A DNA stretch of 49,560 nucleotides from Planctomycetaceae bacterium (lineage in GTDB: Bacteria > Planctomycetota > Phycisphaerae > Phycisphaerales > SM1A02), in the NCBI GenBank assembly GCA_027483065.1, contig JAIXVI010000316.1, positions 1-49,560 of the forward strand, given 5' to 3'. This document shows positions 1-49,560 of this stretch, piece after piece (positions within the stretch are counted from its first letter, which is position 1; each line of letters starts with the position of its first letter). Below the pieces are notes generated by a model. That model did not search any database, was not told where the DNA came from, and saw only the letters and a program-made list of their open reading frames with translations. Both the position numbers and the translations under genes were made by a program.

Positions 1-11
1 ACCACCGCCCC

Positions 12-3000
12 CTACCTCGCCCTTGCTGCGATCTCGAACCACTCCGCGGGCATTGCGTTCGCGAGTTCGCCGGTCACGCTCATCGGCCGCGCGCCTTCGA
101 TCGAAGTCGGCGTAAACGCTCCCATGAACACATACGGCTCTGTGCCAAACTCATCGTCGGTCGCACGCCGCACGAAGAGCCACATCTTTCCCTCGCCATT
201 CTTCGCACGCACGATTCGTTGACCGTCGCCGCGGTCCGGGCTCGCGGTCGCTTGGCTCTGCCAGTGAAACACGGACGGGCTGACCGCGTAGTCGCGGTAC
301 CGGGTGCGTTCCGTGAATGTGGAAGCGTGTTTCTCGAGCGTGACGAGCATGATGTAGGCCGAATGCTCGGGAACCCACGCGACTCCACTCTGCGGCGTGG
401 CGCGCCAAATGGTTTCCCAACCAAAAGCAGCAAACAGTTGACGGCGCGTATACACGCGATGCAGCGCAAGCGGCACCTTGGGTGGTATCGCGATCGTTGG
501 TGTCGGTGCGAGGCCAACAACGCGGGTCGTCAGCGCCTCAAGCAGCGACCGCAGTTCGCGTCGGAGCGGCGCGTTCGCTCTGAGCTCCGCGAGGACTTCG
601 TCCGATGTCGATGGCTCCTCGCGTCCGTGCACTCTGCGTACGGCATCGCCAAACTCGATAAGCAACATCTGCAGTCGACGATCGGACAACAGCTGCGGTG
701 GCAACGGTCTATCACCGTCGAGCGCATCGAGGAGCGTCAGCCCGAACTCCGCGAGCTTGCGATCGGTGATCGAGGCGACCGCCCGCAACGCGACCATAAA
801 CGGCTCAATTACCGAGAGATCCTCTGCGGATCCACCAAGTCCCGCTCCTACGAGCGTGCCACTCCAGGAAAGTCGCGCGTCCTTCTTCACATAGAACACC
901 CGCGGATCGAGACGTGTCGCCTCGAGATACTCGCGCTGGGTTGGCGTCCGCTCCAACCGTTCGCGCAGCCGCTTGACTGCCTCGATGAGCTGCTCACGCT
1001 GGCTACGCGTCTGCGCGCGAATGTTCTCAAGCACCCGCTCGCGCGCGACCCGCTCAAGCGTGATCGAACATCCCGGTGGAAGCGCGGTGAAGCCGTCTTC
1101 CACCTGACCTTCAATCGAGACCGATCGGTCCGAAAGCATGGTGCCCAGCCGATCCGCAAAGCGAAACTCCTTGCGATAGAGACCAACAAAATCAAGAACC
1201 GTCAGACAATCCTTCCCTGTCGCCTGACACAATCGCAGACCACGCCCGAGCTGTTGCACAAAGACCGTCAGGCTCTCAGTCGGACGCATGAAGAGCACCG
1301 TGTCGACTTCAGGGATATCGACACCTTCGTTGAAGAGATCTGCGACGAAGATGATCTGCAGTTCGCCGCGATGAAGACGCGCGATCGCATCGTCTCGTCG
1401 CTCAAGCGAATCCGTTCCATCGAGCGCCTCGGCACGGAGCCCACGCTGTCCCCGCGCTTCCGCTCCAAGGCGCAAACGCTCAAATTCGGCCGCCATCGTG
1501 CGCGCATGCTTCACGCCGCTGCAGAATCCGATCGCGCGCATGCCGAGCGGATCCGCGACATAGCCGACGATCGCTCGACGCACATTCTCGATCCACGGGG
1601 TGCCAGCTTCGAGATAGCGAAGTTGGACGTCCTCCAACTTGTATCCGCGCGGCGTCCAATCGACGTTGCGGAGATCGATCTCGTCGGTGACGCCGAAGTA
1701 GCGGAACGGAACGAGCAACCGTCGCGCGATTGCATCCGGAAGCCGGATCTCCGCGGTGATGCGGTCTTCAAAGTGTCGGGTGATATCGAGGCCGTCCGCC
1801 CGCTCTGGCGTGGCGGTGAGCCCGATGAGTGAGCGCGGCTTGATCCATTCGAGGAGTTTGCGCCACGACGGCGCTTCACCGTGATGCACTTCGTCGACGA
1901 CGACGTAATCGAAGTGATCGGGCGACAACGTCGATGTTCCGATGCGCGAGTTCCACGATTGAATCGACGCAAACAACGCGTCGCACGGGCGATCATCTCG
2001 TCCTGCGACGAGCAGGCCACCGAAGTTGAGGTCGCGCACGACCTGTGCAAAGCTGCTGCGTGCTTGCCGAAGGATGCGCTCCGAATGCGCGACGTAGAGC
2101 ATGCGTGGCGCGCGACCCTCTGGCGCGCGGAACCCTCTCGCGAAATCGCGATAGTCGAACGCCGCGATCATGGTCTTGCCGGTGCCTGTTGCCGCGACAA
2201 CCAGATGCCGAGTGCGTCCGAGTTCGCGGCGCTCGACGGCAATGCGATCGAGAATTGCCTGCTGAAAGGGCTTCGGTTGGAGGTCGAAGATGGTGAGTGA
2301 AGAGAGTTCGTCGCCGCTACTTCGCGTGGCGGAACTCTTCTGCTGCGCAACAAGCGCTCGAAATTGTGCATGCGTTTCATGGTTCTCCGCGACGCCATAC
2401 TCCATGAACTCCGGGTCGCCCCACCACTGTTCGAAGGTCTCTTCGATCTTCGACCAGAGACCAGGCGATGCTGCTTGCGACAAGCGCACTGTCCACTCAA
2501 GTCCTTCGGTGAGTGCCGGCCTCGAGAGATTTGCTGAGCCGATGTATGCGCTGCCGAAACCGCTCTCGCGATGATGGATGTACGCCTTTGCATGAAGCCG
2601 CGTCGACTCGACATCGCGAGAGAACCGAATGCTGAGCCGCGACTCATTTTCGCGCGAGATTCGCGCGAGTTGCTCAAGCGCACTCGGATCGGTCGCGCCC
2701 ATGTATGCGGTCGTCACAATGCGAAGCCTGCCGCCACGCTTGAGGAAATCCTCAATGTCGGCCTGCATCATCTTCACGGCCGTGTGCTTGATGAACGACA
2801 CAAGCCAGTCGACGCGGTTCGAAGTCGCAAGCTCGCGCTTCAATTGCACCAACAGACTCTCGGTGCCCTCGCGACCTGTAAGAAGTCCGTGATCTGAGAG
2901 ATCTGGCGGACTTGTCTCTTGCTTCGGACCGATGCGCTCGAGCACGAGTGGCAACATTTGTGCGATCGAGCCCGGATCGATCTCAGGCCCTTCCTGCAGT

Positions 3001-3281
3001 TGCCGCAATAGCCGATTGACGAGATCGATATCAGCGGCCGACGCAACTTCGTCGGAACTCAGGCGCGACTCGATCGCTTCAATCACCGCCGTCGCGAGTT
3101 CGCGCGCAATCAACCGACCATCGCGTCCCTTCAATTCGCGAACGCCGACGTCGACACCCGCGAGACGCGCCGTCTCAAGCAATCGCTGCAGCCGCGAATC
3201 GACGACGCTGTCGTAAAGCCCTTCGATCGGAAGGCCATTTGCGACGCGGATTCGTCGATGCGAAGCGGATCCATTTCCCAT
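12..3281 (-). CDS. PLD-domain DEAD/DEAH helicase with DUF3427 C-terminus
   Basis: A 1089-residue three-part protein. Residues about 140-290 form a phospholipase-D-like nuclease module with the pair HAK (230-232) and GSANLS (248-253). Residues about 330-700 form a superfamily 2 helicase with Walker A ATGTGKT (364-370), DEVHH (463-467), TATP (489-492) and motif VI QQLGRGLR (676-683). The C-terminal ~350 residues match the DUF3427 type. Proteins with this order are known as SSL2-like helicases and often sit in defence or mobile regions; the substrate is presumably DNA. Only one HxK half-site is obvious, so a nuclease would need to dimerise. It lies 84 bases downstream of a DUF4143 ATPase on the same strand. 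Family assignment is firm; a defence role is inference. Confidence 0.9.
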   Translation of the reverse strand: MGNGSASHRRIRVANGLPIEGLYDSVVDSRLQRLLETARLAGVDVGVRELKGRDGRLIARELATAVIEAIESRLSSDEVASAADIDLVNRLLRQLQEGPEIDPGSIAQMLPLVLERIGPKQETSPPDLSDHGLLTGREGTESLLVQLKRELATSNRVDWLVSFIKHTAVKMMQADIEDFLKRGGRLRIVTTAYMGATDPSALEQLARISRENESRLSIRFSRDVESTRLHAKAYIHHRESGFGSAYIGSANLSRPALTEGLEWTVRLSQAASPGLWSKIEETFEQWWGDPEFMEYGVAENHETHAQFRALVAQQKSSATRSSGDELSSLTIFDLQPKPFQQAILDRIAVERRELGRTRHLVVAATGTGKTMIAAFDYRDFARGFRAPEGRAPRMLYVAHSERILRQARSSFAQVVRDLNFGGLLVAGRDDRPCDALFASIQSWNSRIGTSTLSPDHFDYVVVDEVHHGEAPSWRKLLEWIKPRSLIGLTATPERADGLDITRHFEDRITAEIRLPDAIARRLLVPFRYFGVTDEIDLRNVDWTPRGYKLEDVQLRYLEAGTPWIENVRRAIVGYVADPLGMRAIGFCSGVKHARTMAAEFERLRLGAEARGQRGLRAEALDGTDSLERRDDAIARLHRGELQIIFVADLFNEGVDIPEVDTVLFMRPTESLTVFVQQLGRGLRLCQATGKDCLTVLDFVGLYRKEFRFADRLGTMLSDRSVSIEGQVEDGFTALPPGCSITLERVARERVLENIRAQTRSQREQLIEAVKRLRERLERTPTQREYLEATRLDPRVFYVKKDARLSWSGTLVGAGLGGSAEDLSVIEPFMVALRAVASITDRKLAEFGLTLLDALDGDRPLPPQLLSDRRLQMLLIEFGDAVRRVHGREEPSTSDEVLAELRANAPLRRELRSLLEALTTRVVGLAPTPTIAIPPKVPLALHRVYTRRQLFAAFGWETIWRATPQSGVAWVPEHSAYIMLVTLEKHASTFTERTRYRDYAVSPSVFHWQSQATASPDRGDGQRIVRAKNGEGKMWLFVRRATDDEFGTEPYVFMGAFTPTSIEGARPMSVTGELANAMPAEWFEIAARAR

Positions 3282-3294
3282 AGCCGGAGCTTAC

Positions 3295-3309
3295 TTTGCG
3301 CCGCGCAAA
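3295..3309. promoter_or_regulatory. Palindrome upstream of the helicase gene
   Basis: TTTGCGC-C-GCGCAAA is a perfect 7-base inverted repeat around one central base, 14 to 28 bases before the helicase ATG. There is no T-run that would make it a terminator for the upstream ATPase gene. It may be an operator; the regulator is unknown. Confidence 0.3.
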
Positions 3310-3365
3310 AACTCGAACAAAGGCGCGGATCGGGCCGGCGCCACGAGCGCGAACGCGCCACTCTT

Positions 3366-4613
3366 TCACACAAACCACTCTTCGATGGGCTTCAACAAGA
3401 ACTCATCTATTGCGATTCCATCAGCACCGACGAGCAGCGGCCGCGCCTTCGGGTACGCCTTGAGAAAGGCACCTACGCCAGGCAATCCGTCGCGACGCCG
3501 GCCACTCTTGACTTCGATTGCGATGACCTGACCTGCGCGCTCGACGACGAAGTCCACCTCGAGGTTTCGCTCCCGCCAATAGAACACGCGACACTTGCCA
3601 ACTGCGGCGGCATTGACAAGATGTGCACCGACGGCACTCTCGACCAACCGACCTCGAACTTCGGGCGATGCGAGCAACTTTCGCGGCTCATCGCCGACAA
3701 GCGCCGAGGTCAGTGCCGTGTTGAAAACCTGAAACTTCGGGCTCGACCCGCGTTGTCGAATCAAGTCGCCGGAGAACTTCTCGATACCACACACCATTCC
3801 GGCCGCCTCCAACAACCGTAGGTAGTGTGCGAGCGTGACCGTGTTTCCCGCATCCTGAAGCTGCCCCAACATCTTTTGGTAGGAGAGTTGTTGGCCCGAG
3901 TGTGAGCATGCAAACTCAAACACACGACGCAGCAACGCAGGCTTGTCTATACGTGCGAGTTGCAGCACGTCGAGATTGATGGTTGTGTCAACAAGTGAAT
4001 CTCGTACATATGCAGCCCATCGGGCCTGATCACGGACAAGCGGTGCTGCGCCGGGATATCCCCCGAACACGAGGAATTTGTCGAGGTCGAATCGAAACGC
4101 TCGACGCATCTCTTCAAAGGACCAATGCGTAACTCGTAGGGCCTCAAATCTCCCTGCGAGGCTTTCCGTAAGCCCCTTTTGAAGTAGGAGCGGCGAGGAC
4201 CCGAGCAAGATCACGCGAAGTGAGCGTCGCGCTGAGGTGTCTTCGTCCCAAAGGCGCTTCACCTGCTCTGACCAATTCGGGAGCTTTTGAATCTCGTCGA
4301 TCGCGAGTACCGCACCTTTGGCAACATGACGACGACTCTGAGCCGCGGCCTTCCTAACGCCGCGTGATGTGCCGCCTGCGCCGCCCGCTTGCGTGCGTCC
4401 AATCTCCCACTGCTGACGTAACCAGCCCTCGCTCAGCGATCCAGGCTCGTCCGCAGACGCGTAGTGGGTCGGTAGCCCGCTCGAGCGAAGCGCCCATTGC
4501 ACAAGCGTGGTTTTGCCCACCTGTCGAGGACCGACAACCACTTGCATATGCCGACGTGACTCTTGGATTCGTGCGAGCAGAGACTGCGCGGCTATACGGA
4601 TGATCTCAGGCAT
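3366..4613 (-). CDS. AAA-type ATPase with DUF4143 C-terminal domain
   Basis: This 415-residue protein has a P-loop GPRQVGKTT (28-36), a Walker B LAIDEIQK (103-110) and a sensor-like VILLGSSPLL. The C-terminal DUF4143 region carries a PD-(D/E)xK-like signature, EVDFVVE followed by AIEVKSG. Length is normal for this very widespread family, whose function is largely unknown; links to toxin-antitoxin-like or mobile contexts are often suggested. The ATG follows directly on a large palindromic region (4616-4671), which suggests autoregulation. The next gene downstream is the PLD-helicase, so both may form one transcript. Family call firm, function unknown. Confidence 0.9.
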   Translation of the reverse strand: MPEIIRIAAQSLLARIQESRRHMQVVVGPRQVGKTTLVQWALRSSGLPTHYASADEPGSLSEGWLRQQWEIGRTQAGGAGGTSRGVRKAAAQSRRHVAKGAVLAIDEIQKLPNWSEQVKRLWDEDTSARRSLRVILLGSSPLLLQKGLTESLAGRFEALRVTHWSFEEMRRAFRFDLDKFLVFGGYPGAAPLVRDQARWAAYVRDSLVDTTINLDVLQLARIDKPALLRRVFEFACSHSGQQLSYQKMLGQLQDAGNTVTLAHYLRLLEAAGMVCGIEKFSGDLIRQRGSSPKFQVFNTALTSALVGDEPRKLLASPEVRGRLVESAVGAHLVNAAAVGKCRVFYWRERNLEVDFVVERAGQVIAIEVKSGRRRDGLPGVGAFLKAYPKARPLLVGADGIAIDEFLLKPIEEWFV

Positions 4614-4615
4614 GA

Positions 4616-4671
4616 TTACAAATTACTCAGCGACCTGAGTAAAATCAATCAACACACTGAGTAATTTGTAA
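4616..4671. promoter_or_regulatory. Nested inverted repeats before the DUF4143 ATPase gene
   Basis: A 15-base arm TTACAAATTACTCAG (4616-4630) is repeated exactly inverted at 4657-4671. Inside it, TTACTCAG (4623-4630) also pairs with CTGAGTAA at 4635-4642 across a 4-base loop, so the 8-mer occurs three times. The block is AT-rich against a GC-rich background and starts 2 bases upstream of the ATPase start codon. It looks like a multi-site operator or a translation-controlling hairpin. Confidence 0.6.
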
Positions 4672-4740
4672 AGCTCACGACCAAACGGGACCCCAGCGAA
4701 GCCCATTGTCGCGTACGCGAACCTTCCCTACCCCCTCGCC

Positions 4741-6510
4741 CTACCCCCGCGGCTCAACGCTCCTCGACTCCACGCCCCGCGGCGCCGCGTCGCGCGTGAG
4801 ATACACCGTTTGCGACGGGAACGCGAAACCACTGCCGTGCGCGGCGACGGTGTCCATGAACGCGAGATTCAAGCGTTCGACCGCGTCGCGATAGAGCGCT
4901 GCGTCGGCGGTGCGAATCGTCGCCTTGATGTCGACGTCGAGGCTGCTCGCGCCGAATGCAAGGAAATGAACGCGCACGCTCGCGGGGTCAACAAGCGCGT
5001 CTTTCGCCAGGACCTCACGAAGCGCGGCCACAATCGCGCGCAACTGCGCGGGCGTCGTTTCGTAGCGAAGGCCGAGCACCGCGCTCAGGCGGAATCCGTC
5101 GCGCGCGCTCATCTTCTCGACGCGGCTCTGCGCGAGGTCGCTGTTTGCGACAACAAGCAGCGTTCGATCAGGCGTACGGAGTTGCGTCGAGCGAATACCG
5201 ATCTTCTCGACCGTCGCGATCGAGCCGCCGATGTTCACCGTGTCGCCTGGCCTCAGCACGCGATCGGCAAGCACCGACGCGCCGCCGAAGAGATTCGCAA
5301 GCGTCTGCTGCGACGCAAGTGCGAGTGCCGCGGTACCGATTCCAAGTCCTGCGATCACCGCCGAAAGATCGAGGCCGAAAATCTGTAGCGCCGCGGAAAC
5401 GCCGAGCAACCACACGAGAACTGCCGCGACCATCCGCGCGATCTTCACGATCCCGATGCCTTCAGTCACACCGCGCGCAACAAGCTTCGCCTCGAGCACC
5501 TCCGACATCGCACGAATCCAGCGCGCAACGGCCCATGCCACGATGAGCGCCGTCGCGGCGCGCGCGCCAAGCGAGAGATTCGCCCGCGCAGGAGCACTCA
5601 AACCAAGCAGCTTGTCGGCGAATTGCATCGCCACGAGCGAGAGCAACACGCCCGCAGGCGCCGATACCGCCGCGAGCGATTGCGCGATTGGTCCGAGTCC
5701 GCGATCGGCACCAGCCTTCGCAACGCCCCCGAGGACGCGCGATGCAAGCCAACCGACGAGTGCGCCTACCAGCGCGATGCCAGCAAGTCCGATCCATTGC
5801 CAGAGATCGATTTCTGCGAAGCGAAAATCAACGAGAAACGCAGGTAAATTCGCCACCCACCACGAACCGAGCGCGCGACTGAATTGCGGAATCCTCGCAA
5901 CCGTCTCTGGCGCGAACGCCCAGCGTCCGCCGTCCTCGCGCACTTCGATGGGCATCACGTCATCGCCGATCTGAATCTCACCGACGACGACCGGATCGGG
6001 CAACGCATCTGCGTCGTCGCCATCCACCGCTTCCGCACGATCAGGGATCTCGTTGAAATCAATCCAAAGGCGCTCGTCGAGAATGAGCTTCAACGCACGC
6101 GCGAGAAGTACGGGATCGGCGCCTTCAGGCCAACCACCCGTCGGTTCGGCGAGGTACCCCGCGGCTTCATCCCACGCGCCATCGCGTGCGAGCATGAGAA
6201 AGCCGTACACGGCGTTGCGGGCCGTGGCCTGATTTCGCTCAAGACTTCGCTCAAGACTTCGCTCAAGACTTCCATCGGGAGTGGGCTCGCCGCCGTCCAT
6301 TTCACCTGACGCGTCACGCCCCGCGTCATCATTCGCGCCCGAGGGCGGCGCACTTTTTCCCACATCCAACGACTCGCCTGCGCGGGGCATCGGAGCCGAC
6401 GCCGCCCCGACAGGCGCGGCGAACGCCACCCACGCGAAAACGATGGCGCACACAGCGGAAAGGAAGTTTCGAAAGCCTGTCGAAACGCGGGGGCAGCAGC
6501 GCGAACTCAT
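4741..6510 (-). CDS. MscS-family mechanosensitive ion channel
   Basis: A 589-residue inner-membrane protein. It has an N-terminal signal peptide ending near AAPVGAASA, a periplasmic acidic region of roughly 180 residues, at least four membrane segments, and then the MscS core. The core includes the pore-lining helix (ALALASQQTLANLFGG) and the beta domain (VLRPGDTVNIGGSIATVEKIGIRSTQLRT) followed by the alpha/beta C-terminal domain. It should release solutes on hypo-osmotic stress. The start at 6510 is preferred because GAGG lies six bases before it; an ATG 12 bases further upstream lacks a good site. The periplasmic linker contains SLER three times, coded by a 12-base tandem repeat. Family call firm; physiological trigger inferred. 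Confidence 0.88.
   Translation of the reverse strand: MSSRCCPRVSTGFRNFLSAVCAIVFAWVAFAAPVGAASAPMPRAGESLDVGKSAPPSGANDDAGRDASGEMDGGEPTPDGSLERSLERSLERNQATARNAVYGFLMLARDGAWDEAAGYLAEPTGGWPEGADPVLLARALKLILDERLWIDFNEIPDRAEAVDGDDADALPDPVVVGEIQIGDDVMPIEVREDGGRWAFAPETVARIPQFSRALGSWWVANLPAFLVDFRFAEIDLWQWIGLAGIALVGALVGWLASRVLGGVAKAGADRGLGPIAQSLAAVSAPAGVLLSLVAMQFADKLLGLSAPARANLSLGARAATALIVAWAVARWIRAMSEVLEAKLVARGVTEGIGIVKIARMVAAVLVWLLGVSAALQIFGLDLSAVIAGLGIGTAALALASQQTLANLFGGASVLADRVLRPGDTVNIGGSIATVEKIGIRSTQLRTPDRTLLVVANSDLAQSRVEKMSARDGFRLSAVLGLRYETTPAQLRAIVAALREVLAKDALVDPASVRVHFLAFGASSLDVDIKATIRTADAALYRDAVERLNLAFMDTVAAHGSGFAFPSQTVYLTRDAAPRGVESRSVEPRG
6236..6271. repeat. 12-base tandem repeat, 3 units, inside the MscS gene
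   Basis: CGCTCAAGACTT occurs three times without mismatch (6236-6247, 6248-6259, 6260-6271). It keeps the reading frame and codes for repeated SLER in the exported linker. Copy-number change would be frame-neutral. Confidence 0.9.
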
Positions 6511-6646
6511 GGGTTTCCTCATCAGAATCCAAACGCAAGACGAGCCTCACAAGATACCGCGGCCAAATTGTGGATGGAGTTTGAGGGCGAGGTCGGTCAA
6601 CCCTGTCTACCTCGGCGAACCGCATCCCATTTGTGGAGCAATCGCC

Positions 6647-9112
6647 ATGACCCCTCAGACACCCACTTCAACAAACCACACACTCCCGGTCTCCGTCGTT
6701 CGTCGTCCACTGAACCCCACGCTCGGCCTCTCACTCGGCTGTTCACTCGCAGCACTCCTTTCGGCGAGCGCGTTCGCGTCGACGCACGCGACGGCACCCG
6801 CCGCGCCGCAACCGTTGATGAGCACGCTCCCGAAGTTCGCCTCAGCACCGCGTTTCGAGTCCGCGAAGCAGCGCGCGCTCCGCAACGCGGGCGCATCGAT
6901 CGCACCCAAGGGACCGATCGAAGCACCAGCAGATATCGCGAGGGCATTCGGACTTCTGCGCGGTACAGCGTTCCAACTCGCACCCGCCGCGATCGGCGAA
7001 TTCGGACTCATGCATGTCACCGTGATTGATCCACGCAACGGCACGCCACTTGAGCTCGAATTGCGACCGAACTCCGTTCGCACGCCAGATTTCAAACTGA
7101 TCGCCTCAAACAGCGCGGGTCAGCCCATCGAAGTGTTGCCACCTGCACCAGCGACCGTTCGTGGCTCGGTGGTCGGCGTACCGAATGCCCTCGTCGCGGG
7201 CTCCTACCTCGACGGAAATCTCACGCTCGCGATCATTCTCCCCGATGGCACACGCATCAATATCGACCCGCTCACACTTGCGCTCCCGAACGCGCTGCCG
7301 GGCGATCACATTGCCTACACGACCGACGACATCGCTGAACATGGCGGCTTCTGTGGCGTTGACCACGAGAAGGATCATGGGCACGGTGGCATCGAAGAAC
7401 AAGGCGAAGGCGGTCTCGCCGACGACGGCGGAACCGCGGGCGCGAGCGTCTGGGACACGCAGATCGTCATCGACTGCGACTTCCCGTTCTACAACCGCGC
7501 CGGCGGCACGATCAACACCACGGCGCTGCGCGCTGAAACAATCATCAACATCTCGAATTTGCAGTACACCAGTGAAGTCGGCATTCGACATCTCATTTCG
7601 GGACTCGTCGTGCGCAATACCGCCGCGAGCGACCCGTATGTAGGCACCGACCTGTGTGTTGCTGGCACAGAACTGCTCAATCAAACCACAACTCTCTGGA
7701 CGAACGTCCAAGGGGCACCGTTTAGCTCGCTCACGCGCGACATGGTGCACATGTTCACTGGGCGCATCTCCGGCGGAATCATCGGTTGCGCATGGATCGG
7801 CGACGTGTGCGCCAACGCGTCGGACTACGTTGCACACGGCGTCAGTGCCATCGATTTCGTACCGAATACGGGGCTCAGCACCGATCTATTCGCGCACGAA
7901 GCTGGTCACAACTGGGGAGGCGTGCACTGCACATGTAACTCACCAGCCTCGACGATGAATCCGATCCTGACCGGTGCGAACACGTTCCAAAACAGTCCAT
8001 CGATTGCGACCATTACGTCTTGGCGCAACGCGCACTTTGGTTGCCTTGATGTCACCGGAACGGCGACGGATGGATGTGGCGATCAACTCGCTGGATCCTC
8101 GTGGATTGCGCACCCCTCGCGATTCTCAAACGACGCCGACTGCTGCGCAGTCGTGTGCGCGAACGACATTTTCTGCTGCGGCACCGAGTGGGATGTCATC
8201 TGCGCGAATCGCGCGCTCTCCACGTGTGTCAACTGCGGATCCGCAGGTGCGGGAAGTCCATTCGTCGCGCACGCGACGCCTGGTTGCAACGACTTCGCCT
8301 GCTGCGCCGCGATCTGCGCTGTTGATGCGTTCTGCTGTGACTCCTCATGGGACGCGTTGTGCGTGAACCGTGCGGAAGCCACGTGCCGCACAGGCGATAC
8401 CTGCGCCGAGGCGAGACTCATGGCACCAGGTGCTGGTGCCAATGGCTACCTCTTCAACACAAGCGAAGGCATCGTGCTTCCCGATGCATCGAGCTGTGGT
8501 GCGGGCGACACGCGTGCGACATGGCGGAAGTTCGTCGCTCCATGCTCGGACTGGATCACGATCACTGCCTGCACCGATTTCGCAGAATCACAAATGACGC
8601 TCTCGCTCTGGGACGCCGTCGTCTCGTCGGGCGTCAGTGGATGCGGCGGCAACGAATTGCGCTGCTCAACGTTCGTCGACCCAACCTGCGGCACGAGCAG
8701 CGTCAAACTTCAGTACGCCGTGCAAGCTGGCGAGACGTACTTCCTGCGCATTTCCGCGGTCAACGGCCTCAACGCGGCAGGCTCGCTCTCGGTGAGTTGT
8801 AGCTCAGTTTGCGGCGGCAGCGGTTCAGAAAGCTGCACTGACACGCATGGTCCTGGCTGCTCAAACGTTGCATGCTGCACAGAGGTGTGCAACTTCGATC
8901 CATACTGCTGTGAAACATTGTGGGACACGATTTGCGTACAACTGGCGCGCACCAACTGCTTCACCGCAGGCGATCTCGATATCGACGGCGATGTTGACGC
9001 AGCAGACCTTTCACTGCTCCTCTCATCTTGGGGAACTGCGTCCGGCGATGTCGACAGCGATGGCGACACCGATGCGGCCGACCTTGCGGTGCTGCTCGCA
9101 AACTGGGGTTGA
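6647..9112 (+). CDS. Secreted metzincin metalloprotease with Cys-rich repeats and dockerin-like tail
   Basis: An 821-residue exported protein. The ATG at 6647 has GGAG eight bases upstream and is followed by a signal peptide ending near SASAFAS. A propeptide-like region ends with FCGVDHEKDHGHGG (235-248), which may act as a cysteine switch. The zinc site HEAGHNWGGVH (417-427) is the full HExxHxxGxxH of reprolysin/ADAM-type metzincins, with a Met-turn STMNPI ten residues on. Three Cys-rich units of the form CC..-C..D..CC...WD..C...A....C follow. The protein ends with two calcium-loop repeats, DIDGDVDAADLSLLLSSWG and DSDGDTDAADLAVLLANWG. Extracellular peptidase activity is a confident inference; the substrate is unknown. 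Confidence 0.9.
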   Translation: MTPQTPTSTNHTLPVSVVRRPLNPTLGLSLGCSLAALLSASAFASTHATAPAAPQPLMSTLPKFASAPRFESAKQRALRNAGASIAPKGPIEAPADIARAFGLLRGTAFQLAPAAIGEFGLMHVTVIDPRNGTPLELELRPNSVRTPDFKLIASNSAGQPIEVLPPAPATVRGSVVGVPNALVAGSYLDGNLTLAIILPDGTRINIDPLTLALPNALPGDHIAYTTDDIAEHGGFCGVDHEKDHGHGGIEEQGEGGLADDGGTAGASVWDTQIVIDCDFPFYNRAGGTINTTALRAETIINISNLQYTSEVGIRHLISGLVVRNTAASDPYVGTDLCVAGTELLNQTTTLWTNVQGAPFSSLTRDMVHMFTGRISGGIIGCAWIGDVCANASDYVAHGVSAIDFVPNTGLSTDLFAHEAGHNWGGVHCTCNSPASTMNPILTGANTFQNSPSIATITSWRNAHFGCLDVTGTATDGCGDQLAGSSWIAHPSRFSNDADCCAVVCANDIFCCGTEWDVICANRALSTCVNCGSAGAGSPFVAHATPGCNDFACCAAICAVDAFCCDSSWDALCVNRAEATCRTGDTCAEARLMAPGAGANGYLFNTSEGIVLPDASSCGAGDTRATWRKFVAPCSDWITITACTDFAESQMTLSLWDAVVSSGVSGCGGNELRCSTFVDPTCGTSSVKLQYAVQAGETYFLRISAVNGLNAAGSLSVSCSSVCGGSGSESCTDTHGPGCSNVACCTEVCNFDPYCCETLWDTICVQLARTNCFTAGDLDIDGDVDAADLSLLLSSWGTASGDVDSDGDTDAADLAVLLANWG

Positions 9113-9141
9113 GTTCGCACGAAACACTTGATCGGCAGTGA

Positions 9142-9183
9142 AACGCCCCGCGCGAGAGACTCGCGCGGGGCGTTCTTCGTTTT
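9142..9183 (+). terminator. Rho-independent terminator after the metalloprotease
   Basis: A 14-base perfect stem (9142-9155 with 9161-9174, loop GAGAC) is followed by CTTCGTTTT. It sits between two converging genes and serves mainly the rightward one. Confidence 0.85.
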
Positions 9184-9223
9184 GAAGCATGTTTTCCCGC
9201 ACTTTCACGCCGAAACGAGGCGC

Positions 9224-10636
9224 TCACACCTCGACAACACCCGTCGAGTCGCCGAAGCGGTCGATGCGCGCACCAGCTGCTTGCGCAATTCCAACGTGCA
9301 GATTGCAAAGCGGCGTACCCGGCTCGCAGCGCACCACTTGTCCACGCGCCTTCACGCGGCCACCGGCGACGAGAATCGGCAAGTCATCGTGGTTGTGACG
9401 ATTGCCATCGGTGATCGCGCTTCCGTAGAGCACAACCGTTGAATCGAGGAGCGGTCGTCCGTTCTCTTTCGTGCGCTTCAGTGCGCGAAGAAACGCCGCA
9501 CAGCGCTCAATTTGAAATCGATTGATCGCAGCGAAATGTGCCATTTTCTCGGCGTTTCCGCCGTGATGAGAGACATCGTGATGTCCGTCGGACACGCCGA
9601 TCTCGCGATAGGGCCGGTTCGAACCTTCGTTTGCGAGCATCAGCGTCGCGACGCGCGTCGAGTCGGTCTTGAACGCGAGCGCGAGCACTTCGCCCAAGAG
9701 GTCGATTCGTTGCGCGAGGTCGTATGGGCCGCCCTCGAGGTCAGGCACGTCACCTACTTCCAACTGCGCTGCAGCATCGAGATCGATGCGACGCTCAAGA
9801 TCACGCACTCCTTCGAGATACTCATCAAGCCGCGCGCGATCCTCGGTTCCAACAGCGCGCGCGAGACGCTTTGCTTCACGCACTGCCCCGTCGAGAATCG
9901 AGCGTCGACTCCGCAGCCGCGCCGCCGCATCTTCAGGCGATTCGGAGGTTCGCCCGAAAATGCGTTCAAACGCCGCGCGCGGATCGGTCTCTTTGCCGTT
10001 CGGCAGATTCTCCGACTTCCACGAGATGTTCGCGCTGTAAGCACACGAGTAGCCCGAGTCGCAGTTGCCCGCCGTCATCGCAGGCTCACTGCCGAGTTCA
10101 AGCGAGCGTAAACGCAGCGATTTCTGCTGCGCTGCAAGTTGCGACATCACATCATCCGCGATGGCTTGGTCGATCGACCGCCCCGCGCGAATGTCGTCGC
10201 CTGCCGTCTTGCGCGGCTGCGCGCCCGTCAAGAAGCACGCGGCGCTGCGCGCATGATCGCCAGGACCATCGCCATTCGCCTCGGCGTTGCGATGTCGAAG
10301 CCCTGTGAAGACCGCGATATCGCGCTGAAACTCCGCAAGTGGTGCGAGCGTTGGCGAAGGAATCCACTTCCCCGCTGCATCGACCGCTGGTCGCCATTGA
10401 TCGACGTTGACGCCGTTTGGAAAGAAGAGATACGCGACGCGCGTTGGGGTCGCGAGAACTCCCGCGCTGTTCGCACTCGCGACACTTGCCATGCTTCCAG
10501 CGTTCGTCGCCGCTGCGGCCGTGCGCGCGAAACCTGACATAAGGCCGCGCGGCAGCATCGCGTCGAGAAGCGGCAGCGCGATGGTGCAACCGAGACCTCG
10601 GAGTGCAGTGCGTCGATCGAGAAGCGGCGGTCGCAT
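9224..10636 (-). CDS. DUF1552 domain-containing protein
   Basis: A 470-residue protein beginning MRPPLLDRRTALRGLGCTIA, the twin-arginine-like leader typical of DUF1552 proteins; this fixed the start well inside the longer open frame. Family landmarks are YLFFPNGVNVDQW, TGLRHRNA, CSGYSC-like DSGYSCAYSANISW, and NRHNHDDLPILVAGG near the end. The family resembles DUF1501-like sulfatase/phosphatase folds and is almost always encoded next to a PSCyt/PSD cytochrome protein, as here (34 bases downstream of it). Likely exported. Biochemical role unknown; a part in polysaccharide use is suggested only by the neighbouring sialate esterase. Confidence 0.9.
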   Translation of the reverse strand: MRPPLLDRRTALRGLGCTIALPLLDAMLPRGLMSGFARTAAAATNAGSMASVASANSAGVLATPTRVAYLFFPNGVNVDQWRPAVDAAGKWIPSPTLAPLAEFQRDIAVFTGLRHRNAEANGDGPGDHARSAACFLTGAQPRKTAGDDIRAGRSIDQAIADDVMSQLAAQQKSLRLRSLELGSEPAMTAGNCDSGYSCAYSANISWKSENLPNGKETDPRAAFERIFGRTSESPEDAAARLRSRRSILDGAVREAKRLARAVGTEDRARLDEYLEGVRDLERRIDLDAAAQLEVGDVPDLEGGPYDLAQRIDLLGEVLALAFKTDSTRVATLMLANEGSNRPYREIGVSDGHHDVSHHGGNAEKMAHFAAINRFQIERCAAFLRALKRTKENGRPLLDSTVVLYGSAITDGNRHNHDDLPILVAGGRVKARGQVVRCEPGTPLCNLHVGIAQAAGARIDRFGDSTGVVEV

Positions 10637-10670
10637 GTGCGGAATGTACGCCGAGATTGCGTGTAGGCAA

Positions 10671-12974
10671 TCAGCGCGTGGGGGCTTTCGGCGAATCGAC
10701 GCGCGTTCGGAATGCATCCGACCGCACGATTCCTTCGACAAGTTGCGTGAACGCGCCGTGCGTGCGAAGCTCCTTCGCGAGATTGTCCACGAGCGCATCA
10801 TCTGCATCGGCCGTGCCGCGGCCGAGTGCGTAAACGAGAAGCCTGCGCGCGACCGCCCGCTCAAAACCATCGTTTTTCTCGAGGAAACGCTCAACTCCCG
10901 CAACACCTGCCAGGATTGATCCATCCGGAAGTTCCGTACGATCGTCGATCACTTCGCCGTCGACAGCATCGCGCAAGCGGCCGTCAACATCGATCCGCTC
11001 AAATGCTAAGCCGAGCGCATCCATTTGAATATGACACGACGCGCAATCGGGATTTGCGCGATGCAGCGCCATCAACTCGCGAATCGAGAGCCCCTTCTTC
11101 TCCTCGCGCGTCTCTGGCAACTGCGGTACGCCCGGCGGCGGTGGCGGCGGCGCTTCGTCGAGCAACGCATCAAGCACCCACTTGCCGCGCTTCACCGGAC
11201 TCGTACGCGTCGGGTTACTTGTTGCCAGCAGAATTGATCCATGCCCGAGTACGCCAGAGGGCCGTGTTTCAGGCACCTCAACCGCGACAAACGCGCTCGC
11301 ATCGGCGGCCTCGCGTACGACACCGTAGTGCTGTGCGAGACGCGCATCGACAAAGGTTTTTCGCGAAGAAATCAGCGTGCGCACCGGAAGCTCCCCGCGC
11401 ACGACCGACTCAAACAAGAGTTCGGTTTCACGGCGCATCGACGTCAGGAGCGCGCGATCGACACTCGGATAGAGCTTCGGATCGAACTCGCGCAATGCGA
11501 GACCGTCGATTCCCAGCCACTGCGCTGCAAAGCGTGACGCGAGCGTTGTTGCACGCGGGTCGCGAAGCATGCGACGTGCCTGAAGCGCCAAGCCATCGGC
11601 GGTTGCGAGTTCACCGCGGCTCGCGGCTTCGCTCAATTCCTCGTCCGGAACACTCGACCAAAGGAAAAACGCGAGACGCGACGCGAGTTCGTCGCCGGAA
11701 AGCGGGCGGCGTCCACCTTCATCTGCAGGCACTTCGATGCGAAGCAGAAATCGCGGATCAACAAGCAGCGCCGTGACCAACGCACGCAACTGCGCCTTCC
11801 ACGAGGCGCGCTTCTCGTCGCCCTGTCGAATCGCCGCTTCGCGCGCGATCGTTGCAAGCGCGTCGCATTCGCTCTGTGTGAGTTCACGCCGGAAAAGTCG
11901 AGCGCCAAACGTGTCCGCCAATCGGCGCAGCCGCGCGGCTTCACCGCCCTCGCCGGCAGCCTCCAACGCACGCACCTCAAAAGCGCTCGGTGGAGGCGGA
12001 TCAAGCGGACCTTCCACCACCATCGCTCCAACGCCGAGATTTCGATCGCGACGCGATCGATCGGGCGCGTTCGGATCCCAGAAATCGTTGAGAAATCGCA
12101 CGCCAATCATGCGCGCGCCAGCGGCGAGTTCACCTTCCCACACGACGGGTTGTGGCTTCGCGCGATCCGCTGTGATGTCTTCCTCGCGCACAGACTTCTC
12201 GTCGGCAAGCAGCGCCATCCGCGCCAGTGCATCGCCTGCTTGCTGCGCCGCCACATCGACCGTGATGCGGTATCGCCCCGCACGCACAATCTCAACCGAC
12301 GCGCGCAGCGTGCCGTTTGTCGAGAGCCACGCCAGGCCGTCGTACGTACCTCCCTGTCCGCGGCGTTCCAAGCGTTCCGGCGAAACAACGATGCGACGCG
12401 GTCGTGCATCGGGCACCGCCTCAGCCGCGATCGCCTCTGCAATATCGAAGTATTTCTCGAGCAAAAGCGGCGGAAGCGCGAGCGTGTCACCCGTCGTATC
12501 GAAGCCTTCGCCGATCTCATCGGCGGGAAGCATGCGCTCGACGATCACGTCAGCTGCATCCACGCCGACGACATCACGCACGGAGCCCGCGTACTGCGCA
12601 CGATTCAACCGACGAACGTTTGGAACCTCGCGCGTCGTCGGAGCGACAACCGCATCGATCGCAGCGACGGCGGCTGCATACTCCTCGCGTGTCGGCCGAA
12701 TCTCTTCGTCGGCTGGCGGCATATCACGCTTGGCAAGCCGCTTGCGAAGCGCGCGCAATGGTGCTTCGCCGATTTGATTTCGTTCAAGCGCAGGTGCGAG
12801 ATCGAGCCCACCTTTGCCGCGCGGCCCATCGTGACAGTCAATGCAGTGCGCTTCCAAAAGTGGCCGAATTTCCGCAGGAAGCGCGACATCCTTCGCCTCG
12901 CCTCCTGCGCGCAACGAAACGTGCGAGATACTCACCGCTGCAGCGGCAACGAAGATGGACGCGATCGAAGTCAC
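10671..12974 (-). CDS. Planctomycete cytochrome protein with PSCyt1-PSD3-PSD5-PSD4-PSCyt3-PSD2 domains (DUF1592/DUF1588)
   Basis: A 767-residue exported protein with a short signal peptide. A first heme-c site CIDCH (44-48) lies in a PSCyt1 region. A PSD3 region follows (RLNRAQYAGSVRDVVG), then a beta-rich stretch, PSD5 (RRLADTFGARLFRREL), PSD4 (LSGDELASRLAFFLWSSVPD), PSCyt3 with a second heme-c site CASCH, and PSD2 at the end (RRLLVYALGRG). These multi-domain proteins are a hallmark of planctomycetes and are thought to be surface or periplasmic redox enzymes. The gene starts 3 bases after the sialate esterase ends, so the three leftward genes should be one operon. Confidence 0.92.
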   Translation of the reverse strand: MTSIASIFVAAAAVSISHVSLRAGGEAKDVALPAEIRPLLEAHCIDCHDGPRGKGGLDLAPALERNQIGEAPLRALRKRLAKRDMPPADEEIRPTREEYAAAVAAIDAVVAPTTREVPNVRRLNRAQYAGSVRDVVGVDAADVIVERMLPADEIGEGFDTTGDTLALPPLLLEKYFDIAEAIAAEAVPDARPRRIVVSPERLERRGQGGTYDGLAWLSTNGTLRASVEIVRAGRYRITVDVAAQQAGDALARMALLADEKSVREEDITADRAKPQPVVWEGELAAGARMIGVRFLNDFWDPNAPDRSRRDRNLGVGAMVVEGPLDPPPPSAFEVRALEAAGEGGEAARLRRLADTFGARLFRRELTQSECDALATIAREAAIRQGDEKRASWKAQLRALVTALLVDPRFLLRIEVPADEGGRRPLSGDELASRLAFFLWSSVPDEELSEAASRGELATADGLALQARRMLRDPRATTLASRFAAQWLGIDGLALREFDPKLYPSVDRALLTSMRRETELLFESVVRGELPVRTLISSRKTFVDARLAQHYGVVREAADASAFVAVEVPETRPSGVLGHGSILLATSNPTRTSPVKRGKWVLDALLDEAPPPPPPGVPQLPETREEKKGLSIRELMALHRANPDCASCHIQMDALGLAFERIDVDGRLRDAVDGEVIDDRTELPDGSILAGVAGVERFLEKNDGFERAVARRLLVYALGRGTADADDALVDNLAKELRTHGAFTQLVEGIVRSDAFRTRVDSPKAPTR

Positions 12975-12977
12975 AAC

Positions 12978-15092
12978 TTAGCGTTCGATCTTTGCACGGA
13001 ATGGAATCATTGGAAGTCCTGCGCCGTTTACGACGTTCGCGCGCTCAGGATTGTTCTGCCACGCGTACACGACTTCCAACGGATCCGCCACGCCTGGAGC
13101 CGAGAGCACGATGCCATCGCGACCTTCATCCATGATCAACGCGTTTGCCCAGACGAACTTCCCGTCTGCGCCCGCGAGTGCGAAGCCGCCTGGATTTTTG
13201 CCTGGATTTTCGCCGACAGCGTGCAATCCCTGCGCATGATCGAAGCGCAATCGAACGTTGCTCCCATTTTCACGCGTTGCACTCGCGAGTTCAGGGCCTT
13301 GCCACGCGACGTTCGCTTCGCCGTACACCGTCGCGCGTGCCCACGCTGCGAGACGCTCGCCCACTTCACGCTTCTTGCGCGGATGAATGTCGGCTGCGTC
13401 GCCGAGATCAATCGCACTCGCGAATCCGCCACGACCTTCACGCGCGCCGCGGAATTGCGCCTCGCGCAAGAGTGCCCATGCACCTTGCGCAGGTTCATTC
13501 TCGACAAAGGGCTGGAATGCTGCGAGTTGCACGATGCCCCACGCGAGTTCGGGATTGCCCGACTTCACACGCCACGATTCCATCAAGAGTGGAAGGAGGT
13601 TTCGATACTTTTCTGGCTCACCAGCGTTTGATTCGCCTTGGTACCAAATCGCGCCGCGCGCGGGAAACGTGATCGCGGGCGCCATCATGGCGTTCCATAT
13701 CGCGGCTGGTTCATGCGGCTCTGTTCCCGGTGATTTCGTCATGTCGCGCGCGACAGGCATCGCGACGCGTGGCACACCACCACCTTGTCGCCATTTCCAC
13801 ACGCCTGCGAGATCGATCGACGTGTCGCTTCCGGCAAGTACGAGCTTCATCGGACCATTCGCAATGCCGCCTTGGCCGTGCAAATCAAGCGCCGCGATCG
13901 TGATTTGATGCGCGCCTGCCTTCAATCCACCCGGAATCTCGTAGGTGCGACGGCGCGTCCAATCACCCACAGTGTTTCCAACTTCAACACCATCGACGAA
14001 GACGAGATCCGCGTCATCGATCGGAGGAAGCACGAGCGTCAGCGGGCGATCGGCCCACGCACTCGGCACGTCGATGGAGCGCGTGAACCACACGAAACCG
14101 TCGAATCCATCGAGCTTCGCATCGAGCGCGGAGTAGAACGCAGGCAACGTTGCATCACGCCAGGCTTGTGGAAAATCAGCGGTTTTCTGCGGCGTCGACC
14201 ACGATTCGCGGCCGGTCATTTCATCGGCAAGCGCACGCTTCCAATACTCCGCTCGCGCAGCGCGGAATCGTTCGACTTCCTTCGCTGCTTGTGCATCGCG
14301 TGCATCAGCACCAATCGACTCAAACTCGGTCACACGCGATTCAACACTTTGCGCGGCCTCGCGAATCGCTGGCACAGTCGACGCCAACATGAGATCCCGC
14401 GGAATCCACGGCTCAATGCGCGTTCCACCCCACGAGATGTCGACTAGGCCAATCGGGACTTCGAGATCCAACGCACGCGCGAGATCCGTACCGAACCAGA
14501 AGCCCACAGCCGTGAAAGAACCGACGGTTTCCGCCGATGCCACGCGCCATGCACCAGGTACGTCGGATGCTGGCCGCGCGGCAGTCACATGCGGCGCTTT
14601 GAAGGAGCGAATCGGCAGTTTCGCTGCCACGGACTTCGCGCGTTCCGATTCGTTCGACGCGTCGACGGACCACTCCATGTTCGACTGCCCAGAGCAGAAC
14701 CACACTTCGCCGACAAGGACATCCGCAACCTTCGCGTTTCCGCTTGGTGCGGAGACAACGAGTTCGCGCGGTTCGAGCGATGCCTCCATCGCGGGAAGCT
14801 CGATCGAGAAACGACCGTCTTTCCCCGCGACTCCCGATGCACGTGCCGTTCCAAAGACCACTTCGACGCGCTCGCCCGGCAGCGCTGTGCCGCGCACTGG
14901 GATCGGTCGGCCCCGCTGCAAAATCGCGTGGTCGCGGAACAGCGAGTCGAGCCGAACGTCTGCGGATGCGGCCGCGGCTATGCACAGCACCGAGAGTCCC
15001 GCGATCGGGGCGCGGGCAATGAGGCCCCTCCGGTCGGCGGTCGTTGAGAATCCGAAGCAGGATGGGGCGAAGGCCGCAGCGAAGTGGTGCAT
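12978..15092 (-). CDS. Sialate O-acetylesterase-like SGNH hydrolase
   Basis: A 704-residue protein with a hydrophobic leader (LSVLCIAAAASA, about 33-44) after a rather long basic N-terminus. The catalytic block I is FCSGQSNMEW (132-141), with the serine in GQSNM; a second family block is AIWYQGESNA (481-490), and DIHP near residue 585 supplies the Asp/His pair. A beta-sandwich insert lies at about 320-430, as in other SASA-family esterases. It should remove acetyl groups from sialic acids or acetylated polysaccharides outside the cytoplasm. It heads the operon with the cytochrome and DUF1552 genes. A shorter start near residue 21 is possible because no Shine-Dalgarno site precedes the ATG. 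Confidence 0.9.
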   Translation of the reverse strand: MHHFAAAFAPSCFGFSTTADRRGLIARAPIAGLSVLCIAAAASADVRLDSLFRDHAILQRGRPIPVRGTALPGERVEVVFGTARASGVAGKDGRFSIELPAMEASLEPRELVVSAPSGNAKVADVLVGEVWFCSGQSNMEWSVDASNESERAKSVAAKLPIRSFKAPHVTAARPASDVPGAWRVASAETVGSFTAVGFWFGTDLARALDLEVPIGLVDISWGGTRIEPWIPRDLMLASTVPAIREAAQSVESRVTEFESIGADARDAQAAKEVERFRAARAEYWKRALADEMTGRESWSTPQKTADFPQAWRDATLPAFYSALDAKLDGFDGFVWFTRSIDVPSAWADRPLTLVLPPIDDADLVFVDGVEVGNTVGDWTRRRTYEIPGGLKAGAHQITIAALDLHGQGGIANGPMKLVLAGSDTSIDLAGVWKWRQGGGVPRVAMPVARDMTKSPGTEPHEPAAIWNAMMAPAITFPARGAIWYQGESNAGEPEKYRNLLPLLMESWRVKSGNPELAWGIVQLAAFQPFVENEPAQGAWALLREAQFRGAREGRGGFASAIDLGDAADIHPRKKREVGERLAAWARATVYGEANVAWQGPELASATRENGSNVRLRFDHAQGLHAVGENPGKNPGGFALAGADGKFVWANALIMDEGRDGIVLSAPGVADPLEVVYAWQNNPERANVVNGAGLPMIPFRAKIER

Positions 15093-15338
15093 TTCTGCAT
15101 CGTCACAGGCAGGCGCGGCGAGCGCAAGGGACTGCAGGCTCGCGGCAGCTTTTCAGCGTGTCTGCGCGGAAATCCCCGTGATCTCCAGGGGTTGCGAGAA
15201 CGGCGTGGTGACCCCACCTCCGAGCCTCTGGTGACGTTGGCGCAACAAACTCGCCGCATTCTGCATTTCCCTCGCCGCCGAGCCGATAGTTGTCCCGTAC
15301 CTCGCTGTTTCAGCGGACCGCGAGGTGCAGTTTTGCGA

Positions 15339-15364
15339 ACTGCTGTTCCCTACTGCTGTTCCCT
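15339..15364. repeat. 13-base duplication before asparagine synthase
   Basis: ACTGCTGTTCCCT occurs twice back to back, ending at the Shine-Dalgarno sequence GAGGAG (15365-15370). The rest of the 15093-15377 gap between divergent genes must hold both promoters; no clear -35/-10 pair or other element was seen. Confidence 0.7.
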
Positions 15365-15377
15365 GAGGAGTTGATTG

Positions 15378-17270
15378 ATGTGCGGAGTGCTTGGATTCGC
15401 GACTGTGGAAGGTGGAGAACTTGCGTGCGACCGTGGCATGACCGCGGCGATGCGCGATCTCCTCGCTCATCGCGGACCCGATGCCGCCGGACTCGTGCAG
15501 GAACGCAACGTCGCGCTCGCGCATCGTCGCCTCGCGCTGCTCGATCCAGCCGGCGGCGTGCAGCCATTTGTTCTCGCGGAGCCGGGCCTCGCCCGCGTCG
15601 TTCTTGCGTGGAACGGCGAGATCTACGATCACCATCTCCTCCGCGCGGAGTTTGAACGCGACGGGCGAATCTTCCGCACGCGCTCTGATACCGAAACGCT
15701 CGCCTACATCCTTGCCGCGCATGGCATCGACGGCCTCCGTCGCCTTCGCGGCATGTTCGCGATTGCAGCGTGGTTTCCCGATGACCGACGACTTGTGCTC
15801 GCACGCGATGCGTTTGGCATCGTGCCGCTTCTTCATGCGCGCGCTGGCCGCGAGATCGTCTTTGCGAGCGAACCTGCTCCGATCCTCGCACACCCTCACT
15901 TCAGCGCCGAGCCTGACTGGTCGACCGTTGCGTCATACCTTGAGATTCCACGTCGCAGTTACGGAAGCGCGACGCTCTTCAAGGGAATCTCGATGGTCGA
16001 GCCCGGTGAAGCGATTGAATTTGATCTCTCGGACGCGCGTCTTCCCGCTGCACACCGCACATTCCGCGAAGAAGCGCTTGCGCCGACACTCGCTCCAAAC
16101 GACGCCATTCTCGCCGTGCGCGATGCCGTCACGCGCTCTGTCGAAGCGCACATGGTGGCCGATGCGCCCATTTGCACGCTGCTTTCTGGCGGTATCGATA
16201 GCACGATCATCGCATCGATTGCACGCGCTCGCTCCAAGTCACTCGTCACGTTCGCGGCGGGTGCCGCAAGCGATTCCGCGCAACCCTCGTCCGACCTCTT
16301 TATGGCGCGCCGCGTGGCGGCGCTCTTGAAGAGCGAACATCATGAAGTACTCGTCGATGGCGATACGTTCGGAGAACGCTGGAATTCGCTGATTGCCGCT
16401 GGAATTCTGCCGCTCGCGACTCCGAATGAGATCGCGATCTCGATGTTGTCTGAGCGCATCGCTCCGCACGCAAAGGCTGCACTTTCCGGTGAAGGCGCGG
16501 ATGAACTCTTCGGCGGATACGGTGCGCCGCTCGATGCAACAGTTGCTTGGATCGACGCGACGATCGAACACAACGCCAGCACCGCCGCTGATTTCTACCG
16601 CACCGCGTTTGGTTGGACGCCACGCGCATTGGCATCAGAGTTACTCGAGCCAACCGTGCATGCGCTTGCGACGGATGCCGGGCGCGATCCGCTCGGCACA
16701 CTGCTCACGCGCGAGTTTTCTGATGCTGGCGATCTTCGCTCGATCGATGCGCATCTCGCGGTGCAACGCCGCGTCAATCTCGTGAATCTCCTTGAGCGAC
16801 TCAATCTTTCGCTCATGCGAGGCTCCGTCGAAGGTCGCGTTCCTTTCGCAGATCTGGAAGTGCTGCGCGCCGCACAAACAACCGGAAGCGCGCATCTTTT
16901 CGCTGCAGCGGAAAGCGAGCGCTCGGCTGCGCTCTGCGGTGCGTCACGCGGACTCTCTTCAGGCACCGCCACGCTCGCTGCGCACTCAACGAACGCCCCC
17001 GCACGCGGCGCACTCGTCACCAAGCGCGTCCTGCGACAAGCTTTCGCCGATGTCTTGTCTCCAGACATCGTCTCGCGACCCAAAGCGAGTTTCCCGCTGC
17101 CTTTCGAACAGTGGATCGCCGCGCGCGCGGACTGGATCGATGGCCCAGTTTCACGCGAAGTCTTCACGCCTGCTGCACGCGCACTCGTTCGCACGCAAGC
17201 GGCACAGCATTGGCGACTCGCGTGGCCGATGCTCAACCTCGCGCGCTGGCTCGACACCGTCTTCGCGTGA
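15378..17270 (+). CDS. asnB: Asparagine synthase (glutamine-hydrolysing)
   Basis: A 630-residue enzyme that makes asparagine from aspartate, ATP and glutamine. The ATG at 15378 is chosen, not the in-frame TTG just before it, because it puts the catalytic nucleophile at residue 2 (MCGVLGF) and has GAGGAG at the right distance. The N-terminal class II glutaminase has HRRLAL and WNGEIYDH; the synthetase half has the PP-loop LLSGGIDSTIIA and the GEGADELFGGY motif. Length is usual. A second gene, pdxA, follows after 56 bases on the same strand. Substrate could differ in some asnB paralogues that act in surface polysaccharide clusters, but nothing here suggests that. Confidence 0.93.
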   Translation: MCGVLGFATVEGGELACDRGMTAAMRDLLAHRGPDAAGLVQERNVALAHRRLALLDPAGGVQPFVLAEPGLARVVLAWNGEIYDHHLLRAEFERDGRIFRTRSDTETLAYILAAHGIDGLRRLRGMFAIAAWFPDDRRLVLARDAFGIVPLLHARAGREIVFASEPAPILAHPHFSAEPDWSTVASYLEIPRRSYGSATLFKGISMVEPGEAIEFDLSDARLPAAHRTFREEALAPTLAPNDAILAVRDAVTRSVEAHMVADAPICTLLSGGIDSTIIASIARARSKSLVTFAAGAASDSAQPSSDLFMARRVAALLKSEHHEVLVDGDTFGERWNSLIAAGILPLATPNEIAISMLSERIAPHAKAALSGEGADELFGGYGAPLDATVAWIDATIEHNASTAADFYRTAFGWTPRALASELLEPTVHALATDAGRDPLGTLLTREFSDAGDLRSIDAHLAVQRRVNLVNLLERLNLSLMRGSVEGRVPFADLEVLRAAQTTGSAHLFAAAESERSAALCGASRGLSSGTATLAAHSTNAPARGALVTKRVLRQAFADVLSPDIVSRPKASFPLPFEQWIAARADWIDGPVSREVFTPAARALVRTQAAQHWRLAWPMLNLARWLDTVFA

Positions 17271-17326
17271 CCACGCCACGCGCATGAGCACTGCGAATTC
17301 CATCGACTTCGCGCTATCCTGCAGGG

Positions 17327-18388
17327 ATGCAGCGTCCGCTTGTCGGCATCACCATGGGCGACCCACTCGGCATTGGGCCGGAAGTCGTCGTCAAAGCACT
17401 CGGCGATCCTTCCATTCGCGCGAGCGCACGCTTTGTCATCTACGGTGATAACGAGTTGCTGCTCGCGGCAGCCGATGCGGCGCGCATTCATCCGACGTGG
17501 TTCCGAGCGGGAATCGATCACGCGCGCGACGACAGCATGGCGCTCGGTGATTTCACCGTCATCGACTACGCGCTGCATCAGGGCGCGTTTGGCATCTTCG
17601 GCGGCACGCGCGAGCCGAGCAAGCCTGGCGGCGCTGCATCGAAGACGTTTGTCGAAGATGCGATTCAAGACGCGCTACGTCCACACAGCGATCCACGCCG
17701 ACTCGACGCGATTGTGACCGCGCCGATTTCGAAAGAGTCGTGGACGCTCGCTGGCTTTCGCTGGCCCGGCCACACAGAACTCTTCGCCGCGCGAACGAAG
17801 GCGAAGCGTCAAGCGATGGCATTCGTTTCGCCGCGATTGAACGTCGTGCTCGCAACTACGCACGTGCCATTGATGGAGATTCGCAATCTCCTCACGATCG
17901 GGCGCGTGCATGAACCGATTGCGCTCGGACACGAACTCTGCCTTTCGCTCGGCATCGCGAAACCGCGCATTGCAGTCTGCGGTCTCAACCCACACGCTGG
18001 CGAAAATGGTCTTTTTGGCGACGAAGAGATTCGCATCATCAAGCCTGCGATCGATATGGCGCGCGCGTCAGGCATCGATGCGTACGGGCCATTCCCTGGT
18101 GACACAATTTTCATCGATGCTGCCGCAGGCTCATGGGATCTCGTCGTCGCGATGTATCACGATCAAGGCCTCATTCCTGTCAAACTGCTCGGGTGGGATA
18201 AAGCAGTCAACGTCACGCTCGGCTTGCCGATCGTGCGCACGAGCCCCGATCACGGCACCGCTTTCGGCATCGCGGGAAAGAACAAGGCCAGTGAGGGTTC
18301 GATGAAGGCTGCCATCGCACTCGCATCGCGCCTCACGACGCGCGACGGCTCGCACGGAAACGTCCCGCAATCCCACGCGGCGAAGTGA
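17327..18388 (+). CDS. pdxA: 4-hydroxythreonine-4-phosphate dehydrogenase
   Basis: A 353-residue cytoplasmic dehydrogenase of pyridoxal 5'-phosphate synthesis (DXP-dependent route). Family landmarks are TMGDPLGIGPEV at the N-terminus, GHTELFA, TTHVPLMEI, NPHAGENGLFGDEE and YHDQGLIPVKLLGWDKAVN, followed by RTSPDHGTAFGIAGK. The metal-binding histidines in GHTE and YHDQ and the one in SPDHG are present. Full length and intact. No strong Shine-Dalgarno site precedes the ATG. The perfect 12-base palindrome GAAACGCGTTTC (18387-18398) overlaps the stop codon but has no T-run. Confidence 0.94.
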   Translation: MQRPLVGITMGDPLGIGPEVVVKALGDPSIRASARFVIYGDNELLLAAADAARIHPTWFRAGIDHARDDSMALGDFTVIDYALHQGAFGIFGGTREPSKPGGAASKTFVEDAIQDALRPHSDPRRLDAIVTAPISKESWTLAGFRWPGHTELFAARTKAKRQAMAFVSPRLNVVLATTHVPLMEIRNLLTIGRVHEPIALGHELCLSLGIAKPRIAVCGLNPHAGENGLFGDEEIRIIKPAIDMARASGIDAYGPFPGDTIFIDAAAGSWDLVVAMYHDQGLIPVKLLGWDKAVNVTLGLPIVRTSPDHGTAFGIAGKNKASEGSMKAAIALASRLTTRDGSHGNVPQSHAAK

Positions 18389-18586
18389 AACGCGTTTCAA
18401 TCGCACGAACGTGCGCAGACTCTCCCACGAACTCGAACTGGTCGGCTCCACGCGCTGCTGCGTAAAGCCCGTACGCAGGCCATGCACGCAATGATTTTCG
18501 GGTGTGCGCGTCCCTGAACTTCTAGAACAACCCAAATTTCGTAGTTCGATGGGTCTATCCAGGCACGTGATCCGTACCTTGGCGCC

Positions 18587-19672
18587 ATGCATTCAGGTTC
18601 CTTTCACACGCGCAGGTTTTCGACAAAGCTTTCGAAGCACATTTCGCCACGACTTTGTTCTGCCTGGGCTTCAACACTTGCGCTCCTCGCAGGGGCACTC
18701 ACTTGTTCCACGACGCTCGCTGCCCCTCCAGCTGACTTTGTTGTCGAGAACATTGCGAGTGGTTGGAATGAGCCCATCGGTACGACCTTCATGCACGATG
18801 GCCGCGCGGTCGTTTGGGAACGCGGCGGGCGCGTATGGGTCGTCAATACCAATGGCACGCGCAACGCAGCCCCGTTGATTGATCTCAACGACGAAGTCGG
18901 TGCTTGGCGCGATTACGGATTGATGAGTGTGGTGCTCGATCCGCACTTCGAGAAGAACGGCCACTTCTATCTCCTCTATGTCGTCGATCGACACCACCTC
19001 GATTTCTTCGGCACTGCGCAATACAGCAAGTTCACCAACACGTACTTCGCTGCGACGATTGGGCGCATTACGCGCTACACGGCGACAGCTGCATCGAATC
19101 GATCGGTCGCGGATACATCGACGCGCTTGGTTTTGCTCGGCGAAACGGCGGCGTCGGGCATTCCGATTGTGCATCAATCGCACGGACTTGGCTCGCTCAT
19201 GTTTGGCGAGGACGGAACACTGCTCGTCACAACAGGCGACGCCGCAAGCTACAACGAGATCGATGTCGGTGGACAAGTTGGCGACGGTTACGTGAACGAC
19301 GGTCTCGCGCGCGGGATCCTTCGCGCGAAGGAAAATGTCGGTGCGTTCCGTTCGCAACTCGTCGACTGCTTGAACGGCAAAGTCTTGCGACTTGATCCCG
19401 CGACTGGCAACGGCGTGCCGAGTAACCCGTGGTTTGAAGCAAGCGCGCCACGTTCTGCCCGAAGCCGCGCATTTGCGCTTGGACTTCGCAATCCATTCCG
19501 CGCCACGATCGTCCCTGCCTCTGGTGATCATGATCCTGCCGCAGGAAATCCTGGAGTGCTGCACATCGGCGACGTTGGCTGGGGAACGTGGGAAGAGGTC
19601 ACGCGCGCTGCGACGCGCGGCGCAAATCTCGGCTGGCCGCTTTTCGAAGGGCTTGACTACCACGATGGCTAG
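18587..19672 (+). CDS. PQQ-type glucose/sorbosone dehydrogenase, N-terminal part of an interrupted gene
   Basis: 361 residues that start with a signal peptide (SWASTLALLAGALTCSTTLAAPP-like) and form most of a six-bladed beta-propeller of the soluble aldose sugar dehydrogenase type. Landmarks are LIDLNDEVGAWRDYGLMSV, HQSHGLGSLMFGEDGTLLV, LGLRNPFR and NLGWPLFEGLDYHDG. The frame then meets a single TAG at 19670-19672. Directly after the TAG the same frame stays open to 21385 with protein-like sequence (FAASPFNLDAPTGLT), so this is one 932-codon gene with a nonsense codon. It may be a pseudogene, an assembly error or a readthrough product. If translated alone, it lacks the last propeller blade and the surface-anchoring tail. 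Confidence 0.8.
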   Translation: MHSGSFHTRRFSTKLSKHISPRLCSAWASTLALLAGALTCSTTLAAPPADFVVENIASGWNEPIGTTFMHDGRAVVWERGGRVWVVNTNGTRNAAPLIDLNDEVGAWRDYGLMSVVLDPHFEKNGHFYLLYVVDRHHLDFFGTAQYSKFTNTYFAATIGRITRYTATAASNRSVADTSTRLVLLGETAASGIPIVHQSHGLGSLMFGEDGTLLVTTGDAASYNEIDVGGQVGDGYVNDGLARGILRAKENVGAFRSQLVDCLNGKVLRLDPATGNGVPSNPWFEASAPRSARSRAFALGLRNPFRATIVPASGDHDPAAGNPGVLHIGDVGWGTWEEVTRAATRGANLGWPLFEGLDYHDG

Positions 19673-19753
19673 TTCGCAGCATCGCCATTCAATCTCGATG
19701 CTCCCACGGGTCTGACCGCACCGAGCCCAACGCATCACCGATTCCGCGATCTT

Positions 19754-21385
19754 GTGCGGCAGGACTCGCTCGACGCAACCGCCACACTCGCGCTTGATCC
19801 GCATGGCTTCCAGCAATCGGAAGTTGCAGCAGCGAGTGGCGTCATCACGTCCAACGCCTATTCCGGTTATTTCGGAGACGGCTATCGGGACTATCAGGCC
19901 GCGAGTGGCGAGTGGATTGAACACACGTTCAACGTGTCTACTTCGGGCACGTACACGCTGTGGATTCGTCACGCGAATGGTGGCACCGCTGCACGTTCGC
20001 TGCGCGTCGCGGTCGATGGTGCGACCGTCAACAATGCCCTTTCATTTCCGCGCACCGGAAGTTGGGTCGAGTGGCGGCTCGTTTCGACGAACATCGCGCT
20101 CGTCAGCGGAACCCGCAAGATTCGCTTCACTTCAACGGGGTCGAGCGGGCCGAACATCGATGCGGTGGCGCTCGTGCCCGCGGGAGCACAGCCGCCAACG
20201 CTCGCGTCGGCGATTCCAACGTGGACGCATCATCGACCGATGATCGATTGGAACCACGCGATGTCGATGTCGCGCACACCGACGTACACGCTCAACGCGG
20301 CGAGTGCGACAACCGTCGGAGTTACGGGCGGTGCCGCAGGTTCTCCATTCGCTGGCTTCTGTGCGATCGGCGGTCCGATCATCGATCGCACCGATTGGCC
20401 GGCGTCGCTGCAAGGCACGGTTTTCTGCGGGGATTACGTCTCGAATTACATTCGCACCATGACGCTCTCGCCGAGCGGCAATGTCACTTCGCTTGGTGTA
20501 TTTGATTCTGACACGCCAGGCCTCACAAGCATCGCGCTGAACCCACACGATGGCTCGCTTTGGTCGACGCGTTGGCCAAGTGGACTCGTGCGCTATCGCT
20601 ACGCGCCTGCGACTGGACAGCCTCCACTCGCTGCGCTCACCACCACTGCGAGTTACGGCGCATCGCCGCTCACCGTGCAACTCTCTGCAGCGGGCTCCAC
20701 CGATCCAGAAGGTGCTGCGTTGACATACACGTGGGACTTCGATGACGGCAGCGCACCATTCACTGGACCCGCGGTTGTTTCGCGAACCTATAGCGCGCCT
20801 GCTGGTGTTCCCACGCGTTTCGATCCGCGTGTCACCGTGCGTGATCCACTTGGCAACGAGTCGTCGGCAACAGTTGTCGTCAGTGTGAACAACACGCCGC
20901 CACTTGCAGCGATCACGTCGATTGCGGACGGTCAGCTCTACCCCATGACTGGTGACACGGTCTTCCCGTTGCGTGCGGTTGTGACCGACGCTGAACACGA
21001 TGCGGCCAATCGCACCTGCGCATGGACGACGATTCTTCATCACAACGAGCATGAGCACAGCGAGCCGACGGATCTAGCTTGCGCGACGAGCACGCTCATT
21101 TCACCGCTCGGTTGTGGTGTCGATACCTACGCATTCGAGATCGTGTTCACCGTCACGGATGCTGCAGGGCTTTCGGCAACCGATCGCGCTTGGCTGTATC
21201 CCGATTGCGACGGAGTGCTCGCATGCGCGGGCGATTCCGATGGCAACGGCACCGTCGATGCGACCGATCTCGCGAGCGTGCTCTCCAATTGGGGATTCGG
21301 TGGCATGACCGACTTCGATCGCTCTGGATCAACCGACGCGAGTGACTTGAGCATCCTGCTCGATGCATGGGGCCCGTGCAAGTAG
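19754..21385 (+). CDS. C-terminal part of the interrupted sugar-dehydrogenase gene: CBM-like, PKD and dockerin-like domains
   Basis: 543 residues in the same frame as the preceding open frame. In order: a carbohydrate-binding beta-sandwich of the CBM6/35 kind (YSGYFGDGYRDYQAASGEW to SGPNIDAVAL), the last propeller strands (FAGFCAIGGPIIDRTDWPA, VFCGDYVSNYIR), a PKD domain (YTWDFDDGSAP), a second beta domain, and a dockerin-like pair (DSDGNGTVDATDLASVLSNWG, DFDRSGSTDASDLSILLDAWG). The CBM lies inside the propeller sequence, so the propeller continues on both sides of it. The GTG at 19754 is only the first possible start after the TAG; no Shine-Dalgarno site supports independent translation. Confidence 0.75.
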   Translation: MRQDSLDATATLALDPHGFQQSEVAAASGVITSNAYSGYFGDGYRDYQAASGEWIEHTFNVSTSGTYTLWIRHANGGTAARSLRVAVDGATVNNALSFPRTGSWVEWRLVSTNIALVSGTRKIRFTSTGSSGPNIDAVALVPAGAQPPTLASAIPTWTHHRPMIDWNHAMSMSRTPTYTLNAASATTVGVTGGAAGSPFAGFCAIGGPIIDRTDWPASLQGTVFCGDYVSNYIRTMTLSPSGNVTSLGVFDSDTPGLTSIALNPHDGSLWSTRWPSGLVRYRYAPATGQPPLAALTTTASYGASPLTVQLSAAGSTDPEGAALTYTWDFDDGSAPFTGPAVVSRTYSAPAGVPTRFDPRVTVRDPLGNESSATVVVSVNNTPPLAAITSIADGQLYPMTGDTVFPLRAVVTDAEHDAANRTCAWTTILHHNEHEHSEPTDLACATSTLISPLGCGVDTYAFEIVFTVTDAAGLSATDRAWLYPDCDGVLACAGDSDGNGTVDATDLASVLSNWGFGGMTDFDRSGSTDASDLSILLDAWGPCK

Positions 21386-21403
21386 CGCAGCAACCGCGAT
21401 GCT

Positions 21404-22132
21404 TCAGCGAATGAACTGAATGATCCACGGATACCGAAACGGTACGCCGTTTGTTGCCGCCATCAATCCGCGAATTCCGACGACCACGCAATACACAAAC
21501 AGCGCGGCCGATATCGCGATTCCGATGAATGGCCCGATGATGATGATCGCGCAAACGAACGAGACCGCCGCTGCAATCACCACGCCAAGCCCGAGGGTGA
21601 GCAGGCAGTTCATTGTTTGACGCGCTTCCGCCACGACGCGCTGATCAGACGCGCCGAGTCCCCAGATGATGCCAACTCCGATGAACGCGAAGATGTTCGT
21701 CAGTGGTGCTGTGAGTACCGCGATGCGGCAGAGAATCTCCGCGACGCGAGGGTCGAAGGTGACCGGTGCGGAAGTTGATGCCGTCGTACTCGGCGGAACT
21801 GGCGGGATCGGTGGCGTTGTCGGCGGACTTGATGGTGTGCGAACTCCTGACGCTTCGGAAGATGATGCCGGCGCTGTTGCCGAAGTCGCGTCTGGTGCGG
21901 GACCCGACGCAGGCTCGGCGGACTTCGAATCCGCCGCATGCACAGGTAGCAGCCCCGCAACGGATGATGCCGCAATCCACCGAGACAGAATCGGATCATG
22001 CACCCAGGTCGCGCTCGTGATGGAACCCATCGCGGCGAGTCGCTTGAGTTCGATGAAATCCACTGGCCCAAATGTCTTGCCGTCGTGCGACCAATGCCAT
22101 TGCGCTCGTGAGTCGGTTGAGTCTGCGTTCAT
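21404..22132 (-). CDS. GYF-like plus DUF4870-like membrane protein
   Basis: 242 residues. The N-terminus (HWSHDGKTFGPVDFIELKRL, then ITSATWVHDP and WIAASSVAGL) is a GYF_2-type domain usually found in bacterial membrane proteins. A Pro/Thr/Ser/Ala linker of about 65 residues follows. The C-terminal ~110 residues contain three to four membrane segments with the DUF4870 pattern, including EARQTMNCLL and a hydrophobic hairpin. The role is unknown; GYF-like domains suggest binding of proline-rich partners. The start at 22132 is used because the preceding 24 residues of the open frame lack protein-like character. It converges with the dockerin gene, whose stop is 18 bases away. Confidence 0.75.
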   Translation of the reverse strand: MNADSTDSRAQWHWSHDGKTFGPVDFIELKRLAAMGSITSATWVHDPILSRWIAASSVAGLLPVHAADSKSAEPASGPAPDATSATAPASSSEASGVRTPSSPPTTPPIPPVPPSTTASTSAPVTFDPRVAEILCRIAVLTAPLTNIFAFIGVGIIWGLGASDQRVVAEARQTMNCLLTLGLGVVIAAAVSFVCAIIIIGPFIGIAISAALFVYCVVVGIRGLMAATNGVPFRYPWIIQFIR

Positions 22133-22362
22133 AGTGTGATCTCGTGATCGCTCGCGACAGGGATTGAAGGCGCGTTCGCAGTGCGACAACATCGTTGCCG
22201 CCACCCGCGAAGAAAAATCATCTCAGAATTTTTGTGCTCGGAATTTCTGCCAGCGTTTGAGAGTTGGCGCCTGGCGTGTTGTAGGTTGCATCCTGCCGCG
22301 ACGCGAGGTGCGTTGCAGCACAGTCACATGCCGGGCGTCGTCCCGGGGAGAGGAAGGATCGG

Positions 22363-23061
22363 ATGAACGTCTTCAAGACGGCGGTTGTCGCATGGAACCG
22401 GGGTGCGGGGGCAACCAAGGCGAAGGGGTCGAGTGTCGCGCGAGCGGCCGCGCTTGCGAGTGCAGGCGCCGGGCTTGCGTGTGCCACGCTCGCGCAGGGC
22501 GAGGTCATCGCCGCGTGGAACATGAACGGATTCGTGCCAGGTTCCGCGGGCACGATCGCTGCCTCGACCGGCATCGGTTCGGTCGATTTGACGCCGTTCG
22601 GCGACGGGGTAGGCACGCTTCTTGGTACGACCCTCGGTGCACTGGAGGGTGACATCGCGGGCGAGTCGCTTTCGATCGCGGGTAATGGCTACAACGGCAT
22701 GGCGCTGACGTTCGGCTTCGATGCCTCGATGCATCGCGACTTGTCGGTGAGTTTCGCTGTTCGCCGCTCGTCGACAGGCTTCGCAACCAACCGAATCGAA
22801 TGGTGGTCGGGCTCTAAGTGGACGACCCTCACGACGTTTGGCGCGAGCACCACCACGTGGGATCTTCGCTCGTTTGACTTCAGCGCCGTCGACGCGATGG
22901 ATGGTCAGTACGGATTGTTCCGCTTCGTGCTTGATGGCGCGACGGGCTCCACGGGCAGCATTCGATTCGATAACGTCGCCTTCAGTGGAACCGTACTGCC
23001 GGCGCCGGGCGCAGTGGCACTGCTCGGGCTCGCTGGAGTTGTCGCTCGACGACGCCGTTGA
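22363..23061 (+). CDS. PEP-CTERM sorting domain protein
   Basis: A 232-residue exported protein. It has a long N-terminal signal region ending near ATLAQGEV, a beta-rich body (FSGTV, SSTGFATNRIEWWSGSKW) of the lectin-like kind often seen in such proteins, and the C-terminal sorting signal PAPGAVALLGLAGVVARRRR: a PxP-like motif, a membrane helix and an arginine cluster. Proteins like this are processed by an exosortase and moved to the surface; no exosortase is in the window. The start has a strong GGAAGG site 6-8 bases upstream. The body is not recognised more closely. Confidence 0.85.
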   Translation: MNVFKTAVVAWNRGAGATKAKGSSVARAAALASAGAGLACATLAQGEVIAAWNMNGFVPGSAGTIAASTGIGSVDLTPFGDGVGTLLGTTLGALEGDIAGESLSIAGNGYNGMALTFGFDASMHRDLSVSFAVRRSSTGFATNRIEWWSGSKWTTLTTFGASTTTWDLRSFDFSAVDAMDGQYGLFRFVLDGATGSTGSIRFDNVAFSGTVLPAPGAVALLGLAGVVARRRR

Positions 23062-23111
23062 AAGGCTGCGCTGCACGCGAGCCCGCGAATCACCTGCATG
23101 GGGGGAAAGAA

Positions 23112-23144
23112 CGCAGGGGCCGATGCTGTGCATCGGCCCCTGCG
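23112..23144. terminator. Bidirectional terminator between converging genes
   Basis: A 14-base perfect stem (23112-23125 with 23131-23144, loop CTGTG) lies between the PEP-CTERM gene and the six-gene leftward block. The leftward side runs into TTCTTTCCCCC, a moderate U-tract; the rightward side has none, so it suits the leftward operon better. Confidence 0.65.
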
Positions 23145-23193
23145 GGGTATTCAAGATCAGTGACTGTTCGACCGCTTCACCGCTGCGAACCCA

Positions 23194-24447
23194 TCACGGG
23201 CTCAACCCAAGCCAATCGTTGAAGAGGAAATCAAAGCGCCCGACGAGGAGCGTGATACGTCCCATGACCGTGAAACCGAACGCAGCACCGAATGTGATCA
23301 TCAGGAACCAAACGCCAACGCGTGCGGTCTTGCCCACGACTCCCTTGTGTTCAAGCGAGAAGAAGAAGTACACGAGCACTGTGATCACACCCACTACGCC
23401 CAAGATCCCAGCGAGCGTTCCACCGAGGTCAAACGCGCTGCCAGCGGCCGCGCCTTCGGCCGAAGACGACGTGTACGCCACCAGCGGTTTCATGGTCGCA
23501 GCGATCTGTGCCATGAAGTCTGCCTCGATCGATGCCGTGAGTCGCATGCCGGCAAACGTGCCAATCACGACCGCGAGCGGCCACACCGCAATCCACGCAC
23601 CTCGCGGAGCGAGTCGCCAAAGAAGCATCATGCCGAGCGCCAGCGGAATGAGTGCGAGCAGGAAATCCTTCCCTGGATGCTCCGATGGTGCGAGCCCTGG
23701 CAGCATCGTCGCGCGAACGAGGTCCGGCGCGAGCTTCGCAAAGAGATCAGGCACAAGCGTGCTCCAGAACGCAACGAGCATCCAATACGCCGCAGAAACA
23801 CCAATCAAGATCGACTCGACAACCTTGTAGAACGGGTTGTCACGCACGAGAAAGGAGAAGATGCCCAGTGTCAGCAGCGCAGCGATCCAGATGCCAATCG
23901 AGTCACGCGGGCTCGCCACAATTCGAGTGGACTCAACCACCTTGAGGGCGTTCATACGAGCGGCTTCGCGTACTTCGAACTCCTCACGCGTCAGCCCGGT
24001 CGGATCGATCGGCGCTGAGAGTTTCTCCGCGTCGCTTTCAAGTGCGGCGATCTGCTCGCGCGCCTTCTTGGGATCCACCTTCGCACGCTCGTCCCAGACT
24101 TCGGTTGCCACACCTTCCACACGGCGAAGTTCGCCGCTTTTGAGACGTGGATCATCCAACTCAACCCACAAACGGGTGGGCGGAGCATTTTCTTGTTCGA
24201 GGCTCGTCGGCGCAAGAGATTCGGAACCCTGTGCGTTCGTTGATGTCCCTTGGGACGTCGGCGCAGGAACCACTTCCGCCAACACGCGCGTTTCCGTCAC
24301 AACCTCAACGTACGCCTCGGCCAATGGGCCGGGACGCCAAAGTTTGCCCGCAAAAATCCCCACTGCGCCAAAGATGAGTAACGCAATCCAAAGACGCGTA
24401 TCGCTCTTTGGTGCACCACTGGATTGCTGTGCGCGATCTGCACTCAT
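23194..24447 (-). CDS. Polytopic membrane protein, last gene of the MutL-like ATPase cluster
   Basis: 417 residues, not recognised as a named family. One membrane segment lies near the N-terminus (LWIALLIFGAVGIFAG). It is followed by about 150 mostly polar residues with a helical, coiled-coil-like stretch (KKAREQIAALESDAEKL), then six membrane segments: GIWIAALLTLGIFSFLV, ILIGVSAAYWMLVAFW, LLALIPLALGMMLLW, WIAVWPLAVVIGTFAG, GILGVVGVITVLVYFFF and VWFLMITFGAAFGFTVM. The start at 24447 gives an ATGA overlap with the preceding gene and has AGGGAG at normal distance. Tight coupling to that gene argues for a shared complex. Function unknown. Confidence 0.85.
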   Translation of the reverse strand: MSADRAQQSSGAPKSDTRLWIALLIFGAVGIFAGKLWRPGPLAEAYVEVVTETRVLAEVVPAPTSQGTSTNAQGSESLAPTSLEQENAPPTRLWVELDDPRLKSGELRRVEGVATEVWDERAKVDPKKAREQIAALESDAEKLSAPIDPTGLTREEFEVREAARMNALKVVESTRIVASPRDSIGIWIAALLTLGIFSFLVRDNPFYKVVESILIGVSAAYWMLVAFWSTLVPDLFAKLAPDLVRATMLPGLAPSEHPGKDFLLALIPLALGMMLLWRLAPRGAWIAVWPLAVVIGTFAGMRLTASIEADFMAQIAATMKPLVAYTSSSAEGAAAGSAFDLGGTLAGILGVVGVITVLVYFFFSLEHKGVVGKTARVGVWFLMITFGAAFGFTVMGRITLLVGRFDFLFNDWLGLSP

Positions 24448-25352
24448 CGAGCGGCTCCCTTCCAACCTCGAGCAGCAAGCATCGAGATATTTCCGAGCAC
24501 AATCAAACCAATCAGAAGGAGGTGCGCCACAAACTGCGGACCCATCCGCTCTCGACCGAGCGCGAGTCGATCCGCCGACCGAGTCACTGGATACTTCTCC
24601 GTCACAAGCATCTCGTATTCCGCGGCGCCTTTAATCGCGATCAGCATGCCTTCCATCTGCTTCGGGTAGTACGGGAGCAGCTGGCTTGATTGCACACCGG
24701 TCGTTCCCGCAACGAACTTGAACGCGTCGGGCATCGCGCTGTCTCCGTACTGCACCCACTGTTGAGCACCTGGAGTTCCCGCCGAGATACTCGCGATCAA
24801 CTGGAAGTCGCCAATCGTGCGAACACCCTCGAGAAGCGGGATTTGCGTGATCGGTTTCCCCGAAGCGTCAGCGGCGTACGCCTCTGCGATCGAAGTCGTC
24901 ATCAGCTTGATCACGCCCTCATTGCCCGTTTTGAATCCGAGTTGCACGTAGTCAACACCCTCAACCTTCTCGGGGTGGTACTCGAGCAAGATGTCGCGAA
25001 TCGCGTCGTCGGCGAGCTGCTTGCCAAGCGGCCAAAGCGCCATGAGCGCGATGCGATGACCCTTCGACGCACAGTGATGAAGTACCGCGTTCGCCATCGG
25101 CTCGAGTTCCGCCGCACTGGCGGGGTCAAAGTCGTAGGCGATGAGGACGCGTGAGCCAGGAGGAATCGATTCGATCGCATTGAACGTCGCTTGGGCCATG
25201 CGGCCTGGGACTTCAGGAAATCGAAGGCGTGTAAGCATGGGGGCCGCGATCGCGACTGCGACCGCGAGGTAAATCCAACGGCGATCAATCTGCCCCATGC
25301 GGATGAGGAAGCCGCGAATGCCGGGAGGAAGTTGTTCGTTGCGCTGCTTCAT
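24444..25352 (-). CDS. Two-helix membrane protein with large alpha/beta domain, MutL-like ATPase cluster
   Basis: 302 residues, no named family recognised. A membrane segment at about 28-45 (WIYLAVAVAIAAPMLTRL) and one at the C-terminus (LLLIGLIVLGNISMLAA) flank a soluble domain of about 220 residues. That domain starts like a Rossmann-type fold (SRVLIAYDFDPASAAELEP, then HRIALMALWPLGKQ, then VDYVQLGFKTGNEGVIKLM). The soluble part should be outside the cytoplasm if the N-terminus is inside. It overlaps the next gene by 4 bases (ATGA). A binding role for the domain is only a guess. Confidence 0.82.
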   Translation of the reverse strand: MKQRNEQLPPGIRGFLIRMGQIDRRWIYLAVAVAIAAPMLTRLRFPEVPGRMAQATFNAIESIPPGSRVLIAYDFDPASAAELEPMANAVLHHCASKGHRIALMALWPLGKQLADDAIRDILLEYHPEKVEGVDYVQLGFKTGNEGVIKLMTTSIAEAYAADASGKPITQIPLLEGVRTIGDFQLIASISAGTPGAQQWVQYGDSAMPDAFKFVAGTTGVQSSQLLPYYPKQMEGMLIAIKGAAEYEMLVTEKYPVTRSADRLALGRERMGPQFVAHLLLIGLIVLGNISMLAARGWKGAAR

Positions 25353-25473
25353 TGGTTCAGTTCAGGAACGGCGTATCGAGAGGAGGTCAGCATCACGAAG
25401 CGGAATCGATGAAGTAGACGAGTACGGGCGAAGTCAGGCTTTCGTGGGCGGCCTTCGGTTCAAAAGCTGCGAC

Positions 25474-26175
25474 TCACCCCTTGGAAAGCGCACTGCGATC
25501 GATGCCCAGGATGAGTCGAAGACTGGTCGCCGCTGTACCCAGCGCGATGCCAATCAAGATCGCGCGCATGCCAGCGGTTTGGAACACCTCGGTCACGATC
25601 GCTTTCAACGACTCCGCACGGAGGAATGCGAAGAAACTGTCTTCAGGAATCCAGTTGGTGAGGAATGCACCCGCCGCGATTTGAACGAGGAGGATGATGA
25701 ACGCTGTACCGAGCAAGAGAATCGCTTCGAAGTTTTTCGCGCGGAATGCGCGGAACGCGGCACTCGCCACGTAGAACGCGAGCAAAGCAAACATCGTCGC
25801 GGTCAGCGGCGACAACACGTACTCATACGCCCAGCCGTATCCCGCCTGTGTCGAGTCCTGAGAGCCTGCGAGATGGACGTCTGGGTGCTTCGCATCTGGC
25901 ACCGCGCCCCACTTCGAAAGCCCCACCACCAACATCGCACCGAAGCTCACCAGCGTGATCGCGGAGTACGCCCAACCCGGTCGCTTCGACGAGATCTTCT
26001 CAAGGTTCACCGCAAGCAGGTTGCCCGCGCCAAGGACGAACGCGACGCCTGCCAGGATGTTGAACCATGAGACGACCTGCTCGCTCCATGTCTCGGTGAT
26101 AGGCGAAAAGTACGAGAGGATCAGGATGAGTCCGCTCGCCGAGAGGATCAGTAATGGAATCGTGCGTTGCAGCAT
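25474..26175 (-). CDS. Six-helix membrane protein, MutL-like ATPase cluster
   Basis: 233 residues with six predicted membrane segments: IPLLILSASGLILILSYF, WFNILAGVAFVLGAGNLL, YSAITLVSFGAMLVVGL, LTATMFALLAFYVASAAF, AILLLGTAFIILLVQIAAG and ILIGIALGTAATSLRLIL. A polar loop with KHPDVHLAGSQDS lies between the third and fourth. No family or catalytic motif recognised. Position in the middle of the cluster, between the DUF6754-like gene and the two-helix protein, argues for a structural membrane subunit. No Shine-Dalgarno site precedes the ATG. Confidence 0.83.
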   Translation of the reverse strand: MLQRTIPLLILSASGLILILSYFSPITETWSEQVVSWFNILAGVAFVLGAGNLLAVNLEKISSKRPGWAYSAITLVSFGAMLVVGLSKWGAVPDAKHPDVHLAGSQDSTQAGYGWAYEYVLSPLTATMFALLAFYVASAAFRAFRAKNFEAILLLGTAFIILLVQIAAGAFLTNWIPEDSFFAFLRAESLKAIVTEVFQTAGMRAILIGIALGTAATSLRLILGIDRSALSKG

Positions 26176-26259
26176 CGTTCAGTCCGTGAGAACCATCATC
26201 TTGAAAGGAATGCGCCCTAGGAAGTCCGCACTTCGCGCTGTTTGCGTCACTCGTCCGTA

Positions 26260-27543
26260 TCAGCCACCAAAGAAACCACGCATACTCGCGACAGCCGATC
26301 CGGCCCACATGCCAAGCGAGCCACCCTCGTTCAGGGCGGCGATCGTGGCAAGTGCGGTTCCAATCAGAATCGCGCCAATCGCAAACGCCTTTCCGACGTC
26401 TTGCCCTTTGATACTTCCGAGTTGATCGCGCTCGCCGGAGAGATAGGCACTTGCCGCGAAGAACTCTTCACCAATCAACGTGTAGTCGCAGGCGGCCACG
26501 AAGAATGGCAACTGCGAGGGCTCGGCGGTGCCGGCGATTTGAATCGCACCGATGGAGTTCCCGTTCTCCGCGAGCACCAAACTTTCCGCGTAGAACGCGC
26601 CCATGTAGAAACACGCCGCAGGCTTCTCGCGCATCATGTGCCCCGAGAGGTACGCGACGTAACCGAATTGCTCGTCGGTGATGTAGTTGATGTTGCCCTC
26701 GGCGTACGTTTCGGGGCGGCCCGCAGCGTGATGCGCCGCTTGCACTTGCTCACGCGCGGCGGTCATCACAATCGATCGGCAGGTTGGCACTTCAAGTCGC
26801 GCGTCATACTCGGCGGCCGTCTGCGCCACGCGACCGAGGATCGTGAGTCCGGCGATCGTCTGGATGTCGTTCATGTCTTGGATACCTGGCACGAACAACA
26901 CCGCGCGGCCCATCTCGGTCGCACGACCGACTGCTTCGTCGACCGCGTCGAGCGCAGCGATGCGCCGGATCTTGAGCGGTCGACCAGAACGCGCAAGCGC
27001 CACCCACACCAGCACCGAAAGCGAGACCACAATCACCGTCAGAAGCAGCGGAAGTCGCTTGAAGGCGAAGAGACTCACCTCTGGGCGAGCTGGTGCCGAC
27101 TCGACAAATTCCGAGAGTTCGCCATCGGTACCAAGGATCGAAACCCGCACTCGCGTGTCTTCGTCGATCGGCACTCCCTTGAGAACGTACGAGCCGTCGA
27201 CACCTGCAACGGCATCACGACCCAAGCGCTCGACTTCGATCCAGAGTTCGTCGGCGTTCTTCGCACGCTCAGCAGCGGTCAGGCTTCGCTCTATCACCAC
27301 ACCGGCGCTCACCGCTGGATCGGGCGTCTTCCAGAAAACGACGAGTACGCCGCCTGCATCGTCCGGCGCATCTTCAAGACGAAGATTCTCAGCAGCCGGA
27401 GGCATGGGCGATGCGGCAACATCTCGTGCAACAAAGAGCGCCATCGCCACGCACGCAAAAGACACGCATGCGGCCGCATACTCGCCCACCCTTTGGAGGA
27501 GTCGCACACTCTCTCGCACGACGCTGGTCGATCGTCTTTGCAT
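26260..27543 (-). CDS. DUF6754-like membrane protein with fibronectin-type extracellular domain
   Basis: 427 residues. A signal-anchor (CVSFACVAMALFVARDVAAS) is followed by a beta-sandwich domain resembling fibronectin type III (GGVLVVFWKTPDP, YVLKGVPIDEDTRVRVSI). Then come a membrane helix (LLLTVIVVSLSVLVWVAL), a conserved-looking cytosolic domain (GRAVLFVPGIQDMNDIQTIAGL, EGNINYITDEQFGYVAYLSG, AACFYMGAFYAESLVLAENG, QLPFFVAACDYTLIGEEFFA) and a C-terminal helix (AFAIGAILIGTALATIAAL). This layout fits the family named DUF6754, from memory, function unknown. The ATG at 27543 is preferred for its GGAGG five bases upstream. The cytosolic part is the natural contact for the ATPase two genes upstream. 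Confidence 0.85.
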   Translation of the reverse strand: MQRRSTSVVRESVRLLQRVGEYAAACVSFACVAMALFVARDVAASPMPPAAENLRLEDAPDDAGGVLVVFWKTPDPAVSAGVVIERSLTAAERAKNADELWIEVERLGRDAVAGVDGSYVLKGVPIDEDTRVRVSILGTDGELSEFVESAPARPEVSLFAFKRLPLLLTVIVVSLSVLVWVALARSGRPLKIRRIAALDAVDEAVGRATEMGRAVLFVPGIQDMNDIQTIAGLTILGRVAQTAAEYDARLEVPTCRSIVMTAAREQVQAAHHAAGRPETYAEGNINYITDEQFGYVAYLSGHMMREKPAACFYMGAFYAESLVLAENGNSIGAIQIAGTAEPSQLPFFVAACDYTLIGEEFFAASAYLSGERDQLGSIKGQDVGKAFAIGAILIGTALATIAALNEGGSLGMWAGSAVASMRGFFGG

Positions 27544-27623
27544 ACATGCCTCCATCAGCGGGTGTCGTCTCTCAGAGCGGCCTCAAAATCACCGCGGTAT
27601 CTCGTAACTTCTTCACGCAGCCA

Positions 27624-28781
27624 TCACGTCTCAATGAGTTCGATGTTCGCGCGCGGAACCGTCACACGACGCGCGGCGCTCGGGCCACCTGCGCGTGCGC
27701 CGTCAGCCTCAAGCTCAACCTCAAGAACACGCGCTTTCGAACCCGAACCAAGCACCGCGGGCTCCGTCGGTAACGCGACGACCGTTCCCAAAATCCCGAA
27801 ATAGGGATCACGAATCAGTCGCACCTGCGTGCCAATCTCAAGCGCACCTTCTTCAGGCCGCGCGCCCTGAGCAGGCACTGCATCACCCGCGCGGCGCGCG
27901 ATCACGATCTCAGGTCGCATCACGCCCGCGCGAATCTGCGTGGCGCCGTTCACACTCGCTTCGCGCCCTTCGTAACTCTTGAGAATCGCGAACGTACGCG
28001 CGGCCATGGCGATGTCGCCGAAGCCCTCGGTCATCACGATCGTGATCCCGATCTTCTCCGTACCTGTAATCGCAACGCCGAGGTCGTACCCGAGAACGTC
28101 GCGCAAATCCGCGTCATCGATGCCGCCCGACACAATCGCGGCAACACCCGCGTCGCGCGCGGCACGCACCGCTTCCGCCGTGATGCGCGCACCACCAACA
28201 ACGACGGCGCCCTTCATGTCCGCACGAATGTCTTTCGCTTCCAGTCGAGCCGAGGGGGTCGAAACCGCGACGCGGAGTGGCCCTACGGTCTCGCCGCCAA
28301 TCCCGAGAATTCCCTGCACGAAGACCGCCTCGGTCTCCACCACCGCGCCCTCGTGGGGAATGACCTCGACGATCGTTCCGTCGACATACGCCTTGACCTC
28401 GACCGGAATCGGCGCGCCGCGCAACATCATCTGTCCAGTCGTTGCGCTGACGCTCTCGACCACCCCAGCAGCGGGCGACGCGAGTTCCTTCTTGCCAAAC
28501 CCAAAGATGCCCTTTGTGCGCGCGATGACGTCGCCTGTCGCAACGTGGTCACCCTTCTTCACGAGGAGAAGACTCGGCACGTCGCTCGCAGGAACCGACA
28601 GGAGCGACGCCAGCGGCACTGGCGTCACGTCACCTTCGATGAATGTTCGCGCAATGACGTCGCGCGCCTGCACACGCGCGCCCACAGCGACCAACACCTC
28701 ACCCGACACCGGCAACTGCCGACGAGCGCGAAAGGTCGTTTGCGCGGACACCTTCAGACCTGGCGTGTATGCCTTCGCCAT
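27624..28781 (-). CDS. Barrel-sandwich hybrid and KOW-like protein next to the MutL-like ATPase
   Basis: 385 residues, soluble. The N-terminal ~120 residues show two hybrid-motif halves (SGEVLVAVGARVQARDVIAR; VKKGDHVATGDVIAR then LASPAAGVVESVS), as in lipoyl/biotin-carrier-like and RnfC-type domains. No lipoyl- or biotin-attachment lysine motif is visible. The middle holds GAVVVGGARITAEAVRAARD and VSGGIDDADLRDVLGYDLG, resembling an alpha/beta nucleotide- or ligand-binding fold. The end (QVRLIRDPYFGILGTVVALP) looks like a KOW motif. GGAAGGA stands before the ATG. The role is unknown; it may link the ATPase to the membrane subunits. Confidence 0.82.
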   Translation of the reverse strand: MAKAYTPGLKVSAQTTFRARRQLPVSGEVLVAVGARVQARDVIARTFIEGDVTPVPLASLLSVPASDVPSLLLVKKGDHVATGDVIARTKGIFGFGKKELASPAAGVVESVSATTGQMMLRGAPIPVEVKAYVDGTIVEVIPHEGAVVETEAVFVQGILGIGGETVGPLRVAVSTPSARLEAKDIRADMKGAVVVGGARITAEAVRAARDAGVAAIVSGGIDDADLRDVLGYDLGVAITGTEKIGITIVMTEGFGDIAMAARTFAILKSYEGREASVNGATQIRAGVMRPEIVIARRAGDAVPAQGARPEEGALEIGTQVRLIRDPYFGILGTVVALPTEPAVLGSGSKARVLEVELEADGARAGGPSAARRVTVPRANIELIET

Positions 28782-28890
28782 CGAGAAATTCCTTCCTGCA
28801 TCGTTCGACGCGCGATGCGAGGTTCGTTCGCGCGCGGCGCTTCATCCTGCGAGTCAGCGCGAGTCATTCGCTCGTGTGCAACGCACCTTT

Positions 28891-28935
28891 CACGCAAGCA
28901 CTACTCACGCAAGTACTACTCACGCAAGCACTCCC
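28891..28935. repeat. 15-base tandem repeat at the 3' end of the MutL-like gene
   Basis: Three units of CACGCAAGCACTACT (28891-28905, 28906-28920, 28921-28935) with one to three differences. The rightmost unit contains the last codons and the stop of the MutL-like gene; the other two lie just behind it in the non-coding gap. Confidence 0.85.
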
Positions 28936-30761
28936 CATGCTTTCGCCCATCGCGCGACGAGCGCGCGTCGATCCGCTTCGTTCTCCGGAAGTGCAAGCGG
29001 CCTTCCGCGCGCATCGAAGAGCAACCCAACCGTTCCACCCTTCAATCGTCGTGTCACGCTCTTGCCCGGCCCGTTCCCGAGATCGAACCCGCTCGCAGGC
29101 TCGACCACAACTTCTACCTCTTGCTCAGGCCCAACGCGCACGAGCGCCACATCACCGCACGTGAGTTCGCCCGATGCCGTCACCGCGCCCGACACGCGAT
29201 AGGCAAAGCAGCGCTTGCCAAACTTGCCTTCGCCCTTCGCGGCGATCGACCAACCAAGTCGCACAAGGCAGTCGCGCTCGAAGACCTCCATCGCAGCTTC
29301 AGGGTGCACGCTCGCGAGCACCCCAAGGTGCGGCATCATGAAGATCGAGTCCTTCGCGAGTTGCGTGAAACCTTGCGGCTCGAAACTGTCGACGAGCATC
29401 GCGGCGGTCTCTTCCATCTTCGGCGCATGGCTCAAAACCCCGCCGGATGCGACAAGGAGATCAAGCCGCATATCGTCGACGATCGACTGACCACTGCCCG
29501 ATTGCGCGAAGAGATCGCCGACGGTGCGTTGCTGCTGCACGCCCTTGAGCGTCGTCGCAAACTCCTTGTGCTGCGCGTACGCGAGGCGAAGTGCTTCGCG
29601 CGCGACGGCTTGCTCGAAGACAAGCGCTTCCGCAGTTTGCGGAATCGTCGTCGGACGAATCATCTTGTTCTTCACGCGATTACGAAGCTCACGTTCATCC
29701 ATCGCGACATGCACCCAGCGCAGCACGTTCTGCATGCCCGCTTCCGCGCAGACGTTCGAGATGGAGTAACTCATGCCGAGATTCGCGCTGACCGTTCGGT
29801 TGAACGTGCCACCGAAGACGCTGAAAACGTCCGTCGTCGCGCCGCCGATGTCCACACAGACCGCGTTGAGTCGATCGCGCTCCGCGATCCGCTGCAGAAT
29901 GTCGCCGACGGCGCCAGGCGTCGGCATGATGGCCGCATCGCTCCACGCGATGAGTCGGTCGTAGCCTGGCGCGTGCGCCATCACGTGTTCAAGGAAGACA
30001 TCGTGAATGCGGTCGCGCGCGGGTCCGAGGTTCTCTTCTTCGAGTGTCGGGCGCAGATTTTCCACGACCGAGAGATCAAAGCCCTTCTCGCCCTTGCCTC
30101 CGAAAATCGCCTCGACTTGCGGCGCGGCTTCTTTGTTTCCCGCGAAAATCACGGGTAACTCGTATTCGCCTCCGAATCGCGGACGTGGCTTCGCCGGCGC
30201 GATCTGCTCAGCGATCTGCACGACTTGCTGTACGTTTCCGCCGTCGGTGCCACCTGAAATGAGCACCATGTCGGGGCGCAACTCGCGAATGCGCTGGATG
30301 CGTTCGAACGGCTTCCGCTTGTCGTTCGACGCAATCGTGTCCATCACGATCGCGCCCGCACCAAGTGCGGCCCGTTTCGCACTCGCGGCAGTCATCTGCG
30401 CAACAACGCCCGCGACCACCATCTGCAGACCGCCGCCCGCGGACGAAGTCGAGATGTAAATGTCGCAACCTTCGGGGTCATCTGCGTTGCGACGTCGCAG
30501 AATCGTGCCGTCGTCGGCGATGAATCGTCGACCCGCCAACTCGCCAATCTCGGTCAGCGCATTCGAAACGCCGATCGTGACATCTGCGAACGGCTCCTCG
30601 ACGGTCGTCGGCGCTTCGGCACGCTGGGTTTGTCGCCACGAGTCGCCGACCTTCTCGATCAGAATCGCTTTGGTCGTGGTCGAACCACAGTCGGTGGCGA
30701 GGATGTAGCGCAACCTCGAAAGGTCGATCGCGGGTTTCGCGGCAGGGACATGCGCGCTCAT
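28920..30761 (-). CDS. MutL/GlmL-family ASKHA ATPase
   Basis: 613 residues from the ATG at 30761. Actin/Hsp70-type (ASKHA) nucleotide motifs are intact: phosphate-1 DCGSTTTK (24-31), SGGTDGGN (169-176), phosphate-2 DIGGATTD (304-311) and the adenosine block ASGGVLSH (438-445). The overall pattern is that of the glutamate mutase L (MutL/GlmL) family, known as chaperone-like proteins linked to B12-dependent mutases. No mutase or B12-binding (DxHxxG) gene is in the window; instead five genes for a barrel-sandwich protein and membrane proteins follow in the same direction. Its job here is therefore probably to drive or assemble that membrane system. ATPase fold firm; role inferred. Confidence 0.9.
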   Translation of the reverse strand: MSAHVPAAKPAIDLSRLRYILATDCGSTTTKAILIEKVGDSWRQTQRAEAPTTVEEPFADVTIGVSNALTEIGELAGRRFIADDGTILRRRNADDPEGCDIYISTSSAGGGLQMVVAGVVAQMTAASAKRAALGAGAIVMDTIASNDKRKPFERIQRIRELRPDMVLISGGTDGGNVQQVVQIAEQIAPAKPRPRFGGEYELPVIFAGNKEAAPQVEAIFGGKGEKGFDLSVVENLRPTLEEENLGPARDRIHDVFLEHVMAHAPGYDRLIAWSDAAIMPTPGAVGDILQRIAERDRLNAVCVDIGGATTDVFSVFGGTFNRTVSANLGMSYSISNVCAEAGMQNVLRWVHVAMDERELRNRVKNKMIRPTTIPQTAEALVFEQAVAREALRLAYAQHKEFATTLKGVQQQRTVGDLFAQSGSGQSIVDDMRLDLLVASGGVLSHAPKMEETAAMLVDSFEPQGFTQLAKDSIFMMPHLGVLASVHPEAAMEVFERDCLVRLGWSIAAKGEGKFGKRCFAYRVSGAVTASGELTCGDVALVRVGPEQEVEVVVEPASGFDLGNGPGKSVTRRLKGGTVGLLFDARGRPLALPENEADRRALVARWAKAWGVLA

Positions 30762-30825
30762 AATCACGCAGCGTAGCGAAACTTGCCTGTCCACGGTTCA
30801 GCGCGGCGCCCCGGCGCGTATCGCA

Positions 30826-30870
30826 CCAAAGAACAGCGCCCCAAAGAACAACACCCCAAAGAACAGCACC
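30826..30870. repeat. 15-base tandem repeat in the folE/MutL-like gap
   Basis: Three units beginning CCAAAGAACA at 30826, 30841 and 30856, period 15, with few differences. They fill the gap between the folE stop and the MutL-like start, next to a GC-rich hairpin. Confidence 0.85.
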
Positions 30871-30886
30871 CCGTTTCGCGGGGCGC
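30866..30886 (-). terminator. Weak terminator downstream of folE
   Basis: CCCCG (30869-30873) pairs with CGGGG (30879-30883), extended by two more pairs past a mismatch. Read leftward it is followed by TGTTCTTTGG from the tandem repeats, a poor U-tract. It may only partly separate folE from the ATPase cluster. Confidence 0.45.
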
Positions 30887-30943
30887 CATTCCAATGGTGT
30901 CATCCATCTCGCGCCTACGGGCGCGTGGGGTCGGGGAACGTGA

Positions 30944-31681
30944 TCAACCGCGCGGTCGCGCCGCGAGATCGCGCACGAGTTGCACAGTTTCCGCGCCGCG
31001 GCGCTCGTCAGAGCGGAAAATCCCGCGCCGCGCGAAGGTCGTCATGCGTGCATCGTGCGAACGAACGCCACGCATACGCATGCACATGTGCTCGCCCTCC
31101 ACCATCACGACGGCGCCGGCTGCATCGAGGTGCTCGACGAGCGCGTCGGCGATCTGGTCGGTGAGCCGCTCTTGCAACTGGGGGCGGCGCGCAAAGACTT
31201 CAACAGTCCGCGCAAGTTTCGAGAGGCCAACAACCCGCCCATTTCCCGGGACATACGCCACATGTGCTTGCCCGTGGAAAGGCAGCAAATGGTGCTCGCA
31301 CGTCGAGAAGAAATTGATGTTGGTGACCGTGATGAGTTCGTCCGAACGTTGCTCGAACGTTCGTGCGAGGTGCGACGAAACATCCTCGCGGAGCCCCCGG
31401 AAAAGCTCCGCGTAGGCCTTCGCCACACGTTTTGGTGTCTCGATGATGCCTTCGCGATCTGGATCCTCGCCGATGGCGATGAGGATCTCGCGAACCGCAC
31501 GCGCGATGCGCGGCTGATCGACTTCGCCCGCGAGCGGACGCGCGTGGACCTTTGACGTCGTGTGCGCACCACCGCCGCAGCCACAATCGCCGTGAACATC
31601 ACCATGGACATCATCTTCGCCCTCGTTCCCGAGGTGATGCGTGTGCGAAGCCAAGTGCAGTGCTGCGTTGTGAGCGATCAT
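30944..31681 (-). CDS. folE: GTP cyclohydrolase I with His-rich leader
   Basis: A 245-residue enzyme that converts GTP to 7,8-dihydroneopterin triphosphate, first step to folate and other pterins. The catalytic core from about residue 55 is canonical: [10 protein letters not shown]-like [14 protein letters not shown], the zinc-binding [14 protein letters not shown] and HMCMRMRGV. The first ~46 residues are an unusual extension with nine histidines plus a Cys-Gly-Cys pair ([23 protein letters not shown]), which could hold zinc or another metal. The ATG at 31681 has GGAGG four bases upstream and is preferred to a GTG 48 bases further out. Confidence 0.94.
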
Positions 31682-31851
31682 GGTGCCTCCGCCCGCGTGT
31701 TGCGCGAGCGGGAGGAAATCGCAGACCACTTGGGTCTAGATGCACCCCGAGCTTCAAACTCGTTGATCTCTGCGCGCCGCGTGGGCACCGAACGCGGTCT
31801 GCCCGCACGGGTCGAAGGTCTCAGTTCCCCGCCTTCCTTCTCCCACAACCC

Positions 31852-32166
31852 TCACTTGAACGCATCGTCGGCGGCCTGCTCGATCTTCTTGTTGTAGTCC
31901 TCGACCTTGTCTTCCAAGCGATGCGCCGCTTCCATCGCCTTTCCATATGCGGACCTTGCGGGCGGTCGCGTCCCGTCGTCCTGTGCGGCCGGGGCGGTCG
32001 CCGCCGGTGGCGTTGCCGCGGTCGACGTCTCGGGCTCGATTTCCGCGTCGCCGGTGTAGCCACAGCCTGCGAGCAGGAAAGTCCCGCCCACTGCAGCAGC
32101 TAGAACGGTGCGAAGAATCCCCCGAGCAGCGCGCGTGTGGCCAACGGTCACGATTCCCGAATTCAT
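31852..32166 (-). CDS. Small hypothetical lipoprotein
   Basis: 104 residues starting MNSGIVTVGHTRAARG, with a hydrophobic stretch and a lipobox LLAGC that would lipidate the cysteine of CGYTGDAEIEPE. The mature part is Thr/Pro/Ala-rich, then helical and charged (MEAAHRLEDKVEDYNKKIEQAADDA). No family recognised. It lies 170 bases upstream of folE on the same strand and is divergent from the FKBP gene. Start chosen by the signal peptide; no Shine-Dalgarno site. Confidence 0.7.
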   Translation of the reverse strand: MNSGIVTVGHTRAARGILRTVLAAAVGGTFLLAGCGYTGDAEIEPETSTAATPPAATAPAAQDDGTRPPARSAYGKAMEAAHRLEDKVEDYNKKIEQAADDAFK

Positions 32167-32250
32167 CCCAGGCTGCGATTCGCGGTGCACGTTGCCTCCA
32201 GTCCAAACCCAAGACGAACTCAAGACTCTCGTCCCGAGCAACCTGCTGCC

Positions 32251-32262
32251 GATGCTAGCATC
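32251..32262. promoter_or_regulatory. 12-base palindrome between divergent genes
   Basis: GATGCTAGCATC is a perfect palindrome in the 152-base gap between the small lipoprotein gene and the FKBP gene, 57 bases before the FKBP start. It may be an operator for either gene; nothing else supports this. Confidence 0.3.
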
Positions 32263-32318
32263 TCGGCCCACTTCCCCGAAGGATCCAAAGCAAAGAACGA
32301 CGTAAGGAACGACCACAG

Positions 32319-33278
32319 ATGAAGAATCTCTTCGCAACGTTTGGCGGCCTCGCCGCTCCCCTCGCAACCGCCATCACTTTCGCAATGACTTCCACCAGCG
32401 CTCTCGGTCAAGTCGATTACACCACCATTCCTCCCGATCCATCGGAAGTCGAGCAATCGCTCGCCGCTCTGAAGGTCGACCTCGCAAAGGCGATCGAACT
32501 CGCGGAAGCAGCCGTCCCCGGCAGCACCACGATCGACGCGCGCGCCATGCTCGTCGAGCCGATCATGTTTGAAGTCACGATCGCGAGCGGTGGTTTCGCG
32601 AAGAAGGTCACCGTGAACGGCGCGACCGGCGCAGTCAGCGCCCCGACGCTCACGATCGCAAGTGCGGTCAAGGCTGCCCTCGCGAAGCACGACGGATCCG
32701 TCCGGAGCGCGACGTTTGATTTCTCCGCCGACCCCGCAACCGCCGCGGTCATGATTTACAAGGGCGGCAAGGCGTTCGAAGTCATCGTGAACGCCGTCGA
32801 CGGCACCGTGATCTCCGACACCGAAAAGCCTCGTCTTCCAGGTGAAGCGTTCACGGCCGAAGTTCAAACCATGCCAGTCAACCTGCCCGAAGGCACGATC
32901 GATCTCAAGTATGTCGATCTCGTCGAAGGCAAGGGCGAAATGCCCGCCGGTCCGCAAGCGACCGTGAAGGTGCACTACTCGGGTTGGCTCGTCGATGGCA
33001 CGCCGTTCGACTCAAGCGTCGATCGTGGTCAACCCGTTGAATTCCCGCTCGGCGGCGTCATCAAGGGTTGGACCGAAGGCGTCGGCACGATGAAGGTTGG
33101 CGGCAAGCGCAAGCTCATCATTCCGTACCAGCTCGCATACGGCGAGCGCGGCCGTCAAGGCGCGATTCCGCCGAAGGCAACGCTCATCTTCGACGTCGAA
33201 CTCCTCGGCATTCCAAGCCAAGGCGCTGCTGGTCCGGGCACCGGTCCAGGCGCAGGAACCGCGGCCCCGAAGCAGTGA
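32319..33278 (+). CDS. PepSY-domain FKBP-type peptidyl-prolyl isomerase
   Basis: 319 residues. A signal peptide ([17 protein letters not shown]) is followed by two PepSY-like repeats: about 40-110 ([43 protein letters not shown]) and 110-175 ([34 protein letters not shown]). A complete FKBP domain occupies about 195-300 ([57 protein letters not shown]). The catalytic aromatic and Asp positions of FKBP are present. It should act in the periplasm as a folding catalyst; the fusion with PepSY, a protease-inhibitor-like module, is uncommon. AAGGA lies ahead of the ATG, and a strong terminator follows. Confidence 0.92.
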
Positions 33279-33345
33279 TGTGAAGTGACGTGTGGCTGCG
33301 GGACTTCAGAAGAAGCGCCTGCTCCGAACGCCATCTCAAAATGAA

Positions 33346-33380
33346 ACACGGCCCCGTTCGCGCGGGGCCGTGTCTTTTTT
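33346..33380. terminator. Strong bidirectional terminator
   Basis: An 11-base perfect stem (33346-33356 with 33363-33373, loop TTCGCG) is followed rightward by CTTTTTT and leftward by TTTCATTTTG. It separates the converging FKBP and rpiB genes. Confidence 0.9.
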
Positions 33381-33444
33381 CATTCGTCGCTCGTTGCTGC
33401 TGCGCTTCTCGCATGCGCCGCGCTCGATGCGCGACAACGCAGAT

Positions 33445-33906
33445 TCACTGCGCTACGACGGCATAGCGCGCTTCAATCGCGAGCACTTTCGCGAGGCGCT
33501 TCTCGTGTCGTGCCTCATGCGTGTACTCGGCCGCGAGATACGCGCGCACCATTTCGCTCGCAACCGCAGCGCCAACCGTACGCCCGCCAAGAACAAGCAC
33601 GTTCATCGCATCGTGTTCCACACCCTGATGCGCGGAATACGTGTCGCTGCAGTTTCCCGCGCGCACGCCCGGAATCTTGTTCGCAGCCACACTCGCGCCG
33701 ATACCCGAACCGCAGAAAAGAATGCCGCGATCGATTTCACCACTCACCACCGCAAGGCCAATTTTCTCGGCGTAATCGGGGTAATCCACGGCGTCGGTCG
33801 AATGCGTTCCGAGGTCGATGACTTCATGACCCAACGCTTCAACTTCCTTCTTCATCGCTTCCTTTAACGGGAAGCCTGCATGGTCTGAGGCAACCGCGAT
33901 CTTCAT
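33445..33906 (-). CDS. rpiB: Ribose-5-phosphate isomerase B
   Basis: A 153-residue enzyme of the pentose phosphate pathway that interconverts ribose 5-phosphate and ribulose 5-phosphate. The start MKIAVASDHAGFPLKE is canonical. The catalytic-site loop GILFCGSGIGASVAANKIPGVRAG and NVLVLGGRTVG are complete. The start codon overlaps the stop of the transketolase gene (ATGA, 33903-33906), so translation should be coupled to a partner in the same pathway. Length normal. Confidence 0.95.
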   Translation of the reverse strand: MKIAVASDHAGFPLKEAMKKEVEALGHEVIDLGTHSTDAVDYPDYAEKIGLAVVSGEIDRGILFCGSGIGASVAANKIPGVRAGNCSDTYSAHQGVEHDAMNVLVLGGRTVGAAVASEMVRAYLAAEYTHEARHEKRLAKVLAIEARYAVVAQ

Positions 33907-36059
33907 CGCACACCTCCGCCGCGCACGCGCGCAAGCGAGCGACGCGCCGCATCCGCGACATTTTCCGCCGTGAAACCGAAGTGTTTCGCGACATCCTTCG
34001 CAGGAGCACTCGCGCCGAAGCTCGTCATGCCGACGCATTCGCCATCGATTCCTGCGTAGCGATCCCAACCCATCGTGCTCGCCGCTTCGCACGTCACGCG
34101 CGCGCGCACCGCGCTCGGCAGCACCGCGTCGCGATACGCCGCATCCTGCGAATCAAAGAGCGCCGTGCACGGAATCGAAACGACGCGCGCCTTGATGCCC
34201 TCTTTCGCGAGGATTTCTTGCGCCGCCAACACGAGATGCACTTCGCTGCCCGATCCGATCAACAACACATCAGGCGCTCCGCCTTCCGCTTCTGAGAGCA
34301 CATACGCGCCCTTCAAACAACCATCTTCCGAGGCGTATCGCGAACGATCAAGCGTCGGAAGATTCTGACGCGTCAGCGCGAATGCCGCGGGGTGATGCGT
34401 AAGTTGCATCGCCGCGCGCCAACATGCGATGACTTCGTTGCCATCACACGGACGGAAGACGTGCATCCCCGGAACCGCGCGCAAACCGACGAGTTGTTCA
34501 ATCGGTTGGTGCGTCGGACCATCTTCGCCAACGTAAATCGAGTCGTGCGTGAAGATGTGGAGCGCGGGCAACTCCATGATCGAACTCAAGCGAATGCCGC
34601 CGCGCGCGTAATCACTAAAGATGAGGAAGCCCGAACCGTACGCGCGCAAACCCGAAAGCGTGAGACCGTTGACGATCGCCGCCATCGCGTGCTCGCGAAT
34701 ACCAAAGTGCAGATTTCGGCCGCCAAACGCGCCTTTTTGGAACGTGCCCGCGCCATCAAAGGTGAGGAGCGTCTTCGTACTTGGCGCGAGATCCGCGCTG
34801 CCACCGATCATCCAGGGCACGTTCTTCGCGATCTGATTGAGTACTTGCCCCGAGGTGTTGCGCGAAGCATTGCCCTTCGCATCCGCTGGATATGGCTTGA
34901 GATCCTTGTCCCAACCTTCAGGAAGCCCGCGTGCAAGCATCGTTTCGACTTCCGCTGCGAGCCACGGATACGCCTTCGCATACGCCTCGAATCGCGTCTT
35001 CCATTCCGCACTCGCCGCTGCACCGCGCGCGCCGAGTTTCTCTGTGAAGCGCTCCTTCACACCGTCTGGCACGAGGAACTTCGCGTCTTCAGGCCAGCCG
35101 TACCCGCGCTTCGTTGCCGCGATTTCCGCATCTCCAAGCGGCTCACCGTGCGCGCTCGCTGTGTCTTGCTTCTTCGGCGAACCGTAGCCAATGTGGCTAT
35201 CGACGATGACAAGCGTCGGCCGATCGGTCGAGCGCTCCGCCGCGCGATATGCGCGCAGGAGCGACGGAATGTCGTTCGCGTCACCAACGCGCACCACATT
35301 CCATCCGTAACCCATGAAGCGCGTTGCGACATCATCGGAGTACGCAAGATCCGTCGCGCCTTCGATCGTGATGCGGTTGAAGTCGTAAATCCAGCAGAGA
35401 TTGGAAAGTCCGAGGTGACCCGCGAGGCTCGCCGCCTCGCCCGAGATTCCTTCCATCATGCAGCCGTCGCCGCAAATGGACCAGACGCGGAAATCAAAGA
35501 GCGGATAGCCCGGACGGTTGTAACGCGCACCGAGCCACTTCGAGGCCATCGCCATACCAACGCTCGTCGCGAGGCCTTGACCCAGCGGGCCCGTCGTCGT
35601 TTCGATACCTGTCGTCAGATGCGACTCGGGGTGACCAGGGCAACGCGAACCGAGTTGGCGGAATCGCTTGAGATCTTCGAGCGTCAGCGTTGGTTCACCC
35701 GTGAGATGACCATGATGATCCGCGCGCTGCACATCCGCGAGATAGAGCAGCGAGTAGATCAGCATCGACGCGTGGCCGTTCGAGAGCACGAATCGATCGC
35801 GATTCGCCCACAACGGGTTCGCGGGGTCGTAGCGCAGGATGTCCTGCCACAGCGCGTACGCGACTGGCGCGAGCGCCATCGGCGTACCTGGGTGGCCTGA
35901 GTCGGCGGCTTGCACGCCGTCCATCGACAGCGTGCGAATCGTGTTGATCGCAAGGTTGTCGATCTCGGGAGTCCCGATCGGGGTGCCGGCGTTCTGAACG
36001 GGGAAAGCGGTGGCAGAGGCGGTCGTCAACGGAAGTCCCTTCGGAAGCAGAGCGGTCAC
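33903..36059 (-). CDS. tkt: Transketolase
   Basis: A 718-residue thiamine-diphosphate enzyme that moves two-carbon units in the pentose phosphate and, where present, Calvin-type pathways. Landmarks are SGHPGTPMALAPVAYALW near the N-terminus, GDGCMMEGISGEAASLAGH (ThDP/Mg site), NRITIEGATDLAY and the pyrimidine-domain segment GIREHAMAAIVNGLTL. The start is a GTG; the first ~25 residues are variable and a later start is possible. It leads a two-gene operon with rpiB. It diverges from a small lipoprotein gene across a 190-base gap. Confidence 0.95.
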   Translation of the reverse strand: MTALLPKGLPLTTASATAFPVQNAGTPIGTPEIDNLAINTIRTLSMDGVQAADSGHPGTPMALAPVAYALWQDILRYDPANPLWANRDRFVLSNGHASMLIYSLLYLADVQRADHHGHLTGEPTLTLEDLKRFRQLGSRCPGHPESHLTTGIETTTGPLGQGLATSVGMAMASKWLGARYNRPGYPLFDFRVWSICGDGCMMEGISGEAASLAGHLGLSNLCWIYDFNRITIEGATDLAYSDDVATRFMGYGWNVVRVGDANDIPSLLRAYRAAERSTDRPTLVIVDSHIGYGSPKKQDTASAHGEPLGDAEIAATKRGYGWPEDAKFLVPDGVKERFTEKLGARGAAASAEWKTRFEAYAKAYPWLAAEVETMLARGLPEGWDKDLKPYPADAKGNASRNTSGQVLNQIAKNVPWMIGGSADLAPSTKTLLTFDGAGTFQKGAFGGRNLHFGIREHAMAAIVNGLTLSGLRAYGSGFLIFSDYARGGIRLSSIMELPALHIFTHDSIYVGEDGPTHQPIEQLVGLRAVPGMHVFRPCDGNEVIACWRAAMQLTHHPAAFALTRQNLPTLDRSRYASEDGCLKGAYVLSEAEGGAPDVLLIGSGSEVHLVLAAQEILAKEGIKARVVSIPCTALFDSQDAAYRDAVLPSAVRARVTCEAASTMGWDRYAGIDGECVGMTSFGASAPAKDVAKHFGFTAENVADAARRSLARVRGGGVR

Positions 36060-36249
36060 AGATCACACTTCACTCGTCGCAGCGCACGTATCGACCGGAT
36101 GCCATTCGGCGCGCACCTTTTCGCGACGCTCAGTGAGGTGCCGATGGTACGGCGCGGGAAAGAACCCGTGGACGCGCGACGACTTGGTGGAAGCCTCGAT
36201 ACCGCGGTTTCTTTCATCCCCCACCCCCGCGACGGCCGATCCCCTTCCT

Positions 36250-36867
36250 ATGCCTTTCATTTCGAACAGCGCACGCCTCTCGCTTCCCATGATTCTTCCC
36301 GTTCTCGTTCTCGCCTCCTGCGCGTCGACGCCGAACGCGACCGAGCCAGCGTCGGCCGCGGCATCCGCCTCGCGCCCGGCGCTCGGCATGGTTGGCCCCG
36401 CGCGTCCTGAGCCGCGCAACAGCTCGCAAGACGGCTCGCAGAATTCCGACAGCTCCTTTGCAGGCAAGCCCGGCGACATGCAGGACTCCTCCTTCGCGGG
36501 CAAGCCCGGCCAAGACGACCCGAACGCGATGACGCCCGCCGGCGCCGGCTACAACCAACGCCCCGGTGAACTTCGGCCGCAGATCGGCGGCGGCGACATC
36601 CACTACCACAACCACTACTACGGCAACGCGGGCTACTCCGCGCCCGTCTACGGCGCACCGGTGCAAAACGGCCACCTCGGCGCGTACAACGTCGGGCATA
36701 TGCAGGCTCCGCTCGGAACTGGCGGCGGCGGCGCGGGTTGGTACGGACCAAACTACGAAACGGGTCCAACCGGACTTCGCCAAGGCTACGGAACGTTCCG
36801 TGGCGGCAACAACTGGAATGGTTGGGGCGGCTATGCGAATGGCGGCTTCAATGGTTGGACAGACTGA
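36250..36867 (+). CDS. Gly/Asn/Tyr-rich lipoprotein
   Basis: 205 residues with a signal peptide and lipobox (LPVLVLASC), then low-complexity sequence. SSFAGKPG occurs twice (around residues 72 and 84), and the C-terminal half is rich in Gly, Tyr, Asn and Trp (HYHNHYYGNAGYSAPVYGAP, GWGGYANGGFNGWTD). No family recognised. The composition suggests a surface or envelope-exposed protein. The last codons and the stop form the first unit of a 16-base tandem repeat. Confidence 0.75.
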   Translation: MPFISNSARLSLPMILPVLVLASCASTPNATEPASAAASASRPALGMVGPARPEPRNSSQDGSQNSDSSFAGKPGDMQDSSFAGKPGQDDPNAMTPAGAGYNQRPGELRPQIGGGDIHYHNHYYGNAGYSAPVYGAPVQNGHLGAYNVGHMQAPLGTGGGGAGWYGPNYETGPTGLRQGYGTFRGGNNWNGWGGYANGGFNGWTD

Positions 36868-36948
36868 GGGTTGGACGGACTGAGGGTTGGACAGACTGAG
36901 GGCTGGACGGACTAAGGGTTGGACGGACTGAGAGCTGGCCCAACTGAA
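36853..36948. repeat. 16-base tandem repeat starting in the lipoprotein gene
   Basis: Five units of GGTTGGACAGACTGAG or near copies (36853, 36869, 36885, 36901, 36917) plus a decayed sixth at 36933. The first codes for the end of the protein (GWTD and stop); the others are behind the stop. The stretch from 36949 to 37085 shows no gene. Confidence 0.93.
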
Positions 36949-37085
36949 ACACTCGACGGACGCGGTTTGAGTAGCGCGTCGATCGTCCAGCGACTCGTGC
37001 CCTTTCGATCGCGCGATTTCGAGGCGCCCGAAGTCTCGACAGCGACAAATCTCTGCACCCGACTTCTACGTGCACGCATCGACAG

Positions 37086-37120
37086 GCGACCGCGGAATCC
37101 GACCCGCGGTCGCTTTCATT
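37086..37120 (+). terminator. Terminator between converging genes
   Basis: A 10-base perfect stem GCGACCGCGG (37086-37095) with CCGCGGTCGC (37104-37113) is followed by TTTCATTT. It lies about 220 bases behind the lipoprotein stop, beyond the tandem repeat. Confidence 0.7.
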
Positions 37121-37150
37121 TCGCGAAGAGCGCGCGCCCTCTGCGCGAAT

Positions 37151-39007
37151 TCACGTCCCCCAACCGAGGAGGACGAGCGACAGATCGCTCGCGCCGACGA
37201 CGCCGTCGTGGTCCACATCCGCGCGACGCATCGCGCGACTTCCGCGATCGGTCGCGCCCCATTCGGCGAGCAACAGTCCAAGGTCCGAAGCACCCGTCAT
37301 TCCGTCGCCGTCGAGATCACTCGGGCGAGACGACTCCACCGTCAAGCGAGTCCGCAATGCGACAGCTTCGAGCGTCGACGTCTGGCCGCTCGGCCAATGC
37401 ACGCGAATCGTGTCCGCAACCGAGCCCGTGGGAAAACCGAAGTGAACCAGCGGCTCGGCACTCGAGTGAAATCCACTGCCCGAGTGCACCCAACGTCGGT
37501 GCGTCACGCCGTCGACGACGCACTCGACCACCGCGCCGATACCGTGCGGTGCGGTGCGCGCGGTCGATGACGCCCGTACGTCGAGCATCAACCAAGGTCG
37601 TCCACCGCTTGTGGTCACGGTCTCGTTTCGAAAGAGCTTCAACGGCCCGCTCGTCACAAAGACGAGAATGTCGAGATCGCCGTCGCGGTCGTAGTCGAGC
37701 GTCACCACCGATCGCGCATCAGCTGCAAGGGCAAATCCTGTTTCTGCACCCAGCCGCTCGAAACTCACCGGGCCCGTCGCAGTCTCAGGCGGCGCATGCC
37801 CGAGGTTTCGAAAGATGTACTCAGGCTCGTTCGCCCACTCATTCGAGTTGCGACCGTTGACCTCGACGATGTCTTCCCAACCATCGTGATCGAAATCTGC
37901 CGCCATCGCGCCCCAACCCCAGCCTCCGTCGTCGCAGCCACTTGAAGCAGCCGCCTCCGTCATCAACCCCACGCCCGAGTTCATGTAGAGCGCATTGCCG
38001 TTGAGATCTCCCTTCGGCGGGATCGCTGCGTAAATACTCGTGACGTAGTAGTCGGGCGTTCCATTTCGATCGAAGTCCGCGACGCACGCGCCCATGCCGT
38101 TGCGATCGAGACCAAGTCCGAACTCGCTCGTTGCAGCAACGAACGGCTGCGCGGCATCGCGCGTGTTTCGCCACGCACGACTTGTTTCAAAGTCCGCAGC
38201 GAGTAGAAGCTCCGGCCATCCATCGCCCGTCGTATCAACGAAGGTTGGTTGAAAACCCCAACTCACGACCGGACTCAGGTACGCGACGGTGACATCGACA
38301 AACACACCGCCATCGTTGCGAAACAAACGATTCCCGATGCCGGTTGAACTCCACCCAGCGACCGCGAGATCGAGATCACCGTCGAGGTCGTAGTCACCCC
38401 ACGCAGCGCTATCACCAACCGCCACGTTCGGCGCGGTAAACGCCAACCCGACGGTTCCCGCGACCTCGACGAAGCGTCCAGAATCGTTTCGGTAGAGACG
38501 ATTCTTGCCAGGTTGACCGAGATTGTCTGTCGCCGTGCCGTAACTCGTCACGTAGATGTCGACATCACCATCGCGATCGAAGTCCGCACACGACACGCCA
38601 TTCGCTGCATGCGCTACAGCAACGCCCGCACTGCCCGCCACGTTGGTGAACGTGCCATTCCCATTGTTCTGATAGAGGCGGTCGGCCCCGACGCCCCCCT
38701 TTGGAATGAAAATGTCCGGCCATCCATCACCATTGAAATCCGCAACGCCAACGCCGCCTTGGAACCACTCGTTCACGCCTGGCACCGCCAGATAGTTTGG
38801 TGTGTGCACATATCCATCGAGGCCACTCGCAAGCGTGACGTCGGTGAATTGGATCTCAGCGCGCGCCGCGGAAATCACGCACGCGACACCAAAGCTTGCG
38901 AGCGAAATCGCAAAAGAAGCATTGTGCACGACAGGCACCCTCCACGCGCTCGCGCCCTCTGCGGGCCACGCAGCACACACGAGTCGTTTGATCGCCGTCT
39001 TTCGCAT
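37151..39007 (-). CDS. FG-GAP/ASPIC-UnbV (CRTAC1-type) secreted protein with dockerin-like tail
   Basis: 618 residues. A leader with a hydrophobic segment (FAISLASFGVACVISAARA) precedes a beta-propeller of FG-GAP repeats. These carry calcium-binding loops such as VGVADFNGDGWPDIF, CADFDRDGDVDIYV, GDYDLDGDLDLAVAG and ADFDRNGTPDYYV. An ASPIC/UnbV-type domain follows (GGRPWLMLDVRASST, HWPSGQTSTLEAV). The tail has DLDGDGMTGASDLGLLLAEWG and DVDHDGVVGASDLSLVLLGWG, the same dockerin-like pair as two other secreted proteins in this window. Role: extracellular, calcium-dependent, otherwise unknown. It begins 21 bases after ccoS on the same strand but is unlikely to be part of oxidase assembly. Confidence 0.9.
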   Translation of the reverse strand: MRKTAIKRLVCAAWPAEGASAWRVPVVHNASFAISLASFGVACVISAARAEIQFTDVTLASGLDGYVHTPNYLAVPGVNEWFQGGVGVADFNGDGWPDIFIPKGGVGADRLYQNNGNGTFTNVAGSAGVAVAHAANGVSCADFDRDGDVDIYVTSYGTATDNLGQPGKNRLYRNDSGRFVEVAGTVGLAFTAPNVAVGDSAAWGDYDLDGDLDLAVAGWSSTGIGNRLFRNDGGVFVDVTVAYLSPVVSWGFQPTFVDTTGDGWPELLLAADFETSRAWRNTRDAAQPFVAATSEFGLGLDRNGMGACVADFDRNGTPDYYVTSIYAAIPPKGDLNGNALYMNSGVGLMTEAAASSGCDDGGWGWGAMAADFDHDGWEDIVEVNGRNSNEWANEPEYIFRNLGHAPPETATGPVSFERLGAETGFALAADARSVVTLDYDRDGDLDILVFVTSGPLKLFRNETVTTSGGRPWLMLDVRASSTARTAPHGIGAVVECVVDGVTHRRWVHSGSGFHSSAEPLVHFGFPTGSVADTIRVHWPSGQTSTLEAVALRTRLTVESSRPSDLDGDGMTGASDLGLLLAEWGATDRGSRAMRRADVDHDGVVGASDLSLVLLGWGT

Positions 39008-39028
39008 CGAAGAGAACGTAGCGCGAGT

Positions 39029-39271
39029 TCAGTGTTGGTCGAGCGCATTTGTCGCGGAAGCATGCGATTCCTTGCGTATCGCGGCGCGCTGGCACTGCCC
39101 ATCATCCGCATCACAGTTCCGGCGACCCGCGGGCTGCTCATCGAAGAGGACGCGCGTCGGCGGTGTGTCGAGGTCTTCGAATTGATCCGACTTCGCAGCC
39201 CAGACAAAGGCGACCAACGCTGCACCACCAACAAGCAGCGCAACCGGAAGTGCCACAAAGACGAGTTCCAT
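39029..39271 (-). CDS. ccoS: cbb3 oxidase maturation protein CcoS
   Basis: An 80-residue protein with one N-terminal membrane helix (VALPVALLVGGAALVAFVWA) followed by KSDQFEDLDTPPTRVLFDEQ, the CcoS signature. In other bacteria CcoS is needed to insert heme and copper into cbb3 oxidase. Its ATG shares one base with the ccoI stop codon (TGATG). Last gene of the oxidase operon. Confidence 0.92.
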   Translation of the reverse strand: MELVFVALPVALLVGGAALVAFVWAAKSDQFEDLDTPPTRVLFDEQPAGRRNCDADDGQCQRAAIRKESHASATNALDQH

Positions 39272-41793
39272 CAGCGTTTCCCTTCCGCCCGCAGAGGCAA
39301 TTCAAACGAAGGCAACTGAAGCGCGAGGACGAGCACGGTGAGCCCACTCAGCGGCATGAGAATCGCCGCGACGAGCGGATTGACGAGCCCCGCAAAGGCA
39401 AGAACCCCGCCGAGCGCGTTGTACGCAACTGACACGACGAGATTGATCTTGATCGCACCCATCGATGTGCGCGCGCCTTCAAGAAACCTCGCGAGTGGAC
39501 GCATCCCTGAGGCCGCGAGACAAACGTCTGCGACGTGATGCGATGCTTGCGCGCCGTTGCGCACCGCGACGCCGACATCGGCCGCCGCGAGCGCTGCAAG
39601 ATCGTTCACACCATCGCCGACCATGACAACGGGCCGCGCGAGATCCGCTCGCCGCACAAACTCGAGTTTCTCTTCTGGTGAAAGACCGCCAGCGATGTCG
39701 CCGCCCGCGAGACCGATCGCTCGTCCGACGCCAGCAGCGACGACAGCATCGTCACCCGACGCGAGCATCACGTGCCAGCCGCGCGACTTCAAGAGCGCCA
39801 CGGTCTCCGCCGCGTCGCTCCGAATCGGATCTCCAATGCCGAAGATCGCCTCAACGCGCCCCTGCACAGCGACAAGAACCGGCGCGAGCCCTTCCGCGGC
39901 GTACTGCGCTGCCGACGAGCGAAAGCGCTCGGCGACCACCACGTTGCGCGCATCCATCATGCGCATACTTCCAACGCGTACAACTTTGCCAGAGAAGCAC
40001 CCTTCGATGCCAAGGCCCGGCGTCTCGTGTATGTCGACAGCCTTTCCGTCGGAAAGCTCAGCACCAGCCTCAAAGGCGCGCGCGATCGCGAACGCCAACG
40101 GATGCGTGCTGTGCACTTCGAGTGCTGCGGCAAGCGCAAGTGCCTCGGGCGAACCATCACTTCGAATCACCTTCGAGCGCGCCTCGGTCACAGTGCCCGT
40201 CTTATCGAGAACGAGCGTTCCCGGCTTCGACGCACGCTCAAGAATGTCGCCACCCTTCACAAGTACGCCGCGCCGCGCGCCCTTCCCGAGCCCCGCGACA
40301 ACCGCCAACGGCGTCGCGAGACCAAGCGCGCATGGACACGTCACCACCAACATCGCAATCGCGCGTTCGATCGCTTGCTCGCCTCCGAGCGTCGGCCACC
40401 ACCACAGAAGCGTTACTGCCGCTGAAGCAACAACTCCCACCAGAAACCAACCCGCCATGCGATTCGCAAGTTCTTCGACAGGCGCGCGACGCAACGATGC
40501 ATCACGTACGAGTTCAAGAAGTCGCGCCGCGCGCGTCTCCGCGCCTGCAACGATGACTTCCACTTCGACAGGCCCGGTGATGAAGCGCGAACCCGCGTAC
40601 ACCGCATCGCCGAACTCCACACGCACAGGCGCACTTTCGCCCGTGAGATGCGACATGTCGACGTGTGCTGTCGCCGTTCGCAGCCGTCCATCGGCTGGGC
40701 ATGTCTCACCCGCGGTCACCTCCACGAAATTCCCCGGTTGGAGCGCGTCGATCGAGACCTCACGCGCAAGTCCGTCCGTACCGATCCGTCGTGCGACCGA
40801 TGGAACAATCGCGAGCAAGAGTTCAACTTGTTCGCGCGCCTTCCGCTGCCTGCCGTATTGGACGAAACGTCCAACGAGCAGCAGGAAGATGAGCATCGAT
40901 GCGCTTTCACAGTAAATCGATCCTGTTCCACGAATCGTCGCAACAACGCCCGCTCCGACCGCAGCAACAAGGCCAAAGGCGACTGGCAAGTCCATGTGTG
41001 GCGTGCGCGTTCGAATCGAAGCCAGCGCATTCGCGAGAAAGATTCGACCAGGAAACACCAACGCGATGAACGCGAGCGCGACCGACATCCACTGAAAGAA
41101 CACGCGATACGTCGGTGCCATCTCCGCGAAAATTCCGCCATACAACGCGAAGGCGACGGCCATCGCGTTGCTCGCGATCGCACCCGAGATACCGATCCGC
41201 ACGAGCCACGCACGATTCGCCGCACGCTCGCGCTCGACCGCTGCAGGATCTGCAAACGCAATCAGTTGATAGCCAAGCGTGTCAAATCGCCGTGCGACTT
41301 CCGACAACTGGATCGTCGCCAGATTCCACGTGATGCGCACAGTTCCACGCGCCGAATCCACGCGCACAGCATCGACGCCTCGCACGATGCGCGGCATTGC
41401 CTCCAAGAGCCACACGCACGCGCCACATCGAATGCCATCAAGTCGAAACTCCGCAGATGCACGGCCATCGGTCGTACATCGAGCATGCCTCGCAAGGAAT
41501 ATCGCATCATCGAAGGACTCGAATCCACGACCGCTCACCTGCGCTGGTCGCGCGGGCGAATCGTCGACGGCGTGATCACTTCGACCTTCAGTCTCCGCGA
41601 GTTTCTCGCGCAGTTGGTAGTAGCCTTCAAGCCCACATTCGTGAATCGAGGCATACACCGCACGGCAACCTTGACAGCAGAATTGTTCGCTCGCTTCCGC
41701 TCGAATCTCTGCCGCGGGAACCGGCAATGTGCAGTGCGCACAAACATGTGCCTGCGCCGAATCTTCGCTGCGATCGACGTGTTGGTTGCTCAT
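39271..41793 (-). CDS. ccoI: Copper-transporting P1B-type ATPase for cbb3 oxidase
   Basis: An 840-residue copper-exporting P-type ATPase that supplies Cu for the CcoN active site. An N-terminal metal-binding region (CAHCTLPVP, then FCCQGCRAVY) is followed by an HMA domain with GIRCGACVWLLE. Membrane helices include the transport motif CPCALGLATPLA. The phosphorylation site DKTGTVTE, the HP motif STHPLAFA and the hinge GDGVNDLAALAAADVGVAV are intact. The start at 41793 gives an ATGA overlap with the preceding SafE-like gene. Its place between the SafE-like gene and ccoS is the standard order. Confidence 0.93.
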   Translation of the reverse strand: MSNQHVDRSEDSAQAHVCAHCTLPVPAAEIRAEASEQFCCQGCRAVYASIHECGLEGYYQLREKLAETEGRSDHAVDDSPARPAQVSGRGFESFDDAIFLARHARCTTDGRASAEFRLDGIRCGACVWLLEAMPRIVRGVDAVRVDSARGTVRITWNLATIQLSEVARRFDTLGYQLIAFADPAAVERERAANRAWLVRIGISGAIASNAMAVAFALYGGIFAEMAPTYRVFFQWMSVALAFIALVFPGRIFLANALASIRTRTPHMDLPVAFGLVAAVGAGVVATIRGTGSIYCESASMLIFLLLVGRFVQYGRQRKAREQVELLLAIVPSVARRIGTDGLAREVSIDALQPGNFVEVTAGETCPADGRLRTATAHVDMSHLTGESAPVRVEFGDAVYAGSRFITGPVEVEVIVAGAETRAARLLELVRDASLRRAPVEELANRMAGWFLVGVVASAAVTLLWWWPTLGGEQAIERAIAMLVVTCPCALGLATPLAVVAGLGKGARRGVLVKGGDILERASKPGTLVLDKTGTVTEARSKVIRSDGSPEALALAAALEVHSTHPLAFAIARAFEAGAELSDGKAVDIHETPGLGIEGCFSGKVVRVGSMRMMDARNVVVAERFRSSAAQYAAEGLAPVLVAVQGRVEAIFGIGDPIRSDAAETVALLKSRGWHVMLASGDDAVVAAGVGRAIGLAGGDIAGGLSPEEKLEFVRRADLARPVVMVGDGVNDLAALAAADVGVAVRNGAQASHHVADVCLAASGMRPLARFLEGARTSMGAIKINLVVSVAYNALGGVLAFAGLVNPLVAAILMPLSGLTVLVLALQLPSFELPLRAEGKR

Positions 41794-42683
41794 TGCACAC
41801 CTCCAGCAAGATTCTCTACGTTCGCTGCATCCGTGTGCGCACGACAGCATGGCGGAAGCTCATCCGAGAGATCCGCAGCCTGACTCGCCAAGTCCTCACA
41901 CGACGTTGAAGCCGGGCCTTCACGGGCAACGCGAACCATGGCGACTCCTTCCCTCGCTTCATCCGCAACCGTGCTCCGCCAGATCGCCGCGTGAACTCCG
42001 ACCACAAGCATCGCAACACCAGCAATCGCCGGAGCGAGTCGACCGAGCTTTGCGAACGCGAGCCGCGCGCCATTCGATGCGATCACGAGTGCGGGAACAG
42101 TTCCAAGCCAGAACGCTGCCATCACGAGCGCTCCAACGCCAACCGACGCGCTGCCCGCAGCAATCGCCGCGAACGCGTACAACCAACCGCACGGCAGGAG
42201 CGGCGTCGCAAGTCCGAGCGGAACTCCACGCCACGCAGGCGGCAGTTTCATGGCTCGCACATGCGCACGCTGTGCCAGCGCAACGAGTGGCGCGGGCACA
42301 CCCGCCGACGGTGCTTTCGCGCCAAACGCTCGCAGCACTGCGATGAGACCGAAGAACGCGATCGTGACGCCCGCAGCGATCGAGGCGACGCGCTGAACAC
42401 CGATCAAGGTGCCCGCATCGTCGACAGCACTCCCAACCAATCCGCACATCGCACCCACGACGGCATACGACAGCAATCGCCCTGCGTGATATCCGACTTG
42501 CCGAGCGACGCGCGACTTCCCATCCGCGCCGATCGCGACAAGCGCAACACCCCCGCACATGCCGGCACAATGCGCGCTACCAAGCAAACTCGACGCAAGC
42601 ACGGTGCCCGCAAGCGACACAATCGCGAGCGCGTGCGGCGGCGCCGCGTCTGACATCGCGCTGAGCGCAACAGGTTCAACCAC
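41790..42683 (-). CDS. TauE/SafE-type membrane protein of the cbb3 cluster
   Basis: A 297-residue membrane protein with about six to seven helices and the pattern SLLGSAHCAGMCGGVALVAIG followed by GRLLSYAVVGAMCG and GLATPLLPCGWLYAF. This type is common in Fix/Cco operons and probably helps copper delivery or biogenesis. The conserved HCxGMCGG cysteines suit metal handling. The start is a GTG at 42683 with GAGG six bases upstream; an ATG at 42656 is the alternative and lacks such a site. The gene overlaps fixH by 8 bases and ccoI by 4. The C-terminus is Cys/His-containing (CEDLA, PPCCRAH). Confidence 0.88.
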   Translation of the reverse strand: MVEPVALSAMSDAAPPHALAIVSLAGTVLASSLLGSAHCAGMCGGVALVAIGADGKSRVARQVGYHAGRLLSYAVVGAMCGLVGSAVDDAGTLIGVQRVASIAAGVTIAFFGLIAVLRAFGAKAPSAGVPAPLVALAQRAHVRAMKLPPAWRGVPLGLATPLLPCGWLYAFAAIAAGSASVGVGALVMAAFWLGTVPALVIASNGARLAFAKLGRLAPAIAGVAMLVVGVHAAIWRSTVADEAREGVAMVRVAREGPASTSCEDLASQAADLSDELPPCCRAHTDAANVENLAGGVQ

Positions 42684-43191
42684 GTGACACCTCGTTTTTC
42701 GGCGAAGTGCGTGCGTGTGGCAACTGCCTGCGGAACGCATCGGTGTAACGACCCGCAGGTGCATCGACGATCACGCGAAACTCCCACTGTCCGCCGATCG
42801 CGCAATCAAATGTGCCGTGAAAAACGCCCTCTTCTCCAGCAGTCGCCGCGAGTTCCACGGTGCGGCGTGACTCTCCAAGCAAAATCGGAATGCACTCGAC
42901 CGATACGCGACTGGCCATGATGCGCGCAGCGTGTTTATCTTCGACGCGGATCGAGAGCGAGCGATGCGCCCCCTCGCTCGCGAGCTCTGGCGTGACCACC
43001 CATCGCAATCGATCGTTCTGCGCACGTTGTTCACGTTCCGCGTCCCAACTCGCCGCCTTGACGTCGTACGAGGGCTCCATCCCAAGGGGATGACCAACCA
43101 CCGCAGAGAGCACCGTCACTGTCGCGATCGTGACCGTTCCTCCCAGAAGAACGACCGGCGCAAACATCCAGCGATTCTCGATGAACTTCAC
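42676..43191 (-). CDS. ccoH: FixH/CcoH-family protein
   Basis: 171 residues with an N-terminal membrane helix (WMFAPVVLLGGTVTIATVTVLSAVV) and a periplasmic beta-rich domain of the FixH kind (PSYDVKAASWDAEREQRAQN; GVFHGTFDCAIGGQWEFRVIV). CcoH stabilises the cbb3 complex in model bacteria. The start is a GTG inside a GTGA overlap with the ccoG stop, with AAGGAG at the right distance upstream; this moves the start 32 codons inward from the longest frame. Confidence 0.88.
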   Translation of the reverse strand: MKFIENRWMFAPVVLLGGTVTIATVTVLSAVVGHPLGMEPSYDVKAASWDAEREQRAQNDRLRWVVTPELASEGAHRSLSIRVEDKHAARIMASRVSVECIPILLGESRRTVELAATAGEEGVFHGTFDCAIGGQWEFRVIVDAPAGRYTDAFRRQLPHARTSPKNEVSRG

Positions 43192-44804
43192 TTTGAATCT
43201 CCTTCTTGTACATGGGTCTCGGTGGCAGCAGCAATCGGCGAGAGCACGATCGGACCAAGCGCCTGCGTTCGAAGCGTGCCCGCCCAAGCCCCCGACTCAT
43301 CGCGTACGACAAGTTCAACCTCGCGTCGGCCGCGCGCAAAGGCATCACGCGTACTTCGCACAACAACGTCTGCTTCGCCGCTCGCATCACCCGCAACCTC
43401 GATGTGCGCCGCCTGCGCGAGTTCAACACCGGTCCCGCCCTCCACGACATATCGACGTGACTCGCGCGTGCGATTGTCGATCCGAAGTCGCACAATGCTC
43501 TCCACAGTTTCGTTGTGCACGGTGTATGGAATGCCCTGTGCGCGAATGATCGCGAGCGCCGCGGGCTCACGCGTGATCGCGAGCCAAATCACGCCAGTGA
43601 GCGCGATCACCAACAGCAACGGATACACCAGAAGTCGCGGGCGAGGAGTGCGGCGCGGCTCGCACCCGAGCTCGCGTTCCGACGTGTAGCGAATCAATCC
43701 CGTCGGACGACCAAGTTTGGTCATCACAGCATCACAGGCATCGATGCATTGCGTGCACTGCACACACTCGAGCTGCAGTCCGTCTCGAATATCGATGCCG
43801 GCAGGGCACGTTTGCACGCACAATGTGCAATCGATGCAATCACCGGTGCGATTCGAGGTCGCTGCAGCCGCAGGCAGATCGTGCTGCGCATGACCATCAC
43901 ATTTCTTTCCCGATCCACAGCCGCCATTTCGATCGCAGCCGCACTTCCCGCTGCAACCGCCGTCTTTGATCGCCGCTCGTTGTGATACGTGCAAGGATCT
44001 CGATTTCCCGCGCGGTTCGCCACGCTTTCGATCAAATCCCACGATGAGTGAGTCGCGATCAAGCAGCGCTGATTGAAATCGTCCGTACGGACAGACAAGC
44101 GAGCAGAGTTGCTCGCGGAAGAATGCAAAGTCGAAGAGCATCAAGAGCGTCGTCGCTACGAAGATCGTGAATGCGACTGGATGCGTAAACGGCGTCGACG
44201 TAAAGATCCAACTCGTCAATCGATCAGCGCCAACGAACCATGCGAGAAACGTGTTCGCGAGATGCGCGGAAACAATCGTGTATGCCGCATACATCGCCAC
44301 ACGTCGCCACGCCGACACCGCTCCCTTCGGCTGCAGTGCAGCTTTGCCAAGAAAGAGCCGTTCAAGCGGTCGATAGACAAACTCAAGATAGACCGTCTGC
44401 GGGCACGCCCAGCCGCACCAGACACGGCCGAACAGCGCGGTCAGCAAGAAGATGCCCACAAAGACCGAGATGAAGAGCAGTGCGAAGAGCAGTGTCTCGG
44501 TCGGACGAAAAACCGATCCGAAGAACACGAACTTACGGTCCACGACATCGAGCAGAATCGTGGGGAGGCCATCGACCTTCGTCCACGGGATCAGTGCAAA
44601 GATCACGATCAGTGCCCACGCCACCGTACGCCGACGCTTCCACCACTTTCCCGGTGAGAGTTTGGGCCGAATCCAACGACGACGTCCATCCTCCTCGAGC
44701 GTCGCGAGGACTCGGCCTTCCGGCTTGAGGAATGGATCCTGTGCAGGCTGTGCGGATACCTGTGCATCCTGACGAAGGACTGGAAGTGAAAGGCTCGACG
44801 ACAT
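43188..44804 (-). CDS. ccoG: Cytochrome c oxidase accessory protein CcoG with Cys/Gly-rich insertion
   Basis: A 538-residue polyferredoxin membrane protein, in other bacteria a cupric reductase for cbb3 assembly. Membrane helices and FGRVWCGWACPQTVYLEFVYRPLE lead to a ferredoxin part with CIDCTLCVQTCPAGIDIRDG and CVQCTQCIDACD. Between them is an uncommon insertion, about 20 residues, rich in Cys and Gly (GCSGKCGCDRNGGCGSGKKC) and ending DGHAQHD. A FixG-type immunoglobulin-like C-terminal domain follows. The ATG at 44804 has GAGGTG six bases upstream, better than a GTG 24 bases out. Confidence 0.93.
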   Translation of the reverse strand: MSSSLSLPVLRQDAQVSAQPAQDPFLKPEGRVLATLEEDGRRRWIRPKLSPGKWWKRRRTVAWALIVIFALIPWTKVDGLPTILLDVVDRKFVFFGSVFRPTETLLFALLFISVFVGIFLLTALFGRVWCGWACPQTVYLEFVYRPLERLFLGKAALQPKGAVSAWRRVAMYAAYTIVSAHLANTFLAWFVGADRLTSWIFTSTPFTHPVAFTIFVATTLLMLFDFAFFREQLCSLVCPYGRFQSALLDRDSLIVGFDRKRGEPRGKSRSLHVSQRAAIKDGGCSGKCGCDRNGGCGSGKKCDGHAQHDLPAAAATSNRTGDCIDCTLCVQTCPAGIDIRDGLQLECVQCTQCIDACDAVMTKLGRPTGLIRYTSERELGCEPRRTPRPRLLVYPLLLVIALTGVIWLAITREPAALAIIRAQGIPYTVHNETVESIVRLRIDNRTRESRRYVVEGGTGVELAQAAHIEVAGDASGEADVVVRSTRDAFARGRREVELVVRDESGAWAGTLRTQALGPIVLSPIAAATETHVQEGDSK

Positions 44805-44876
44805 TGATGCACCTCGATCGTGAATCACCGCGCGCGCAGAACTGCTTCGCTCGCGGAGGTGGACGCCCGCAGCGAA

Positions 44877-45518
44877 CTACTCACCGACGGCAGTCGTGAC
44901 GGTTGGCGGCATCGCCGCGCCAGGAGCACTCCATGGCGCGACTCGATCACCTTGCGCATCACGCGGCGCACTTGCGTGCGTGCCCCGCAAACTCGCGACA
45001 TAGGCGGCAAGTAACACGAGTTGCGGCTCGCTGAATCGCGACGCCCACTCAGGCATTCCCTTCGATGGGAGGCCGTCGTGAACCACGCGGAAGATGTCTT
45101 CCGGTTGGCGGATGTTGATGTAGTGATCGTCGGTGAGATTTGGGCCAGTCAACCCACCTCCGTCGGGGCCATGACACGTCGCGCAGTTCGCGCGGAACAT
45201 GTTGCGACCCGCGAGCATCTTCTGACCATCCGTCGCAAGTGTCAGGATCGTCGGCGCGTCGGGCTTGAGATTGCCAAGCTTCGCCGCCTGTATCTCATAG
45301 AACGCGCCGACTTCGGTCTCGTAGTTGTCCGCGAGCGTCGTGCCGACACCGCCCAGGTGATAGAACGCGAAGTACGGCAGCGCGAAGAGGATCGACACCC
45401 AGAAGATGCCGGTCCACCATGCTGGCATTGGATTGTCGTACTCGCGAATGCCGTCACACTCATGATCGAGAAGCACGGCCTCTTCGCTCTTATCTAGTTG
45501 TTTCTGCTGCGTGTTCAC
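44877..45518 (-). CDS. ccoP: cbb3 oxidase subunit III (CcoP), one-heme form
   Basis: A 213-residue subunit that passes electrons from cytochrome c to CcoO/CcoN. The N-terminal domain (HECDGIREYDNPMPAWWTGIFWVSILFALPYFAFYH) is typical. The single c-type site is CATCH, with GMPEW supplying the Met ligand region. Typical CcoP is about 300 residues with two heme-c domains; here only one is present and the protein simply ends in a Pro/Ala-rich tail. Start overlaps the ccoQ stop (ATGA). A 72-base gap separates it from ccoG. Confidence 0.93.
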   Translation of the reverse strand: MNTQQKQLDKSEEAVLLDHECDGIREYDNPMPAWWTGIFWVSILFALPYFAFYHLGGVGTTLADNYETEVGAFYEIQAAKLGNLKPDAPTILTLATDGQKMLAGRNMFRANCATCHGPDGGGLTGPNLTDDHYINIRQPEDIFRVVHDGLPSKGMPEWASRFSEPQLVLLAAYVASLRGTHASAPRDAQGDRVAPWSAPGAAMPPTVTTAVGE

Positions 45519-45700
45519 TCGCGAACTCCTTCCGACATCGAACTCTCATCGCGCTCCATCTCGATCGTGTCCTTCAGCGGAATCTGTGCGTCTTCTTTCC
45601 AACGCTGTGACCGCGAGAAGACCAGTCGAGCCACGATGCCGAGAAACAGCGCGAGAAAGAAGAGCAGCGACAACTCAACCATGGTGATCGATGCAATCAC
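45515..45700 (-). CDS. ccoQ: cbb3 oxidase subunit CcoQ
   Basis: 61 residues: one membrane helix (ELSLLFFLALFLGIVARLVF), then a basic-acidic tail starting SRSQRWKEDAQIPL. This matches small CcoQ/FixQ subunits that stabilise CcoP. It overlaps the stop of ccoNO by 4 bases and the start of ccoP by 4 bases, so it is embedded in a coupled run. Confidence 0.88.
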   Translation of the reverse strand: MIASITMVELSLLFFLALFLGIVARLVFSRSQRWKEDAQIPLKDTIEMERDESSMSEGVRE

Positions 45701-48069
45701 TGGCCACCCCCCATGCTTTCGACTTCGTACGACACGTGGTGCGCCTTCACCGCCGCGATCTCCGTCGCCGGCTGGGCCGCGGGCGCTGTGAGCGGCTTAT
45801 CAAGATCGGTCCCGAGTCGCAGCAGGTATGCAATCAGCGCCACGATCTTTCGATCTTCAACACCTGCAGGACCGCTTTCTGCCACGATGCGCTCAGCGAT
45901 GACCTTCGCTTGCGTGCGCGCGAGCGACTCCGCGTCCGACACCTCTTGATCGGAGTACGGGACACCCAGCGCTTTCATTGCGGCCACCGAATTCCGAATC
46001 GAGGCGAAATCAAGCGTCGTATCCGACAAATGCGGATACGGCGGCATGATCGAGCCCTTGCTTGTGTCGGTTGGTTCGATGAGATGGCGCAAGTGCCAGT
46101 GCGGCGATGGCAGTCGTTTCCCGGTACGCGCAAGATCCGGGCCGATGCGCCTCGAACCCCAAAGAAATGGGTGGTCAAACACAAATTCGCCTGGTTTCGA
46201 ATACTCGCCGTAGCGCTCCGTTTCCGCGCGCAAAGGGCGAATCATTTGCGAGTGGCAATTGACGCAGCCCTCGGAGATGTAGATGTCGCGGCCTGCGAGT
46301 TCAAGCGGCGTATACGGCTCGACACTTGCAATACGTGCGACATCCGACTTTCGCGCGAAGAGCGGAATGATCTCGCCGAGGCTCGCCACCACCACCCCGA
46401 GCGCCACGAGCACCGTGAAAACGATTGGAAGACCCTCGAATCGTCGGTGCCAACGGAGTTGCGTAAAGACATCAAGCACGCGTCCGACGCCGAGCACTGA
46501 CGTTGTTGGATACGCCGATCCTGCGATGGGTCGCTCCACAAATCCTGCAGTCAGGGCTGGTGCCTCGTAGACAGGAACGTCGTACACCTTCGGCCGCTTC
46601 GCCCAAGTCATGACCAGATTGACGCCCATCAGAACCGTGCCGAAGAGATACAGCGATCCGCCCACAACGCGGATCCAGTAGTACGGAATCAACACGGTGA
46701 CCGTCGAGAGGAAGTCGGGGAACTGCAGCAGTCCATCCGCATCAAAGGCGCGCCACATCAAGCCCTGTGTCAGTCCAGCCCAATAGATCGCGCCGACGTA
46801 GAGCAGAATGCCGATCGTCGCCGTCCAGAAGTGAAGCCCAACCCACGACGGTCGCGCGATCGGCGTCTGAAAGAGCCGCGGCGCGAGCCAATAGAACATG
46901 CCGAAGCACATGAAACCAACCCAACCGAGTGCGCCCGCATGCACGTGCGCGATGGTCCAGTCGGTGTAGTGACTCAGCGCATTGACGCTCTTCACCGAAA
47001 GCAGCGGTCCCTCAAACGTCGACATTCCGTAGAACGTGATGGCAACAACGAAGAACTTGAGCACCGGATCCGTCGCGACGCGAATCCATGCTCCGCGCAA
47101 CGTGAGCAAGCCGTTCAACATGCCACCCCACGACGGCATCCAAAGCATGACGCTGAAGAGCATGCCGAGCGTCGACGCCCACTCCGGCAGCGCCGTGTAG
47201 TGGAGATGGTGAGGCCCCGCCCAGATATAGAGGAAGACGAGACTCCAGAAGTGAACGATCGAGAGTCGGTAGGAGAAGACAGGGCGTTCCGCAGCCTTCG
47301 GAAGGAAGTAGTACATGAGGCCGAGGAAGGGCGTGGTGAGGAAGAACGCCACTGCGTTGTGCCCGTACCACCACTGCATGAACGCGTCTTGTGAACCGGC
47401 GTACACCGAGTAGGAGCGGAACCAATCTGCCGGCATCACCAAGTTGTTGAAGATGTAGAGAACAGCGATCGCAATGACGGTCGCGATGTAGAACCAGATC
47501 GCGACGTAGAGATGTCGCTCGCGGCGTCGAATCAACGTGCCGATGAAGTTCACTGCAAAGACGACCCACACGGCGACGACTGCGAGGTCAATCGGCCATT
47601 CGAGCTCCGCATACTCCTTCGACTGTGTGAAGCCGAGCGGCAGCGTGATCGCAGCTGCCACGATGATGGCTTGCCAACCCCAGAAGTGCACGCGCGACAA
47701 GAGGTCGCTGAACATCCGCGCCTTTAACAACCGCTGCGACGAGTAGTAAACGGCTGCGAAGATCGCGTTTCCTGCGAAGGCGAAGATCACGGCATTCGTG
47801 TGAAGTGGACGAAGCCGGCCAAAGCTCGTCCACTGCAATCCGAGGTTGAACCTCGGATCAGCGAGTTGGAGCGCAACCAACACTCCAACCAACATGCCGA
47901 CGATTCCCCAAAGTATCGATGCACCCATGAACCATCGCACGACCGCGTCGTCGTAGGTGAATCTCTCGAGCGCTCCGCCGGAACGTGGATCCAAATCATG
48001 AGCCGTGCGGGCTCGGACAAAATCGCTGCGCGTCGTAGCGGCATCCGTTTGACTGAGTGGTGTTGCCAT
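45697..48069 (-). CDS. ccoNO: Fused cbb3 oxidase subunits I and II (CcoNO)
   Basis: A 790-residue fusion. The CcoN part has about 12 helices with heme/Cu ligands in RPLHTNAVIFAF, WWYGHNAV, AGPHHLHY and DWTIAHVHAGALGW. It continues after a linker into CcoO with a membrane helix (IVFTVLVALGVVVASLGEII), the heme-c site CVNCHSQMIRPL and GSIMPPYPHL. Together they form the proton-pumping high-affinity O2 reductase core. Fusions of this kind are known in Bacteroidetes and planctomycetes. The start at 48069 is preferred because the 29 extra residues of a longer frame to 48156 use codons rare in this region (CTG, CTA, AAA). First gene of the operon. Confidence 0.93.
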   Translation of the reverse strand: MATPLSQTDAATTRSDFVRARTAHDLDPRSGGALERFTYDDAVVRWFMGASILWGIVGMLVGVLVALQLADPRFNLGLQWTSFGRLRPLHTNAVIFAFAGNAIFAAVYYSSQRLLKARMFSDLLSRVHFWGWQAIIVAAAITLPLGFTQSKEYAELEWPIDLAVVAVWVVFAVNFIGTLIRRRERHLYVAIWFYIATVIAIAVLYIFNNLVMPADWFRSYSVYAGSQDAFMQWWYGHNAVAFFLTTPFLGLMYYFLPKAAERPVFSYRLSIVHFWSLVFLYIWAGPHHLHYTALPEWASTLGMLFSVMLWMPSWGGMLNGLLTLRGAWIRVATDPVLKFFVVAITFYGMSTFEGPLLSVKSVNALSHYTDWTIAHVHAGALGWVGFMCFGMFYWLAPRLFQTPIARPSWVGLHFWTATIGILLYVGAIYWAGLTQGLMWRAFDADGLLQFPDFLSTVTVLIPYYWIRVVGGSLYLFGTVLMGVNLVMTWAKRPKVYDVPVYEAPALTAGFVERPIAGSAYPTTSVLGVGRVLDVFTQLRWHRRFEGLPIVFTVLVALGVVVASLGEIIPLFARKSDVARIASVEPYTPLELAGRDIYISEGCVNCHSQMIRPLRAETERYGEYSKPGEFVFDHPFLWGSRRIGPDLARTGKRLPSPHWHLRHLIEPTDTSKGSIMPPYPHLSDTTLDFASIRNSVAAMKALGVPYSDQEVSDAESLARTQAKVIAERIVAESGPAGVEDRKIVALIAYLLRLGTDLDKPLTAPAAQPATEIAAVKAHHVSYEVESMGGGQ

Positions 48070-48197
48070 CGCGAGTTCCAATTCTGATGAATTAGCGATA
48101 TGTTTTTCTGTGTTTAGGGTCGCAAGCTGCTCAACTGATCCGTTTTCCAGGGTCATCAGGGAGATCGATGGGCCCTTGCGTGTACGGCATCGGCTAA

Positions 48198-48217
48198 TAC
48201 GGATATCTTTATCCGTA
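48198..48217. promoter_or_regulatory. 20-base inverted repeat upstream of ccoNO
   Basis: TACGGATA-TCTT-TATCCGTA is a perfect 8-base inverted repeat with a 4-base spacer, about 130 bases upstream of the ccoNO start and just before the candidate ncRNA on the other strand. It looks like a dimeric regulator site. No FNR box (TTGAT....ATCAA) was seen in this region. Confidence 0.5.
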
Positions 48218-48329
48218 ATTCATTCCACTGCAAGTCCTCTCGCGTAAGGAATTCGCCCCAGCAATTTTCAAAATCCACCGTCATTTCACGGACGCTGACG
48301 CAGAGATCCGGCCCGTGAGTCTCTTCTCT

Positions 48330-48530
48330 TGCGACAGGAACGCCGCGGTCTGGACCACCGCGGCTTGCGCCGAAAGGCGCAGGGACCGAACCTCGAGCTG
48401 GACACTTGAGGTTCATTCGGAAAGAGGTCGCGTTGGTCTGGACCACCGCGCTTGACCCATCCGATTTCGACGGCGGAAAGGCCAGTCGAATAGAACTCGG
48501 TGCTTTAACAGGCACCGAGTTCTTGTTTTT
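48330..48530 (+). ncRNA. Candidate structured small RNA with CUGGA loops
   Basis: No reading frame on this strand explains a strong terminator at 48493-48530, so a non-coding transcript is proposed. Four strong hairpins lie ahead of it: 48342-48364 (8-base stem, loop CTGGACC), 48366-48381 (TGCGCC-GAAA-GGCGCA), 48388-48414 (10-base stem, loop CTGGACA) and 48429-48450 (8-base stem with one mismatch, loop TCTGGA). Three of the four loops show the same CUGGA. GGTCTGGACCACCGCG occurs twice (48347, 48435). Its 5' end is unknown. It does not match tmRNA, RNase P, SRP or 6S landmarks known to me. Confidence 0.5.
48493..48530 (+). terminator. Strong Rho-independent terminator of the candidate RNA
   Basis: GAACTCGGTGC (48493-48503) pairs perfectly with GCACCGAGTTC (48512-48522), followed by TTGTTTTT. 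Leftward there is no T-run, so it serves only the rightward strand. Confidence 0.88.
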
Positions 48531-48914
48531 GGGCTGTGCACTGTCTGATGAGTCGTGCACGGCCAAGGCGCGGAAACCAAACCGTTTCCGGCAGAAGCTC
48601 TTGCTTCGTAACACCTTGGCATTCTGAAGTCGGGCGTGCCTCGAGTCAGCGTTCCAAGATCACGCGCCGGTGCTGCTCACCCCAAAAACATGAGTCGGTG
48701 ACATGCACGCGGCTCTCAGGCAGCAGATCGTGTCCGGTGAGCGCGCACGCCGAAGAGCGCTCAGGCGGAAGCCGTATCGGCGCGTTGTCGTCTCGTCGTC
48801 GCAGGACTTCTGGGCCGATGCTGCTTGCGGGTCTCGGCGTTGCCTACACGAGACTTTGTTGACAAGCGGGGCGAACACGAGGCCCGAGCGCAGACGGAAG
48901 CAAGCAAACACGCG
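48531..48914. other. Intergenic stretch without recognisable gene
   Basis: No frame on either strand looks like protein (frames here are Arg/Ser/Cys-rich shadows), and no tRNA cloverleaf or 23S sequence was seen. One small hairpin GGAAAC...GTTTCC lies near 48576-48593. Confidence 0.6.
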
Positions 48915-48948
48915 ACAAAAACGAACAACCCCGCTTATGCAGCGGGGT
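48915..48948 (-). terminator. Terminator of the solitary 16S rRNA gene
   Basis: ACCCCGCT/AGCGGGGT (48928-48935 with 48941-48948, loop TATGC) read leftward is followed by TGTTCGTTTTTG. It stands about 150 bases downstream of the 16S 3' end. Confidence 0.85.
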
Positions 48949-49088
48949 CGTCGTTGTGTATATCAAGCAGCAGTTGGAAACCTTCATTCACTGTTACCAG
49001 CAAACTATCCCACGCTTTCGCGTTAGGACGAGGATGTCTTGACGAATTCACGATCAGGATTGCTCCCAACACGTGTCTAAGAATATTC

Positions 49089-49560
<472 letters not shown>

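Follow-up and report, generated by a model that had tools for sequence, protein, structure and literature searches.

A conserved six-gene system of Planctomycetota and further phyla pairs a MutL-family ATPase with a DUF6754 membrane cassette: a candidate ATP-driven inner-membrane machine

To our knowledge, ATPases of the MutL family are otherwise known solely as accessory proteins of B12 enzymes. Among the closest described systems is GlmL/MutL, an ATPase that assists two B12-dependent enzymes, glutamate mutase and ornithine aminomutase. The ATPase of the locus described here (protein A) belongs to the same family, PF13941, over its full length, but lies in a clade of its own, carries a C-terminal extension, and has as partners a barrel-sandwich protein (B) and a membrane cassette (D, 6, 2 and 7) rather than a mutase. 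By analogy, the set also resembles PilM-PilN-PilO/PilP and GspL, which likewise have an inside actin-like protein and membrane partners with outside domains. However, no sequence relation to these was detected, protein 2 is a two-helix protein with a Rossmann-like domain, and D has an inside domain. RnfC and NqrA have a barrel-sandwich domain in common with B, but B has no conserved cysteine, is not accompanied by Rnf/Nqr membrane subunits, and ends in a KOW-like C-terminus. Consistent with the first-pass annotation, which had judged the system undescribed, no relevant paper on DUF6754 or on MutL/GlmL/ASKHA with Zixibacteria was found in the open-licence literature.

Layout of the locus and its proteins

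The window is the whole 49,560-nucleotide stretch of a Planctomycetaceae bacterium that was analysed. An ORF check of the window showed six genes, all intact, at 23194-30761 on the minus strand (Table 1), and the ORFs together with the family matches agreed with the gene order claimed from the initial reading. The gaps A/B, B/D, D/6 and 6/2 were 138, 68, 84 and 121 bases, so that the range of 80-140 given earlier was slightly off (measured, 68-138), while the reported ATGA overlap of genes 2 and 7 held, provided that 7 begins at the ATG at 24447. Outer neighbours were unrelated to the system. As had been stated, no mutase or B12 domain is nearby: profiles for B12-binding, MCM and glutamate mutase E had no match on the contig.

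Table 1. Positions of the six genes and of their domains in the window
Feature	Position	Strand	Basis or remark
A, ASKHA ATPase, MutL/GlmL family, 613 aa	28920..30761	-	PF13941, motifs, clade
A, MutL domain	29268-30704	-	
A, C-terminal extension, ~115 aa	28923-29267	-	absent from mutase-linked MutLs
B, barrel-sandwich protein, KOW-like C-terminus, 385 aa	27624..28781	-	profile matches in relatives, fusions
D, DUF6754 protein, 431 aa	26260..27555	-	PF20539, AlphaFold model, FN3 matches, charge counts
D, DUF6754 domain (Rossmann-like)	26338-27078	-	
6, polytopic membrane protein, 233 aa, six predicted helices	25474..26175	-	family alignment, hydropathy
2, two membrane helices flanking alpha/beta domain, 302 aa	24444..25352	-	AlphaFold, fold comparison, charge counts, alignment
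2, alpha/beta domain	about 24579-25223	-	AlphaFold, fold comparison
7, membrane protein, 423 aa (TTG 24465) or 417 aa (ATG 24447)	23194..24465	-	alignment, hydropathy, ATGA overlap

Protein A matched PF13941 (MutL) at 429 bits (cut-off 27), over profile positions 1-450, and has an alternative GTG start at 30794. Its ASKHA phosphate and adenosine motifs are invariant or nearly so among 57 relatives. Among 27 relatives of B, Biotin_lipoyl was matched in 20 and KOW in 7; the window protein itself gave barrel-sandwich matches and weak KOW matches, and an alignment-profile search of B against solved structures returned weak KOW/RNA-polymerase matches only. The modified lysine of biotinyl/lipoyl carrier proteins is not invariant in the B family: the candidate position in the barrel-sandwich hairpin (placed by eye) is K in 48 of 63 relatives, the others having P, S, N, A or R. 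A and B form a single fused chain in three Neomarinimicrobiota loci, and one A-like paralog also contains a barrel-sandwich stretch.

Protein D is a true member of PF20539 (388 bits, cut-off 27), the Pfam entry DUF6754, a domain of unknown function. Its AlphaFold model (pLDDT 90.7) places an N-terminal helix before an FN3 domain, a membrane helix, the DUF6754 domain and a C-terminal membrane helix. The FN3 domain was recovered by structure comparison (Z 13.1), and positive-inside charge counts agree with FN3 outside and the DUF6754 domain inside, which bears out the earlier description of a fibronectin-type domain outside and a second domain inside. FN3 matches dominated a Foldseek search of whole D and were the sole result of an alignment-profile search against solved structures. 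Residues 199-371 resemble the Sir2 chain 1s7g (Z 11.7, rmsd 3.3, 137 aligned), and E324, Q339, D357, E363 and E364 of the inside domain are invariant. A plasmid search for DUF6754 gave no match.

Proteins 6, 2 and 7 matched no Pfam or NCBIfam family above cut-off, and no transporter family was detected in them with family profiles, 56 relatives of protein 2 included. Protein 6 belongs to a conserved family. The model of protein 2 reached pLDDT 93.1; its best listed fold matches were Rossmann-like (Z about 8-9), so that a ferredoxin-like fold, as in the periplasmic domains of pilus and secretion rings, may yet lie outside the list, and its predicted alpha/beta domain most likely faces outside. 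Protein 7 has a conserved core of about six helices, its N-terminal helix and region being lineage-specific. Alignments of proteins 2 and 7 found no match in profile searches against solved structures.

Conservation, spread and modular build

The order A-B-D-6-2-7, or its modules, was found in 118 distinct loci. D-6-2-7 is uninterrupted in 99 of these, and A adjoins B in 55 of the 62 loci containing A. Tens of distant genomes share this order, and the six-gene grouping is far beyond chance. Two modules travel: the cytosolic pair A-B, which can be a single chain, and the membrane cassette D-6-2-7. The conserved six-protein system proposed at first was recovered, but its modular build, A-B with one to several D-6-2-7 cassettes, had been missed, as had a small seventh gene, which goes with A in 35 of the 52 loci where this could be tested. 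There is also an accessory membrane protein that weakly matches a bacterial PH domain.

In Planctomycetota, D and MutL occurred together in 76 genomes, D alone in 6, MutL alone in 8 and neither in 204 (Fisher p about 2e-53), and 28% of the sampled genomes carry the system. In a Zixibacteria-type phylum, D was present in 98 of 98 sampled genomes, mostly in 4-6 copies, and MutL in 95 of 98, mostly in a single copy. Several further lineages and phyla also have the system; Chloroflexota and archaea lay outside the genome sample. Some carriers are in culture, such as Thalassoglobus (L097) and Gimesia.

Gene-neighbourhood comparison confirmed that the genes stay together across genomes and are also retained when scattered within a genome, as in G022 and G252. 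Cassette partners co-evolve, as none of 500 trials in which partners were exchanged among the cassettes of a single locus reached the observed correlation. A-B was found without detected D in G143, and A-B paralogs without an adjacent D exist. No neighbour family recurred in more than 3 of 110 operon-like neighbours scanned; as no metabolic neighbour recurs, the set looks self-contained. At a few loci each, FtsY lies immediately before B-D (Planctomycetaceae), fatty-acid genes identified by sequence reading (PlsX, FabH, FabD, ACP, FabF) lie past the cluster (Phycisphaerae), and TolQ/ExbB-like genes are neighbours.

Candidate functions

Tentatively, we prefer the reading that a shared A-B module serves at least one D-6-2-7 cassette as an ATP-driven inner-membrane machine. 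This reading draws on the conserved order, the A-B fusion and the A-like paralog with its barrel-sandwich stretch, the co-occurrence of D and MutL, the retention of the parts when scattered and the co-evolution of the cassette, as well as on the Zixibacteria-type phylum with D in every sampled genome and mostly one MutL to several D copies, the conserved ATPase motifs, two confident models that put folded domains inside and outside, and the self-contained set. A-B would dock on D at its inside, Rossmann-like domain, and ATP binding and hydrolysis would switch A between states, by analogy with Hsp70/actin-fold ATPases. Switching would in turn work D and the polytopic 6 and 7, while on the outer face the FN3 domain of D and the alpha/beta domain of 2 would bind a periplasmic substrate or partner. 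In genomes with 3-6 cassettes, a single ATPase would serve several of them. The work done would be transport or the assembly of envelope components, and we lean towards transport or translocation across the inner membrane. Against such a machine stand the lack of a detected transporter family in 6, 2 and 7 and the presence of A-B without D in places.

A possible but rather doubtful alternative is that A-B acts as an ATP-dependent chaperone in the assembly or reactivation of a membrane-bound enzyme, with the active site in the inside domain of D at its five invariant polar residues. A would then reactivate D or reload a cofactor, a part proposed for GlmL towards its B12 mutase. As MutL is otherwise known just as a B12-enzyme accessory, membership of A in this family favours a chaperone-like role; the strong conservation of the polar residues, the likeness of D to Sir2, whose fold is common to cofactor-binding enzymes, and the use of one ATPase per several cassettes fit as well. 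However, no cofactor motif was identified, no metabolic genes constantly adjoin, and an enzyme has no obvious need of an outside FN3 domain, a second folded outside domain and two polytopic subunits.

A further reading, which we consider unlikely, is a transmembrane sensing or signalling complex. Here the outside domains would sense a ligand or the state of the envelope, and the inside domain would set how active A-B is, perhaps by way of the KOW-like domain. The conserved folded domains inside and outside and the PH-like accessory protein are consistent with this, but the cassettes come without accompanying regulators or a constant target gene, and two conserved polytopic subunits exceed what a sensor needs.

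An Rnf/Nqr-type redox complex with B as RnfC/NqrA is very improbable. Matches to RnfC_N in 17 and NQRA_N in 5 of the 27 B relatives suggest it, but the window B has no cysteine at all, none that could serve as an iron-sulphur ligand is conserved among B relatives or in 6, 2 and 7 and only one in D, and the Rnf/Nqr families had no match in 6 or 7.

Service to a mutase that depends on B12, be it glutamate mutase, ornithine aminomutase or methylmalonyl-CoA mutase, is largely refuted, despite the Pfam membership of A and a methylmalonyl-CoA mutase gene on a different contig of the host genome. A falls below every curated GlmL/Or-4/GlmL-family cut-off, with 244.5 bits against 475 for NF040745 (GlmL, methylaspartate mutase accessory protein) and 170.1 against 204.05 for TIGR01319 (GlmL family). 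In the tree, the system ATPases stand apart from mutase-linked MutLs with support of 98/96; the latter are 416-531 aa long, mostly about 460-470, and have mutase E next to them in several genomes, G267 and G251 included. The partner search in D genomes covered glutamate mutase E alone, and found the enzyme in 1 of 82 and not in G000. These results uphold the earlier view that the ATPase is unlinked to a mutase.

Equally remote, and largely refuted, is the ring that type IV pili and type II secretion systems have in the cytoplasm and inner membrane: the likeness to PilM with PilN/PilO drawn in the first-pass annotation has in its favour the analogy of an actin-like ATPase fold with bitopic membrane proteins, but A matches MutL and not PilM, the Pfam matches of the six proteins include no PilM, PilN or PilO family, PilN/PilO matches were 0 among the 56 relatives of protein 2, the two helices of protein 2 enclose a Rossmann-like domain, and no pilus gene recurs among neighbours.

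Meaning for the MutL family

Presence in all 98 sampled genomes of one phylum, in 28% of Planctomycetota and in further lineages makes a basic cell role likely. Four of the six proteins lie outside any characterised family; the locus gives their part list, and the natural A-B fusions mark the contact between ATPase and partner. The system could conceivably, though we hold this with some doubt, represent a new class of membrane transport or translocation machine, driven by an actin/Hsp70-fold (ASKHA) ATPase rather than of the ABC, P-type, AAA+ or rotary kinds, core to one entire phylum and present in several more. For the MutL family, so far seen as a helper of mutases, the system would mean a wider role at the membrane.

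Composition and co-inheritance of the system

The first-pass annotation had proposed a six-gene system at 23194-30761 of the window, and all six reading frames proved open at that place, on the minus strand. They encode a MutL-family ASKHA ATPase (A), a barrel-sandwich/KOW protein (B), a DUF6754 protein (D) and three membrane proteins, named 6, 2 and 7 for their approximate helix numbers. A aligned to MutL (PF13941) along the full length of the profile (429 bits) and D to DUF6754 (PF20539; 388 bits), and B gave weak matches to barrel-sandwich domains. No family scored above its curated cut-off for 6, 2 or 7. Intergenic gaps measured 68-138 bases, slightly different from the 80-140 initially given. 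The ATGA overlap of genes 2 and 7 holds if 7 begins at the ATG at 24447.

The grouping of these genes was borne out elsewhere. Among 118 distinct loci, which were collected via D so that its presence (though not that or the order of the other genes) is by construction, D-6-2-7 was contiguous in 99, and B adjoined A in 55 of the 62 containing A. These loci come from Planctomycetota and from records labelled, by their depositors, Zixibacteria, Neomarinimicrobiota, Gemmatimonadota, Latescibacterota, Eisenbacteria, Stahlbacteria/WOR-3, Coatesbacteria and others. DUF6754 was found in 82 of 294 sampled Planctomycetota genomes and MutL above cut-off in 84 (76 with both, 6 with D only, 8 with MutL only, 204 with neither); the Fisher p of ~2e-53 is inflated by genome kinship, but the pattern nonetheless extends across many families of the phylum. 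Where the operon is scattered its parts are retained, as in G022 (A at ~793 kb, B-D at ~293 kb, 2 at ~3526 kb). The one exception is G143, in which A and B are present along with the seventh gene, a small protein accompanying A, but neither D nor 2 was found. In the Zixibacteria-type phylum of locus L098, D was present in 98/98 genomes, mostly in 4-6 copies, and MutL in 95/98, mostly as a single copy.

Accessory genes and paralogs

Upstream sequence was long enough for this comparison in 52 loci. The seventh gene (~110-150 aa, cluster 0) lay no more than 2 kb from A in 35 of them, and a second accessory, which combines two helices with a weak match to a bacterial PH domain, occurred in 14. The seventh gene is absent from the window; a homolog fragment was located at one end of C160, a contig of the window's own genome, with an ABC-2 type transporter (ATPase and permeases; L225:1-4000) coming after it. 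As no Pfam family occurred in more than three of 110 close same-strand neighbours, the system looks self-contained.

Gene 7 is adjoined by the gene of a secreted-looking protein, a possible lineage-specific partner or cargo. The same adjacency recurs, with homologs of 34-54% identity, in four further distinct loci of Phycisphaerales type (L058/L078, L080, L083 and L101). FtsY, the signal-recognition-particle receptor, reads from sequence as directly preceding B-D in four Planctomycetaceae loci (L057, L063, L097 and L100). The A paralog of locus L200 lies a little upstream of genes reading as mraZ, ftsL and ftsI, and the genomes with a second A-B pair also carry the full system.

Coordinates of the system, its neighbour and related genes
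Feature	Position	Strand	Remark
A	28920-30761	-	MutL-family ATPase
B	27624-28781	-	barrel-sandwich/KOW
D	26260-27555	-	DUF6754
6	25474-26175	-	membrane protein
2	24444-25352	-	membrane protein
7	23194-24465	-	membrane protein
Secreted-looking protein	22363-23061	+	PEP-CTERM-like tail (LPAPGAVALLGLAGVVARRRR)
A paralog	L200:6310-8817	+	835 aa, distant; barrel-sandwich stretch after ATPase domain
Second A-B pair	L196:6391-9332; L197:2001-5017		without adjacent DUF6754

Modules, predicted folds and mechanism

A and B form one module and D-6-2-7 another. A and B were fused into a single chain in three loci (L081, L086 and L116), and D-6-2-7 preceded A-B in some (L051, L060, L074, L139 and L144), stood on its own in others and was tandemly repeated in 22. 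Distances of partner proteins within one cassette were correlated (r 0.73-0.89), a correlation reached in 0 of 500 trials when partners were swapped between cassettes of the same locus. In eleven three-cassette loci, third-cassette D proteins formed one clade, and those of the first and second nearly so; the cassettes are therefore old and distinct.

The D model (mean pLDDT 90.7) comprised FN3, a membrane helix, the alpha/beta DUF6754 domain and a second membrane helix. FN3 resembled 7jgt (Z 13.1, rmsd 1.8, 92 aligned) and the inner domain a Sir2 chain, 1s7g (Z 11.7, rmsd 3.3, 137 aligned). Charge counts over relatives (K+R 5.3, 1.2, 5.3 and 1.1 along the chain) assigned FN3 to the outer side of the membrane and both the N-terminus and the DUF6754 domain to the inner side; they gave a six-helix, N-in layout for protein 6 and a weaker signal for protein 2. 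Protein 2 was modelled as an alpha/beta domain flanked by two membrane helices (mean pLDDT 93.1), with best fold comparisons Rossmann-like at Z ~9 (1kjn: Z 9.1, rmsd 3.9, 143 aligned), a likeness that may reflect a common arrangement only. In the system ATPases, motifs DCGSTTTK, DIGGATTD and SGG were invariant or nearly so, as were C25 (0.98) and C498 (1.0), one cysteine lying within the phosphate-1 motif DCGSTTTK.

Going beyond what is shown, namely composition, modularity, co-inheritance, conserved ATPase motifs and predicted folds and sidedness, we propose a motor in which A-B would dock onto the inner domain of D, ATP turnover would drive the membrane proteins, and the outer domains would handle a periplasmic substrate. 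We hold this statement as a whole tentatively, at somewhat below an even chance, and favour it over A-B acting as reactivase of a membrane enzyme, which we consider somewhat less likely. One ATPase shared by several cassettes would fit either a motor or an assembly factor.

Relation to known systems

A role as helper of B12-dependent mutases was largely rejected, in line with the first-pass annotation, which had seen no mutase nearby: the window ATPase reached about half of the GlmL cut-off score, system ATPases formed their own clade (support 98/96), and glutamate mutase E, the partner enzyme surveyed across the genomes and above cut-off in 6 of them, coincided with D only in G267, the other five having MutL without D. 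Mutase-linked MutLs fell on the opposite side of the tree (100/100), on very long branches that leave their internal order unsure. Within the phylum of the window they measured 416-531 aa, mostly ~460-470, and scored 29-157 bits against a model of the system ATPases, versus ~940-1100 for full-length members. The window's own genome encodes methylmalonyl-CoA mutase and methionine synthase on other contigs.

The system has its ATPase family in common with GlmL, but a defining GlmL feature fails in it, as does one of the type IV pilus ring and one of Rnf/Nqr. DUF6754 was named in no paper found in the open-licence literature. The ATPase family is known, but the overall build is not matched by any of these three systems; we regard the arrangement as new, although its biochemical job may turn out to be familiar.
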